A DNA stretch of 64,000 bases. Origin: Apostichopus japonicus. Its lineage: Eukaryota > Echinodermata > Holothuroidea > Aspidochirotida > Stichopodidae. Under the pieces are notes generated by a model. It searched no databases. It had not been told where the DNA came from and saw only the letters and a list, made by a program, of their open reading frames with translations. Where the stretch lies: NCBI RefSeq assembly GCF_037975245.1, contig NC_092581.1, forward strand, positions 12,427,303-12,491,302, in the 5' to 3' direction. Positions 1 to 64,000 of the stretch are shown here, piece after piece (position 1 is the first letter of the stretch; the number at the start of each line of letters is the position of its first letter). The position numbers and the translations under genes are program-made.

Positions 1-597
1 ATAGTATTCCCTACACCTCTGTGTGTGACCAATGCCACGTACAGTATACTCCAGCATGGTACTCCCTATCCCTATGTGTCTGAGCAGTGTCACGTACAGT
101 ATACTCTAGCATAGTACTCCCTATCCCTATGTGTCTGAGCAGTGTCACGTACAGTATACACTAGCATAGTACTCCCTATCCCTCTGTGTCTGAGCAGTGT
201 CACGTACAGTATACATTAGCACAATACTTTCTATACCTCTGTGTGTGACCAATGTCATACTCTAGCAAAGTACTACCCATCCCTCTGTGTGTGAGAGGGG
301 TCACGTGTAGTATACACTAGCATAGTACTCCCTATCCCTATGTGTCTGACCAGTGTCACGTACAGTATACACTTGCACAGTACTCCCTATCCATCTGTGT
401 CTGAGCAGTGTCACGTACAGTACTAGCATAGTTCTCACTATCCCTCTGTGTGTGACCAATGCCACGTACAGTATACTCCAGCATAGTACTCCATACCCCT
501 ATGTGTCTGAGCAGTGGCACGTACAGTATACACTAGCATAGTACTCCCTATCCCTCTGTGTCTGAGCAGTGTCACGTATAGTATATACTAGCATAGT
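1..597. repeat. Minisatellite, ~55-bp unit
   Basis: About eleven imperfect head-to-tail copies of a ~55-bp unit. Each copy contains variants of GTGTCACGTACAGTATAC followed by ACTAGCATAGTACTCCCTATC. Some copies differ in CCTCTGTGTGTGACCAATG versus CTATGTGTCTGAGCAGTG, so at least two subtypes are interspersed. The array starts before the window edge. Open frames across it are an effect of the repeat and are not a gene. Confidence 0.93.
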
Positions 598-672
598 GTA
601 GTAAAGTTTGGAAAGACTACGAAAGCAACTCCACAAAGTAGCGCATCCATGATAACACAAAGACGTTAACTC

Positions 673-1543
673 CTAATACGAGTTACCGTAACATAAATAT
701 GTTAGAAGTCTGTTTACTAATTCTCCTACAATCTTTCGGTTAGGGTGAACGAAATCTTTATATTTCTGGACTTTTGTTATCTCTAATGCATCGATGAAAC
801 CAACTCTTTTCTCATCCTGGAATAATTCCCGTAAGTCAGCTTCATGGGCTGCTATATTCCACTCACTAGAAATAATCGCAATCCACAACGCCGGGTGATC
901 TTTCGTGTTGGCGCCTTTAATGATGACCTTTGCAGTCGGACAGCGATCAAGCAGTGCCTTAACTGCTTCCTTGATCGCTAATAGTCTTTGCAAATAAAAT
1001 TCTTTACCAGCTGCAATGAAGTGCGCCCAGAGCGATAAAACGTACACAACTTCACAGCCATCCCTCCCAGAATTCAGCCGATTTGCTATGAATTCTATGT
1101 AATCGGTTCTCAACAAAAGTTTAGATCCAGAGCTGGGTAGGCCATGAAAATGAAACTCAATAAATGTATTGGATTTTTTATTCTGCAACCGCAATGGTCC
1201 ATATCCAGAGTAAGCTCCTTCGGGAAGAGGCAGCTTCTTTAAATATTTCTTATAAACATCCCTGAAATACTCGAAGACTTGTCTTATCGTTGAGTCGCCA
1301 AGTAAAACAAGATTTTGATTGGCTAGACATTTCATCCCAGTCTCGACTGTAAAGTGTTTTACAGTACATTCATGTGGATACCATACATCTTTAAAGAAAT
1401 GACCAGTGTTGTGAATACCGTTAGGGACACCTTTCATTGAACAGTAAGGTAACGTCATAACGGCTTCTTGTTCGAGAAGATCTCCATATTTCTCTTCGAC
1501 AATAATTGAATGACGATTTCCCGGAATGTTAACCATATGGGAT
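673..1543 (-). CDS. NXPE-like gene, exon 4 (PC-esterase domain, stop)
   Basis: Acceptor TTTTTAACAG|ATCC at 1543; frame open to the stop at 675-673. Contains LVLLGDSTIRQ (nucleophile block) and DFVHPNR (Asp-x-x-His) near the C terminus. Conserved Cys residues include PYCSM, HECT and KCLA. The ORF can be extended upstream of the acceptor, but that part is a hydrophobic, AT-rich intron reading. Confidence 0.88.
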
Positions 1544-4500
1544 CTGTTAAAAATCAATATATATAAAATAATTAATTTACGCAATACGTATACAGTGATC
1601 GAGGTGTATCATGATCAATATATACCGATAGGCTTTTAATCAATACATACGAAAAGGTTGAAGTTCCAAAAGTTATCTGGTTTGGAAGTTTACGAACGAT
1701 AAACTTATCTCCTCACAACAACCACACTTTCCGCACGAAGATCGGATTCGCTATATCTAAGGAAACTTGGAGAAGCTATTTCGCAAAACTGGCGTAGGCG
1801 TTGGCGTAACAAACGTTAAATCCAAGGGAATTTAACAGGCGCGTAGCCAGGAATTTGCCAAGGGAGGGGCGAAACTGTAGATTCGGCATTGCAAACTATC
1901 TAAGCGTAGCGCCACCATGTTTGGCGCGAAGCGTACAAGAAAATTTTGGCTGAAAATGCCTCCCAGATCGCAGGAAATGGCACTTCCCAGGCCTTGTAAG
2001 TTGCATCTTTTCATAAAATTAAACAATATGCTCAAGGGGGGCGGCTTTCCCAAAACACCCAAACATATTGAAGGATACTGATCTAATCTTCGTGCGGAAA
2101 TGTGTTTCGTGTGGTTGCTTTGAGGTAACAGGTAATGAAGTGAAATTATGCATGACATATATTTAAGTATTACTAGTAGCGTATCATGCACATTTCGTGC
2201 ACTACTCATCACTATCTCTCACGTCACTTACAACCATGAATGTGCTGTATGAAGTCTTCAGTTTTGCTGGTACAATGAACTGTAATTATCATTAGCAACT
2301 TCTGTCCGGAACATGACCTAATGCTGTTTCGATGTAATCACTTACAACCGTATCTTACCTTGAAAATATGGGCCAAGGTTTCAAATCCTAATGAGAATAT
2401 GACATCACTGATTTACAAGAACAAAATGTAACTTTAAGGGATGAGTTTGCGTTGAACAGTTGGCCTAAATACAAACTTTCCGGACACTGGGACCGAAGGT
2501 TGGCAGGATGTGAAACAATTCCTGATAATTCGCGAGTTCCTGCTTGCAGAAGGCTCTAAAATACATTCATACATACATACATACATTCAATCCAAGCATT
2601 AGCCTGTACATTGCACCTTTGTATATGTCCATATACAGTATTAGAGTTTTCGTTAACAATGTGAAACAAAATATTGCGACCTCATTTGTTTTGATTCATT
2701 TGTTCATTTGTTTTGATTTCAACAGTGCATGCTGTATTTTAATAATGAAATATGCATCTTTAGGTCAGATTCACATTCTCATAGCATTTTTTTAATGACG
2801 AAGATATGAATATTTTGCTTGGAGATATTTCATGAATCTATCTTGAGACAACAGGGTAATTGATGCAATCGGGAAGATTGAATTGATGACTTAATTGATG
2901 TCTTTAAGTGATATTTCATCACAAATTTGTTAAGAAATCAACAAAATACGTCGCTTTATCATCATGTATATTACTTGCAGTCAGTCCAACGCAAATGAAA
3001 GGTTACTGTTATTAACAAAGCATGCATGCAACCAACTAAACATAAATGCATTGTAAAATGTCAAATCTTTTTATTATTACTATTTCTACGTTAAAGTATT
3101 AGTACCATTAATATTTCCCCATAAGTGAATATCTGATGCTCACTTTGTTAGCAGCTCTTTTGAAAGAGGTGTCAAATTTTCTTCCAGTTTCATAAATGTT
3201 CCATTTCTATTCTTTTTGTGCCACTTCCAGTCATCACACGTGAGTCGCGAATCGGTCGGTTTCTTACAAAACCAAGGTCCGTGTGTTAAAGGGTCACTTA
3301 AATTGCAAAACGGTGGCTGAAAAGAAGAACAGAAAGTAAAAAATGCAAATTCTGGAGATGAGTAATATATATTTAAATGTTAAAATGCAATTAAAGTGAC
3401 GATTTGTTCTGAAGGGACAAACAAGTTGTATATAGATTTAGCTGGTTAGTATGATCGCGAGATCTCGACAATTCATACTTTTTGTCAATATGTCATATTA
3501 ATATAACAAATATCGTAGTTTTGACGTATTGTTATTTCGCAAAAGGTGATATAGAAAGAACATCTGGTTTCCATGGTAGTAAAATCGATATTAATGGTCT
3601 ACTGAACATCAAACTTATCCTTGCAGTCATCCGTTCAATGTCGTATGGTAATGAAAAGGATTAACGCCGTGGTGGTATCGTATAAAGAAGAAGTGTGTGT
3701 GTCGGTATAGAAATTGTTCAATTTGCCGTATGAATGTTTTGTACGAACTTCATGATGAATTTCATTGCGACGGAGAGGTAGGGAGGCTAGCTAGCTAGGC
3801 CACTCCTCTCCGGCTATACCCTTATTACTACTGTTACCAAAAGTATTACAACTTTAATATACCTCAAGTACTACGTATCGACAGAATACTTCCTCAGAGA
3901 TGTTCTTGTTTACAAATATGCCGACAAACGTTGAGTTCATTCCAGTTCTTCCCTAATACCTTATTACTACTGTTACCAAAAGTATTACAACTTTAATATA
4001 CCTCAAGTACTACGTATCGACAGAATACTTCCTCAGAGATGTTCTTGTTTACAAATATGCCGACAAACGTTGAGTTCATTCCAGTTTTTCCCGTAAGAGT
4101 CAGCCGCATCTGTGGAAGCACTTCAACGGGATGAATAAGCTTGACTTGAATTTTGACCTTACCACTCCACCTCAGAGTGAAAAACGCTAGGTATGTTCCA
4201 TTTTGAAAATCAATGAGTTCATCCTCGCCTGCAGCAGAGTATGCCTTGTCTTCACTGAAAATTTTTAAGCGAAAAAAATCCCCTCCGTATGTTTTTGAGT
4301 TATTTTTCCAATCACGTGACTCTATTTTGACGACCAGTAATTCACAAAGTTTATAACTTTTCTTTTCGTCGATAATAGAAAAAGTGGTGAAATTTGGACT
4401 TGTAGTTTCCATAAAGTCCAATTCGCTAAGAATTGTGTTATTCATGGTTTTGTCGCCACCTGTTACATAAGTCTTGTATATATTTGTCGTAGGCCGTTTT

Positions 4501-6314
4501 GGACAAGTCCTTGCGTGTTGATCGCTGCAAAATAAATTTAGAAAAAAAAAAAAAACTAAACGTTAATTGACAATAGATGCTGAATATTATCAACTTGTAC
4601 CATCGTTCTGCATTTACAACAACAACAATATTAAAAAAAATGACCAAAACTGGTCAACTGGATTTATGACAGAAAAAGTTTTCTCCCCTTTGACTTCCAC
4701 AGAAAAGCAATATAGTTTATAAGGTTAATCTTAAACACTTAATATGAATTTTAACCCAACTTCACCTTTTGGGTTAACAAGGTTTTCAAACGTTGACCTC
4801 AATTAACATTTAACCGCTACAAGACAAAATTATGTTCTGTGTACTTCATATAACTTTCAAGATTGGGGTTATTGTAAATACTATTGTTTTCAGACTTCTA
4901 AACGTCTGAAGACATGTATAATGTGACCTCTATATAGAAATCAGAGGGAAACCCCTCTCATCGGTAAATTGCATTAAAATACATTACATATGCAGCACAG
5001 GATTAGTTTGCAAGCTAATAACGTATAGGTTGAAGTTCATACTCAAGACGGAGAGCAATATAAATCTAAGCAGAGTCGGTGCTTTACATGGTTTGATGAC
5101 TGGGAATCATGTGACGTATAATACCACAACGATGAAAGAAAGACAGAGGGACATTTTGTTTGCTGTTTGATATTTATCTTGCATGCTCACTCTAAACAAC
5201 AAAGAGCTGAAATATTTGCATTTGTAAATAGTTAACATGATGAGATATATTAGATATTTTGACCTCTGCTGACCCAACTGACCTTTGACCTCCACCAAAC
5301 CAAAAGGGTCTTGTACTCATTTCCAGGGAAGCCACATACAAAATATGAGAGCCAATTAAGTTTCCTAGCTGGAAATATCGTGTTGACAAGGATTTCAAGT
5401 TCTCACCCCCGGTGACCTTGAATGAACTCTGACCTACACCAAATTGTGTTAAAACTTGATATAAGGATATCCCACCATGCATACATGGACTCCTTTAATG
5501 TTCATGTTCTGAGATTTTCACATTTTACCCGTGTTTACAAGCTAGGGCGTCACATACAGAGAGAGAGAGAGAGAGGTGGAGAGAGAGCTACACACACGCA
5601 CGCACACGTCATAGGTTTATTGCCTGCCTATACGGCAAGTAACCAAAAATGTACATTGTACTCAGTAAGTTGGTTGCACAATCCATGTATGACGTTGACC
5701 CAAGCTTTGTTGATTAATTTATCAGATATGACTTCAAATAACCTTTTTTTTTACTCTGCGAAATAAGCTTTTACACTTCTTGAACTTACTAAGATGGGTC
5801 CACGTGCCTAGTATGAAGTTCACGAAAGATTTGCTTTGGGCTTAATTTTTTGTTCTTCTGAATTGGACCTCCGTTGAATATTAGTATTAACTATATGAAA
5901 ATCACCCAAGAGTTGATTTTAGTGTTTACTTTGGCCTTTGATTTTCTCAAAATTGATTGCCTCTCGATCGATGACAATAACTCACTGGTCTTTCTGGTGT
6001 GTAAGCTAGAAATGGATAGAAACCGCTCTGGGAAATGTGTTATCCAGAATATACCGCTCTGCAGTTGGATTCGTATGTACTACGTTAAACGGGACGGTAT
6101 ATGAATAAAGCAATAAAATATAATATACTCACCCATTTCGTCGATAAGATAACTGTTTTGCCGCCATTTGCGGTATTGTCCTTCTATCGTATCTCATTGG
6201 TTGTATCTGAAAGTCTGGTGTCTGATTTTTTGTCAAATCGTTAAATTTTGAATTAAAAACGATGACGAGACTTGTCCCAAACATAATCAGAAACATTGCA
6301 TAGAAGGTCTTCAT
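673..6314 (-). CDS. NXPE-family protein (neurexophilin-like + PC-esterase), 4 exons
   Basis: Coding exons 6314-6133, 4524-4002, 3316-3144 and 1543-673 join in phase (2, 0, 2) to 1749 nt, or 582 aa, close to the usual 540-580 aa of the NXPE family. Residues about 1-24 are a hydrophobic signal anchor (type II topology, Golgi/ER lumen expected). Exon 2 carries the neurexophilin-like domain (YGGDFFR, FQNGTYLAFFTLRW, VKLIHP). Exon 3 carries the Cys/Trp linker (GPWFCKKP, LTCDDW). Exon 4 carries a PC-esterase/SGNH-like domain with GDST near residue 375 and DFVH near 556-559, so the predicted Ser and Asp/His are present. The substrate of metazoan NXPE proteins is not known to me; esterase or acyltransferase chemistry on glycans is inferred from the fold family. 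Additional 5' UTR exons cannot be excluded. Confidence 0.88.
1836..2060 (+). mobile_element. hAT-like element fragment (5' end)
   Basis: Begins CAGGCGCGTAGCCAGGAATT, the CAG(G)GGCGTAGCC-type terminus shared by several elements in this window. It continues with a block (GCGTAGCGCCACCATG, GCGCGAAGCGTACAAGAAAA) that recurs in inverted form near 38090-38190 and 46560-46660. No matching right terminus or target duplication was found, so this is a truncated copy in intron 3 of the NXPE-like gene. Confidence 0.55.
2518..2588 (+). repeat. SINE-like 3' end with (ACAT)n tail
   Basis: AATTCGCGAGTTCCTGCTTG followed by CAGAAGG and a CATACATACATACAT tail. The same GCGAGTTCCTGCTTGCAGG block occurs on the opposite strand near 26500-26525 next to a tRNA-like promoter. 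This looks like the 3' part of the same SINE family. Confidence 0.45.
3144..3316 (-). CDS. NXPE-like gene, exon 3 (Cys-rich linker)
   Basis: Acceptor TTCAG|CCACCG at 3316 and donor CAAA|GTGAGC at 3144. Encodes about 57 aa with FCNLSDPL, GPWFCKKP and LTCDDWKWH. The C-PWFC-KP-C pattern is a hallmark of the segment that links the two NXPE domains. Reading past the donor gives an immediate TGA, which supports the splice site. Confidence 0.86.
3821..4092. repeat. 139-bp tandem duplication over an exon end and splice donor
   Basis: 3821-3953 repeats 3960-4092 at an offset of 139 bp with almost no differences. The 4002-4092 part is the 3' end of exon 2 of the NXPE-like gene with its GAG|GTATAT donor. 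The copy therefore places a second, intact-looking exon end plus donor inside the intron. Confidence 0.92.
4002..4524 (-). CDS. NXPE-like gene, exon 2 (neurexophilin-like domain)
   Basis: Acceptor TTTTGCAG|C at 4524 and donor TTGAG|GTATAT at 4002. Encodes about 175 aa including YGGDFFR and NGTYLAFF, the best conserved NXPE blocks, with several NxT/S glycosylation sites. The 3' end of this exon and its donor are tandemly duplicated into the following intron (see 3821-4092). Confidence 0.87.
5190..5460 (-). repeat. Dispersed repeat with DR1-like motif
   Basis: Contains TGACCTTTGACCTCCACCAA (5279-5298), and further on GGTGACCTTGAATGAACTCT. On the minus strand this reads AGGTCAAAGGTCA, matching the dispersed family seen at 35190-35480 and 47040-47420. 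It lies in intron 1 of the NXPE-like gene. Confidence 0.6.
5559..5608. repeat. (GA)n / (CA)n simple repeat
   Basis: A run of GAGAGA, a short break (GGTGGAGAGAGAG), then ACACACACGCACGCACAC. Low-complexity sequence in intron 1 of the NXPE-like gene. Confidence 0.85.
6133..6314 (-). CDS. NXPE-like gene, coding exon 1 (membrane anchor)
   Basis: Starts with ATG at 6314 and encodes 60 aa plus two bases, opening MKTFYAMFLIMFGTSLVIVF. This is a single hydrophobic stretch behind a short basic N terminus. The donor is ATGG|GTGAGT at 6133/6132. The codon split across the intron gives Gly. Confidence 0.85.
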
Positions 6315-8170
6315 CGTACAGTGACAACTTGAAGAAAAAAAAAGAAAAAAAAATTAATGTAGTATGTGTATTTACAAATGTTAATCTCATCTTTCTCATG
6401 CGAACTAGTTAATCCCTTTTGGCTTCACGAAAGGGAAAACTATGGACCGCGGATTGCACAATCGGCAATTACTATAGTATAACGCGGATCGCAAAGTCGG
6501 TAATGACTATTACCATACGGTTAGATTCGTCCAACACTGCAACATACAGAAACGCTGTACTCAAAGCCGAAGACTTCGTTGGTTCAAATTCCCTGGCCAG
6601 TGACGGCAGCCCGCCTTTTCTCTGAAAAGTTGCTGTTACTAAAAGTCGTAGGGTCTGCACTGTTTGTCAATACGGTTAGAAAAAAAAACATTCAACAGAT
6701 AGAATAAAATTACCAAAGGAACATTAAAATTATACCTAGTACTTTTTAAATTAGTAAATGTTGATAATACTATGTAGGTCTATTATGTCTTTAATTGTTT
6801 AAATATATGTTGTGTTTGATAAAGAAATTATTTACCCCGTATACAATAGTCCATTTACCTAAAGCTTTGGTTACTGAGTACCATTATGTCAATAGGGGTA
6901 ACGAAAGTTGGCTTTAATTAAAAACAAATATTGGAAATATATCTATAAAGAAAATTACTACTTGTACGGCAAAAAAAAAAAACGTATTAGAAACACGCAT
7001 AATTTTAATGTAATCTGAAATAACGTTCTCATTCGACAACTCAAAAAGGTACATTTATATGCCAACCTTACGCATTACGAGTTGAATCCATGTGACAAAT
7101 CTTATGCGGTACAGGTAGGACCCTTGCAATCAAGTCACGTGTCAAGAGTCTATGCGTACTCAGTTCTTCAATACCGCCATTATTTGCCTTCCGGGGAAAC
7201 ATTTCATACTATAGTTCCGATTACAGTGTTTCGTTATAGTGGTCGTAAATGGCGTCCCATATGGATACAAGTGTCGGTTTTGCGACAAATAGCAATTTAT
7301 TGTAGCAATGGTCAATGAAAAATCGGTTTAATAAATGCAACATTCGGTATATTTACAATTTTATTCAACAAGAGTCACTGCAAATCAACACAATTATTGA
7401 TTGAGGTCCCTTATAAGTCGACTCTTAAATCGATATATGTGTCTATAAAGACTTGTCTTGACAACGACAACAACAAAACATTAAAATGATTCCTTTCTTT
7501 TAAAATGGTAAGAGGATGTCGAAACATGATTCAAGTTTACACCTTTGTTCAAGAACTCCGCATACTGAACAAACCAGAATTTGCCCTGTCACCATTGGAG
7601 CCATGTATTTTGATATTATTGAAGCTGAGATGGTTGTACGTCGTTAACAAAAAATGTCCTTTGTAATCATAGCAAAATTATAAATCACTTTTGGCTTGAT
7701 TCAAGTTCTAATTTTTGACTTCAAATACAAAAATTTTTCTTCGATTATTGGTCTATTGTTCAGAAGATTTTGACATATGTAATCATTAACACTGACCTCA
7801 GTTACCATGAAAAAACACATATTTTGATAGAACCTATAGCAAATCCATGAAACCTGTACCGGTCGCAATTCAATTCAATTACAACTACCCAAATTGAGCA
7901 GTGCCAATTTGTCATTTCGGGAACATTAAAAACCAAACTGTCGAACCTGGTCGGTGTCCTCCGAAGTAATTCTACAGATAAGGTGAAAACTAAATGCACT
8001 TCTGGACTATTCTGTCTGTTCTTCTACGTTATGGTTCTTCGTTATGATACTTATGAAAATTGAAAAAGGAGCTTAGACTCTTGCAAAAATATATTTAGAC
8101 TAAATGCTGGTACATGTAAGGTCCGGCATAATTCCGGTCTTCCATATTCAGAATAGGTTATGTGTGTAGT
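6315..8170. other. AT-rich intergenic, no gene recognised
   Basis: The upstream flank of the NXPE-like gene lies here. Poly-A/T runs occur and only short open frames without recognisable motifs. No splice-consistent exons, RNA genes or clear repeats were found by eye. Confidence 0.5.
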
Positions 8171-8175
8171 TCACA

Positions 8176-8220
8176 TATAGTATATACATACATACACACA
8201 TACATACACGCATACATATG
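8176..8220. repeat. (ACATAC)n simple repeat
   Basis: ATACATACATACACACATAC with variants up to CATACATATG. Short microsatellite. Confidence 0.8.
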
Positions 8221-9791
8221 TAACCAGAGCATAAGAATGGTTATTTTTTTGTTGTGATGCATATGTATGTTCTTTAATTTTCCTATATACTTTTGTTTTA
8301 ATTCACTTGATCATTTCCCTTTCATTTTTTTTTTATTCATCTGATAATAATTAACCTTTACTTGGTAGATTGAGGAATTCCCTTTATTTTCAAATTTATT
8401 GCTAACTACTATAGACATGGCAACATTTAGTTGTCAGGTGGCCCTGTGTGACCTGTCTTTTTCTTAAACTAAGTAACTGTTTTGTGTGGTCCTAAAATGT
8501 ACCTAAGGACACTGATGAAACCCATTCATAAGTCAAGTAATGTGTCTGGTAAATTATTAATTAAGTGTTAATTGACAGCTGGTAAGAGACTGGACCCCAG
8601 ATACTCAGGGAGTGAAGGGCAAGCTGGTCTAGAGTTGGAGGGGGGGGGGTAGGATGAGTTGAGACAAAGGCTAAATTATGAATATTTATGAACCAACCTT
8701 TGTGTTTGATTGGTTTAAGGTGGTCATATGTGAGTTGCCGTGTACTATTATTATGGGATGTATTTTTATGATTATGGGATGTATTCTTATTATTATGGGA
8801 TGTATTTGAGGAATTATGGGATGGAATGAATATGGTATAATGGTAAGGGGACAAAGTTAAGAATATATACTATAAAAGCTGAGTTGGTAATAGTAAGGAG
8901 AGAAGAGAGAAAAGATAGGTTTGAGATGGTTGGTTGGGCACGAGATCATAATTATTTTCTTAGACTAACTTCACCAGTATTAGAGTAGAGGACCCGTATT
9001 AAATTAATGAAAAGTTAAGTGGACACTTGATGCTATTAACCTATGGAGCTTTCATACTATTAATTAGAAGTTTAGTGAACACCTGGAGCTTGTTTTACAC
9101 ATAGATATTTTATTTTAGTAAACACCATGGAACTAGTTTACATGGAGATTTCATATTTAATAAGAGTTACTGATCACCCTAAGCCGTACCCATAGAGGCA
9201 GACCTATATCTCATCCTGTACTTATATCTGACACCCCATTATTTTTTGTGCTAATTTTCGGTTGAGATGGAACTAAAAAGCATCATTTTAATTCTACATC
9301 CTTGTTCGGCACCGGAAGTGAACCCCTGCGGTGACCCAACCCCAGTGATGAACAGCCCCTCCTAGTGACCGAGACGCCCCAAGAGGTTATTTTCCTTGGG
9401 TCGCGAGCTATCCGGAGAGCCCCCCCCCCCTTCCTCAGAGACGTCCCCGACTAAGTGAACCTCCCTAAAAGTTTCCCAAGGATTCCTTATAAGAGCTTCG
9501 AGATCTGTAAGTTACTCATTTAAACCATTTTACAGTTTTCTTTAAGTTTAAGTAACCCCAATGATATTAATACCAGGTCCACGTGCATAATTATACCTGC
9601 AGGTCCACGTGCATTATTAACCCACTATTTTGCCTTTATTTGTTTATTTTTGTGTGAGCGTTCCGCCTTTTCAAGTTGTACCCACGATCTCATGGTGAAC
9701 CGGCCCTATACCCTCATGGGAAGGTGCGACTTGTAATTTTCCCAAACCTGAAAATATATATTTTTGCCTGGTCACTGCGTCCTTGGCTACA
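8219..9791 (+). mobile_element. Possible solo LTR
   Basis: Bounded by TGTAACC and GGCTACA, near-inverted ends of the TG...CA type. Inside are a TATA box (CTATAAAAG at about 8870), a nearby purine-rich stretch and short tandem ATTATGGGATGTAT units (8736-8835). No second LTR, primer-binding site or clean 5-bp target duplication was seen. The limits and the class are tentative. Confidence 0.28.
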
Positions 9792-10233
9792 TCACATCAT
9801 ACATACGGGTAATTCGATATATAGCTCTTTTTATTTAACGTTGAGCTTTTAGATTCCTTTCTGTATAAATGTCAGCCTATTTCTTAGGAACTAATCGGTA
9901 TTTTTGCCTTTCAAAACAATACCAACGTAATAGTATAGACTAAAATAGGCTCAAAAGAACTTACCGTACTTGAGAAGCGAGGGATTATATCGTGTCCGAG
10001 TATAGTCTATATATCCTACATCAGAGCCTATCATGATATGACCAGTGTGACCTGTCTCAAATGAACGAGCTACAACACTCAAATTGGTATATCAATAACG
10101 GATGACGTAGACCGATGCATACAATATTTCAATTTCAGTTCAATAGAAAATATCGCTCGTTGTTATACAAGAAAGTCCTGCTGCGCCGGCAGATTTCAAT
10201 AACAAGTCCTTTGCAACCCCACAACTAATCTTA
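9792..10233. other. Intergenic, nothing recognised
   Basis: AT-rich unique-looking sequence with no convincing frame or repeat. Confidence 0.45.
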
Positions 10234-10507
<274 letters not shown>

Positions 10508-10570
10508 GCAGATATCATGTTATCCTTTAACATATATTATTATATATTATATATATATTATTTATTCTTT

Positions 10571-10572
<2 letters not shown>

Positions 10573-10624
<52 letters not shown>
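10573..10624. repeat. (TA)n microsatellite
   Basis: About 26 TA units preceded by shorter TATATTAT runs, just beyond the hairpin at 10234-10507. Confidence 0.9.
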
Positions 10625-10627
<3 letters not shown>

Positions 10628-11520
10628 GTGGATGTTTAATGCATTCAATTTCATGTTATTTACCTTGAACAATGTCCAAAATTCAGGCGACAATGGATTT
10701 CAAATCAATGGGGCACGTCTCACGGTGAGATTAAAATAATATAGATTTAATGGAAAGTTCTGACAAAAATTACCTGTTGCGGTTCAGTCGTAAGCCATCC
10801 CAAAGTAGAATACTCGTAATCGCTGGTCAGTCTTTTCAAGTCTGGTTTACCCGTCGACCATTGAGTAGTAGAACAATCAAGAAACTTGTTGTGAGCAGTA
10901 TGTGTTCACGTGGAATCGAATTTTGTTGTTGAAGAAGTTGTCCAAGTATAGATGAAAAACAAACATTTATAGTTGAAATGTTATGTTTTTTTTCATCTTT
11001 CGTATGCATTGGGCAACGATCGAAGAAAAGCGAGGCAGCATTTGGTCTTAATTTTCTATCTCAGTAGCCTATATTTTGACTGTAGCTAGCTGTCTCTCTC
11101 CGCCACTGTCTCAACCTCGTAGCAAAGAGAAGTACCCAGAAGTTGTATGTATTGGTAAGACCCCACTCGTACACTATATTACGTACGTAGGTACGTACGT
11201 AGGTATAGCGATGTTTTGACTGTTCCCACCGGATACATAAAGGGTCATGCACTAATATCGTTGTAACAGGAATAAACAGGATGGTCCAGTGGGCATACTG
11301 AGTAAGGTCGCGTTTGCAGATTCGTCTGACTCAACGTGGAAATAGCCAATTATTCAGATAGTATAGTTTGAATCAAGTGTTGCAAGTATTTGTTATTGAA
11401 GCCGTTATGTCTATGCATTTTATCCACCATGAGGGAAACGAGATAACAGTTATACGTTTTTCAGACCTCTATGCCTAATAATAACAATTACAAACCGGTG
11501 GTTTCCAAATGAGGGTCGTA
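10625..11520. other. Intergenic; one weak minus-strand exon candidate
   Basis: On the minus strand, about 10895-10774 reads an open stretch with Trp and charged residues (KPDLKRLTSDYEYSTLGWLT) ending CAACAG|GTAATT, a possible donor. No acceptor or partner exon was found. The rest has short ACGTACGT runs (11174-11204) and no recognised gene. Confidence 0.25.
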
Positions 11521-11528
11521 GTTTCGCT

Positions 11529-11771
11529 CAGTGGCGGAGCTAGGGTTATTGGTCAGGGCAGTGGCGGAGCCTCCATGCATATAGTCAGAAAATTACACCA
11601 ACAAAATGTGACAAATGTCAATAGGTAGGCCCATTAAAAAAGTTAATAATCGCGAATAAGTAAAAAGTGGTAAAAACTTGGCTGAAAAGGGCGCCAGCAG
11701 TTCATTTGAGTCCGTCAGGGAGGGGGGGGGGGGGCATACGCCCTCCTGACTATATGGACGCTCCACCACTG
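11529..11771. mobile_element. hAT-like MITE, 243 bp, 8-bp TSD
   Basis: Termini CAGTGGCGGAGC... and ...GCTCCACCACTG are imperfect inverse complements. The flanks 11521-11528 and 11772-11779 are both GTTTCGCT, an exact 8-bp target duplication. A second CAGTGGCGGAGCC terminus near 11560 suggests a partial inner copy. The element contains a G run and no coding capacity. Confidence 0.85.
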
Positions 11772-11779
11772 GTTTCGCT

Positions 11780-12878
11780 AGTTTTTGAGTGGGGATCAGG
11801 GACGTATGAAATTTAGCCTGCAGGGAAATCGACCGCTATGAACCGACCAGACGAAGAATGGCTCCTCATAGGTCATTATTTCTGTTTATTTAATTTAGCA
11901 TTCATATGCATAAACTCCAGTGAGATTTGCCAGGTTGCATCTAATTAATAAGAGAATGACGTCGGTACGAGGATACTCATGACCTTGATGTATGTACATT
12001 ATATACTATTTTATAGACAATGAAAGACCTGATAACTTATTGTTGATAACATAAAACTTTAGACAAGAAACATAAACTAAGATACTTTTTATAACTCAGT
12101 GATCGATGAGCTTAAATGAAAAAGAGATTTTGCTCTGAAATCAAAATTTTATGTGACGAATTACCCTGCAAGTGAGAAATTCAAAGTTTTCACGCCACAG
12201 ATATAAACCCGGTGGATGAATACTTGTATATGCTATAAGAACCTAAGCAGTACGTCTTAAATTTATCGTAAATGCCCGATCTAGTGGTCGTTCTGTTGTC
12301 TACCGCAGGAACGAACTGACTAAGGGTTAACTAATACATTAGATGCACCTGGGAGCACGTGACATACCCTCATAGAAATGCCATGCATATATGCCTATAG
12401 AAAACGCACTTACCAGTTTAGGTTTCGTTTGGAGTTCTTTTACCTTTTCTCATGAGCAGCGTGGTCGTGACACCTGGTCACTTCTTTCTTTCTCTATGTG
12501 ATATTAACAGGGATTACGAAAGAATTGATACTACTAGCAATTAGCATGACACTGACAAGCGACTTGTGACCTTGTCCGACGGATGAAGCACACTACTACG
12601 GGTGCATATAGCATTCAAATGCCAAGGACTGTCTGAGACGTCCTTTCACCTCGAGATCCAAATGAAGCGATCAAACTGTTACTCCATTTAATACCGAAGT
12701 GTAGTGTGATGTTTGGTAGAATTGAACTAGGAAGAATACTGACACAGTGAAGCCTTGAAAATGTGAGGGCGCTTTGCATTGTACGTCTTCATACAAAATT
12801 CTCATCATGCTTTGCATTCCAGAACCACGTGAGAAGCGCTGGCTGACTAAATACCGTCATTGTGCTGATTGACTTCGA
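11780..12878. other. Intergenic, nothing recognised
   Basis: No open frame with recognisable motifs, no tandem repeat and no RNA-like feature noted. Confidence 0.45.
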
Positions 12879-12884
12879 ACCGTC

Positions 12885-13313
12885 TATGGCAAGCCATGTG
12901 GGACAAACACTGCATAATATATAAGCGTATTAATCGTAATTTATACGCGTATTAATTGGAATATATACGCGTATATATTATTAGCCAATCATATGGCCCA
13001 AATATATCCGCGTATTAATTCGAATATATACACGTATTAATTCGAATATATACACGTATTAATTCGAATATATATACACGTATTAAATAGAATACATATG
13101 GGGATTAAATCCAATATATGCACGGATTAATTAGAATATACACGAAAACACATTTCCGCTCTTGCTGTCTACATTTTGGCGGGCTCGCGAGATCGCTTCA
13201 TAAAGCGAAACTTTACACATTTACAACACATATATATTCGAATTAATACGCGTATATATTCGAATTAATACGCGGATATATTATGCGGTGCTTGTCCCAC
13301 ATGGCTTGCCATA
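12885..13313. mobile_element. Palindromic MITE, TATGGCAAGCC termini, 6-bp TSD
   Basis: 429 bp with inverted ends TATGGCAAGCCATGTGGGAC / GTCCCACATGGCTTGCCATA and 6-bp direct flanks ACCGTC (12879-12884, 13314-13319). The interior is tandem ~22-bp units of CGTATTAATTCGAATATATA in both orientations around a short unique centre. It shares its first 11 bases with the larger element at 13520-15143. Confidence 0.85.
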
Positions 13314-13519
13314 ACCGTCAACATCATTGACTGGTTTAGTTAAGCCAGAGATTGGTAGTTTGGTAGTTTGCTTTCGTGGAGTGCGGACGTGTTTTCGGCT
13401 GCTCTCCACTTTTTCGTTGACCACACACTTTGTGTTTTTTACGTTGGCCTTTCAATAGTTTGCAGTTTGTTTAGTGTAGTTTTGGCTTTGTTGCGTGGTT
13501 TTTGTTTTTCGTAGGTGAG

Positions 13520-15143
13520 TATGGCAAGCCGTTTTAACATTTACCTCGCAATTAGACTTAAGTCGAATACATTTCACTTAAGTGGAATACATTCTACTTA
13601 AGTGAAATGGAACTCCACTTAAGTGAAATGTATTCCACTTAAGTGGAATTCAACTTAACTTAAGTGGAATTCAATTTCACTTAAGTAGAAATGGACATTT
13701 CTATTCACTTAAGTGGAAATGCATTCCACTTAAGTGGAATTGTATTTCACTTAAGTGGAATACATTTCCACTAAAGTGGAATTGTATTCCACTTAAGCTA
13801 AATAGCCCATCTATTTCACTTAAGTGGAATACAATTCCACTTAAGTGGAATGCATTTCCACTTAAGTGAAATACAATTCCACTTAAGTGAAATGCATTTC
13901 CACTTAAGTGGAATTGTATTCCACTTAAGTAGAATACAATTTCACTTAAGTGGAATAACATCTTTTGGGCGTCAATTTCACTTAAGTGGAATTCTATTCT
14001 GCTTAAGTAAAATACAATTCCACTTAAGTGGAAATGTTGATATGTGGCTTACATATAAATACAATTTAGGGTAATGTTCGTCGTTACGCATTCAATTGCT
14101 CATCACATATGATGATTTAGTCGATCCTCGTTGCACGTGTACATCATGGCTACGGCTAATCATTCACATCTAACATTGCTGGAATGCGATCAAATAATTG
14201 TTGTTGTTAGAGACACAATTCGAAGTGTTGTTTTCTCACTTGCACAGGGGAACAGTCAGTATGATGCACAACAGAGGCGACTTACATCTTGTTTAAGTAA
14301 CATAGGCAGAGTTCGTAACTTTTTTGATAGTGAAACTTTTGACGAAATAAAAGATTCCATCCAAAACCCAAAATCCACAAAAAGTAAAACGTTTTCTTGG
14401 CGTTGTCAATGCGTTTTCGGCTGTAGCTCCAACCACTTATAATGTATTTGCCATGGCTTTATTTTGGTAATGGTATTCGTCAGGTACCAGGTCAGGTACG
14501 TACGTACACACCTTGCACGGATGTTAAGTGCTAGCTGGATCCCGATGGACAGCCGATATTCATTGTGCACATATCGACACCACGTACGTACGTACACGTA
14601 GCGCGGCAAGTTGTTTATAATGGCGCGCAAAGGCATGGGCAAAGTTTGGCGGTAAATGTACTAGCCAATCACATTCCACTTAAGTGGAATAGACTAGCCA
14701 ATCACATTCCACTTAAGTGAAATAGACTATCCAATCACATTTCACTTAAGTGGAATGCATTTCCACTTAAGTGGAATTGTATTCCACTTAAGTGAAATAG
14801 ACATGACATTCCACTTAAGTGGAATTGTATTCCACTTAAGTAGAATACAATTCCACTTAAGTGAAATGCATTTCCACTTAAGTGGAATACAATTCCACTT
14901 AAGTGGAATGTAATTCCACTTAAGTGAAATAGAATTTAGCTTAAGTAAAATGCAGTTACAAGTTGATGAATTCAGCTTAAGTAAAATACAATTAAGCTTA
15001 AGTGGAATGGTATTCCACTTAAGTGAAATAGAATTCCACTTAAGTTAAATAGTATTCTGCTTAAGTGAAATTGAATTCCACTTAAGTGAAATGTATTCGA
15101 CTTAAGTCGAATTGCGAGGTAAATGTTAAAACGGCTTGCCATA
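13520..15143. mobile_element. 1.6-kb inverted-repeat element with CACTTAAGTG arrays
   Basis: Terminal inverted repeats of at least 65 bp (TATGGCAAGCCGTTTTAACA...) differ at about one position, so the copy looks young. The flanks GGTGAG (13514-13519) and GGTGTG (15144-15149) are a probable 6-bp target duplication with one change. Each arm holds about 20 palindromes centred on TTAAG, mostly CCACTTAAGTGG or CACTTAAGTGAAAT, spaced about 15-17 bp. The centre (14040-14660) contains a short ORF, ACGTACGT repeats and three CCAATCAC motifs. Confidence 0.85.
14146..14442 (+). CDS. Small ORF in the centre of the palindrome element
   Basis: Encodes about 98 aa from an ATG in good context (CATCATGG). The product starts MATANHSHLTLLECDQIIVV and has mixed composition, unlike random frames here. 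I recognise no domain. It could be a transposase remnant, a captured exon or chance. Its position between two long inverted arms is the only argument for function. Confidence 0.3.
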   Translation: MATANHSHLTLLECDQIIVVVRDTIRSVVFSLAQGNSQYDAQQRRLTSCLSNIGRVRNFFDSETFDEIKDSIQNPKSTKSKTFSWRCQCVFGCSSNHL

Positions 15144-15173
15144 GGTGTGTGGCTTGCCACACCCCTAGCTGTC

Positions 15174-16079
15174 ATGGCGGCTCACCGTGACAGCAAAATC
15201 GTATTGTTGAGTTTTTTGGGGGAGGCTAAGGTCGTCCCGGACAAGTTTTTTTTTCAGTTTTGCGTTCTGTTGGTTTAACGGTCCCTGGAGAGGTTGACGC
15301 GCTTCAGCGTAAACCTCTCCGGGGTATGAATGTTTTTGATGTTCGGTTCACCCCGGAGGCTGCCCGCGTCCGAGGTGTCCATGTGTTGGAGGGAGTTGAG
15401 GGATTGAAGGTCACACCTTATGACAGTTCGGTGTGGGTGACAGTCCTCCATCTCCCTCTGGACATGTCTGAACAGGTTCTTGTGCGGACACTGGGGCGTT
15501 TTGGGAAAGTGACCGGCTACGAGGAGCCGGAATTCCTTGAATGTATGCCGGGGTGTCAAGACCGGGACTAGACGAGTTAGAGTTGAACTCAAGTCCGATA
15601 TCCCCTCTACCTTGTGGGCTAATGGGCACAGGGCCCACATTGCATACCCGGGCCAGCCTCGCACTTGTTGGAGGTGTGGGCTGGAAGGGCATGAGGCCAG
15701 GTTGTGCCCGAACAAGCGGTGTAGCTGCTGTTTACAGGCCCCGAGTCAACCGGCCCAAGAGACATTAAGTGGCCCAGATTCTGACTCGCCAATGGAGGAC
15801 TGCACTACAGCCTTATTAGTTGTGGCTAAGGAGTCCTCCGATTGGTTTGATGAGACGAAACAGGCCACTGATCTCATTGACTCGAGTGGCCCTTCCACCC
15901 TACCCGCGGTCGCTTCCGCTATACCGGACACGATGGTCGCTAGTGGACCTCCTGTTCCTGACAGGGAGGTCCACTCGATCAAGGTTGACGGGGAGTTAAG
16001 AACTCTGCTCCCTCGTAAGAAAAGGGGGAATACTGCTAGGGGCTTGAAAAGACCCGTATTGGGAAAACTTCGCAGGTAA
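15174..16079 (+). pseudogene. Retrotransposon gag-like ORF1 with CCHC zinc knuckle, frameshifted
   Basis: Read from ATG 15174, the frame is broken in a T run near 15247-15254 (one base short) and again near 15538 (one base extra). The three pieces together are about 300 aa. The last piece has a zinc knuckle at 15666-15707 (CWRCGLEGHEARLC, CX2CX4HX4C) followed by CSCC. Blocks such as MNVFDVRFTPEA, YPGQPRTCWRC and TGTRRVRVEL are typical of ORF1/gag-like proteins of non-LTR retrotransposons and the related ZCCHC3-type proteins. No reverse transcriptase follows. GC content is higher than the surroundings. Confidence 0.7.
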
Positions 16080-17160
16080 TGCGCAAGCCTGTCGTCTGCT
16101 ATCGGGACGGCGTACCCCGGATGAATTTTGGAGTTAGTTAGTTGTTATGTGTGGGGTGGGGGGTTTGTGTGGTCGTTACATAATATGGGTTGGGGGGGGT
16201 TCTGTTTGTGGTTTGGTGTTGGCTTTTTGGGGCTGGTTTGTGGAGCTTTATTGTTTTGGTTCTGTTAGCCTTTGGGTCCGTGTCCTTTTCACGTCACGTT
16301 AAACTCTACATTTTATACATTTGTGGGTTAGTGAGAGATTTCTGTTTGTGGGTTTTCAGTTGGGTTTTTGGTGGTTGTTAAACAGACTGGGATTGTTTTT
16401 GGTTTTGTTGACCTTTGGTCCGTGTCCGTTTCTTTGCACGTAAAAAGCAGTTAAGCCAGAGTACTACGCTATTGTGTGTCTGCTGTACGTGGACGACTTT
16501 GTTCACAGCAGATAATAGCTCTTTTGTCTCTGAGTTGCTGGTTAGATAGCAGCTCTCTAATTTTCATTACGGTAATAGCCGCAGTGAACCGCAGTGAACC
16601 TAAATAGTCCTATTTGTGAATTTAAATCTACGAAGGACCAGTGATCTAATTTGCAGTTAAAGGAGGCTAGCGTTTAGAGGTGAGTCACATGTTATTTCGA
16701 TTATTGATTACCTAACGCCTAAACTGTCTCCTGAACCATTTCGGCCCAATCAAAATTAGCATGATGAACGATATAGCGTACGGTAGGGCTTTGTGCCCTA
16801 TCTATATGGGCCTAGAGCCCTAACGTTTGATTGTACATTTGCAAACATGCTAGAATGGGGGGGGGGGGGTGAGAACGTGTTATCAGCCGCTAAATACCCG
16901 TGAGTTGTTATTCATTTCAACTAGCCTTATCTTTTTCCATAAAATTGGACTAATCTAGTGCATCAAGTGTTTCCTATATGTGAAAATTAAAGATATTTTG
17001 ACGATAAGATCAGGATTTCGTCAAAACCGTGATAAGATGACGTAGGCACACTCTGCACGAGTCACTTTAGGGGAGGGGGGGGGGGTGGCGGGGTGTGGTG
17101 GTAGCGTATTGTTGTCATCAGCTGCGATATGGCTTACATGTATTCATTTCTGTGTACTTT
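16080..17160. other. G/T-rich then unique sequence, no gene
   Basis: 16140-16440 is strongly G/T-rich on the plus strand and may be the remaining body or UTR of the ORF1 element. Homopolymeric G runs lie at 16857-16870 and about 17075-17088. No coding region was recognised. Confidence 0.45.
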
Positions 17161-17166
17161 GTAGTA

Positions 17167-17791
17167 CGGAAGCTTAAAACTGCCATCAACATAAGAAAAC
17201 TTTGCCACAATAAGTCAACATTCTCAAGTAAATTGTTTAGATAACAAGATAATATCTTATCAAAGATCACAAAAATGTTGGATTGTTCAGTTGCTTTAAC
17301 TGAGCAATTGAACATTTTTCTGGAAAAAAAATGTTTAGTTGACAACTTACAGATCTCGTCAATTCACCATTTTTCTGAAAAATGTTCAATTGTTCACTTC
17401 ATTCCAACTGAGTAATTGAACAGTTTTCTGCAAAATGTTGAATTGACCACTTAAAATATGTCGTCAATTCAACAATTTTCTGCAAATTTTCAATTGACCA
17501 TTTATCATATCTCGTCAATTCAACATTCAAGTTATTCTGCAAAATGTTCAATTGTTCACTTCATTCCAACCGAGCAATTGAACAATTTTCTGCAAAATAA
17601 AATAAAACATTTAATTTAAAATTTTGCAGAAAATTTTTCAATTGCTCAGATGGAATGAAGTGAACAATTGAACATTTTTCAGAAAAATGTTGAATTGACG
17701 AGATACGATAAGTTGTCAATTAAATATTTTGCCCAAATGTTGACTTATTGGGACAAAGTTTTCTTATGTTGATGGCACTTTTAAGCTTCCG
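17167..17791. mobile_element. TA-flanked MITE (CGGAAGCTTAAAA termini)
   Basis: Inverted ends CGGAAGCTTAAAACTGCCAT / GGCACTTTTAAGCTTCCG flanked by TA (17165-17166, 17792-17793), as in Tc1/mariner-type insertions. The interior repeats CAATTGAACATTTTTCTG and its complement many times, so most of the 625 bp can fold on itself. A second, truncated copy starts at 43924. Confidence 0.8.
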
Positions 17792-17793
17792 TA

Positions 17794-18600
17794 ATATAGT
17801 AATGCTTTGGTCAAGTAGAGAGTTTTTATCTGGCAACATCTTGTGCAATGTGCCGTTTTGCGTTACGTTGTTAGGGAAACGTCACACGCTATAGAGTGCA
17901 ATTCCTGTGTCTCGAGAGGGGCGGCAAATGGGTTGAAAATGGATATATGAACGCAATCAAAATGGTGGTGTTGATTGTTGGGAAAATATTTTGCTTCACC
18001 TACTGACATAATATTGTAAGTAGTCAAAGTATCCTGTCCGGTGATTTGCCACTGCCAAGTTAGCCCACTAGAGCTCCAAGCACAACTTACCTAGGCCTAG
18101 CCATAAGGTTAGGCCTAAGAAGAAGATGTATAGTTTGATCGTTACTTTACAGGGCCTAAGCTACGTAGTGTATGTGCGAGGTTGGCCTTTGCGCGAATTT
18201 TTTATTATCGAATATTTGGGAGGAACGTGAAGTACACCCCATGCATTGTTAATTTACATGTATGTGACAGTGACAAGGTTAGGGTAACAATGTTAGTAGG
18301 CCTAGCCTATTTTTCTAAATAAGTACCGCTTGGCCTAACTCCCCCTAACTTCCCTCCCTAAGTTAGGTTTTTCAACATAAGGCATGTGTCTGCTTGTCAG
18401 ATCCTAATCTTATTCATCAACATATACCAACATATACTGTCAATTTAGTGTCAGCATGAGCATGCTATAGGCTAGCATAGATGCTATCCACTTCCACACT
18501 ACACCAGTAACTCTCAGCAATAAGAAATAAAATGAGGCAAAATTTGGTTTATTTCGAAGTATTACTCAGTTTCGAAAAGTAAATAATGACAACAGTTCTA
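17794..18600. other. Unique-looking intergenic, no gene
   Basis: Several AGGCCTAAG-type short motifs but no frame, repeat array or RNA gene that I can support. Confidence 0.4.
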
Positions 18601-18624
18601 GGCTATATAATTATTGGTCGTGTC

Positions 18625-18648
18625 TATTGGCACGTGCACGTGCCAATA
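18625..18648. repeat. 24-bp perfect palindrome with two E-boxes
   Basis: TATTGGCACGTG followed by its exact inverse complement. It contains overlapping CACGTG hexamers in tandem. It sits at the left side of a region with related short inverted repeats that ends near 19446. Confidence 0.9.
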
Positions 18649-18840
18649 ACAACCGTTGTTACGTTGACGTACCAATAAGCATCGATATTCGTACGAACAT
18701 GCTTGTGCTTATAGACAGTGACTTTACACACGAAGGCGTGCCAGTAAGGATTGTCATTCGCACGAACGTGTATGTGGTATAAGTAGGCATGTTAGCATGT
18801 AGTGATTAGAAAAGCACTGAGTAGGCGGGGAAGGTAAACC

Positions 18841-18912
18841 ATGGCCCCAACCAGTGTTGGGTGTGCACGGTCGATTTGCCCCCCCCCCACTCGCCCCCCC
18901 CCCGCTGAAGAT
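18841..18912. mobile_element. hAT-like fragment (C-run core)
   Basis: GGCCCCAACCAGTG... and C runs separated by ACTCG followed by GAAGATTTT. The layout resembles the C/G-run segments next to termini of the hAT-like elements elsewhere in this window. No termini or target duplication identified. Confidence 0.35.
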
Positions 18913-19391
18913 TTTGGTCGATGAAAATTTGCTGATTCTCAAAAAATGGTTATCTTTTTCAAAATCAATAGCCAAATCTGTAAAATATGAGAGAAATCAA
19001 AGATGTGATCAATTCTGGGAAAATTCAGAGAAATAATTAAAGATTTTGTTGGAATATTTCAGAAAAGATTTTTTGAAAAGATTTGTTGCAAAACTTTCTT
19101 AAAATGCATAAGGAATATGATGAATTTAATTCATCTAGTCGCTTGTTTGCTGCTTCAACGGTTTTGGAATCCTTTATTACGAAAATAGAAAATATCCGCA
19201 GATATCCTTTGAACATAACCCTGGAAATCCCCATAGTTATCAAATTCCTGTTCCATTGTCATGCACTGCTGTGTTATTGTCCATCGATGTCCTGTTCATC
19301 CCTCCCGGCCAGCACATATCAGGACAGTTGATTGGTTACATCAACCACGAGCGCTCATTGGTCAATTTACATGTGTGCTAATAGTCGATGT

Positions 19392-19419
19392 TATTCGCAC
19401 GATTACGTTCGTGCGAATA
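19392..19419. repeat. 28-bp hairpin TATTCGCACGA
   Basis: TATTCGCACGA and TCGTGCGAATA with a 6-base loop. A similar ATTCGCACGAACG motif lies at 18757, suggesting that both belong to one inverted-repeat element (about 18610-19446). Confidence 0.75.
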
Positions 19420-19449
19420 GCCACAACGATAATTATTAGCACCTAATGT

Positions 19450-20205
19450 GCCCATACTGTCAGAAAGATTTTCCACCAAATTGTTCAAATTCTGTTTTGT
19501 CCAATGTCATTTAGTGATGTCATGGGTGGAACTGAAACATTTTTCCTTAGTCAATCTTTGTTATGCCAAGTACGTTGTTTTAGCCAAATAGTTAGGACAT
19601 GAAATTCCATGGCCACTTACTTTTGGTATAAAGCAAATAAGAGATGAGATGGTTATGATCAACCAATCATATTTGCTGTCACTAGATTGAGATGATTTGA
19701 CCTAGTTTTGGAAAATTGCAACATCCTTTGTCACCAAGACGATGCCCTTAGATTGCTGAACAACGTAGTTGGAGGTTTAACCCGTTTATTTTGCACACGT
19801 GGTGAAAACTATAAAGTAAAAATATCAAAACATTAATATACAAACATTGGTGGGACGACCACATGAATTTGCACAAATTAATAATAACTTAATACAGAAT
19901 AATATTTCCCCTTATAAATAATGCACAAAAGGAAGAAGGATAACAAATAACATTTGGTAACATGAAACAACATAAGATTGACAATGTTCAATTACATTCA
20001 AAATAATAACGCTCAATTTACAATCATTGCCGGCCAAAACTAACCGCATGACAAACTGCGACATACAGGGGCTTACAGTGGCTTTCTTATATACTGCGGC
20101 TTTCTGGGGTTTACGGCAGTTTCTGGAGAATGTATAAATATACCAACAAACTGATAACCACTGGAGAATACTCTTCAAAGATGATACCCTAACTCAAGAT
20201 ACTCT
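19450..20205. other. Intergenic, nothing recognised
   Basis: AT-rich, no coding potential or clear repeat. Confidence 0.4.
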
Positions 20206-20215
20206 AACAAATAAA

Positions 20216-20603
20216 GTTAAAGTTAAAGTTGAAGGTTTACAGTCTTGTATGAGGCTAATGCCTCCTCACACGACTTTACAACTTAACCCCTGGTCATTGG
20301 TAACTTGTGACACCCACACACCAAAGTGTGCACAATTCAATCAATCTCTCCTGGGGCACCACAGTGCACCACAACCACGTGTCCCCCGGGGGACTTCCCA
20401 TAGGGTGCAGCCACAAACCGGCGCACGCAACTATATTTACAAGTTACCTCGCAGGTCCCCATTTATACACCTGGGTGAAGAGAGGCAATGGAGATAAAGC
20501 GCCTTGCCCAAGGACACAACGCAATGATCTGGCCAGGGCTCGAACCTGTAATCCTTAGATCACAAGTCCACTGCCTTAACCACTTGACCACAACGCCCTC
20601 TCA
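20216..20603 (-). mobile_element. tRNA-derived SINE with 10-bp TSD
   Basis: On the minus strand the element begins with a tRNA-like Pol III promoter: A box TGGTCAAGTGG, B box GGTTCGAGCCC. It continues with GTGTCCTTGGGCAAGGCGC and ACCCAGGTGTATAAATGGG, a core shared by many metazoan tRNA SINEs, and ends in (AACTTT)n. The flanks 20206-20215 and 20604-20613 are both AACAAATAAA, an exact target duplication. Length is 388 bp. Confidence 0.9.
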
Positions 20604-20613
20604 AACAAATAAA

Positions 20614-21373
20614 CAAAACAAAAAATATAGAAAAGGGTACAATAATAACAGGTACAAGCTTATATAGCAAAATCACATTGTAAGCAATTCTCAATAATGT
20701 GATATTAAAAGAGGTATACAATTAGGATATCTAGCCCTTTAATGCCTATATAAGACCTATATGATACTTACATACTACTTAGGATTTCTGCTACAATAGC
20801 ACATGTATGCGACGCCACTCTGAACCAGGAGAGGATTGAAGCATGTAACTCACATAACACGTAAGTATGTATAGATTACATAAGTATGCAAAGCAAGGAC
20901 GCGGGTATAAAAGGTCACATCCTAAATATCATTGGGCAAGGGCAGCGTTGACATTTGCCCGACCTCGACCAAGCGTAAATTTTCCCTTTAACCACGCTAA
21001 GGAAAAAACACACATCGGCAACGATGACATCCTTTGAGTTTACTTTTGTGAAAACACAAAAGCCTGTGTAAAAAGCCTGTGTAGGTTAATATGTTGTTTA
21101 TTAGTTTGAGGGCCTGACGGTTCACTCCTAAAAGGATCTTCTTAAACTGAAATGAAAACAAAGTAACAGATAAAGAAGGGCATCTAGGTAAATTGGACAA
21201 ACGAGCAATGAAATTAACGAGCATCGAACAGGTTTGTTTTCGTTTCAGTTAGCATTTGAAGAAGATGGAAACGCCAAGCCCTCATTTAAATCTAACATTT
21301 AAATCTATTTATTTCCTCCTCTCGGTGATGATCTTGGTGGACATAAGAAAAGGAAGAAGAAAAAAAAACAACC
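20614..21373. other. Upstream region of the C11orf65-like gene
   Basis: Mostly unique sequence. At 21107-21150 (minus) and 21236-21275 (plus) are two decayed copies of a Penelope-type terminal sequence (TCAGTTTAAGAAGATCC; TCAGTTAGCATTTGAAGAAG) in inverted orientation. No TATA or initiator stands out upstream of the start codon, and a 5' UTR exon may lie further upstream. Confidence 0.4.
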
Positions 21374-21425
21374 ATGCTATCATCCCAAGATGCTCGGCGT
21401 GTCATCAGAAATGTTCATTTTCCAG
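21374..21425 (+). CDS. C11orf65-like exon 1
   Basis: ATG at 21374; 17 codons plus one base, opening [17 protein letters not shown]. Donor CCAG|GTAAGT. Joins exon 2 through a split Gly codon. A short first exon, so the start is less certain than the rest. Confidence 0.7.
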
Positions 21426-24400
21426 GTAAGTTTGTGTACTGGATGCAGTACTATTAAGATGTATGAGAGTAGATGTGGTCTCCCCATGCATGCAGAATTC
21501 AGAGAGGAAATTGTATGACTTAAAGATTCATCAGACAAGATAAAAAAAAAAAAAAACAAGAAGTTGAAATCTTAGTAAATAGGAAGAAGATCAGTTATCA
21601 TTCAGATTCTGCCGCTGAATGTGGTACTGAAATAATAATATTAATAATAATAATAATAATGATCAGCAGTTATTTTTACGACACTTTAAGCGGCCACAAA
21701 TTTGGGAGTAACCTGCATGGGCTTATGGATTACAACTTACACGCCGGGTGGCTTCCAATTCAACATTATAACTCAAATTTGGAACCTTTTCAATTTAGAA
21801 AGTAATTTGAGATGAAAAAACCATAGATTGCTCTTGAATGAAAACCCTTTTTCTATACTGCGACCTGGCTGGGTATCGAACCCGGAACCTCCCGATTTCT
21901 AAGCATAATTGCTTCAAATGCCACCGCCTTTATCAACTCAGCCCAACACCGGTAAATGGAATTGAGTGTACAGTATTTCTGTACCGCCATTGGTGAACAG
22001 TATCATCTGGATAAATTTGAAATTATAATTTCAATGTTCCATGCATAATGAAGAATTGTGATAACTTTGGGAAAATTGTTGATTCATCCTTGCATGGGGG
22101 AATTCCACGAGACCGAAGGTCCGCGAGACCGAATTTCCGCGAACCGATGGTCCTTGAGACCGATGGTCTATGGATGGTCTATCGATAGGCATAACTAGAC
22201 ATTTTCCATTAGAGGGGCTTCAGAGGGAGGTTGACAATGGGGGCAATACTGTTTAAAGTAGGGTTCGCTTTATCTAATTATTAAGTTATATTGTATTCTA
22301 AAATTTCATTTGTGGGGGGGGGGGCGAGGCTTTTGAGAGGGGGGCTTTTGCCCCCTGCAACCCCCTCTGGTTACGCCACTGGTGGAGACCTAATATCAAT
22401 GCAAGCTGCCCCAGCCCCCTTGCACAAGTCACTGGTGTTCACTATGAAAAGAAATGGCTGTAAACTCTTTTTAATTATATACACGCTTTATCAACGTAAT
22501 ATTACCGGTTGTATTATTTGTCTTATCACTACAGTATTAAAGGCCTAGTAATAGTTTCGGTCTCGCATGGCCTAGTAATAGTTTTGGTCTCACAGACCTT
22601 TGGTCTCGTGGACTGTAACCCCTTGCATTTGTGCAATTTGCTATATAAATGTAATAATTTCCTTTATGTCAATGTTTGTATTTTAGGAGACGAAAGACAG
22701 GCTCTGAATCAAAAGATTGTACAAGCGTCGGCCACAGCTAGACGAAACATCATTTCACAACATGGACAAACAGAAGAGCAAAGAGTAGCAGCAGCAGTTG
22801 AAATACAGAGATTGTGGAGGGGTTTCTGGACCAGGTATTTAACCAAATGTTACTACTACTATTAGTACTTATGTTAGTACTAAGAAGGCTCTGTTTGAAA
22901 GCAACTTTATTGAAATTGTACCACATAATTTATCACACCAAGCATATAAATATGTAAATGCAAAAAAAAAAAAATTGTTATACCTGTTGAAATAAGTGTC
23001 ATATTGCAGAGGTTTTTGAATATCTCAAGAATGTCTGTTACTTCTTTTTAAACAAATCTCTCGACTAGCAATAACAGGCTAGGCCTATGTATCCTTTCAT
23101 AGAAGATAACACCTTGGTCTAAGGTTAGGCTATTAATAATCGTATATGATTGGCACATCATCTTGAGTGAGAAGAAAACATAGGGTGGTGCATTTAGAAT
23201 ACTGGCACTAGTATACACAAGGGAATTTGATAGATAGTATGATAAAAATCTACCATCAATTTATCAAGTTGCTTTCATTTTTGTACCATGTTGACCTCAT
23301 GGTTGAACTTGATCCCCGGCCAGAATATACAGTCATTTGTCTATCCTTGTATTTTTTCATTCTTTTTATTCTGTGAATTGATGGATGCAGATGAAATGTG
23401 TTGTATTGAGTCAATTAACTGGATATTTGTGAGTATCGCAGCGATAGGTACTTAGATTTGGGTTATTCAATATTTTAACAGTCAGTGTAATCACCCGACA
23501 TGAAAATCAGGAATTTATGATGTGTTAGAAATGCTGTGGTATGTTGTAAATAATATCTGTCTGTATCTTTGTTATTTTTGCTTTGGCACAGGCTGCGTCT
23601 GGCCAGCATATTACGATCACCTTCGCACCAACAAAAGTGTGGTAATCTGGTTGGTCCAAAGCCCCCTCCGGTCACTCCCAGCCCCAGTTCTCATCATCCC
23701 TTGGATGTTAAGCTTAGTGGTTCAAGAATTGCTCAACCAGAGGTGAGAAGCCAAGCTATATTATTCTCTTCGAGTAATATTGCAGATTTTTTGTTTTTCT
23801 TCGTTGTTTATTAAATATTTGACTTTACTGTCTAATAACTGTTTCTAGTTTCAGCAAGTACAAAAAGCAAAGAGATGCACCAAGTTGCATTATAATAAAT
23901 ACAACCATTGATTGCTAGTGATTCTCTAGTAGATAGATCTCTGTGGTTCCCTGTCTCCTGCAGTTACTGACTTTTGGTTCATCTCTTCACAGTCATTCAA
24001 TAGTATTCCTGCAAAGTCGGCCAGAAAACGTCTCCTACATTTGCGTTACCAAAGTTACCTGGAAAAGGCGGCAAAGCATGGCTCGTCCGAAGTTATATCG
24101 TGAGTGACGATCTTTTCAAGGGACTTCATTCTTTTCATTTCATTTATTTGTTTCTTCACATTATAAATACAGAGAAGTTAACTATGTGACAAGACATATC
24201 AACAACGGGGAAAATTGTGAAAGGAAACACTCCAAAAGAGCCAGAGGGCTTGTCTAGTAGAGCACTCCCATAAGTAAAAAGAGAGAACAATATTAGAAAA
24301 CAGTAACACTTATATCCACCCACCCACACACCAACCAAATACGTAAAACCCACCCACCCACCACCCCACCACCCACAATACATGTATATATACACATATG

Positions 24401-24432
24401 CATGCATACACAATTGAATACAAATACACACA

Positions 24433-24480
<48 letters not shown>

Positions 24481-27400
24481 TTCATGCATATACATACATA
24501 TATATACACTGTACACCTGTGTTTATATAAACATGTATGCTTACTTACACAAGCTGCTGTGTTTCGTTAGAGTTATGATGCTTCCTCTTATGTAAGAGCT
24601 TCAGCACAATTAACATTAGTTTCTTCAAGAAGAAATATCATAAACCCTTGACTGTACACCTCCAGCAAGGTTTTCCAGTTTTGCCCAAAATGATAAAATC
24701 TTGATTAATAGAGCTACTAAATAATGTTTTTTTTAACTACTGTCATAGAATCAAAAGAGCATGTCAACATTTAGCATCGATTTCCCAGATACTCACATAG
24801 TTCACTGCAAAGTAACTAATTTTACAATAGTATTTTGACATGCAGCAAGTGAGCTGCTGTAAATGAAAAACTGCGATTTGAGCAGAACCGGCTCCCATCC
24901 CATTGGAACCCAAAATTTGCGTGACAATGAGAACTCACATGAAAAAACAAAGAAAATTAATTCAAAATTTGTAACTTCCTGTTATGTTTACAGTTACGAA
25001 GAATTCTGCGCCCACTATATCCAAAACTGGTGGTCTAAAATCCGAAGGAAAGAAAGAGGTAGCCATGATTCTGTAAAGTTAGCAACCACGTCCGCTGTCC
25101 AGTCCGTCTCCGTGGTGATATCTCCTAGCGCAGCAGCGAGTCCGTCCTCAAAACCGAACCGCCAACCGAAGACGAAGGTACGAGAAGGTCCCCTTCAGCA
25201 AGGAGAAGCAGCGCGTTTGATTCAGAGATCCTGGAGAAGACACATCGTAAGTTCATTCTACTCTTGTTTGAGCCAAAGTAATACCCTAAGGCTGCTGAAT
25301 ATTGAAGTGTAAATTGTTGAGGACGAGTTTTAAAATTAAGAAAAGAAAAAACAAAACATGCACACTATGGAAAGCCGTTATTTCAAGCGTAATCACAAAC
25401 AATAGTGCATTGATATGTTCTAGTTGTAATGTTCTCCCCAAGCGTTTGGATATTTCATTTTATTTTTATTTCACCTTTTTTTTGGGCTACTTATTAACTT
25501 TTTTTTTCTTGTTTATATTATTGTATATCGTGTTGCTAAGGACGAAAGCCATTTTCATTGATCACGACTTCGGAGACATCACATGTACAGCTGCACTGCA
25601 AGAGGAAATATATATTTATTACCTCTACGTACAGTAAGAGCAAGTGATGGATGAATAAATATGCCCTAAAAAAAATTTTAAAAATTTTAAATTAAAAAAA
25701 GTAAGTGAATTGTTGAGACAGTGAGTCTCTTCCCAAACAGTGTTACTGTCTCTGGGTTTTAGAAACTTTGTAACCAGCTGCTGATGAAATATTTTTTCTC
25801 TTGTTTTTCTTCCCCTAAGATAATTTTTTTTTTAGATCATCTTCTTTTCATCCCATCTCTGTTGTATTGTTTGCAAGATGCAAATACCGCCCCACAAACT
25901 GTCGCTTCTTTTGCTCGATGTCATTTTCCATCTCTCACAGGACATCCAGGTGTATCGATACTATCGTGACTTGATCAACTTCAGATGTTGCGGCGACCCT
26001 GCCCTGATGCTCCGCTGCATCAACCCGAGGGAATCCAAATTGCTGGACCCGGCTGCAGGCATCCACATCAAGTTCAGATTAGCAGGTGTAAGTCCATCTC
26101 ATGTATTTACCGTCTCATCACAACGACATATATATATTCAATTATTCAAATATTATATATATTCATATATTCATGTATTCATATCATATATATATTAATA
26201 TATACATATATATCAATATTCATGGGCCACAAAATGTAATGGTGGTTGTTGTTCTTCTTTAGTGGTCTTGTATGGTGAAATTTGAACAAACCCTGGACAT
26301 TTCAAATGGTCAAGTGTGCCATAATGGACTAATATGCCATTAGTACACAAAATAGGAACAACGCCGAGCAAATAGTGCCTCAAATCGAAGGGAAAAATGA
26401 AATGGTCCGCGTCCGGAATGTTTCATAGCTTGATGAGTCGCTAAATGTGGTGCTGCAATGAAAATTTGCTTCTCTGTAATTATATGTAATTTAGATCTTC
26501 CTGCAAGCAGGAACTCGCGAAGAAGCCATCATTGGCTTATCAAAGCCACAAGCTGACCGAAGTCAGTCTATTAGATTCATATTAAACATCCATGATTATG
26601 AATTGTCAATTGTCAACAACTCTGTAACGAGACGACATACATTAATCTTGGGGTGACTCGAACTCGGGACCTTAGGATTGAAAGGCACCGGCCTTAACCA
26701 ATGAGCTAACACTCCTTCTTGGACGTAATCTGCCAGTAATTACAGTAATCTGCCAAACATGGAGCCCTGTAGAATACCCAATGTTCCTATTTGTTATCTT
26801 AGAAGTTTTAGAGATTGTTAACTCTGTTTCTCCAGTAAACTGTTCAGTGGTACTTTCTAAGCAGGGAACAGACTATAAAACTCTTTAATGTTAATTGAAC
26901 AGTATAAGATATTACTGTTAAAGTCACCACTGTTAACTGAGGACGGCACACAAGTACAGTTGGGTTTGTGAGATGTCCCAGTGTTTTGAGATATCACATC
27001 TGTAAGACATTCTCCTTTTGAGGTTATCTGTGTTTACAAAGTTTTAGTCTTAATTGCTTCAAAGAATGTATTTTTGCTTTTGTTCTTACTGACTGCACTG
27101 TAAAGTCATAGAAAAATGTGTTCCCTATCTGACAGTGAACTTCCTGATACATTCCCAATAACCAAAATCATTTGCAAAACTTTTTTTTAAATGTTTTTAA
27201 ATCTGATGTCATTTATGTCACTCAATGCCTCTCTTTGTTCAGCATGTATATAAGTTTATGTTTTAGTAAAAATATGGCGATATTTAGTTGTCTCTCTTCT
27301 TTTCCTGTTTGCTCAAGTGTAAAACAGAGCATATATATTCCTTTTGGCCTTTTGGCTAAGATCATGTGTAGTATCTGTTCTTTCAGGGAATGGTGATACA

Positions 27401-30400
27401 CACCTGACGATGATCACACAGTCACAGTTCCGATGCAAGGGGACTGGGGTTAGAAGCGGATCAGTCGTTCAGTAGTTTGGTTTTCGTGCCCAGGTTCTCT
27501 CCTGGGCGACTTTTTCTTAAAAAGTATATTCCTTTTGGCTAAGATCATGTGTAGTGTCTTTTCCCTTTCGAGGGGAATGATGATACACATCTGACGATGA
27601 TCACACAGTCACAGTCTCGATGCAAGGGGACCGGGGTTGAGAGCGGATCAGTCGTTCGGTAGTTTGGTTTTCGTGCCCAGTTTCTTTCCTGGGTGTCTTT
27701 TCTTTAAAAAAAAATATATTCATTTTGTTGCATTTTGTTTATATTTTGTTTGACAGACAAAGTTCCCTCCAAACATATATTACAAGATCTTCACCCATCG
27801 GAATATTGTCGACATGTGCGCGAACAGTCCTAAAGACTACACAGATGCGAGAGCTAAGAGGAAAGCAGCCAGGGATGTACACAATAGACGAGGAGAGAAA
27901 GAGAAAGAGAAGAAAGATGAAGCTAGGACAGGGTGGTACCAAAGAATAGAAAACAATGGATGGAGACTGGTGTCAGATAGGGTGAGATATCCTGGGACGT
28001 GTTTACACTGTCACCTTTTAAGTTACTGTATGTAATTTAAGTTTGAGGGATCTTCTTCAAAGGCTAACTGAAATGAAAACGAACTAAGATCTACACATTC
28101 AACAATGGGAAGCCCCAAAAACAACTTTTGAACCTTTATTACCCCCAAAAAGAGCAAGATTTTGCCCTAGGGCTCTTGAAGGGAGATGTTTGCCATCAGC
28201 ATCATTATCACATTTTTTTACTAGTGATGCTTGTAGGTTTTTGTTCTGACATCTGATACATTGTCCTTGTAGTTATTGTTTTTGCTCTTTCTAACCATGT
28301 AAAAATTGTCCCCATTCGACGTTTTCTTCTTGTAGAAATCTGGTTTTCAAATTCACCAGTTTCACACCAAAAGTACCGTTTGTTTGAACGCATCAATATG
28401 GTAATTAAAGTAGTGCTGGCATATAGGCGAAACAGGCGACTTGAAGTTAGCACTCCCAATTCCGCAGCAAATACACTCTCACATGTACACGCACGTGTGA
28501 TTGCCTATTATATAAAACGCGACGTATATAGCCTACTGTACCATGCCCAGTTGGTATACGTATAGCGTTGCACATAATATACTCTCACACTCAAACCACA
28601 GTTCATAAACTGTTCTTCGAACTCGCTGAACTCACAGATCAAATTTACAGTAAAAGGAAACTTGAAAAGTATTCGGAACACCAAAAGATGAAACTTGGCG
28701 GAATCGATGTCAGAGCAGAATGTAGTACCGAGAAGCTTAGGCTTCGCAGAACTGTCCGATTGTAACGTTAGAGTAGCCTACATGCCAACATTCTTCGCAT
28801 TGGAGCTGGATAGCGCGATGTATAAAGAACGAAGAGTATGCTGTTAAATTTTATCTTGTATTACACAAAGACCACGTAACCACCGATCTACTACATATAT
28901 GGCGGCTTAAAGAGTTTTTGAAAACATATCTAATTTATAAGAAATTTCACCGAAAATTAAGTAAGAAATTTATCTGTATACAAACGCTGTTTTTGTTGTG
29001 ATTACTGTAGGTACTGTGCGAAGCGTGGGTTATGTCGCAATCTGCATTAGCATAGATGACGTCAAGTTCAGTACTGTTCAATCTTATTGGAAATGTCCAT
29101 CCTTAACGATTAAAAAATCGTTTCTCTGTCAAACGCAACATTAGGGTTCTCATACTTTGACAACATGTTTGGAAAATTATTTATCAATTTTTAAGGTAAC
29201 TTCTTTGGGCCACCAGACAATCCTTTTCAGTTTCTTTCTAGCTGATTCTGAAAGATGATGCTATAATGATATTCATTTATTTAATTTATTAATTTTTGTG
29301 TGTGTGTGTTCCCTATAGCTCATTCTAAAAGCTGACCAGGATCCAGTCACTTGGGAGTCGTCCAAGAAAACGCAAGAGTTCCATCATTCCAAGCTGAAGA
29401 GGAAAGTTGACGTTGAGAGGAAGAAGAGGCGGAGAAAGTTGGAGTGGATGCAGAAGATGTGAGTGTGAACAAAACGAGGAGAAACCCTAATTTTTTCCTT
29501 TTGCTTACTACATGTATTCAATTTGGCATACATATTTAACTATGGTTTAGTTTACTTTCATTAGATGGCTTCTGGTGTGATTAACTTTTGAAGGGTTTGC
29601 AATGTCCCAACATGTTGATATTTTCAAACAACGCAATTGCAACATAAATGTCTGGTATCTTAAGCTGAAAACTGAGTAGATAAGTATGCCTTGATACATT
29701 TATTACAATTTTTTTTATATAGGGATGTATTTCATAATTTGACGTCATCATGATCTTGTATCGCAGGTACCAAGAAGGAAAGACAGAGAGCAATACTAGA
29801 GGGAGACATACAGGATTGTTAGTAGAGGGCGCTGCATCGGGTATGTTAGCTGTCATGGATGAGATAGGACCGGATGCTGTGGAAGACTGGGAAGTGGATG
29901 AACTTTTAGAATGGACCAATGGCCTTAACTTTGATGAGTATGTCATGTTTACTTCAAAGCAGCTTAACATCTTGACGATACCCGCATAGTGCACAGACAT
30001 ATATTGTATGGACGTTGTACACACAGGCAGCAGGGGTGTGCTCAGGAATATTTTGAGTCCCAGTTGGATTTGTGCGATAGTGTGATCCACGTCCTGGGGG
30101 TGGGGTCTCAGGGGTGGGGGTGCCCCTCCCCTATGGAAAATGTTTGCAAATGAAGTATGCTTAGATGGCAAATGGTGCTATCTTCTTCCTATTCTGGTGC
30201 AAAATTCTCTGCCACCTCTCACCATGTTATGTTCCTGTATAATTCAAGCCCTGTTCATATTTCAACGTTTAGCTTACGTTTCTCGTCTCCTTTTGATATC
30301 CACAGCTATCTCACAGATTGGCAGGCAATAGCAACCAGTGCCAGCTCTGAGAAGTTAGCAGGTAGGGAATTAGTAAGACCCTCAGACTTAATCATTGGAG

Positions 30401-32843
30401 CACAAATAGCTTCAACTACACCTCAGCACACTTTAATATGGTCATTGATATAAGTAGCAACAACCCATAGATACTGGAATGGGAATTGACTATGTCAACA
30501 ACACCTCAGCACACTTAAATATGATCATTGATATAAATAGAAACAACCCATAGCTACTGGAATGGGAATTGACTATGTCAACTACACCTCAGCACACTTT
30601 AATATGGTCATTGATATAAAAAGCAACAACCCATAGATACTGGAATGGGAATTGACTATGTCAACTACACCTCAGCACACTTTAATATGGTCATTGATAT
30701 AAATAGCAACAACCCATAGATACTGGAATGGGAATTGACTATGTCAACTACATCTCAGCACACTTTAATATGGTCATTGATATAAATAGGAACAACCCAT
30801 AGCTACTGGAATGGGAATTGACTATGTCAACATACCTCAGCACACTTAAATATGGTCATTGATATAAGTAGCAACAACCCATAGCTACTGGAATGGGAAT
30901 TGACTATGTCAACTACACCTCAGCACACTTTAATATGGTCATTGATATAAGTAGCAACACCCCATAGATACTGGAATGGGAATTGACTATGTCAACACAC
31001 CTCAGCACACTTAAATATGGTCATTGATATAAATAGCAACAACCCATAGCTAGGAATTGACTATGTCAAATTACACCTCAGCACACTTTAATATGGTCAT
31101 TGATATAAATAGAAACAACCCATAGCTACTGGAATGGGAATTGACTATGTCAACACACCTTAGCACACTTTAATATGGTCATTGATATAAATAGCAACAA
31201 CCCATAGCTAGGAATTGACTATGTCAAATTACACCTCAGCACACTTTAATATGGTCAATGATATAAATAGAAACAACCCATAGCTACTGGAATGGGAATT
31301 GACTATGTCAACACACCTTAGCACACTTTAATATGGTCATTGATATAAATAGCAACAACCCATAGCTAGGAATTGACTATGTCAAATTACACCTCAGCAC
31401 ACTTTAATATGGTCATTGATGTAAATAGAAACAACCCATAGCTACTGGAATGGGAATTGACTATGTCAACTACACCTCAGCACACTTTAATATGGTCATT
31501 GATATAAATAGCAACAACCCATAGCTAGGAATTGACTATGTCAAATTACACCTCAGCACACTTTAATATGGTCATTGATATAAATAGAAACAACCCATAG
31601 CTACTGGAATGGGAATTGACTATGTCAACACACCTTAGCACACTTTAATATGGTCATTGATATAAATAGCAACAACCCATAGCTAGGAATTGACTATGTC
31701 AAATTACACCTCAGCACACTTTAATATGGTCATTGATATAAATAGCAACAACCATAGCTACTGGAATGGGAATTGACTATGTCAACATACCTTAGCACAC
31801 TTTAATATGGTCATTGACATAAGTAGCAACAACCCACAGCTACTGGAATGGGAATTGACTATGTCAACACACCTCAGCACACTTTAATATGGTCATTAAT
31901 ATAAGTAGCAACAACCCATAGCTACTGGAATGGGAATTGACTATGTCAACACACCTCAGATATAAGTAGCAACACCCATTAGATACTGGAATGGGGATCT
32001 TCAGCATTTATGTAGAGGGCTCTGTCATATATGTCCTAACAGAGCAGTATGTATGAACGCTCAAAGCTTAAAACTCTGAATTATAGAATGTGCAGGTACA
32101 TTGCCCAGAGAGTGTCCGTCAGAGATTCCTGAAAGGAATGCTCAGTGAGTTTAGAGACTGCAGCTTGTCAAGTTATGTGGAACTAGATAGGGTGGATATG
32201 ACAGTACCCTCTGTTAATTTAGGGCATGGCTGGAGATCCCCCCCTTGTTTTCCATTTTTTCATTTTTTGGGGGGGAGGGGGGGTTTAAAGAGTTGCAGGA
32301 AGGCACAGTGGCATAATAAGGTAAATGGCAGAGGTGGCACTTGGGCATCAATGATTTCAAATCCTGAGACACTTAAGAAGCATTTTTTTTTTTTTTTTTG
32401 ATGGATAATCACAAAGAAGATCTATCACAGACATGAATTGTTTATAAAAAAATAATGTATCCTGTCAATGAAATGATTTACATTATGTTTGGTTCTATAT
32501 AAGTAAATTGTCCATTGGAGTCTGCAATTAATTTATCCCCGTACATCCATAACTAATTAAAGGCAACTATATCAAATCGGTTGAAAACAAGTGAGGTCTC
32601 TTAACTGAACTTTAACTTTTTAAATAAATTGATTCAAAACACATTTTTTTTTTTGGTTCTTTCATTTTTCTTTTATACTTCACAGGAGATAACTTGAAGT
32701 TTGATACCACCCTGCCCGACCCATTTGAATTTACTCTGTCTGTCGACACACCAACATTGATGGCAGCATCTCCCTTGCACCCAGGTTCTGGTAAACGAGC
32801 ACCTATGCCAACCCCCATGAGAAACCCTGTGGTGGTCCCCTGA
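21374..32843 (+). CDS. C11orf65/MFI orthologue, IQ-motif protein, 11 exons
   Basis: Eleven exons join in phase to 1608 nt (535 aa). The C-terminal 300 aa match vertebrate C11orf65 (MFI, mitochondrial fission regulator), with blocks [54 protein letters not shown] and [17 protein letters not shown]. The N-terminal half is longer than the human protein (about 313 aa) and carries IQ-like motifs near residues 57 ([10 protein letters not shown]), 162 (YIQNWW) and 229 (LIQRSWRRH), which suggests calmodulin or light-chain binding. Vertebrate MFI has been linked to DRP1-dependent fission; the role here is inferred from homology. Start codon context is ACAACCATG. Candidate poly(A) signals AATAAA lie at 33565-33575. 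Confidence 0.9.
21846..21957 (-). repeat. tRNA-like SINE head
   Basis: Minus strand reads GGCTGAGTTGATAAAGGC (A-box like) and, 45 bases on, GGGTTCGATACCC (B box). Following sequence is not tRNA-like, so this is a tRNA-derived SINE or pseudogene in intron 1 of the C11orf65-like gene. Confidence 0.55.
22104..22612. mobile_element. Inverted-repeat element with GAGACC motifs, hosting a hAT-like end
   Basis: Ends TCCACGAGACCGAAGGTC / GACCTTTGGTCTCGTGGA are inverse complements, followed inward by further GAGACCGAA repeats. Inside, 22310-22381 is a G-run block ending CTGGTTACGCCACTG, the right end of a hAT-like element whose left end is decayed. A nested pair in intron 1. Confidence 0.65.
22687..22834 (+). 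CDS. C11orf65-like exon 2 (first IQ motif)
   Basis: Acceptor TATTTTAG|GAGACG, donor ACCAG|GTATTT. Encodes [14 protein letters not shown]... and ends in [15 protein letters not shown], an IQ-type helix. Confidence 0.85.
23592..23742 (+). CDS. C11orf65-like exon 3
   Basis: Acceptor TTGGCACAG|GCTGCG, donor CAGAG|GTGAGA. Pro/Ser-rich linker ([16 protein letters not shown]). Frame and phase (2 in, 0 out) agree with both neighbours. Confidence 0.8.
23993..24099 (+). CDS. C11orf65-like exon 4
   Basis: Acceptor CTCTTCACAG|TCATTC, donor TATATC|GTGAGT. Encodes a basic helical segment ([20 protein letters not shown]). It is too short to stand out as an open frame and is supported by phase and splice sites. 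Confidence 0.8.
24300..24520. repeat. (CCCA)n and (TA)n low-complexity block
   Basis: CACCCACCC repeats (24317-24377) followed by (AT)n at 24435-24478 and ACATATAT runs, in intron 4 of the C11orf65-like gene. The open frames across it are poly-Ile/Tyr artefacts. Confidence 0.85.
24994..25246 (+). CDS. C11orf65-like exon 5 (two IQ-like motifs)
   Basis: Acceptor TATGTTTACAG|TTACG, donor CACATC|GTAAGT. Encodes [13 protein letters not shown], a Ser/Ala/Pro-rich linker, then [15 protein letters not shown], which aligns with the IQ helix at the start of the vertebrate protein. Confidence 0.87.
25941..26087 (+). CDS. C11orf65-like exon 6 (core domain)
   Basis: Acceptor CATCTCTCACAG|GACATC, donor GCAGGT|GTAAGT; exactly 49 codons. 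Encodes [19 protein letters not shown] and IHIKFRLAG, among the most conserved segments of the family. Confidence 0.92.
26492..26721 (-). mobile_element. tRNA-derived SINE, second family
   Basis: The minus strand begins TGTTAGCTCATTGGTTAAGG (A box) and has GAGTTCGAGTC (B box). It runs on through small hairpins (TGACTTCGGTCA, TGGCTTTGATAAGCCA, GTTCCTGCTTGCAGGAA). The cloverleaf is not intact, so it is not a functional tRNA gene. The 3' hairpin block recurs at 2525-2545. Confidence 0.65.
27346..27524 (+). mobile_element. U2 snRNA-headed SINE, copy A (5'-truncated)
   Basis: The first ~34 bases, GGCCTTTTGGCTAAGATC then ATGTGTAGTATCTGTTC, match U2 snRNA positions about 11-44, including the GTAGTA branch-site recognition block. 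The remainder is not U2 and is shared with copies at 27537 and 50212. It ends in hairpin CCCAGG...CCTGGG and TTTTTCTTAAAAAG. Flanked by TATATTCCTTTT on both sides (27334-27345, 27525-27536). Confidence 0.88.
27537..27714 (+). mobile_element. U2 snRNA-headed SINE, copy B (5'-truncated)
   Basis: Starts at GGCTAAGATCATGTGTAGTG (U2 from about position 19) and is followed by the same tail as copy A (GAGAGCGGATCAGTCGTTCG, GGTTTTCGTGCCCAG). The right flank TATATTCATTTT (27715-27726) repeats the target seen twice to the left. The two copies are therefore two insertions at one target or a tandem duplication. Confidence 0.86.
27757..27981 (+). CDS. C11orf65-like exon 7
   Basis: Acceptor TTTGACAG|ACAAAG, donor GATAGG|GTGAGA; exactly 75 codons. 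Encodes [19 protein letters not shown], a charged low-complexity insert (EKEKEKKDE), then [16 protein letters not shown]. Confidence 0.92.
29319..29458 (+). CDS. C11orf65-like exon 8
   Basis: Acceptor GTTCCCTATAG|CTCATT after a (TG)n tract, donor AAGAT|GTGAGT. Encodes [20 protein letters not shown] and KLEWMQKM, a basic coiled segment matching the vertebrate protein. Confidence 0.88.
29767..29937 (+). CDS. C11orf65-like exon 9
   Basis: Acceptor TATCGCAG|GTACC, donor GATGA|GTATGT. Encodes [20 protein letters not shown] and NFDE, a signature block of the family. Confidence 0.9.
30306..30361 (+). CDS. C11orf65-like exon 10
   Basis: Acceptor GATATCCACAG|CTATCT, donor TTAGCAG|GTAGGG. 56 nt encoding [18 protein letters not shown], which aligns with YIASWKEIATS in vertebrates. 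A minisatellite begins about 55 bp after the donor. Confidence 0.85.
30415..31990. repeat. Minisatellite, ~83-bp unit, in intron 10
   Basis: About twenty copies of a unit containing CACCTCAGCACACTTTAATA, GGTCATTGATATAAATAG and CATAGCTACTGGAATGGGAA. Some copies lack CTACTGGAATG and are about 65 bp, and these two forms alternate in the middle of the array, showing higher-order expansion. Confidence 0.95.
32686..32843 (+). CDS. C11orf65-like exon 11 (stop)
   Basis: Acceptor TATACTTCACAG|GAGATA; open to TGA at 32841-32843. Encodes [20 protein letters not shown] and a Pro-rich tail ending PVVVP. The C terminus differs from vertebrates, as expected for this variable end. Confidence 0.78.
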
Positions 32844-33636
32844 CACTTTACTGGCAAAAAGAAATAATCTTTAATAACTTTGAGGATTCTAAGCATTTGG
32901 GATTCGAAAGCCAAGATTTTGATGGCCTAAGGAAGTTTTTGTCACTAAATACAGACCTGTATCGTCTTTCATACTCTCCTTGTGTTTCGCTTTGGTGAAA
33001 AATCCAAATTAGCATTGTAAGTTACCTGAAATACTATGTCATATTGAGAGGAGGTTTACATAAAACGAGGAAATGACATTTATTTTCTTACCTTTACAAA
33101 TTTAGTGATAGTATAAATCTACCGAGAGGGAAGTTTGGAGAAAAATCAAGATGTTTTGAGCCATTTTTCTTTCTTTCTTCTTATTCTTTCTTTCTTTCCT
33201 CTTCTTTACTTTATGTATTTCCAGTATTTATATAAAACTAGCAAAGCCTTGCTTTAAGAGGTATCTTCTAATATCAGTATGATATACCCACAAAATCTTC
33301 ACTATCAGCCTTGATCCATAGTTTGATAAATTGGATCATTGGATCAAATTGGATATGTGAGATGGAATGACCTAAGCTTGGAGATGCTGGTAAAAGGCTA
33401 CAACTTTCCCTCGTCATTTGCTGATATGATCGTTTACAAATGAGCGAGGGGAACATCCATGGCTTTGGTTTATGATTGGTTTATAGTTTAATACTTGGAA
33501 GGTAGGCTACTGGGGTAAAGGGCTAGGGCTGGAACTTTCTTCTTTGTCGTTGGTATTCTTTCTAAATAAAATAAAACTGTTAGCAAACTGCTTATCTACT
33601 AGAGAGCCTGTGTAAGAGAATGTGTGAAAGTAAGTT
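32844..33636. other. 3' flank of the C11orf65-like gene
   Basis: Probable 3' UTR. It contains pyrimidine-rich TTTCTTTC runs (33169-33210) and paired AATAAA signals at 33565-33575. No other gene recognised. Confidence 0.45.
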
Positions 33637-33677
33637 GGCCTGACAATTCGATCCTAGCAGGATCTTCTTCAGAGGCT
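33637..33677 (-). ncRNA. Degenerate hammerhead-ribozyme motif (Penelope-type)
   Basis: The minus strand reads AGCCT CTGAAGA A GATCC TGCTA GGATC GAA TT GTC AGGCC. Stem I (GCCU/AGGC) and stem II (GAUCC/GGAUC) pair and the core CUGANGA and GAA are present, with GUC at the cleavage position. The stem III pair AC/GU is replaced by UU/GU, so activity is doubtful. Hammerheads of this layout with a very short stem III are known from Penelope-like elements. Confidence 0.55.
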
Positions 33678-33689
33678 AAATGACAAGTA

Positions 33690-34690
33690 CAGTAACAGAA
33701 GGGACAAAAACACGCACAGAATACAGACAGGTTAATGAGCATGGTGAACACAAAGACATATTCTTTCTATATTCTTTCTCAACGGGTAATCGTTGCCAGT
33801 GATGGTGAAAGCAATCAACTTTGTGAAATGGAAAGCTCAGGCATTTGCAGGGATCTAAAAGGCACGAATTTCTCATCAGATGCAGCTTTTCTGCTTGAAC
33901 AATGAAGCCATGATGCAACAATGACCAGACCACCTTGTTCTTGTTCAAGGCCACTCTGCGTTTTCTAGCTTAGATCTTGTTGCAACTGTGTCCCTATAGT
34001 GAAAAGTTCTTTGAGTACACTCTGACCCCGTCCTAGACACTTTTGTGGATGGATTCTTCGCTTTGAATATGTTGGTTGAAAGAGTATTCATTCTTTTATA
34101 GACTTGTACTGAGAAACAAATAAAACCTCAATAACTTTCAACCAGGTATATGCACCAGTTACAAAGTATGGGGTTTCTTTTTTCTTTTTTTTTCAAGAGG
34201 AAATGAAATCAGAGACCAATATAATAAAAGTGTAGAAAATTTATGTTTCCTTTTGTAAAAGCTTTGTATAAATATGCTAAGAGTGAAGTAAGATAAGAAT
34301 GAAATTTAAAGAGTTTACCCTTCTTCTTCTTTGTCTTAGTATGTTTTGTTTGTCTTTGGTTTGAGCTGAAAGATGTTATCAATCAGAAAGGTAACTGGAT
34401 ATGATAGTTTTTATACAGATGTTGCGAAATTTCTGTGACTGGAATAAGGAATATTTTCGACGGCGACATTTCACCATGTTGAATTTTGTGAATAATTCCT
34501 GATGCCTGAAGATGGAAAACAATAAAAAAGATACATAGCTTGTCTAATTATAATTGAGGAAAGACTGAATCAAATTTATTGAAAAATCCCTTAGATGTGA
34601 CCTGTGTTTTTATTGAGAACTACCCAATTCACCGATGTATAGCAAATTATTTGAACGGCAGAGCCGTGTAGGAATACAGACTTCCGAGTT
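33690..34690. other. Intergenic, possible Penelope remnant then unique sequence
   Basis: 33676-33954 has a 92-aa minus-strand frame (SLLHHGFIVQAEKLHLMRNS) next to the hammerhead motif. I cannot assign it; it may be part of the same decayed element. The rest shows no gene. Confidence 0.3.
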
Positions 34691-34699
34691 GTAGGTTTC

Positions 34700-35115
34700 C
34701 AATGTGAGCACGGTGAAGCAGGATTCATTAATTATGGGCCAAAAATGAAAGTTTTAACATTTCTGTCAGGATACATATAACTGATTCCCAGCACCCTGAA
34801 GACGCTTCTCTCTATAAAAAAAAATGGCATTCAATCAACTTTTAAGTCTTTAAATTTGATATGAAATGACGTCGATATATGGTTCTTAAATTTTCCACAA
34901 AAATGTGCGTTATTATGTTGCTTTATCTTATCGAAGGGAATCAGAAGGGCGCCATCCATCGTAGGTACGATTTTCAAATTTGGGCCAATAATTAAAGTTC
35001 TCAAATTTCTGTCAGGATACATATAACAGATTCCCAGCACCCAGAAGCAAAAAGAAAGTGACATTCGACGAAGTTTTAGTCTTTTAAATTTGAGAAGAAG
35101 TTTCGTCAATATATG
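34700..35115. repeat. Dispersed repeat family, copy 1 (two internal copies)
   Basis: The block TTTCTGTCAGGATACATATA then GATTCCCAGCACC occurs at about 34762 and again at about 35010, followed both times by AATTTGA...GAAATGACGTC-type sequence. A third copy lies at 48395-48690. Open frames here (e.g. CYMYPDRNLRTLIIG on minus) recur with the repeat and may be remnants of coding sequence. Confidence 0.7.
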
Positions 35116-35189
35116 GTTTTTGGTTTCAATGATAATCGTAACCTAACTAGTCATGCAGACGGATTTGTACGTGTGTGTGTGTGTGTGAC

Positions 35190-35480
35190 GCCTTACTTGT
35201 AAACACGATATCTCAAGAAGGGAACCTTGACCAATTTCATATGTCGTGTGTAGGGAGACTACATGAAGTTAATGGAGCTTATTGTTTTTGGAGGAGGTCA
35301 AAGGTCATTTGGGGTCACCAGCAAAGGTCAAATTGTGAAAACCTTGTAAATACGATATCTCAAGAAGGGCATCTTAGTCCGGTCTCATATTTAGTATGTA
35401 TACTTGTGACACGTTAAGTATAAAAAGCCTTTTGGTTTTTGTGGATGTCCAAGGTCATTTGTAGTCGACAGAGATAAAAT
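35190..35480. repeat. Dispersed repeat with AGGTCAAAGGTCA, copy 1
   Basis: Two tandem units of about 130 bp start ACACGATATCTCAAGAAGGG and contain GGAGGTCAAAGGTCATTTGG (DR1 at 35295-35307) and CAAATTGTGAAAACCTTGTA. The same family is at 47040-47420 and, inverted, near 5190-5460. Confidence 0.85.
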
Positions 35481-35499
35481 TGTGGAACCTAGTTTTATA

Positions 35500-36680
35500 A
35501 TCTATCGTATCCCCCTCCGGCAAGCCAATTAGATAACATGTGCTACGGCTTCAATGTGCCATACACTAACAACGGTAGGGTAAAATGGGTTCGTTAAAAC
35601 TAAAATGTGAAAGGAAAAGTGTTTCATGTCAGGATACCAATACACTTAAGGTGACCAAACCTCTCCTAAATTATTTGTACAAAGTCGCGCTAATCGAGAA
35701 GCGGTTCAAAGTAGCAGTGAGGAACTGTATAGGCTTAGGACTCTCGCACACCTAGCGAGTCTTTTGTATATACCTAAAGTAGCCTACTAGAGGAGCCCTA
35801 ATGTAACAGAACTGAGCCAAGTTATCTTCGAAGGTATTTTTGCAGATGTTTTATTTTTAATTGTTTGAGACACTACACTATTTTAAAGTTTCATATCTTT
35901 GGGGATATTTTGCCAACGTCGTAACGTAAAAAGATAGAAGCTAATATCTTGCACTTAGTATACTGACACTGCTAAAATTGAGGGCGTTTTTCAGTTTGTG
36001 TTCAACTTGCAATAATCCGGTGTTACCTTACTAAATTTACCAAAGGATAGCTCATATCCATTACAAGTTTACAAAGTATGTGTATTCACTGATAATTAAA
36101 CTTCCACAAGTAGATCAGTTTCACTGAAAAGTTTGAATTTCATGTTGAGAATAATGCTAGATTACAAACCAATCACAAATTGTTTATTATTTGAAATCCT
36201 TCAGGGGGACTCGCGTGTATACATGAGACGTTATATAAATCCATTATCTGATAGGATTTAGTTATCGTGAGAGGGATCTATTTCGGAGTCTGTTCAAGTT
36301 ACTATCGACGAATACTGTTCTCAGACTATTACAGGGATAGGGGAGGTGGGGGAGGGAAAAGGGTTATGTGCCTTCATGATGCAGCTGGTAATACATCATT
36401 ACAACATGTAGCCCATAAAATATTCACTTTTTGTTTACTATGGTTTATATTTAACCATTATTGTAAATTGACGCCTTAATTATAAAAATAGATGGCGCTC
36501 GTTTTGAATGATCAACAATGTACACATACGTACTTGTCAAAGGATATAAAGTTATAATAAGAACAATCAAAATTAAATGACATTTCACCTGCATATGACA
36601 TGAAAATAGGAAAATGGTTAATGTTAAATCGTCGTCATCTGAAATATTCGCGCAAATGAGGCAACTTCTAACAAAGTATT
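35500..36680. other. Intergenic, nothing recognised
   Basis: No coding region, repeat array or RNA gene identified. Confidence 0.4.
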
Positions 36681-36691
36681 ATATGCAACCT

Positions 36692-38339
36692 CAGTGGCGT
36701 CGCCAAGGGGGGGGGCCAGGGGGGGCACGTGCCCCCCCTGGAAAACCTAGTGCCCCCCGAGTGCCCCCCCATCTGAGATTTGGGTTGGTAAAAAAAAATA
36801 TATATATTTTTTATATTCAACTCCCATCATCTGAGTTGGTTTTTCATAAGGACAAAGAAGCACAGTAATTCGTATTTTCTTCAAATGAGCTGCGAAAATA
36901 TGAAAAAGTTTTTCCTTGAACGTCGGGTATCGAAGTCGTAACCCGCGCCATCACAACAGGTGTCGATATTTACATTGAATGTGTCAGTGCTCACGCCATA
37001 CCAGCGGATATACACGTCCGCTTCGCGAGCTACATGACTGTGAGAAGGGAGGGTACTGCAATATGTTGCCTTGGTCTGAGGTTGACAGGTTAGGAGCTGA
37101 CGAAATGTGAGAATGTGAGGGTCCGCAGGCACCAAACTTGCCTATATTTGTGGACCCATATATTAACCCTGTTGTGTAGGGGCTGCAGAGGTCATTTGAG
37201 GTCAGATGCTTGTAGGAACAAATGGCGAATGTTCACACCTGCATACTGAGCCATACTCGATGTGTGAACTTTGGATTGCATGGTGAGATCCCTGATAGGA
37301 GCCAATAATGATGCTGGAACCTATTACATCTTAATAGATAATGTGCGAAAACGAGAAGGACAAGAAAGGAGTCGGGGGTCATGCACACATTAATTCAACA
37401 AATGTAGGTTCTATTGATAGGGTTAGGCATAATATCGACAGCATATGGTTCATATCCTCTGCAAAATTCTGCGCCTTGTTAAAATCATTACCGCAAAAAT
37501 AGCAATTTCTGGAGATATCTTCAGATCGAATTTAGCATCAAATGTGGCAGCATTTTGCATCCAGCTCATCCTCCGTATGCGTAAATTTTCCAAAGGGGAG
37601 GGGGGCAGTGGCGGAACCGGGGACTTGGGGGGCTCAGCCCTCCCCCCCCCCCTCAATGAAAAAGTTGAGGGGGCAAATGCATGATAAGCCCCCTCAATAT
37701 TTACCAAGGCCCCGAAACGTGCATCTGCCCATTTTTCAATGCATACTTGTCGATCTGTCCGATGCACACGTCCCCTGGCTATAGACCACATTGTCACCCC
37801 AACCGCGTCTTCACGCCCTGTGAAAAGTGGAAGCAGTGAGTGTGAGTACCGGTAAGCGCAACACAACTTCGTCTTAGGCCAGTGGCTTGCTTCATTTCAG
37901 CCAGTTCTCCAACATCCCCTTACTACACTCAAAAACGTCTTTGCGAGTACACTACGAGTAATAGCTACTCTCTTAAAACACCATCGAATATACAAATTAC
38001 AATGTTTTTACAGACTTTTACGTGCAATCTGAGAAAATGCAGGCTTGAGACCCATATTTTAGGGCTAGGTATTCGCAGCATAAAACACTCGGGAAGTGCC
38101 GTCTCCGGCCATCTGGGGGTTTGAAAAACCCCAAATTTTCTTGTACGCTCCGCGCCAACCGATGGTGGCGCTCCGCTTAGATAGTCTCTACACATTAGCC
38201 CCCCCCCCCCAATAATTTTCCCGTTCCGCCGCGCCTGGAAGGGAACCCCCTCCCCCGTATCCACCTAAGTGCCCCCCCCATCAAATGCTGGTGCCCCCCC
38301 TGTGCCCCCCCCAGACCGAAAAGTCTGGTGACGCCACTG
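36692..38339. mobile_element. hAT-like element, 1648 bp, 8-bp TSD
   Basis: Termini CAGTGGCGTCGCCA / TGGTGACGCCACTG and exact 8-bp flanks TGCAACCT (36684-36691, 38340-38347). C and G runs lie just inside both ends. The interior includes a second G-run block with CAGTGGCGGAACC at about 37607 and the GCGCCAACCGATGGTGGCGC block near 38150 that is shared with 1836-2060 and 45867-46706. No transposase frame was recognised, so it is non-autonomous. Confidence 0.9.
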
Positions 38340-38618
38340 TGCAACCTCTCCTCTGACTTTTTCTCTTTTTTCATCTTAAGTTGATTTTATTATCGTCGTC
38401 AATGTCATACATTACAACCAAAACTATGAATTGTATTGACGATTTCCTGACGAAAGAGCAATATACTTTATAAGTATATATAACTAGATACGTACTTTAT
38501 TTACAGACTCGATAGGAAAATATTTCCAGAACCCTTTTTCCATGAATCCTTGGAATTATTTGTAAAAGATAAGATTTTTTTCTTGTCCTGCGAATGAATC
38601 ATTCCTGAAGTTTTATCT

Positions 38619-38990
38619 GGGTATAATGTGACTTCTATGGATCAATAATAACAAGAGGATCAATTTGCTTCAAAGACATGTGATAACTTTCACCAATTTG
38701 ACAACGTCCGTTAACATGAAAATTATAATATTGTCCAGTAAAGAGACACATCCTTCCTCACCGGCATTGTCTACAGACTCAACCAGAGTTGTTATTGTCG
38801 CACTATTGATGAGGCTTCCTAATATTTACATATGTCGGACCCGGGCCATATGGGTATAATGTTACTTTTATTGATCAATAATAACAAGAAGATAAAATTT
38901 CTCCCAATATATGTGATAACCATCACCAATTAGACGATTGATAAGTTTTCCTAATATTTACATCTGTCGCACCCGGACCATCGTCCTCCA
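38619..38990. repeat. ~233-bp tandem duplication
   Basis: GGTATAATG...GATCAATAATAACAAGA at 38619 recurs at 38852, and CCTAATATTTACATATGTCG at 38819 recurs as CCTAATATTTACATCTGTCG at 38950. The copies have diverged by point changes and small gaps. Lies downstream of the Ig-type gene. Confidence 0.75.
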
Positions 38991-39324
38991 TGCTTGGTCC
39001 CTGTCATCGTCTCTGTCTACGTCATCACCATCGCTTTTACAACATCAGTAGCATGAAGGCTAGTAGGCTACAACACTCAGATATACCAGGCTTTCGGTTA
39101 TAATCGCGTGACCATATCTCCCATCGAGTTGGTATAGAATATTATCCAGGTTTGTAGTAGAAGCATACGATCATGATTTACAGGTGTGTATTCGATTGTT
39201 GCTGTTTATAATTAATTCTTGATTTACCGTCTCCTACGTTATCCTGTCTTTGTCTCTGTCGCTGAATATTCATGGTCTTGGTCACCTACCGTACAAGTCC
39301 AGTTGGTTCAGCACATGTGTTATG

Positions 39325-40677
39325 TTAAGACATTCCATGTTGAAGACTCACCTCCTCATACGATGGATCATCTTGTTTCTTCTTTATTCCTATTATTTCG
39401 TGTTCGTAATCATGACGTATTATAGAAGAGCTACCAGTCGCCATGGCAACACCGACGTCACTCCTGCCACTTATTTGATTTACACGTTGAGGGTTGGGCT
39501 CAAGATATCCGTCTTCCTCCTCACCTTGTTTTGAATTTGATGCAGGATGTCCTTTCAGCTGAAATTCACTGTCCTCTTTTTTCATCTCCTGTCTCTCTTT
39601 CCTTTTGAATCGACTTTTATGACAAAGAAGAACTGTAATGACAATTGCTAGTATTATCACAACAACAGATAAAAGAATGCTAGCAATTGTACTAATGTTC
39701 ACTACTGGTGTCTTATTAGATTTAGTCATTGGTTCCTCCGTAATATCTTTCTGTACCGGGGATGGTGTTGCTGTTGGTGTAGTTTCCGAAGGTCCGATGG
39801 TTACATCCTTCTGATAGGTAGTTTTAGTAGAAGGAGACGATGCTTTTGTGGATAATCTTATCGGTGTTGATGTTGCTGGAACGGTCGCTGTTGATGTTGC
39901 TGGAACGGTCGCTGGTTGCTGGGTTGGAGTTTGAGGTGTGGGGTTAGTTGGCCTTGGCGTTACAGTAACGGGTCCAACAGAACATGGTATTGTTCCAGCA
40001 ATGGCTGGTAAGGGGTGTGAACACTCGTATACTGTGTCATCGTCATCAGCAGTGAATGGACCAACGACAGCTATTAGTATACCTTTAACAAAACCTGAAC
40101 TTTGAGTCACTGTAGAATTATTTAAAGGAACGGGATTCGGTTCAATCTTCTTTTGCCATGTATAATCATATGGTGTGAATCCACCTGAAGGGAGACTCCA
40201 TATAAAGTAGCAATATAGAGTTAAGCTTTCACCTTCATTCACATTTAATGTTTCACTGCTTTGTGGACAGAATGTCCCAGACCCTGATCGGACATCCAAT
40301 GTCAGGCTTGTCACAGTCGAAGGGCCATCACCAGTCACCAGACACTGGTATATTCCACCGTGGAATGTCTGTACATGTGTAATCCTCACCTCTATAGACT
40401 TATTCAACGTAGTTATCACAGGGAGCTGCTACTCTAGTAGCAGCTCCCTGGTTATCAGGAAATTGTCTTGACTGTCGCTGATTATGCCTGATTGATTGAC
40501 GATTAAAAATTGAGGATTATTAAACTCAGGAGCAGAACATGTCATCACGATATCTGATTCATCAACCAGTACGACTCTGTTTAAGTCACAGTCGTTTATT
40601 TCGAAAACAACGCACTCTGCTGGAGTAAATACTGCTATAAAATAACATGAAACTAATGCAAACACAGTGACATCCAT
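39325..40677 (-). pseudogene. Single-exon Ig-domain transmembrane receptor with in-frame TAG
   Basis: One frame of 451 codons from ATG 40677 to the stop at 39325, interrupted only by TAG at codon 83 (40431-40429). Features in order: signal peptide (1-22), a V-like Ig domain (Cys47; GGIYQC near codon 112), a second Ig-like domain (YCYF, Cys156; VYECSHP, Cys219), a Thr/Pro mucin-like stalk with duplicated ATVPATST, a transmembrane helix (about 330-352), a KSRFKRKER stop-transfer, and a 100-aa tail with Tyr in DGYLEP, HDYEHE and PSYEEVSL, possible SH2 ligands. No introns, unusual for such receptors, so a retrocopy is possible. The stop lies in a 32-bp palindrome (see 40412-40457). Either a pseudogene, a null allele or a readthrough gene. 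I do not recognise the exact family. Confidence 0.75.
40412..40457. mobile_element. 32-bp palindrome with 7-bp direct flanks inside the Ig-type ORF
   Basis: 40419-40450 is a perfect 15-bp stem (CAGGGAGCTGCTACT on both strands) with a 2-base centre. It is flanked directly by GTTATCA at 40412-40418 and 40451-40457. The CAGGG...CCCTG ends are like the hAT-like termini in this window. The 39-bp gain (32 + 7) keeps the reading frame and introduces the TAG. Reads as a minimal transposon remnant or footprint. Confidence 0.75.
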
Positions 40678-40878
40678 GCTGGAAATGTTGACGTCGGAGT
40701 GGCATGAAAAAGAAATCGTTGGTAAGTTTGCGATAGTTTCCCACTCACTTGAACCTGGCGTATACTATACCCATATGCTGTATGCGGTGATTCTGCTCAA
40801 CGTCACAAGTAGTACGGAGTCGTTAAGCTATTCTCGTTTGTACAGGTCCACGCAGAACTGTTTTGACTTCCCCTAACG

Positions 40879-40886
40879 TTTATATA
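40879..40886 (-). promoter_or_regulatory. Candidate TATA box of the Ig-type gene
   Basis: Minus strand TATATAAA in CGTATATAAACG, about 200 bp upstream of ATG 40677. Placement is plausible for a core promoter, but the flanks (CTAACGT...ACGTTAG) are also palindromic. Not tested by any other signal. Confidence 0.35.
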
Positions 40887-41453
40887 CGTTAGGCAAACAA
40901 GGCTGAATGAATCTGAAAGATTGAAAGCCCGATTTTAGAATGAACTTCAGGGGCGGATCCAGGGGGGGGGGGGCCGACCCGGCCCGGCCCCCCCCTTTTT
41001 GGAAATCAGTTGCGTTTTTTTTTATGTGGGAGTACTTCAAATTCCTAATAGGCATAACTTGGTGAAAGAAAAGCCTAATATATATCCAGCTGCTCTTCCC
41101 TGAAACGCGATCGTTTTTATTCCAAATTTGAAACTAAGGCAATTATCAGGCCTACGCGACATCACGTATTAATTAGATACGGCTCAGTACTATAGTGCTG
41201 ACTATTACTGTCAGGGAAAAATCAATGCACAGTTAGCAAGTATATCATAATTATCTGAATGAAAGGGGGTGTAGTCGGTTTACACTATCTAACGCAACGT
41301 AGTCGCCAAGAACCTGAAGTATTTTTAAGGAAGGGCCCGAGGAACATGAACTTATAGCATGCTCCTCGTGGTGAAACATAATTGCACCTATTAGGTGAAT
41401 TGAGTGTACTGTTAATAGTAGGAGAGACTAGTGTAGGTTCTTATGACCAACTA

Positions 41454-41496
41454 GACCGGTTTCTGCTCTCAAACTTTATAGGAGGAGCTTCATCAG
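41454..41496 (-). ncRNA. Hammerhead-like core 3' of the Penelope-like RT
   Basis: Minus strand CTGATGA (41496-41490), GCTC...GAGC able to form stem II, GAAAC (41463-41459), then CGGTC with GUC at 41456-41454. ACC/GGU could form a minimal stem III. Stem I pairing is poor, so this is at best a decayed ribozyme. Its place, downstream of a Penelope-like RT, is where such ribozymes are expected. Confidence 0.4.
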
Positions 41497-41741
41497 TTGA
41501 ATATTTTATATTCGGCCTGGGCGTCTCGTTCTCAAAATGCATCCATTTTCTGTGCACGAGTTTTTATGGACTCATAGTGCAGCTATAAGAGCATCTAAAA
41601 GAGCTTCGTGTGAACCTTGAGAGTCAGCTGATTCTTCGTTAGTATATGAAACCTTGAGTTAACAAGTAAATCTTTGAGATTTTGGGCCCTTTTGTAGGCT
41701 AGAATCGGTTCTTTTGGAAACAGTTTGAATAATTCCGCGTG

Positions 41742-42561
41742 CAGGGGCGTACCCCCCAATAATTTGGTCGCTGTCGGCAAATTTTGGGTTTGTCGGCAAA
41801 AGGAGAAAAGGTGAAGAGAGCGGAAGGGGAAGAAAGAAGGAAAGCTGAATAGAGAAAAGGAGAACGGGAGCTTCTTTATCGGTTATTTCGATTTTCCAGT
41901 TCTTCATCTGATAAACTCATTCATCAATCCAATCACCCGACGCCTGCAAGTTAAAAACCTCTCGGCAAATAACTGATAATGTCACGGCCGTCAGTATAGC
42001 TACTGTAGCCAGGCTCAGCTAGACGAGTGCCAGAATCGCCGGCAACTCAGTGAAAGAAATGGAATTAAAGGCTTCCGTATAGGCCGCAGCCCATGAGTCG
42101 TGCTATCGTGTGACAACGTGTTGTTATTATCCTTTGTTCAGAATGACGTCATCGCAGATGTCATTCGTTCTCCGTGGAAAACTTAAGGACACGGCTCACG
42201 AATTGTACACAATTTTTAACGTTTCTCTCTTGTATATCAATGAATGTTGTTATTTCTCATTACCGGAAAGTTTTCTGAACATTTTCATCACGAAGTTTCA
42301 CTATTTCAACGATCGGTGAAAGAGAAAACACAGTTCGATAATTGGTCCCAATTAATTCTTCTTCTGCCGACTGCCATAAAAATAATATCGAAATGGAAAT
42401 TCTGCGGTGCCAAATTTGACTTAAAATATGCACCAGATTGCATCTAAGGACGTTTCAAAACTAAATATTTTCCAAAGGGGAGGGGGCCACCCCCTCCCCA
42501 AATCCTCCACAAATCCTCCACACCCCCCCCCCCTAACAAAAAAACCTTCGCTACGCCCCTG
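41742..42561. mobile_element. hAT-like element, 820 bp, 8-bp TSD, inside the Penelope-like RT
   Basis: Ends CAGGGGCGTA / CTACGCCCCTG; exact flanks TCCGCGTG (41734-41741, 42562-42569). Removing the element and one flank rejoins the RT reading frame. A C/G-run block lies near the right end, as in the other copies. Confidence 0.92.
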
Positions 42562-43424
42562 TCCGCGTGTTGCGAGATTAAGTGCCAATGTTTCAAAAGT
42601 ACATTTTTCAAATGCGTGGTTTTGATATGGGGTGTATAGGTAAGCTTGAACACCATTGAAGGTTCCTTTTGTTTAGGTTTGGTAGTGAGATATTGCCCAC
42701 GGTTTTCAAATTTTATGCCTTTCGTGGCTGAGGCAATTTCCTCTTTCTTATAGTTACGGAGTAACAGTTTCTCTGTGAACGCATTCTTTTTCTGTAAGAA
42801 ATCAGTCTCATTGTTACATAGACGTGCGTATCGTAAGACTTCCCCTTTAATGAAGCCTTTAAAAGTGGCAAGTGGGTGTGCAGAGTTTCTGTCGAGGTAT
42901 TGGAAGGTTTCCGTGGGTTTTGGTGTAGACTTTGGTGTCTAATATCCCATTGGTTTCAAACCTTGGACCTTTGAAGATTTTCAAATCTAGGTATGTTACC
43001 TCGGTGTGTAATATTTCTACCATAAACTTTAAGAAGCGGTGAATTTCATTCAACCTGTTTACTAGTTGTTCAAGTTCCTGAGGTGAACCGTCGTAAAGCA
43101 ATAGAATTTCATCTCTATAGCGGAGCCATTTTAAGATTTTATTATCTGTCGGTAAAATCTGGTTTTCCAGTCTATGCATGACGATATCACAGATTTCCGG
43201 AGAGGCTTGGCTACCCATGGCGCAACCGATCTTTTGTAGATAGAATTGGTTATTGAACTCGAAACAGTTTCTTGTTAAAAGTAAGTTCAATTAGTTTGCG
43301 CATGGATATGGAAGATATTTTATTTATTCCATATTCGCTTTTTTCCGCCTTTTCATAGACTTCTTGACATATATCTAATGCCTCCTCTTGGGGAGTATTG
43401 GTATACATGGCGACGACATCGAGT

Positions 43425-44712
43425 CAGGGAAGTCGCTAGAATGGGGTGTGGGGGGGTGTCTCACCCCCCCCCCCCCCCCAATCTTGGTAAAACTGACGAT
43501 AGTTGGAAAATTTCAGTGCCACAGTCGGAATTTCCGACTGTCGCACTCTAAATTTTCCAACTGTCGCACTCTAATTTTCCGACTGTCGCACTCTCATTTT
43601 CACATATTCTTGTTATTTTTGATTGACCTAAAATTTTTGGTCAAAATTGACCTTTGATCAGTGATATTTACCACGTTTTCCTTGTCACATTGAGAAATTG
43701 TATCTCGCGATCCTTATACTCCACCATACAAAACTTCGTATGATTTTGAATACTTTAAAAAAAAAAAATTCTAATAGAACTACTGTACAAAGTTCGCCAG
43801 CTTCAATTCGGTTAATTCATGTATTAATTTTGCTATTGGCTGGGTTGACCCTGTGCGCTAGCTTCAAGTAAGTTCAGGATATACATTGTATGGTATACGA
43901 TTAAAACGCGCAATGTTAATCTACGGAAGCTTAAAAGTGCCATCAATAAGATAAACTTTGCCCCATAAGTTGACATTTTTCAGTAAATTGTTTAGATAAC
44001 AAGATAAAATCTTATCAAAATCAGAAAAATGTTGGATTGCTCAGTCGCTTTAACTGAGCAATTGAAAAATTTCTGAAAATGTTTAATTGACAATTACTTA
44101 TCATAGCCTATCTCGTCAATTGGACATTTTTCTGCAAAATGTTTAATTGACAACTTATCATATACCGTCAACTCAACATTTTTCTGCAAAATGTTTAATT
44201 GTTCACTTCATTCTGAATGCTCAGTTGGAATGAAGTGCACAATTGAAAGTTTTTCATGTGAGTGATAAATAGCCCCCCCCCCCCCTCCCAAGAAAACAAT
44301 AGTAAGCGTGCTAGTAAAAAGCACTGTATTTTTTGGTAATTCACTATGTCGTCGAATATAATTTGTTGCAAAACAATTTCCCCTTTGTTACATTGACATA
44401 GCTTTTGTAGTTAGTAGTCTATGTAGCCTAGAAGCAGATAACTTTACTCAGTTGCTAACTTGCTTAGCCAGAGTGATTAATAAGTTTGTGAAGTGAGGGC
44501 CTGTGTACAAATGTATCGAAAAAAATTTCCGCGCGCTACGCGCGCGTTCGACATGTTAATGTTGACGAGTAGTACGGGGGGGGGGGGGGGGGGGGGGGGT
44601 GGGGGGATAGGTACAAGGCAGCAGTCGGAATTTTCTTGCTCCAAAACCCATCCAGTTGGAATTTCAGACACTACACCCCCCCCCCAATCATCAGGCCTTA
44701 GCTACGTCCCTG
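43425..44712. mobile_element. hAT-like element, 1288 bp, 8-bp TSD, inside the Penelope-like RT
   Basis: Ends CAGGGAAGTCGCTAGA / TTAGCTACGTCCCTG; exact flanks CATCGAGT (43417-43424, 44713-44720). Removal rejoins the RT frame across LDV|V. It contains a long G run (44577-44599), C runs and the TA-flanked MITE at 43924. Confidence 0.92.
43924..44265. mobile_element. Truncated copy of the CGGAAGCTT MITE
   Basis: Preceded by TA and starting CGGAAGCTTAAAAGTGCCAT, then GATAACAAGATAAAATCTTA, it follows 17167-17791 closely for about 300 bp and stops before a C run. Fourth level of nesting. Confidence 0.8.
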
Positions 44713-45516
44713 CATCGAGTGTAGCAAGTACTACTGCTTCTTGTAACGGGGTGGCTTCCACAATTTTCAGAATGTGATTTGTGTCTTTCACATAGGTGCT
44801 TTGTTTTAATACAATAGGAAGCAAGAAATAGTCCACAAATTCCGATATTTTTTCGGTCGGTGATCCGTTTCCGCTTATTATCGGGCCCTCCCTTAAAAAT
44901 ACTTCAGGTTCTTGGCGACTACGTTGCGTTAGATAGTGTAAAACCGCCTACACCCCCCTTTCATTAATAAGTATATCATAATTATCTCATTGAATATATC
45001 TTGTTTTATGTTTTTTCTTGGGGTGAATCTGGTGTCATAATTTTCGCGCAAAAGAAAAAACGAATCGACGCAATAATAGTGTATCCATTGTACATGCACT
45101 GTTGAGCGTTGTTAAATATGTGTCTATCGAGAAAAAATATGTGCACAAAAAAGCGTGTCTGCAACGTTTCTGGTTTTTCTAGTTTTTGGCGAAATGTTTC
45201 ACCATTTTGCATCTAAGCACTCACAATTAACCAAAAATTTCCAAGGGGGAGGGGGACAACCCCTCCCCCTAGACCCCTCCCCCAGGACGCAGATCACTAA
45301 AGTGCTACCATCGGGATGTCGGCCCCCCTTTCTCAAAATCCTGGATCCGCCCCTGAACTTACTTATTATTTCACCGTCAGTGAAGCATGTTAAACAATAT
45401 CTGCATCGCTGTCTTGTATTTGGAATATGCAATGAACCATGCATCTTTTATGATTTTCTTTTTGCATTGAAGATTGTGTATATTGGCACGTTTTGTTAAC
45501 CTCAGCCTCGCTGGAG

Positions 45517-46840
45517 CAGGGGCGTATCCGGGGGGGAGCAACAGGCGCGCGCCCCCCTATTGGCCGTCACCAAAACAAAAAAAGTTTAGCAAAAAAAAAA
45601 AAAAATTGATGACGACCTTTAAGTGAGTTGTCGGTGATCGCTCAACCCCCCCCCCCCCCTCCCGTATGCTTTATTTTTTGTTTGCCAAAAAAAAAGTTCT
45701 GGCGAAGTTCGGCGGCATAATAGTTTTAGAAACATAGATGGTAATTGTGTTTGTATTATCACTATAAACACTAAGTGACATGCCAGCCATACTAAATTGT
45801 GCATTTTGTGTCCATTTACTGGAAATGTTGCTTATTATTAAGGTCGAAAAATGGATCACATATGGCAATGGGCGGCGATCCTGGGGGGGGGGGAAGGGGA
45901 TATACCCCCCATGAAAATGGGTGGAGGGGATGTAATACACCATATCCCCCCCACCAAATGCCAGGGATAAGAATATTTTCATGCCTAAATTTATGCATCA
46001 TCGTTAATGTACGGCTCTTTTTTAGCTTCATTTCTCGCCTACCATAAACGCAGTGCGATCTTTTCAAATAAAGCGTCTTTATAAAGCAAGAATAGTTGAC
46101 TGTAGGCTTCATTGGCCCTATAACAACAAAATGTATTATTGCGCCCACGGTATTGATATAGTACATATATGCACCCTCATAGTATTCATATAGGCCCTAT
46201 AGTAGGCCTACACACGTACATGTTCCCTCGAACAGCTGAGAATCTCATGTTACCAGGGTAATGCTTAATACACGTTTCACCTGGATGCCCCAGCAATCGG
46301 TACCTAGGAATGTAACTATGTGTTATTGTGTATTGCATGTGTATAGGCCTATAATAGCCTGCATGAGGCCATTTTCTTCATCGAATAATATAAAAGAGCT
46401 CTCGAACATTCTAACGTTGCGCCTGAAACAAGATTGACAGGGGCAATTTTCCCAAAATAACACCCGAAATTAAAAAAAAAGGTATTTTGGATCCTGATTA
46501 TGAGATATTTCGGACATGACATCCCTATTTTAAAGTTGGGTATATGCCGCTTGGAAACCTCGGGAAGTGCCGTTTCCGGCCATCTAGAGGGTTTGTTAAT
46601 CCCAAAATTTTCTTGTACGCTTCGCGCCAACACATGGTGGCGCTACGCTTAGATAGTCAACAATATCCCCCCCCCCCCCACTCGGAAGTACGGATCGCCG
46701 CCCATGCATATGGCACCATTTTGCATTTCAGCCCTTCTTCGAAAGCAAAAATTGTCCACCCCTCCCCTTAGACCCATCCCCCAGGACGGCATCATTCATG
46801 CCTGACGCCCCCCTATTGGAAAATCCTGGATACGCCCCTG
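45517..46840. mobile_element. hAT-like element, 1324 bp
   Basis: Ends CAGGGGCGTATCC / GGATACGCCCCTG. Direct flanks CTGGAG (45511-45516, 46841-46846), six bases rather than eight. Contains another element at 45867-46706 and C/G-run blocks at both ends. Confidence 0.75.
45867..46706. mobile_element. Nested hAT-like element, 840 bp, 8-bp TSD
   Basis: Ends (C>A)ATGGGCGGCGATCC / GGATCGCCGCCCATG with exact 8-bp flanks CATATGGC (45859-45866, 46707-46714). Its right half (GGAAGTGCCGTTTCCGGCCA, CTTCGCGCCAACACATGGTG) is shared with 38090-38190 and 1880-1990. Confidence 0.88.
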
Positions 46841-47039
46841 CTGGAGGTTATTGCATGTATACCAAAAAAGGGTAAGGGTGGGGGATGGATTGGTGCAACA
46901 ACTGGACCGCAGTTCTATAGATAGGCTTTTACTAAAAGAAAGTTTACTTTATCAATATTTCATCAAACAAAGATCTTGTTACATTTATAATTTTTCAAAG
47001 CACTAAGTATTGAAGCTTGGACCAATCTTATATTTGGTG

Positions 47040-47420
47040 TGTAGAAGTATTTTGATGGAGGTCAAAGGTCATTTGGGGTCACCAGGGGTCAAATTGTGAA
47101 AAACGAACAAAATCATAAGGCTATATAACCTCACAAAATTGTCAAATTTTGGCCCAAAAGGAAAATTTTCAATTGTTTTTAGAGGAGGTTAAAGGTCATT
47201 TGGGATCACCAGGGGTCAAATTGTGAAAACCTTGTAAACACGTTATTTCAAGAAGGGAAGCTTTAACCAATCTCATATTTCGTGTGTAGGAGTACCACAT
47301 TGAGGAACAGAATCCTATTGTTTTTGGTGGAGGTCTAAGTAAATTTGGGATCACCAGGGGTCAAATTGTGGAAACCTTGTAAACATGATATCTTAAGAAG
47401 GAAAACTTGGACAAACTGTA
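47040..47420. repeat. Dispersed repeat with AGGTCAAAGGTCA, copy 2
   Basis: About three units, each with GGAGGTCAAAGGTCATTTGG or a variant, GATCACCAGGGGTCAAATTG and TTGTAAACA.G.TAT.TCAAGAAGG. The DR1 motif is perfect at 47059-47071 and has one change (AGGTTAAAGGTCA) at about 47188. Confidence 0.85.
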
Positions 47421-48390
47421 CATCTTGCAGTACCCTCTGTTGCTTTGTGCTTTTGTTAATTTAATACAATATATGAGCTCTTGGGGATCGACAGAAGCGA
47501 CTTTCAAAATTCACATTGTAATAACTAGATTTACGTTGGTTTCTTAAACTTTCCCATGATCCTTTGCATGTGCAAATGCGTTGTCGACCGTGCACTCGCT
47601 CAGCCCTTGCGAGCAATGTGATTTTATAATCTACCGTATCTCCCACCGACCAGCCTATAAGATATCTAAGGGCGTTTAGCCTCATAAGAATATAGGAGAG
47701 GCTGTTAGCAATTGTAAATTAGCTTAAGGGCATCAGTAGATAAGAATCAGAATTCTCGACCAACTCTCCATTGACTTAAGTGTGTCGGTAACTTTTGGAG
47801 TTGGCAAATACGTCTCTGCATACATGCCTGTGCACAAAGGTGTGTTACGTTGTACTGTTGGTACATACAACGTTGCTATTGGAATATCATTGTGAATCAT
47901 CGGTAGTATATCTTTGCTTCCGTTGTTGAAGTTTTTAGTCGTATTTAGCAATTGTTGAGATTCAGTGCCAAATAAAAACTTCAGGTTTGGTTGTTGTAAC
48001 GTTGGGGAAATTACCAGGCGCCGTTAACGAAAATTAACTGTCGCCTAGTATTAGAGGCAAACCAGACGCAAACTCTTAGAGACCAGGTGGCAAATATCGC
48101 CCGGAGCCTGCTTTAATGTACGGCTTGTATGTGCACCACATTAAGTAGAAGAAGCATGTTTTCTTTGGTAGAGATCAATCTGTATGCCGAATACAAGAAA
48201 AGATTACATCTCGGTCATCAGCTGCCAATTTGAATAGTGTTTGTCATATCTCAATGTTTTTTGCTGTACTACTTAGATCGAAGTATGTTGTTCATCGTGG
48301 CTATTCCCTACAGCCTAGTGTGTCACATTCATATAATATTTTTCATGTAGCATCATCGAAACAGCACTGCAGTTTTGCTGTCTGGTTAAT
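47421..48390. other. Intergenic, nothing recognised
   Basis: Short open frames only; none has recognisable motifs or splice-supported partners. Confidence 0.4.
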
Positions 48391-48394
48391 TAAA

Positions 48395-48690
48395 TTTTTC
48401 ACAATAAGTTGCGTTATTATGGTGCTTTTATCACATCGGAGGGAATCAGAAGGGCGCCACCCATAGTAAGTATGATAGTGGGAAGTCGTGATTTTGGCCA
48501 AAATCGAACAAAAAACAACCAAAACCTTACAAAGCTGTCAAATTTGGGACAAAATGAAAGTTTCCAAATTTCTGTTAGAATACATATGACGGATTCTCTG
48601 CACCAGAACACGCTTCTTTCTAGCAAAAGTGGAATTCGACGAAGTTTTAGTTATTTAATTTGATATGAAATGACGTCAAGATATGGTTTT
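48395..48690. repeat. Dispersed repeat family, copy 2 (cf. 34700-35115)
   Basis: Shares GAGGGAATCAGAAGGGCGCC, AAATTTCTGTTAGAATACAT and GAAATGACGTCAAGATATGG with the copy near 34930-35115. Confidence 0.75.
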
Positions 48691-48699
48691 AAGGTTTTT

Positions 48700-50197
48700 A
48701 AAGTGACCAGCTTTAACCAGCTACATTTGTGCTTATATAAAGGTCTCAGTTTCAGGTTATTTAACTGCTGTACGAGGATTTGTGCCTATTGCGTCAATTG
48801 CCAATGGGAAAGTAATATCACTTGCAATTCAGATCTACAATTGGGCATTAATATCATAAACTACAAAATCAATACTACATTTACTGATCATGTGGTACAG
48901 TTATGTATGATTTGAGCAAATAGTCTAGTTTTCAAAACAATTGTATTTTCAGCAAGTTGCTGTCAAATTGTGAAATTCTAGGCCTGAATTTACTACTCTC
49001 CTGCTTAAAAATCAATCGGGCCGATTTGTCCCCGGCTCCTTGGTCCTCTCTACGTGCTCCTATACAGTACACCAATGTCAAATTCAATTAAAAAGGTAAA
49101 ATTTGAAGGAGTAGAGATAAGCTGTTTATCTTCCCAAAGAACGCAGGCAATCTACGTGACATTTATTATCATACCTCCTTGTTAAAAAAAAAGTCTAAAA
49201 TTCCGATCTATTGCCTTATGGAATAACTTTAACAAGTAAATCGAAACCAAACCCTTCAATTATTGCTTTCAGACATAATTTCATAAATGTAGTAGTATTT
49301 CAGTTGTTTTTATTAAGTTTAACCCGTGTACGTTCCCTTGGAGGGCGGGGGGGGGGGGGCGGGGATGTTGGAGAAAAGGTCATTTGGTTATTTGTTTTTA
49401 ACTGTTCTACTTTTGTTCACTTCCTTTTTCTTGTTCTGGGAGTGATCTTCTTGCCAAGTCCTCGAGTTTGTTTGTAGTTTTTTTTAACACCTCCTTTCAC
49501 TTCGACACTTCTTGTTCTTGCTACATATTTATTCGTTATGAATGATGTAATTAAACATACTGTAACGCTTCCCGCTTCGGTAATATGGCGAAGTACCCAT
49601 TTGGCAAGTAAGGAAGGGGGCTATAGAGAGAGACTCGAGGACACCGTTGAAAAGAATACACTAAAAGTGCATTAAGAGTTTTTACCTCCATGCAAGAACC
49701 AACTCTCACAGCCACTGGCTCACCCACCTCAAAACTGTATATATAATACATTTTTACATAAATGTGAAAATAATTATAAAATGAATGGTAATATAAATGT
49801 GAAAATCATAATAAAATGAATGGTAACCAGTCCACAGCTATATCCACTGAGCCACCTGACTAATTAATTCTACATTAGCTGAAATTTATTTTGAAGGTTT
49901 TGCAATAAATTCCGTTACTATGAATAAATATCTTCCTCCAGAAATCCTTCCTCCAATTAGCACAATGGATGAGAATACTTCATAAGCGTACGATGTTTCT
50001 TTATTGCATCACAACACAGGATATATACTGGGGGTATAATGTTTTCTTCAAAAGATCTAAATGTTACAATAGGTTTACACTAAAATACTATTAAATATAG
50101 TAGTAGTTGTTTTTTTACTTAACATAATTGTACCTTCAAGTTGGAAATATGAAGGGGAAAAAAGAGAAATTCAAAGTTTTCAGATCCTAGTGGACAC
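48700..50197. other. Intergenic, nothing recognised
   Basis: AT-rich. A G run at 49347-49365 may be another hAT-like remnant. No gene or RNA recognised. Confidence 0.4.
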
Positions 50198-50211
50198 TAT
50201 CATATCACAAG

Positions 50212-50404
50212 ATCGCTTCTCGGCCTTTTGGCTAAGATCATGTGTAGTATCTGTTCCCTTTCGAGGGGAATGTTGATGCACACCCGACGATGATCACACG
50301 GTCACAGTCCCGTTGCAAGGTGAATGGGGTTGAGAGCGGATCAGTCGTTCGGTAGTTTGGTTTTCGTGGCCAGGTTCTTTCCTGGGCGACTTCTTCTTAA
50401 AAAG
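50212..50404 (+). mobile_element. U2 snRNA-headed SINE, complete copy with 14-bp TSD
   Basis: Starts ATCGCTTCTCGGCCTTTTGG, the exact 5' end of U2 snRNA. It follows U2 for about 44 nt (one change, ATCATG for ATCAAG), including GTAGTATCTGTTC. It then changes to a ~150-bp non-U2 body and 3' hairpin (CCAGG...CCTGG) ending TTAAAAAG. The flanks TATCATATCACAAG (50198-50211) and TATCAAATCACAAG (50405-50418) are a target duplication with one mismatch, showing retroposition. Confidence 0.93.
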
Positions 50405-50600
50405 TATCAAATCACAAGGTTTAATAATGACAGCTCCCCTGACACGACTTTCAAACAACGATATCTGGTTACCGGAGAAAACTTCTTACCAGTCGTTCTT
50501 CACAAAAGTCCCTGTCACATCATCTAAACATGATGGTTGTGTTAACTATCCCTTTAAGATAAAAAAAAAACAAGGACAATTTCATATATCAGCATTTATA

Positions 50601-51428
50601 CTGCTTAGATATAAATTTAATTCTAGGACTTTTTCTTTGATAATAAAAATCAAAGTATTCCTGCTAAAAAAAACGACTTTTATAACACGTGAAGAATGGT
50701 TTTCCGATCCTCTAGTATTTTATGCATTACCGAACAATATCGGGGGTAGGGTGGTGGAGGGTGAGGGGGATGGGTTGTGTCAACTTAGCGTGGCTTGCTT
50801 GAATGTCCTTATTATGACCCCTAGAAGTCTCACGTACGTGCAGGAAGCATTATCGGGATTCTAACAGGAAATGTGTGATGAGTCTTTTTCACAGAACACG
50901 TCAATGAAAATTTGATGGAATAGTCGGATAATTCCACTTCCACGAAAGTACAGCTTTACATATTAGGGTTATGAATAATACATTTAAGCAATGATCTATG
51001 GGCGACATTATGGAATTAATGATTAGAGCAATGATGATTATATTGCTGAGATATAAATTTATTTCTGGACCACTTCTTTGATAATAAAAATCAAATTATT
51101 CCTGATAAAAACCGACTTGTATAACATGTAAAACAATGGTTCTCATCCTCTAGTATTTTATGCATTACCGAACCATATAGTTTTGTTTTTGTCAACATAG
51201 CGTGGCTTCCTTGTATGTCCTTATTATGACCTCTATAAGTCTCACGAATATGCAGGAAGCAATCTCAAGATTCCAACAGGAAATGTGGTACCGGTATGCG
51301 TCGTTTTAACAGAACAAGTCAATGAAAAGTTGATCGAACAGTCGGATAACTCCACTTCCAAGAAAGTACAGCTGTACATATTAGGGTTATGAATAATACG
51401 TTAAAGCAATGACAATATGGGCAAAATG
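50601..51428. repeat. ~430-bp tandem duplication upstream of the Cys-rich gene
   Basis: 50601-51014 and 51043-51428 share GATATAAATTTA, TCCTCTAGTATTTTATGCAT, GTGGCTT.CTTG.ATGTCCTT and GTACAGCT.TACATATTAGGG, with point changes and one ~20-bp gap (a G/T-rich insert around 50742-50776 in copy 1). The second copy ends about 145 bp before the start codon at 51574. Confidence 0.9.
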
Positions 51429-51573
51429 ATCAAAATAATGATTAAGACCTAAAACTGTCCTTGTAAGTTCGTGACCACGTTGTGCGCAGTGTTTAAACAT
51501 ACTTCGAATTGGTTGTCTTCTTCATATTAACAAAATTCTCTTGGAGTATTTCCAGTGTAAATTATCAAAGATT

Positions 51574-51622
51574 ATGGCGAGTAAGACAGTTCTACGAGCA
51601 GTTCTCCTAACAGTTTTCGTTT
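51574..51622 (+). CDS. Cys-rich gene exon 1 (signal peptide)
   Basis: ATG at 51574 in ATTATGGCG context; donor GTTT|GTAAGT. Sixteen codons plus one base, strongly hydrophobic. Confidence 0.75.
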
Positions 51623-54600
51623 GTAAGTTCCGTTTTTCTCTTGAATTTTCATTCATTTATCAATCGATTGAATTATTAGTGTAATTTAAAATCGAATTTG
51701 CAAATATAAAGTTTGATTTTTTTGTCAGCGAAATTATAAACCAACTGAGATATATTATAGTTGAGAGTACGCTCACTGTATTAATTTTACGTATGGTACG
51801 TCGTCGCTTATAAATGTTATTTAAAGTTGTGCATCTTTCTTAAGCACGGCCATACATAGGAAACAGTTTTGTACTTTTGAATATTCTATTTATACTATTT
51901 ATATCATATTAAATAATATCATGCTTTGCTGTGTACTTGGGTGGAAAAACAACAGTTGAATGTACGTTTGTGCGGTATATTTTAATATTATGCAATAATA
52001 AATACATTTCAAGTTGCTGTACACTAATGAATCCTAGAAAGGAATCAATACCATCATGCGAGATCAGTTATAGAATGCTAGCAGGCTGTCGATACCTACA
52101 TCGAAAACAACATCTCATTGGCATTTTATAGTAAATAGACATATCAGTAACCTCAAGCTGTATTTTCTTCAACTTAATGATTTGTCTACGCAATTGGTAC
52201 TGCATGTGCTTCATAAAACGTGTCGCGGATCGTTGGCATAATCTGGTACAAATAATTTTCAATACACTTTATATATCTAACATTTACCCTTAGGAGTCAG
52301 CCAGGCCCTTAGCAAGCCTGGGGAACGTAGTTCCCCCCCCCCCAACTCCTCCCATGCATACCAAGTTGCCCCCCTCCCACCCACCCCCAAAACACACGCA
52401 CTTACACATTAACGCCAACATCATGGATACAAAATGCTCCTTACAAGTTACCGAAACATTGATTTTTAATGATGGCGCCGCCTAACTCAGAATTAGGGCC
52501 TATACTTGGCCTATGCATGGTCTGAAAGTAGCACGCATAGACCTTTGCTTGAGTGTCTCTTCATTGTGTTTTCTTAAAAAGGCCTGACTAGTGCAGCGGC
52601 AATTCTTGATTGTAGAATCTATTGTGAGCTTGCCACAGATATTAACAGTCCAGATCTGCTTGTGACATCAACACCCGCAGAGTGTGAATGTGTTCAGGAA
52701 GAAGAATTTGATGGTAAGTCAAAACAGATTTATTATACTACAATGCTATATATGTCACATAAATTGTTGAAAAGGTCTTCCGCTCGTCGATATAGCTTTG
52801 AATAAATTAAAGCTATCTCTAATTCATTGGCATATATTTATTAATTTATTACATAATTTATTTAATGCTATAGTCTCTATTCCATTTCAAGATAATCTAC
52901 GAAATTCATTTAAATTATATTTTGAATTTGCTGGAAGATATCTTGGATTCTTGAAAAGACATCTTTAAACAATAAAAAAACACAATCAGTGCTTCATTAT
53001 TGTTGCTAATTGCTTAATTAGGCAGACCATGCACACCATATAGGCATACCCTGCACAGTATTTAAACTTTTCATAATGTTTTCTTACAAAATGATTTTAA
53101 AAAAATCTTGTTAATCGAACATGTTGGTAATTATCATCAAGCAGATTTTTCGCACAAAATTATAATTTTCAGATTTTGATATCCTCCTTCTGACTCCAGG
53201 TGAACTTTCGTAGACTTTCCAGACCTGTCAATAAAATAAAAGTAAACGTTTATTAGTACCAAATAATAGACATTTTGGACGGTTAAATTTGAAACAAATA
53301 TTCCTAGGTTCTCATAAAATAAGGTGTTTAATCTAGATTAGAAAACAAAGTAAACAATAAGCTACTGTTTGGGTAATTACCCTTCTCCTCCATGTCAAAA
53401 TTTAATTTGGTTAAATTTTGTTTTGTTTTTAACTTTGTAGATTATTCAGGTGATGGTTCTGGTGGAATTATTCTGACTCCCTGTGAAATTTACTGTGACA
53501 TCAAAGAAAGGGATCTCTCGAAAAGAAACTTGATCCGACCGGGTGGATGCACGTGTGACTCAGATCCAATACCTACAGGTGGTAAGGAAACTTTTAACAT
53601 AGGTTACACTTCCAGGGAAAAAAATAAATAAAAAAATGTCCTTCATTTGTAACAACCTTTTTGGGAATGTCTGCATTTAGACATGGAATTGGTAATACAG
53701 AGTTCTTTTCCTAATTATGAGATCATTTTGCATGATAGTAGTAATCATTACTTTGATCAACAAATTCAGGAAAGGAGGGTTGATTTTCAAAGGGCTGCAA
53801 GCGAAAAAAGAAAAGAAACATTACCGTGAAGTTTACAGGATAAATTATTTTGGTACTGAATACTGCACCATTTTTGTGTCCATAAGTAGTCCTGAGTAGA
53901 AAAAGTGGTCCTTACCACTTGAATACGTCGACCCTCTACTTAGATTGATGGGTATCCTAATAAAGTGTTTAATGGTTTGATGCAATTTTGAAATGAGTTT
54001 GTATTTAACTTGTTAACAAAATTTCAAATTTATTATCTTTCAGAATGTCAGGAACTAGAGTGTCCAGAATGGTATCATTTTGACAAGTCAAGTTGCAGTA
54101 AGTATACTAGGCCAACAGTAAAGTCTGGATGATTTAGGTGACGTGTATAATAATTGCCTATTTAGGATACAGTAAAAAGAAACATTTATTTGGGAGATAT
54201 GGAACAGAAACCATGAAACAAAGCTTTCCCTAAAGTCATATAAGCAGTGGAAATTATGTAATAATTCTGTGTAAATTCGATTTTTTTTTTTATTTAATTT
54301 TTTTTACCAATTGTGTGTCCAATCTAAAATAATTGTAAGGTATCACAAAAAGTCCAAAACTGTCGGTATGATTACGAAAGAAACTTTGAAAGAAAATTTG
54401 TATACCTTGCATTAAAACGATGAAATATGTGTCGGCCAAGGAATAGAGAAGAGCTCCTACATAACACATTAAAAGTAAAGACGAGAGCTGTTAAAGGGGC
54501 TGAACCCACGCAATTTAGTAAGAAATTGTGCAGCCAGCCAGCCATATGTGTGTTCAATGTGAAAAACATTCATTCTCACATTTAATAGTCTCATCAGCTG

Positions 54601-57600
54601 CAAGAGATGCTTCCAGAATCCTAAAACCGTTTTATCAATAGTTCAAGATATGCTTTTAAGACCAGAATGCTAAAGTGGTTTTATCAATAGTTCAAGAGAT
54701 GCTTTCAAAGACCAGAATGCTAAAGCAGTTTTATCCATAGTTCAATAGATGCTTTCAAAGACCAGAATGCTAAAGTGGTTTTATCAATAGTTTAAGAGAC
54801 GCTTTCAAAGACCAGAATGCTAAAGTGGTTTTATCCATAGTTTAATAGATGCTTTCAAAAGACCATAATCCTCAAGCGGTTTTATCCATAGTTTAAGAGA
54901 TGCTTTCAAAGACCAGAATCCTCAAGCGGTTTTATCCATAGTTTAAGAGATGCTTTCAAAGACCAGAATCCTCAAGCGGTTTTATCCATATAGTTCAAGA
55001 GATGCTTTCAAGAGCAGAATGCTAAAGCGGTTTTATCCATAGTTTTAGAGATGCTTTCAAAGACCAGAATCCTAAAGTGGTTTTATCCATAGTTCAAGAG
55101 ATGCTTTTAAGACCAGAATGCTAAAGTGGTTTTATAAATAGTTCAAGAGATGCTTTCAAAGACCAGAATGCTAAAGCAGTTTTATCCATAGTTCAATAGA
55201 TGCTTTCAAAGACCAGAATGCTAAAGTGGTTTTATCAATAGTTCAAGAGACGCTTTCAAAGACCAGAATGCTGAAGCAGTTTTATCCATAGTTTAATAGA
55301 TGCTTTCAAAAGACCAGAATGCTAAAGTGGTTTTATCCATAGTTCAAGAGATGCTTTCAAAGACCAGAATCCTAAAGCGGTTTTATCCATATAGTTCAAG
55401 AGATGCTTTCAAGACCTAAAGCGGTTTTATCCATATAATTTAAGAGATGCTTTCAAGGACCAGAATCCTCAAGCGGTTTTATCCATAGTTGACATGGACT
55501 ATTCCAATGTCTTATCAATGCTTTCTGCTATTCCTGTACAAAGGATATGATTTGAAAAGAATTATTTGCAAATCTTTTTCATTAATTGCTGATTTATGTT
55601 TCACTTTTCTAAGTGATTTTGTTTTTCTTTCCTCTTTCTTTGTTTTCTTTTTACAGAGTGCGTTACATCGAAGTGTCCCTCTCATTATGTTCGTATCGAT
55701 GAACGTTGTGAATGTAAGACATTGTCGTGTTTTGTTTCCACAGAATCTCAGTTTACATGTATAGTATAGTATAGTATAGTATAGTATAGTATAGTATAGT
55801 ATAGTATAGTATAGTATAGTATAGTATAGTATAGTATAGTATAGTATAGTACAGTACAGTACAGTACAGTACAGTACAGTACAGTACAGTACAGTACAGT
55901 ACAGTACAGTACAGTACAGTATAGTATAGTTTAGTACAGTACAGTATAGTATAGTAAAGACCTGTCAAAAGCAAATAAACATGAAACCAGTGGTATTTAT
56001 GTATATAGTTATGATGGCAGCTTGATATAATAATTGAAGTGTATCTCATTACAAAAACATTGAGTGATCATTAAATGTTCATTATTTCTTTTCTCAGTGT
56101 AATATATTACTATCATAGTTGTGTTCTTTTGTGGTTTTAATCTCAGATTTCTCAACCCACCTCACAGTCAAGCCTGCCTTTAGAAAAAACAGTCCTCCTC
56201 AAATCCACTCCAGCAATAATAATTTGTTACTTTATATAGCATAAACTACCCCAAAGTACTACCATTAGGGTTCATCCTTTCGCACACTGAATTGACCAGC
56301 CACCATATGATTGTAAACAAAGGTGCTCTAATGGCCAGCAATACTTTCCTGTGTGAAGAAAAATTTGGCTTGACAAATGGAATAGTACACTGTGTGTTTA
56401 ATCATGAATTCTTGCAGAGGAGCGTTCAGTATGGCTAGGGACTGGGGCGGTGTTTGATATAGGCAGGGAAGATCGTAATGATGGGTGCAATCATATCGTA
56501 TCACCCAAATTGTCTTTTGCAATTGTTGAGTGAGCTCCTGCATGTTGTCACTTGTAGCGAATGTAGCGAACAATGTATTTTTGTTACATGTGTAATGATG
56601 TCTGAGGGTAATGATGTCTGTCTGTAATGATGTCTGTCTGTAATGATGTCTGTGTATTACATTATCACTTCACCTGGGCTAGTTAAGCTTCATCTTAGAA
56701 TGTCTTATGACCACATCACTTCCCTAGTACTTCTTTCCCAAGCTCCCCCCCCACCCCCCCCCCCTAGCCCATCAAGCTCTCCAACTACCTCAACTTCCAA
56801 CAGGAGACAAATTTAAATGTAAAAATAGTTTTCGTTTTGATATGATGTGAATTAAGCTGATTAGTGTTTCCTTGTATGATTGATGGATTACAGATTGTAA
56901 CCTTGAATGTTCAGCCGGTTACTATGTGGACAACACATGTGGTAAGTAGTACTTAATTATATATGTAGATTTAATCAGCCTTGAAAGAATACAGGATAGA
57001 GATGTATACTGCTTTAATAGGACAAAATGAGATGCCACGAAATGTATTCTTAATTGGGGTTAGCAATGTTGGCAATAACATCAGTTATAATGTTTAAACT
57101 TCGAACAGACCAGTTCTTGTAGATACAAGCAACTATCTTGAAGTATATACTTGGTGTAAACTATGGCGTTTGTACTTAAAATTGTAACAACAAGTGGCAC
57201 ACGAATGTCAAATTAAGAACAAACTATTTTTTTCATCATTCAAGAGTTGCAGATGGTTTTAATACTCCGACCCCTTGTGCTTTAACAATTGCGGTAGAGA
57301 AGGTGGTGGGGTCCATATTTAAAGTGATATGTCGATATTCTAAAGGATATGTTGATGTTCTTAATGATATCTCCATGTCCTAAATGACAACTCCATCTCC
57401 TAAATGATATCGCCATCTCCTAAATGATATCTCTGTGTCCTATTGATATATCCATTTTCAAAATGATATCTCCATGTCCTTAATGATATCTTCATGTCCT
57501 AAATAATATCTGCATATCCTTAATGATATCTCCATGTCCTAAATGATATCACCATCTCCTAAATGATATCTCTGTGTCCTAATGATATATCCATTTCCTA

Positions 57601-60600
57601 AATGGTATCCCCATGTGACAAACGATATCTCCATGTGTCCTAAATGGTATCTCTATCTCCTAAATGGTATCTCCATGTTCTTAATGATATCTCCATGTCC
57701 TTAATGATATCTCCATGCCCTTAATGATATCTTCATGTCCTAAATGATATCTCTATCTCCTAAATGGTATCTCCATGTTCTTAATGATATCTCCATGTCC
57801 TTAATGATATCTCCATGCCCTTAATGATATCTTCATGTCCTAAATGATATCTCTATCTCCTAAATGATATCTCCATGTCCTAAATGATATCTCAATATCC
57901 TTAATGATCTCTCCATGTCCTAAATGATATCTCTATCTCCTAATTGATATCTCTATCTCCTAAATGATATCTCTATCTCCTAAATGATTTATCCATGTCC
58001 TAAATGATATTTACATGTCCTAAATGACATCTCCATGTCCTTAATGATATCCCCATGTCCTAAATTATATCTCCGTGTCCTAATGATATCTCCATGTCCT
58101 AAATGATATCTCTGTGTCCTAATGATATATCCATGTCTTAAATGATATCTACATGTGATAAATGTTATCTCCATGTGTTCTAAATGGTATTTCCAAGTGT
58201 CTTAAAAGATATCTCCATGTCCTAAATGATATCTCTATCTCCTAAATGATATCTCCATGTCCTTAACGATTAACACAGTTCAGAGCATCAGTGACTGTAT
58301 TTGGTGAGCTTCTTTCCTGCGCATATTAAATAAAAAATGGCACATCGAATGAGATTATCTTCAGACAGATGTAAAACTGAATATTTCAAACTATTCCGTT
58401 TTTTGTACAGTTTTTTGTTGCTATTGACACTAATGTTACTTATGTCATATTGTTCCATTGCTGATGATGTCCATTACCATTAATCCTCTCAACATTGTCC
58501 TCCCTACACATGACAGTTACGGTGGACAAAAGGAATAACGTAAAAATGTAGGGCTGATGCCTGGCCACCCTGATGCAAGTTGCCATCAGCCACCCTTTCA
58601 GTGTTCATGTGTGATATGGTGTGACATGGTATAGAATTTAATCATATCTGATATCATCTTAAAGGCATTGAAGACTCGCCCTAAACCGCGTGCCGCGCTC
58701 CGAAAAAAAGTTAACTTTCCATTGCTTGCAAGTGAAGTTTTTTCTTGTCGCTACAAAATGCAGACAGTAATGAAATGTGATACCTTGTTATCTTTTATCT
58801 AGACCTGAGATGTCCATCCCTGCTAATGCTGTGTACACTGTGTTGTGGGTATTGACCGTAGCTGTATGTATTGCCTGTACACTAGTGTCTAGTTACCGAC
58901 GGTAGCAAGCTGTGTGTGTATTTTCTGGGATCGATGGTGGTGTCTAACACATCTGTTATACCTCATTCGAAACTAGATCACATTACCGGCATGAGATGTT
59001 TCTTCACACCCTTTAAATTAATTGACTCGATGCCTGGTGAGACTTTCTTTGTTCAGTACATTCCTATCCTTTTGCAATCAACATGCAATTTAGCCTTACA
59101 TTCTTGGTTTTAAATCATTTGCTTTGAATTTGTTATCATTTTTTCCCCTTTCAAGAGTGTGCTCTTAACCCTTGTCCAGTAGGATCTATTCGTGTGGGTG
59201 ATAACTGTGAAGGTAAGCCAATTTTGATGTACCATTCCACAATATGAAATATACATGCGAGTTACTGGATGACATGAGGGTGGGAGGGGGGGGGGAGGTC
59301 GGGGATATTCCTTTGGTCCTCTAAATTATCAGTGTTTTAAGAAAACATCCTTCTGATACTTTCTGAGCTTTTCTCAGCAGATAACGTGATTGAATAGAAT
59401 TATAGCTTGACATATAGTTTCATTCTAAGTGGTACCTGTGAGTGCATTAATAATGCTAATTGCCTAAGTTACTTGATTCCATATCATTAGACCACTTATA
59501 TTAAAAACAACAAAATACTAGGGTATCACTCAATTGTTTATTTGTTCTTTCTTGCAGTTCCAAATTGCGATGTGGAGTGTCCAGAGGGGACATACTTTGA
59601 CAACTTGACATGCCGTAAGTTTGCTTTAATCAGAGAGAGTGAAGCATGACAGCTTTTTGTGTAGGTTTATTCATTTGAGCTAGAAAGACTCGGTTAAAAG
59701 GGACCGGGTGTATTTAATGGCAAAACATTCCTCATTTGAAATAGTTGGTGACATCTTTATTGTCCACCGATTCAACCATGCAAGTCCCGCCCGTCAACCA
59801 CCCCCTAAATAAAGCAACACACATTCTTTTCTCTACTGTGTGTGTCTTTCTTTATAATTGCATTTTGGTTTTTATTTGTTTGTTTGTTTCTTCCTGGGAA
59901 AGTTCCATAGCAGTATACGATCATCCAATGTTTGGGACATAGGTTAATGCCTTGTATGTAGTATAGTAGTATGCAGGGTGAGCATCTGGAAACAACAGCC
60001 TTTCTATAGTTATATAATGTCTAAATTCTGAGTCATATCTCTAGATAAGAAAGAAATGAATGGACGACACGACTACGATTATCATAAAGCGATTAAAAAA
60101 AAATGAATTCAAGAATATATACCTGTCAATAGTCGAATATATAATGTTTATAGTTGTGTTTTATGTCTGTGATAACCAATTTTGATGATTTTGCAAATTT
60201 GAATAATTTCAATGCGAACAGTTTTACAGGACTATGTCAACATCAGTCACATGGATAAGAAAAAAAATGTTCAAAGTCAAAGTCGGTAAAAAACGGTTTT
60301 CGACGACTTTAGTTTTATTTCTCAATAATAACTATATAAACTTAATATTTCGGACTTTCTTTCCGACACCATTGTAATATGATAACGGCCTGTCCCTTTT
60401 AATAACTCTACTGTGTTTTTTGTTTTTTGTTTATCCTTCAGAATGTTACGAAAAGCCCTGCCCTTTGGGATACCAGTCTGTTGATGATCGTTGTGAACGT
60501 AAGTGTGTGCATTGCATAACAGATTATTGTCAGCTATAATAGTAGGAAAGATTGGCTTCAGATCTATCAGAACAGAGCCATATGTATAATTGTTTTCCTT

Positions 60601-63600
60601 TTTCCTTTATTTTTCTTTGGGTAGAAATATGATGATGGTATTTTGGCACCAATTTGTTTAAGAGAAACGCTTTAGAAATATTCGTACGTACTTGATATTC
60701 TGCTATGAGATGAATATTTTATATCCCCCCTACCTCCCCCCCTTTTTTTTATATTGTTATATTTTGTCACTTCAAGTGATTTGTTTCCTACCTGATATGG
60801 TTCCGGTTAAAACTTTATTTGACCGTGCTACAATTCAGGAAACATAAGATCCACATAATGATCCACATAATGATCCACATAATGTTCACATAATGATCAC
60901 ATAATAATCACATAATGATCACATAATAATAACATAATGATCCACAAAATGTTCACATAATGATCCACATAATGTTCGCATAATGATCCACATAATATGA
61001 TCCACATAATGATCACATTATGATCCACATAATGATCCACATATTGTTCACGTAATGATCCCATAATAATCACATAATGTTCACATAATGTTCACATAAT
61101 GATCACATAATGATCCACATAATGATCCACATAATGATACACATACTGATTCACATAATGATCACATAATGATCCACATAATGTTCACATAATGTTCACA
61201 TAATGATCACATAATGATCACATAATGATCCACATAATGATCCACATAATGATCCACATAATGATACACATACTGATTCACATAATGATCACATAATGAT
61301 CACATTATGATCCACATAATGATCCACATAATGTTCACATAATGATCCACATAATGATCCACATTATGATCACATAATGATCCACATAATGATCCACATA
61401 AGGATACACATAATGATCACATGATCCACATAATGATCCACATAATGATCACATTATGATCCACATAATGATCCACATAATGTTCACATAATGATCCACA
61501 TAATGATCACATAACGATCCACATAATGATCCACATAATGTTCACATAATGATCACATAATGTTCACATAATGATCCACATAAAGTTCACATAATGATCC
61601 ACATAATGTTCACATAATGATCCACATAATGATCCCATAATGATCTACATAATGATCCACTTAATGATCACATAATAATCACAATGATCCACAAAATGTT
61701 CACATAATAATCACATAATAATCACATAATGATCCACATAATGATCCACATCATGTTCACATAATGATCCACATAATGATCCACATAATTATCCACATAG
61801 CAAGGTACTTATTTTAGCAGCTGTGGCAGAATGCAAACGATGTGAACTTGTTATTGAAAGTTTTAGTTAGACATTATAAGTGCTTCGATAGCTACATCAG
61901 AGGAAGGAGCAGGACCATATGGAGCGAAGGATCTAACTGTAATATAAGTGATATTAGAAAGGGATTCAAGTAATATTTTGCCATGCTACTATTTAGGGTT
62001 TACTTCGAGTATACTGATTTACATTAAGCTTACAGAAAATTCTGCTTTGAATTTCCATTCTATCATTACGGTACACTTCAAGGGTTAGAGAGTAATATAC
62101 AAAATGCCTGCACTAGTAAAGAAAGGAAAGTTTAGAAATGTTAAGCTTCCACAGAATACCACATTAAAGGGAGAGTATATCGATTTACATTAAGCTTTAC
62201 AGCCACAGATAAAATTCTGCTATAAATTTCCATACTATAATTAGGGTAAAGGCTACTTCAAGGGTAGAGTAATATACTAAATGGCAGCATTTTTAAAGAA
62301 AGGAAAGTTTCAAAATTTTAAGCTTCCACAGTTTTCCACATTAATCGGGGGTAACAAGGAGAGTATACTGATTTACATTAAGCTTACAGCCACAGATAAA
62401 ATTCTGCTTTAAATTTCCATACTATAATTAGGGTATACTTCAAGGGTAGAGTAATATGCTAAATGCCTGCACTTTTAAAGAAAGGAAAGTTTAGAAATGT
62501 TAAGCGTCCACAGAATACCACATTAATGGGGGTAACAAGGGGAGTATATTTTTAGCCTTGTATTTGTCTTATCTTGTTCATTTATCCTAACTTTGGTTTA
62601 CAGTATCTGTGATACCAGAATTGGAATGTAAAGAGAAGTGTTTTGTCTATGACTGAGGGATATGAATATCTTGTTTGCCAGCTACTGGTCGTTGGTTTGA
62701 ACTCTACCAGGTTGTGCTTAAAGGCATTGCAGACTAGCCCCAAACCGCGTGCGGCCATCTGAAAAAGTTAACTTTCTGTTGCTTGCAAGTAACGTTTTGT
62801 TTGTGTCGCTACAAACTGCAGATGTAATGAATGGTGATACCCTTGTTATCTTTAGCTGGACCTGAGATGTCCATTGCTGTATTGTTTGTACACTGTGCTG
62901 TGGGTATTGACCGCAGCTGTATGTACTGACTGTACACTAGTGTCTAATTACCGACGGTATCAAGCTGTGTTTTTCTGGGATCGATGGTGGTGTCTGTTAC
63001 ACCTCATTCGAAACTATGTAAGATTACCCACATTAGAAGTTTCTTTTTGCGCGAGTCTTCACACCCTTTAAACTTTCTCCAAAACCTATTTCGGTCTGAT
63101 ATTATGGCTGGTTTACTCTCATTACATCAGAGATCTACTACTACGTTTTGTTAATTTCTCAATTGTTTGTTTGCATGTTTCAGCATGTGAGCAGCAGCCA
63201 TGCCCTAAGGGGCAATATTTTTACCAGAGATTTTGCCAATGTAGAGGTAAGTTGTCACAAATATATGAGTCATCGTATTAAAAGGTGGTAGTATCCATAT
63301 AGATGCTATTTTGTCATTTTCTACAGTGGGCTGTATTAGACCGTGCTCACTCTGGGATGATCAATGGTGGGGACATGGGGGTTGTACAGCACCAGCTTGA
63401 TTTACCCCCAGTCTGTACCCCCTCCCTCGTAAATGTTTATCCAATATGCACCGCCAACCTCTGCCGCCCCCACCCCACCCATCCCACATACTCCAAATGT
63501 CTGGTGACATCACTGGACGTCCGAGTACTTTATAGTAACTACTGGCCTTGTACATGTAATAGATTTCCCAAATGCCCTCCATGTTAGTATGATTGATTGA

Positions 63601-63818
63601 GCAGAAACTCATGTGGCTACGTACAAGTATGTGCAACTAAGGTTGCAATGCAAGTTTTCGCTTTGAATCACTACAGCCATTTATCATGTCTGCAATTTAA
63701 TGTTATCATCTACTTAATTAGCCATGACTTCAACTTTTGATTTATCCTCCAGTCTGTCATGAGAAATTGTGTCCAGCAGGTCAAACGTTTGACCATGATT
63801 CATGCTCCTGTGTTGGAG
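51574..63818 (+). CDS. Secreted Cys-rich repeat protein, 5' part of a gene with tiny phase-1 exons
   Basis: Eleven exons (781 nt, 260 aa) continue past the window end. Exon 1 and the start of exon 2 give a signal peptide (MASKTVLRAVLLTVFVCLTS). Exons 2-3 encode two acidic segments with Cys pairs. From exon 4 on, each exon of 48-66 nt encodes one unit of the form C-x(3-5)-C-P-x-G-x-Y/S-x(4-6)-D-x(1-2)-C, for example CDVECPEGTYFDNLTC and CYEKPCPLGYQSVDDRC. All introns are phase 1. The pattern resembles antistasin or TIL-type inhibitor modules cut to half size, but I do not recognise the family with confidence. The protein is expected to be extracellular. Introns are full of tandem repeats. Confidence 0.78.
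52290..52400. mobile_element. hAT-like fragment (C-run block)
   Basis: GTCAGCCAGGCCCTTAGC... then runs of C with ACTCCTCCCATGCATACC, in intron 1 of the Cys-rich gene. Similar in layout to C-run blocks of the other hAT-like elements; termini not found. Confidence 0.35.
52582..52713 (+). CDS. Cys-rich gene exon 2
   Basis: Acceptor TCTTAAAAAG|GCCTG, donor GATG|GTAAGT. Encodes CLTSAAILDCRIYCELATD, completing the signal peptide, then an acidic segment with AECECVQEEEFD. Confidence 0.75.
53441..53581 (+). CDS. Cys-rich gene exon 3
   Basis: Acceptor AACTTTGTAG|ATTATT, donor GGTG|GTAAGG (an alternative GT lies 3 nt upstream, also in phase). Encodes DYSGDGSGGIILTPCEIYCD and GGCTCDSDPIP, similar in layout to exon 2. 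Confidence 0.78.
54044..54097 (+). CDS. Cys-rich gene exon 4 (unit 1)
   Basis: Acceptor TATCTTTCAG|AATGTC, donor TGCA|GTAAGT; 54 nt encoding CQELECPEWYHFDKSSC. Confidence 0.8.
54597..55487. repeat. Minisatellite, ~57-bp unit, intron 4 of the Cys-rich gene
   Basis: About sixteen copies of a unit containing GGTTTTATCCATAGTTCAAG, AGATGCTTTCAAAGACCAGA and ATGCTAAAGC. The variants CCTCAAGCGG and CTAAAGTGG mark subfamilies. Confidence 0.95.
55657..55713 (+). CDS. Cys-rich gene exon 5 (unit 2)
   Basis: Acceptor TTTTTACAG|AGTGCG, donor GAAT|GTAAGA; 57 nt encoding CVTSKCPSHYVRIDERCE. Confidence 0.8.
55759..55956. repeat. Pentanucleotide array (TATAG)n-(TACAG)n
   Basis: About 39 pentamers. A block of GTATA units is followed by a block of GTACA units and then mixed units. 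It starts 45 bp after the exon 5 donor of the Cys-rich gene. Confidence 0.97.
56894..56941 (+). CDS. Cys-rich gene exon 6 (unit 3)
   Basis: Acceptor GGATTACAG|ATTGTA, donor TGTG|GTAAGT; 48 nt encoding CNLECSAGYYVDNTC, the shortest unit. Confidence 0.8.
57330..58272. repeat. Minisatellite, ~20-bp unit, intron 6
   Basis: About 45 copies of TCCTAAATGATATCTCCATG with variants (TTAATG, CTCTATC). Larger blocks of about 120 bp recur inside (57650-57750 versus 57760-57860), showing higher-order duplication. Confidence 0.95.
58663..59012. mobile_element. TTAA-flanked MITE, copy 1
   Basis: Flanked by TTAA (58659-58662, 59013-59016). Ends AAAGGCATTGAAGAC / TCTTCACACCCTT are imperfect inverse complements. 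The body includes AACCGCGTGCCGCG, GTTGCTACAAA-type and GGGATCGATGGTGGTGTCT. The TTAA target suggests a piggyBac- or Kolobok-type non-autonomous element. Confidence 0.8.
59156..59212 (+). CDS. Cys-rich gene exon 7 (unit 4)
   Basis: Acceptor CCTTTCAAG|AGTGTG, donor GAAG|GTAAGC; encodes CALNPCPVGSIRVGDNCE. Confidence 0.8.
59558..59614 (+). CDS. Cys-rich gene exon 8 (unit 5)
   Basis: Acceptor TTTCTTGCAG|TTCCAA, donor TGCC|GTAAGT; encodes PNCDVECPEGTYFDNLTC. Confidence 0.82.
60442..60498 (+). CDS. Cys-rich gene exon 9 (unit 6)
   Basis: Acceptor TATCCTTCAG|AATGTT, donor GAAC|GTAAGT; encodes CYEKPCPLGYQSVDDRCE. Confidence 0.82.
60843..61800. repeat. Minisatellite, 10-13-bp units (ATGATCCACATA), intron 9
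   Basis: About 80 units of ATGATCCACATA, ATGATCACATA and ATGTTCACATA in irregular order, with segments of about 150 bp that repeat nearly exactly (61090-61190 versus 61210-61300). Confidence 0.95.
62000..62560. repeat. ~175-bp tandem repeat, about three copies
   Basis: Each copy has GATTTACATTAAGCTTACAG, TTCCATACTATAATTAGGGT and AAAGAAAGGAAAGTTTAGAA. Follows the minisatellite in the same intron. Confidence 0.92.
62604..62680 (+). pseudogene. Decayed repeat exon of the Cys-rich gene
   Basis: Acceptor GGTTTACAG|TATCTG and the correct phase give VIPELECKEKC, like the start of a unit, then an in-frame TGA. One base on, the frame reads EGYEYLVC, the expected end of a unit. No donor follows. Looks like a repeat exon lost by a frameshift, now skipped between exons 9 and 10. 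Confidence 0.5.
62722..63067. mobile_element. TTAA-flanked MITE, copy 2
   Basis: Flanked by TTAA (62718-62721, 63068-63071). Ends AAAGGCATTGCAGACTAGCC / GCGCGAGTCTTCACACCCTT; closely matches copy 1 over its whole length. Confidence 0.82.
63184..63246 (+). CDS. Cys-rich gene exon 10 (unit 7)
   Basis: Acceptor GCATGTTTCAG|CATGTG, donor AGAG|GTAAGT; 63 nt encoding CEQQPCPKGQYFYQRFCQC. It has an extra C-x-C at the end, closer to an antistasin-like unit. Confidence 0.82.
63753..63818 (+). CDS. Cys-rich gene exon 11 (unit 8)
   Basis: Acceptor TATCCTCCAG|TCTGTC, donor GGAG|GTAATA; 66 nt encoding CHEKLCPAGQTFDHDSCSC. The gene must continue beyond the window because the phase is open and no stop is reached. 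Confidence 0.82.
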
Positions 63819-63915
63819 GTAATAAAACGCTGTTTTCTCGCTCTCCTTATATTCTTTAATGATAACAATTTAGTTCCTAAATCATAAAGTGCGATTGTCA
63901 ATATAGAACATTTTT

Positions 63916-63935
63916 CGCAGTTGTAGATATATATA

Positions 63936-63989
<54 letters not shown>
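63916..63989. repeat. (TA)n microsatellite
   Basis: ATATATATCTATATATAT... about 35 units near the window end. Confidence 0.9.
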
Positions 63990-63991
<2 letters not shown>

Positions 63992-64000
63992 TGGTAGATA

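Follow-up and report, generated by a model that had tools for sequence, protein, structure and literature searches.

An element of 193 bp at positions 50212-50404 of the stretch of Apostichopus japonicus DNA analysed here (C21:12427303-12491302, 64,000 nucleotides of a 671.6-Mb assembly in 35 contigs; hereafter the window) begins as U2 snRNA and continues as something else, which raises the question of how an RNA with such a head becomes mobile. The promoter elements of U2 and of other animal snRNA genes are external to the transcribed part; a copied head therefore cannot drive the next round of copying, which makes snRNA-headed SINEs a puzzle. Crocodilian SINEs with U1 or U2 snRNA heads were reportedly described by Kojima in 2015 as SINEU, and are said to have gained their heads by recurrent addition and to favour a Mariner element for insertion. 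SINEU is also named in a Repbase class list.

The element consists of a 45-nt U2 head and a 148-nt body and tail, with the boundaries that had been given in the initial annotation, and its flanking 14-bp duplications are identical at 13/14 positions (Table 1). The head had been described as the U2 5' end over 44 nt with one change; the assignment to the U2 5' end stood, while the match proved to be 45 nt long and exact, as the supposed change belongs to the host's own U2 (GATCATGTG). Aligned with the host's genuine U2 genes, as had been proposed, the copy is identical to both host U2 types read over nt 1-45 and diverges thereafter. U2 46-193 was rejected as the origin of the body, as 186/200 shuffles score at least as well in that comparison; the body is thus no ordinary continuation of U2. 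It recurs, as first noted, in two further copies in the window, which form a tandem pair with TATATTCCTTTT before, between and, at 11/12 positions, after them. The upstream member of the pair (27346-27524) belongs to a different head/body junction class, with a head that extends to around U2 nt 52 (TTCTTTCAG, lacking one T). Rfam assigns U2 in the window at 53.6 bits to the copy at 50212-50404 and at 47.6 bits to 27337-27430; at a permissive threshold, the element itself matched U2 only, with all other matches at E 2.3 or worse.

Table 1. Positions in the window of the U2-headed element and its two neighbours
Feature	Position	Strand	Basis or remark
5' target-site duplication TATCATATCACAAG	50198..50211	+	flank comparison
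Head, exact host U2 snRNA nt 1-45	50212..50256	+	host U2 alignment; Rfam RF00004, 53.6 bits
Body and tail, non-U2	50257..50404	+	first hairpin CCTTTCGAGGGG, central stem, 3' hairpin, A-rich end TTAAAAAG
3' hairpin CCAGG/CCTGG of the body	50370-50374 / 50381-50385	+	
3' target-site duplication TATCAAATCACAAG	50405..50418	+	
Duplication TATATTCCTTTT preceding the tandem pair	27334..27345	+	
Second copy, 5'-truncated at U2 nt 11	27346..27524	+	89.1% identical to the 50212-50404 copy
Duplication TATATTCCTTTT between the pair	27525..27536	+	its CCTTTT common to the start of the third copy
Third copy, 5'-truncated at U2 nt 13	27531..27709	+	90.0% identical to the 50212-50404 copy
Duplication TATATTCATTTT following the pair	27715..27726	+	11/12 match to TATATTCCTTTT

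The genome search for body copies suggested by the initial annotation returned at least 1,588 places for a 41-nt body pattern and 1,104 for the 37-nt main head/body junction, each with up to 3 mismatches allowed, and none for the reversed control of either pattern. The family is thus far larger than three copies derived from one duplication, and the proposal of a SINE family with a U2 head is supported by the 1,104 junction places, the flanking duplications and the 45/45 nt shared with host U2. For closer study, loci L001-L030 were taken as the best full-length matches and L061-L090 as exact junction matches in contig order; through this choice, the divergence and start figures that follow are weighted towards young, full-length copies. 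Copies differed from the consensus by 0.5-12.2%, with a median of 2.6% (55 distinct near-full copies, picked for likeness), and the 5' starts of 68 distinct copies were spread over nt 1-98, with 20/68 at U2 nt 1, 46/68 at nt 1-5 and none at nt 24-59. Flanking duplications exceeded the 99th percentile of mismatched flank pairs in 34/62 copies, a figure in which L015 and L016, one duplicated locus, count as two. The consensus RNA folds better than 200/200 shuffles (z -4.3). The element is SINE-like, being short, dispersed and non-coding, with flanking duplications and 5'-truncated copies, and by its head, which equals host U2 over 45/45 nt, it is of the snRNA-headed type typified by SINEU.

SINEs inserted in SINEs were seen at L104, L085 and L095, in the first two in or beside the U2-derived head. 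Older, diverged relatives of the body occur at L015:1749-1865 (about 68% identity) and L095:236-302, the latter seemingly with traces of a U2-like head. Eight exact junctions about 3 kb apart at C5:11.04-11.07 Mb were suspected to be a master array. The two units read of these ~3-kb repeats (L095 and L096; C5:11042404-11066014) are near-identical, contain a SINE nested in an older diverged relative, and showed no U2 promoter; the cluster was rejected as a source and is a local duplication.

Copies with a promoter were found in the U2 genes themselves. Among the best 46 U2 matches, 42 lie in a tandem array at C16:31.015-31.156 Mb, mostly spaced by 645 bp, and four are dispersed on C15. Scanning the U2 loci for interrupted genes located the SINE inside genes of the C16 array at U2 nt 37/38. 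A pattern spanning the tail-to-U2 junction (46 nt, SINE tail plus U2 35-65, up to 3 mismatches) matched at seven places (control: 0), six in the C16 array and one in a decayed U2 gene on C20; in 7/7, U2 is entered at nt 35-38, depending on the assignment of shared letters, in agreement with insertion of Keno/Utopia type (U2 nt 38/39).

Three of the array loci (L060, L040 and L099) share a layout of U2 promoter, U2 1-45, full body, tail and U2 from nt 38. In L060, the tail TTCTTAAAA is followed by AGTATCTG and the remainder of U2 through nt 193; compared with an intact U2 gene, 500/500 upstream positions, the whole of U2 38-193 and 120/120 positions of the 3' flank are identical. L040 agrees with the intact gene at 499/500 upstream positions and differs from L060 in one head base; L099 resembles L060, with a different loop (CCCCTCGGG). 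In L100, the promoter and U2 1-52 precede a truncated body. L098 is a tandem pair, in which U2 as far as nt 40 leads into a truncated SINE that is separated by U2 38-45 from a second, full one. In L097, a truncated SINE follows a LINE 3' end and U2 38-52. No difference was found between the bodies of L060, L040, L099 and L100 (0/135; 0/122 for L100), and that of L098 differs at 1/135 positions. The array holds several recent insertions: that the 5' ends differ at a shared 3' site argues for separate events, and, as U2 arrays homogenise, some of the resident copies may be array duplicates of one insertion.

The C20 locus carries an element of the main type, a headed SINE after U2-like sequence to about nt 25. 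It is better read as a decayed U2 gene, heavily decayed in its upstream part, than as a read-through U2-SINE-U2 retrocopy, which is less favoured as the U2 part extends to nt 193 and is followed by about 23 nt similar to the 3' flank of a C15 U2 gene. The body of the largest subfamily starts with CCCTTTCGAGG, and the combination of promoter, head and main-type body was found at no place in this assembly, with either the C16-type or the C15-type U2 promoter; the source of this subfamily may be lost, polymorphic or unassembled. A search of the SINE loci and the window with both promoter types (300 bp) gave no convincing match (best E 0.059).

Resident and dispersed copies are closely tied. The resident junction type (44 nt) was found at 190 places when 3 mismatches were allowed and exactly at 54; L060 is one of the 54, and three of the other 53, all dispersed, were read (L103, L104 and L105). 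L105, on C9, is identical to L060 at 188/188 positions from U2 +1 to the A-run, and its duplication, in an AT-rich tract, is weak evidence; L103 agrees at 187/188 and is flanked by a 10-bp duplication (ATTACTAAAA); L104 agrees at 186/188 and adjoins U2-derived target letters of another SINE. The dispersed copies L021, L030 and L083 differ from the residents at 2/135 positions. A linked pair of variants, at consensus positions 117 and 137 (table 42, 4, 3, 7; Fisher P 1.4e-4), is shared by resident and dispersed copies.

The dispersed copies also bear the mark of the U2 target. After the A-run, 59 of them show G (49/59), T (46/59) and A (46/59; P 1e-14), corresponding to U2 nt 36-38, and then T (32/59; P 2e-4), C (24/59; P 3e-4) and T (28/59; P 0.006), corresponding to nt 39-41, with no match signal at the positions of nt 42-45; this set leaves aside L016, L069, L072 and L073 (duplicate loci), L081 (no A4 run) and matches ending before query nt 188. 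Either the RNA extends into U2 and priming takes place there, or the motif is one favoured by the nicking enzyme, and both readings fit a U2-directed machine with relaxed choice, similar to crocodilian Utopia as described in the available part of PMC4640811. Tandem copies with a duplication between them were found in the window pair, in L006 and L019, and within U2 itself in L098; an insertion leaves AAAAAGT/AT, close to the AGT/AT of U2, so that an inserted copy recreates a likely target, which fits the tandem copies.

Candidates for the helper machinery reside in the same array. With one C-terminal query, 17 LINE copies with open frames of 1,038-1,173 aa were found at C16:31.01-31.17 Mb, all in the same orientation as the U2 genes. 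By identity to the query they form four groups (100-98, 44, 39 and 29%). The LINE 3' ends of three of the four groups abut U2 nt 35-38, the same site as the SINE. ORF1 of the array LINEs contains zinc knuckles (zf-CCHC) and a C-terminal zf-RVT (Pfam), domains that suggest Keno-like (Tx1) elements rather than Utopia. The initial annotation had looked to LINEs sharing the CCAGG/CCTGG hairpin tail of the SINE; there was none among the LINE 3' ends read (L034, L042 twice, L058), which share only the A-rich end and the target site with it. The array as a whole (C16:31.00-31.17 Mb; L034, L041, L042, L058, L060) is heavily invaded, with at least four groups of long-frame LINEs, and some U2 spacers carry other LINE pieces, such as the RVT_1 domain of another LINE in L037. 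Distant relatives of the array LINE, many with frames of about 1,149 aa, cluster at C17:15-26 Mb, C11:13-14.6 Mb and C16:26-31 Mb, possibly in pericentromeric regions or in another target array.

The SINE occurs with several head/body junctions. A further variant (CCCTTCGGG) accounts for at least 41 of the one-mismatch matches listed for the resident type, and a third class (U2 to about nt 52, TTCTTTCAG, then GGAATGG), which includes the 27346 copy, was found at 30 places with up to 2 mismatches; at three mismatches its places overlap the resident class. As the 5' junctions of LINEs in the array vary in their U2 position as well (nt 25, 30, 31, 45 and 50), the classes fit repeated acquisition of heads from U2 genes with a variable cut of the upper strand.

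The U2 head is thus the 5' end of the target gene, which brings its promoter along, and the sources apparently reside in U2 genes. We regard it as very likely that the family is a SINE whose sources, resident in U2 genes, use the U2 promoter and the machinery of U2-specific LINEs, and whose dispersed copies are mostly dead ends. Source copies would sit in the tandem U2 genes at nt 37/38, the site of the array's U2-specific LINEs, and transcription from the U2 promoter would cover U2 1-45 and the SINE body and continue through U2 nt 38-193. Such an RNA is predicted to begin at U2 +1 and to carry nt 1-45 at its 5' end, which is also how the dispersed copies begin. Proteins of the U2-specific LINEs would reverse-transcribe it in a target-primed reaction that begins near the AAAAAGU/AUC boundary. 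Copies landing in U2 genes would become new sources with an intact promoter; those landing elsewhere, at sites like the start of the U2 target, would carry the U2 1-45 head and no promoter, and would mostly be dead ends. Homing would restore the exact arrangement because the U2 head of the RNA matches the DNA upstream of the nick. The initial annotation had asked how a head of Pol II type could yield a mobile RNA, and promoter-intact copies inside U2 genes are the likely answer. It is also reasonably probable that the element is a promoterless SINE for which a stay in a U2 gene is obligatory: inserted there by a U2-specific LINE, it would take up a Pol II promoter and be copied as a U2-SINE(-U2) chimera, homing would restore both promoter and head, and AGTATC half-targets at the head and 3' end of off-site copies would provide new landing sites and thereby tandem copies.

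Among other explanations, a template switch is unlikely; here, a LINE reverse transcriptase would jump from a SINE body RNA, made from another promoter, to U2 snRNA, and the resident copies would be incidental. LINE-1 chimeras with U6 and other small RNAs are known (available part of PMC13174262), the products would likewise start at U2 +1, and several junction classes do exist. However, the thousand-copy classes share one fixed junction, which implies that what is amplified is the chimera as such; this junction also occurs in U2 genes together with an intact promoter and a duplication of U2 38-45; and 0/68 distinct copies start at the body boundary, most of them having been picked by near-full-length match or junction pattern.

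It is quite unlikely that the landings in U2 are passive and that the active RNA comes from dispersed copies through an unrecognised internal promoter, of Pol III or Pol II. SINEs as a rule have internal promoters, and the largest subfamily is without a resident source in the assembly. Yet an A/B-box promoter, as found in the heads of the classical Pol III SINEs (SINE1-3), was rejected for this family, in which the head is U2: the best A- and B-box matches in the consensus are no better than those in shuffles, and T runs of 4, 4 and 5 at consensus nt 15, 150 and 180, kept in 49/54, 59/68 and 59/68 copies, respectively, would stop Pol III, making transcription by it unlikely. The U2 promoter, for its part, lies outside the transcribed part, so that dispersed heads cannot drive transcription. 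That the copies are merely processed U2 pseudogenes or a variant U2 gene family, as the Rfam label of the head would have it, is wholly improbable and already refuted by the alignments, since the body is unrelated to U2 46-193 and common to at least 1,588 places, and genuine host U2 genes continue as U2.

Reading the family as a U2-resident SINE invites comparison with other parasites of multicopy RNA genes. Non-autonomous R2 derivatives in 28S rRNA genes stay in the rDNA and arise by internal deletion of the LINE; a literature search on them returned no paper. Like the SINE, they are non-coding and would be co-transcribed with a multicopy RNA gene, whereas the U2-headed SINE is unrelated in its body, resides in a Pol II snRNA gene, and has more than 1,000 off-site copies that carry off the 5' end of the host gene. 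With SINEU, compared by description only, it shares the form of a short non-autonomous element that reportedly also has the U2 5' end as head; it differs in occurring in an echinoderm and in having sources seen inside U2 genes with a promoter. Keno and Utopia are LINEs that insert into U2 genes, and echinoderms are among the hosts of Utopia (available part of PMC4640811). They have the same target, the published U2 3' flank starting at nt 39 and that of the SINE at nt 38, a one-base ambiguity, and weakened targeting with off-site copies at U2-like sequence, as in crocodilian Utopia, and tandem insertions are likewise described there (PMC4640811). In contrast to the SINE, which at about 193 bp encodes no protein, they encode their own. 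The available part of PMC4640811 describes no SINE of the U2-resident kind, and our literature search, with most subscription journals and the Repbase entries outside its scope, returned neither a U2-headed SINE from an echinoderm nor a SINE resident in U2 genes. U1/U2-headed SINEs and U2-directed LINEs are thus known; new here is an unusually direct answer to the origin of the head.

If the SINE homes to U2 genes and uses their promoter, the puzzle of the head would be resolved by source copies that can be seen, and the origin of the head becomes testable. The family would then be a case of a SINE parasitic on an array of spliceosomal RNA genes, at the cost to the host of interrupted U2 genes, and the first such family in an echinoderm within the literature searched.

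Two observations concern the mitochondrial sequences of the assembly. On the mitochondrial contig C35, COX1 reads sensibly with the echinoderm code, AAA standing for Asn at motifs such as GGFGNW and PRMNN. Several mitochondrial COX1 pieces were also found on C29 (31,219 bp), which is either a nuclear copy or a duplicate of the mitochondrial genome, tandem or due to assembly.
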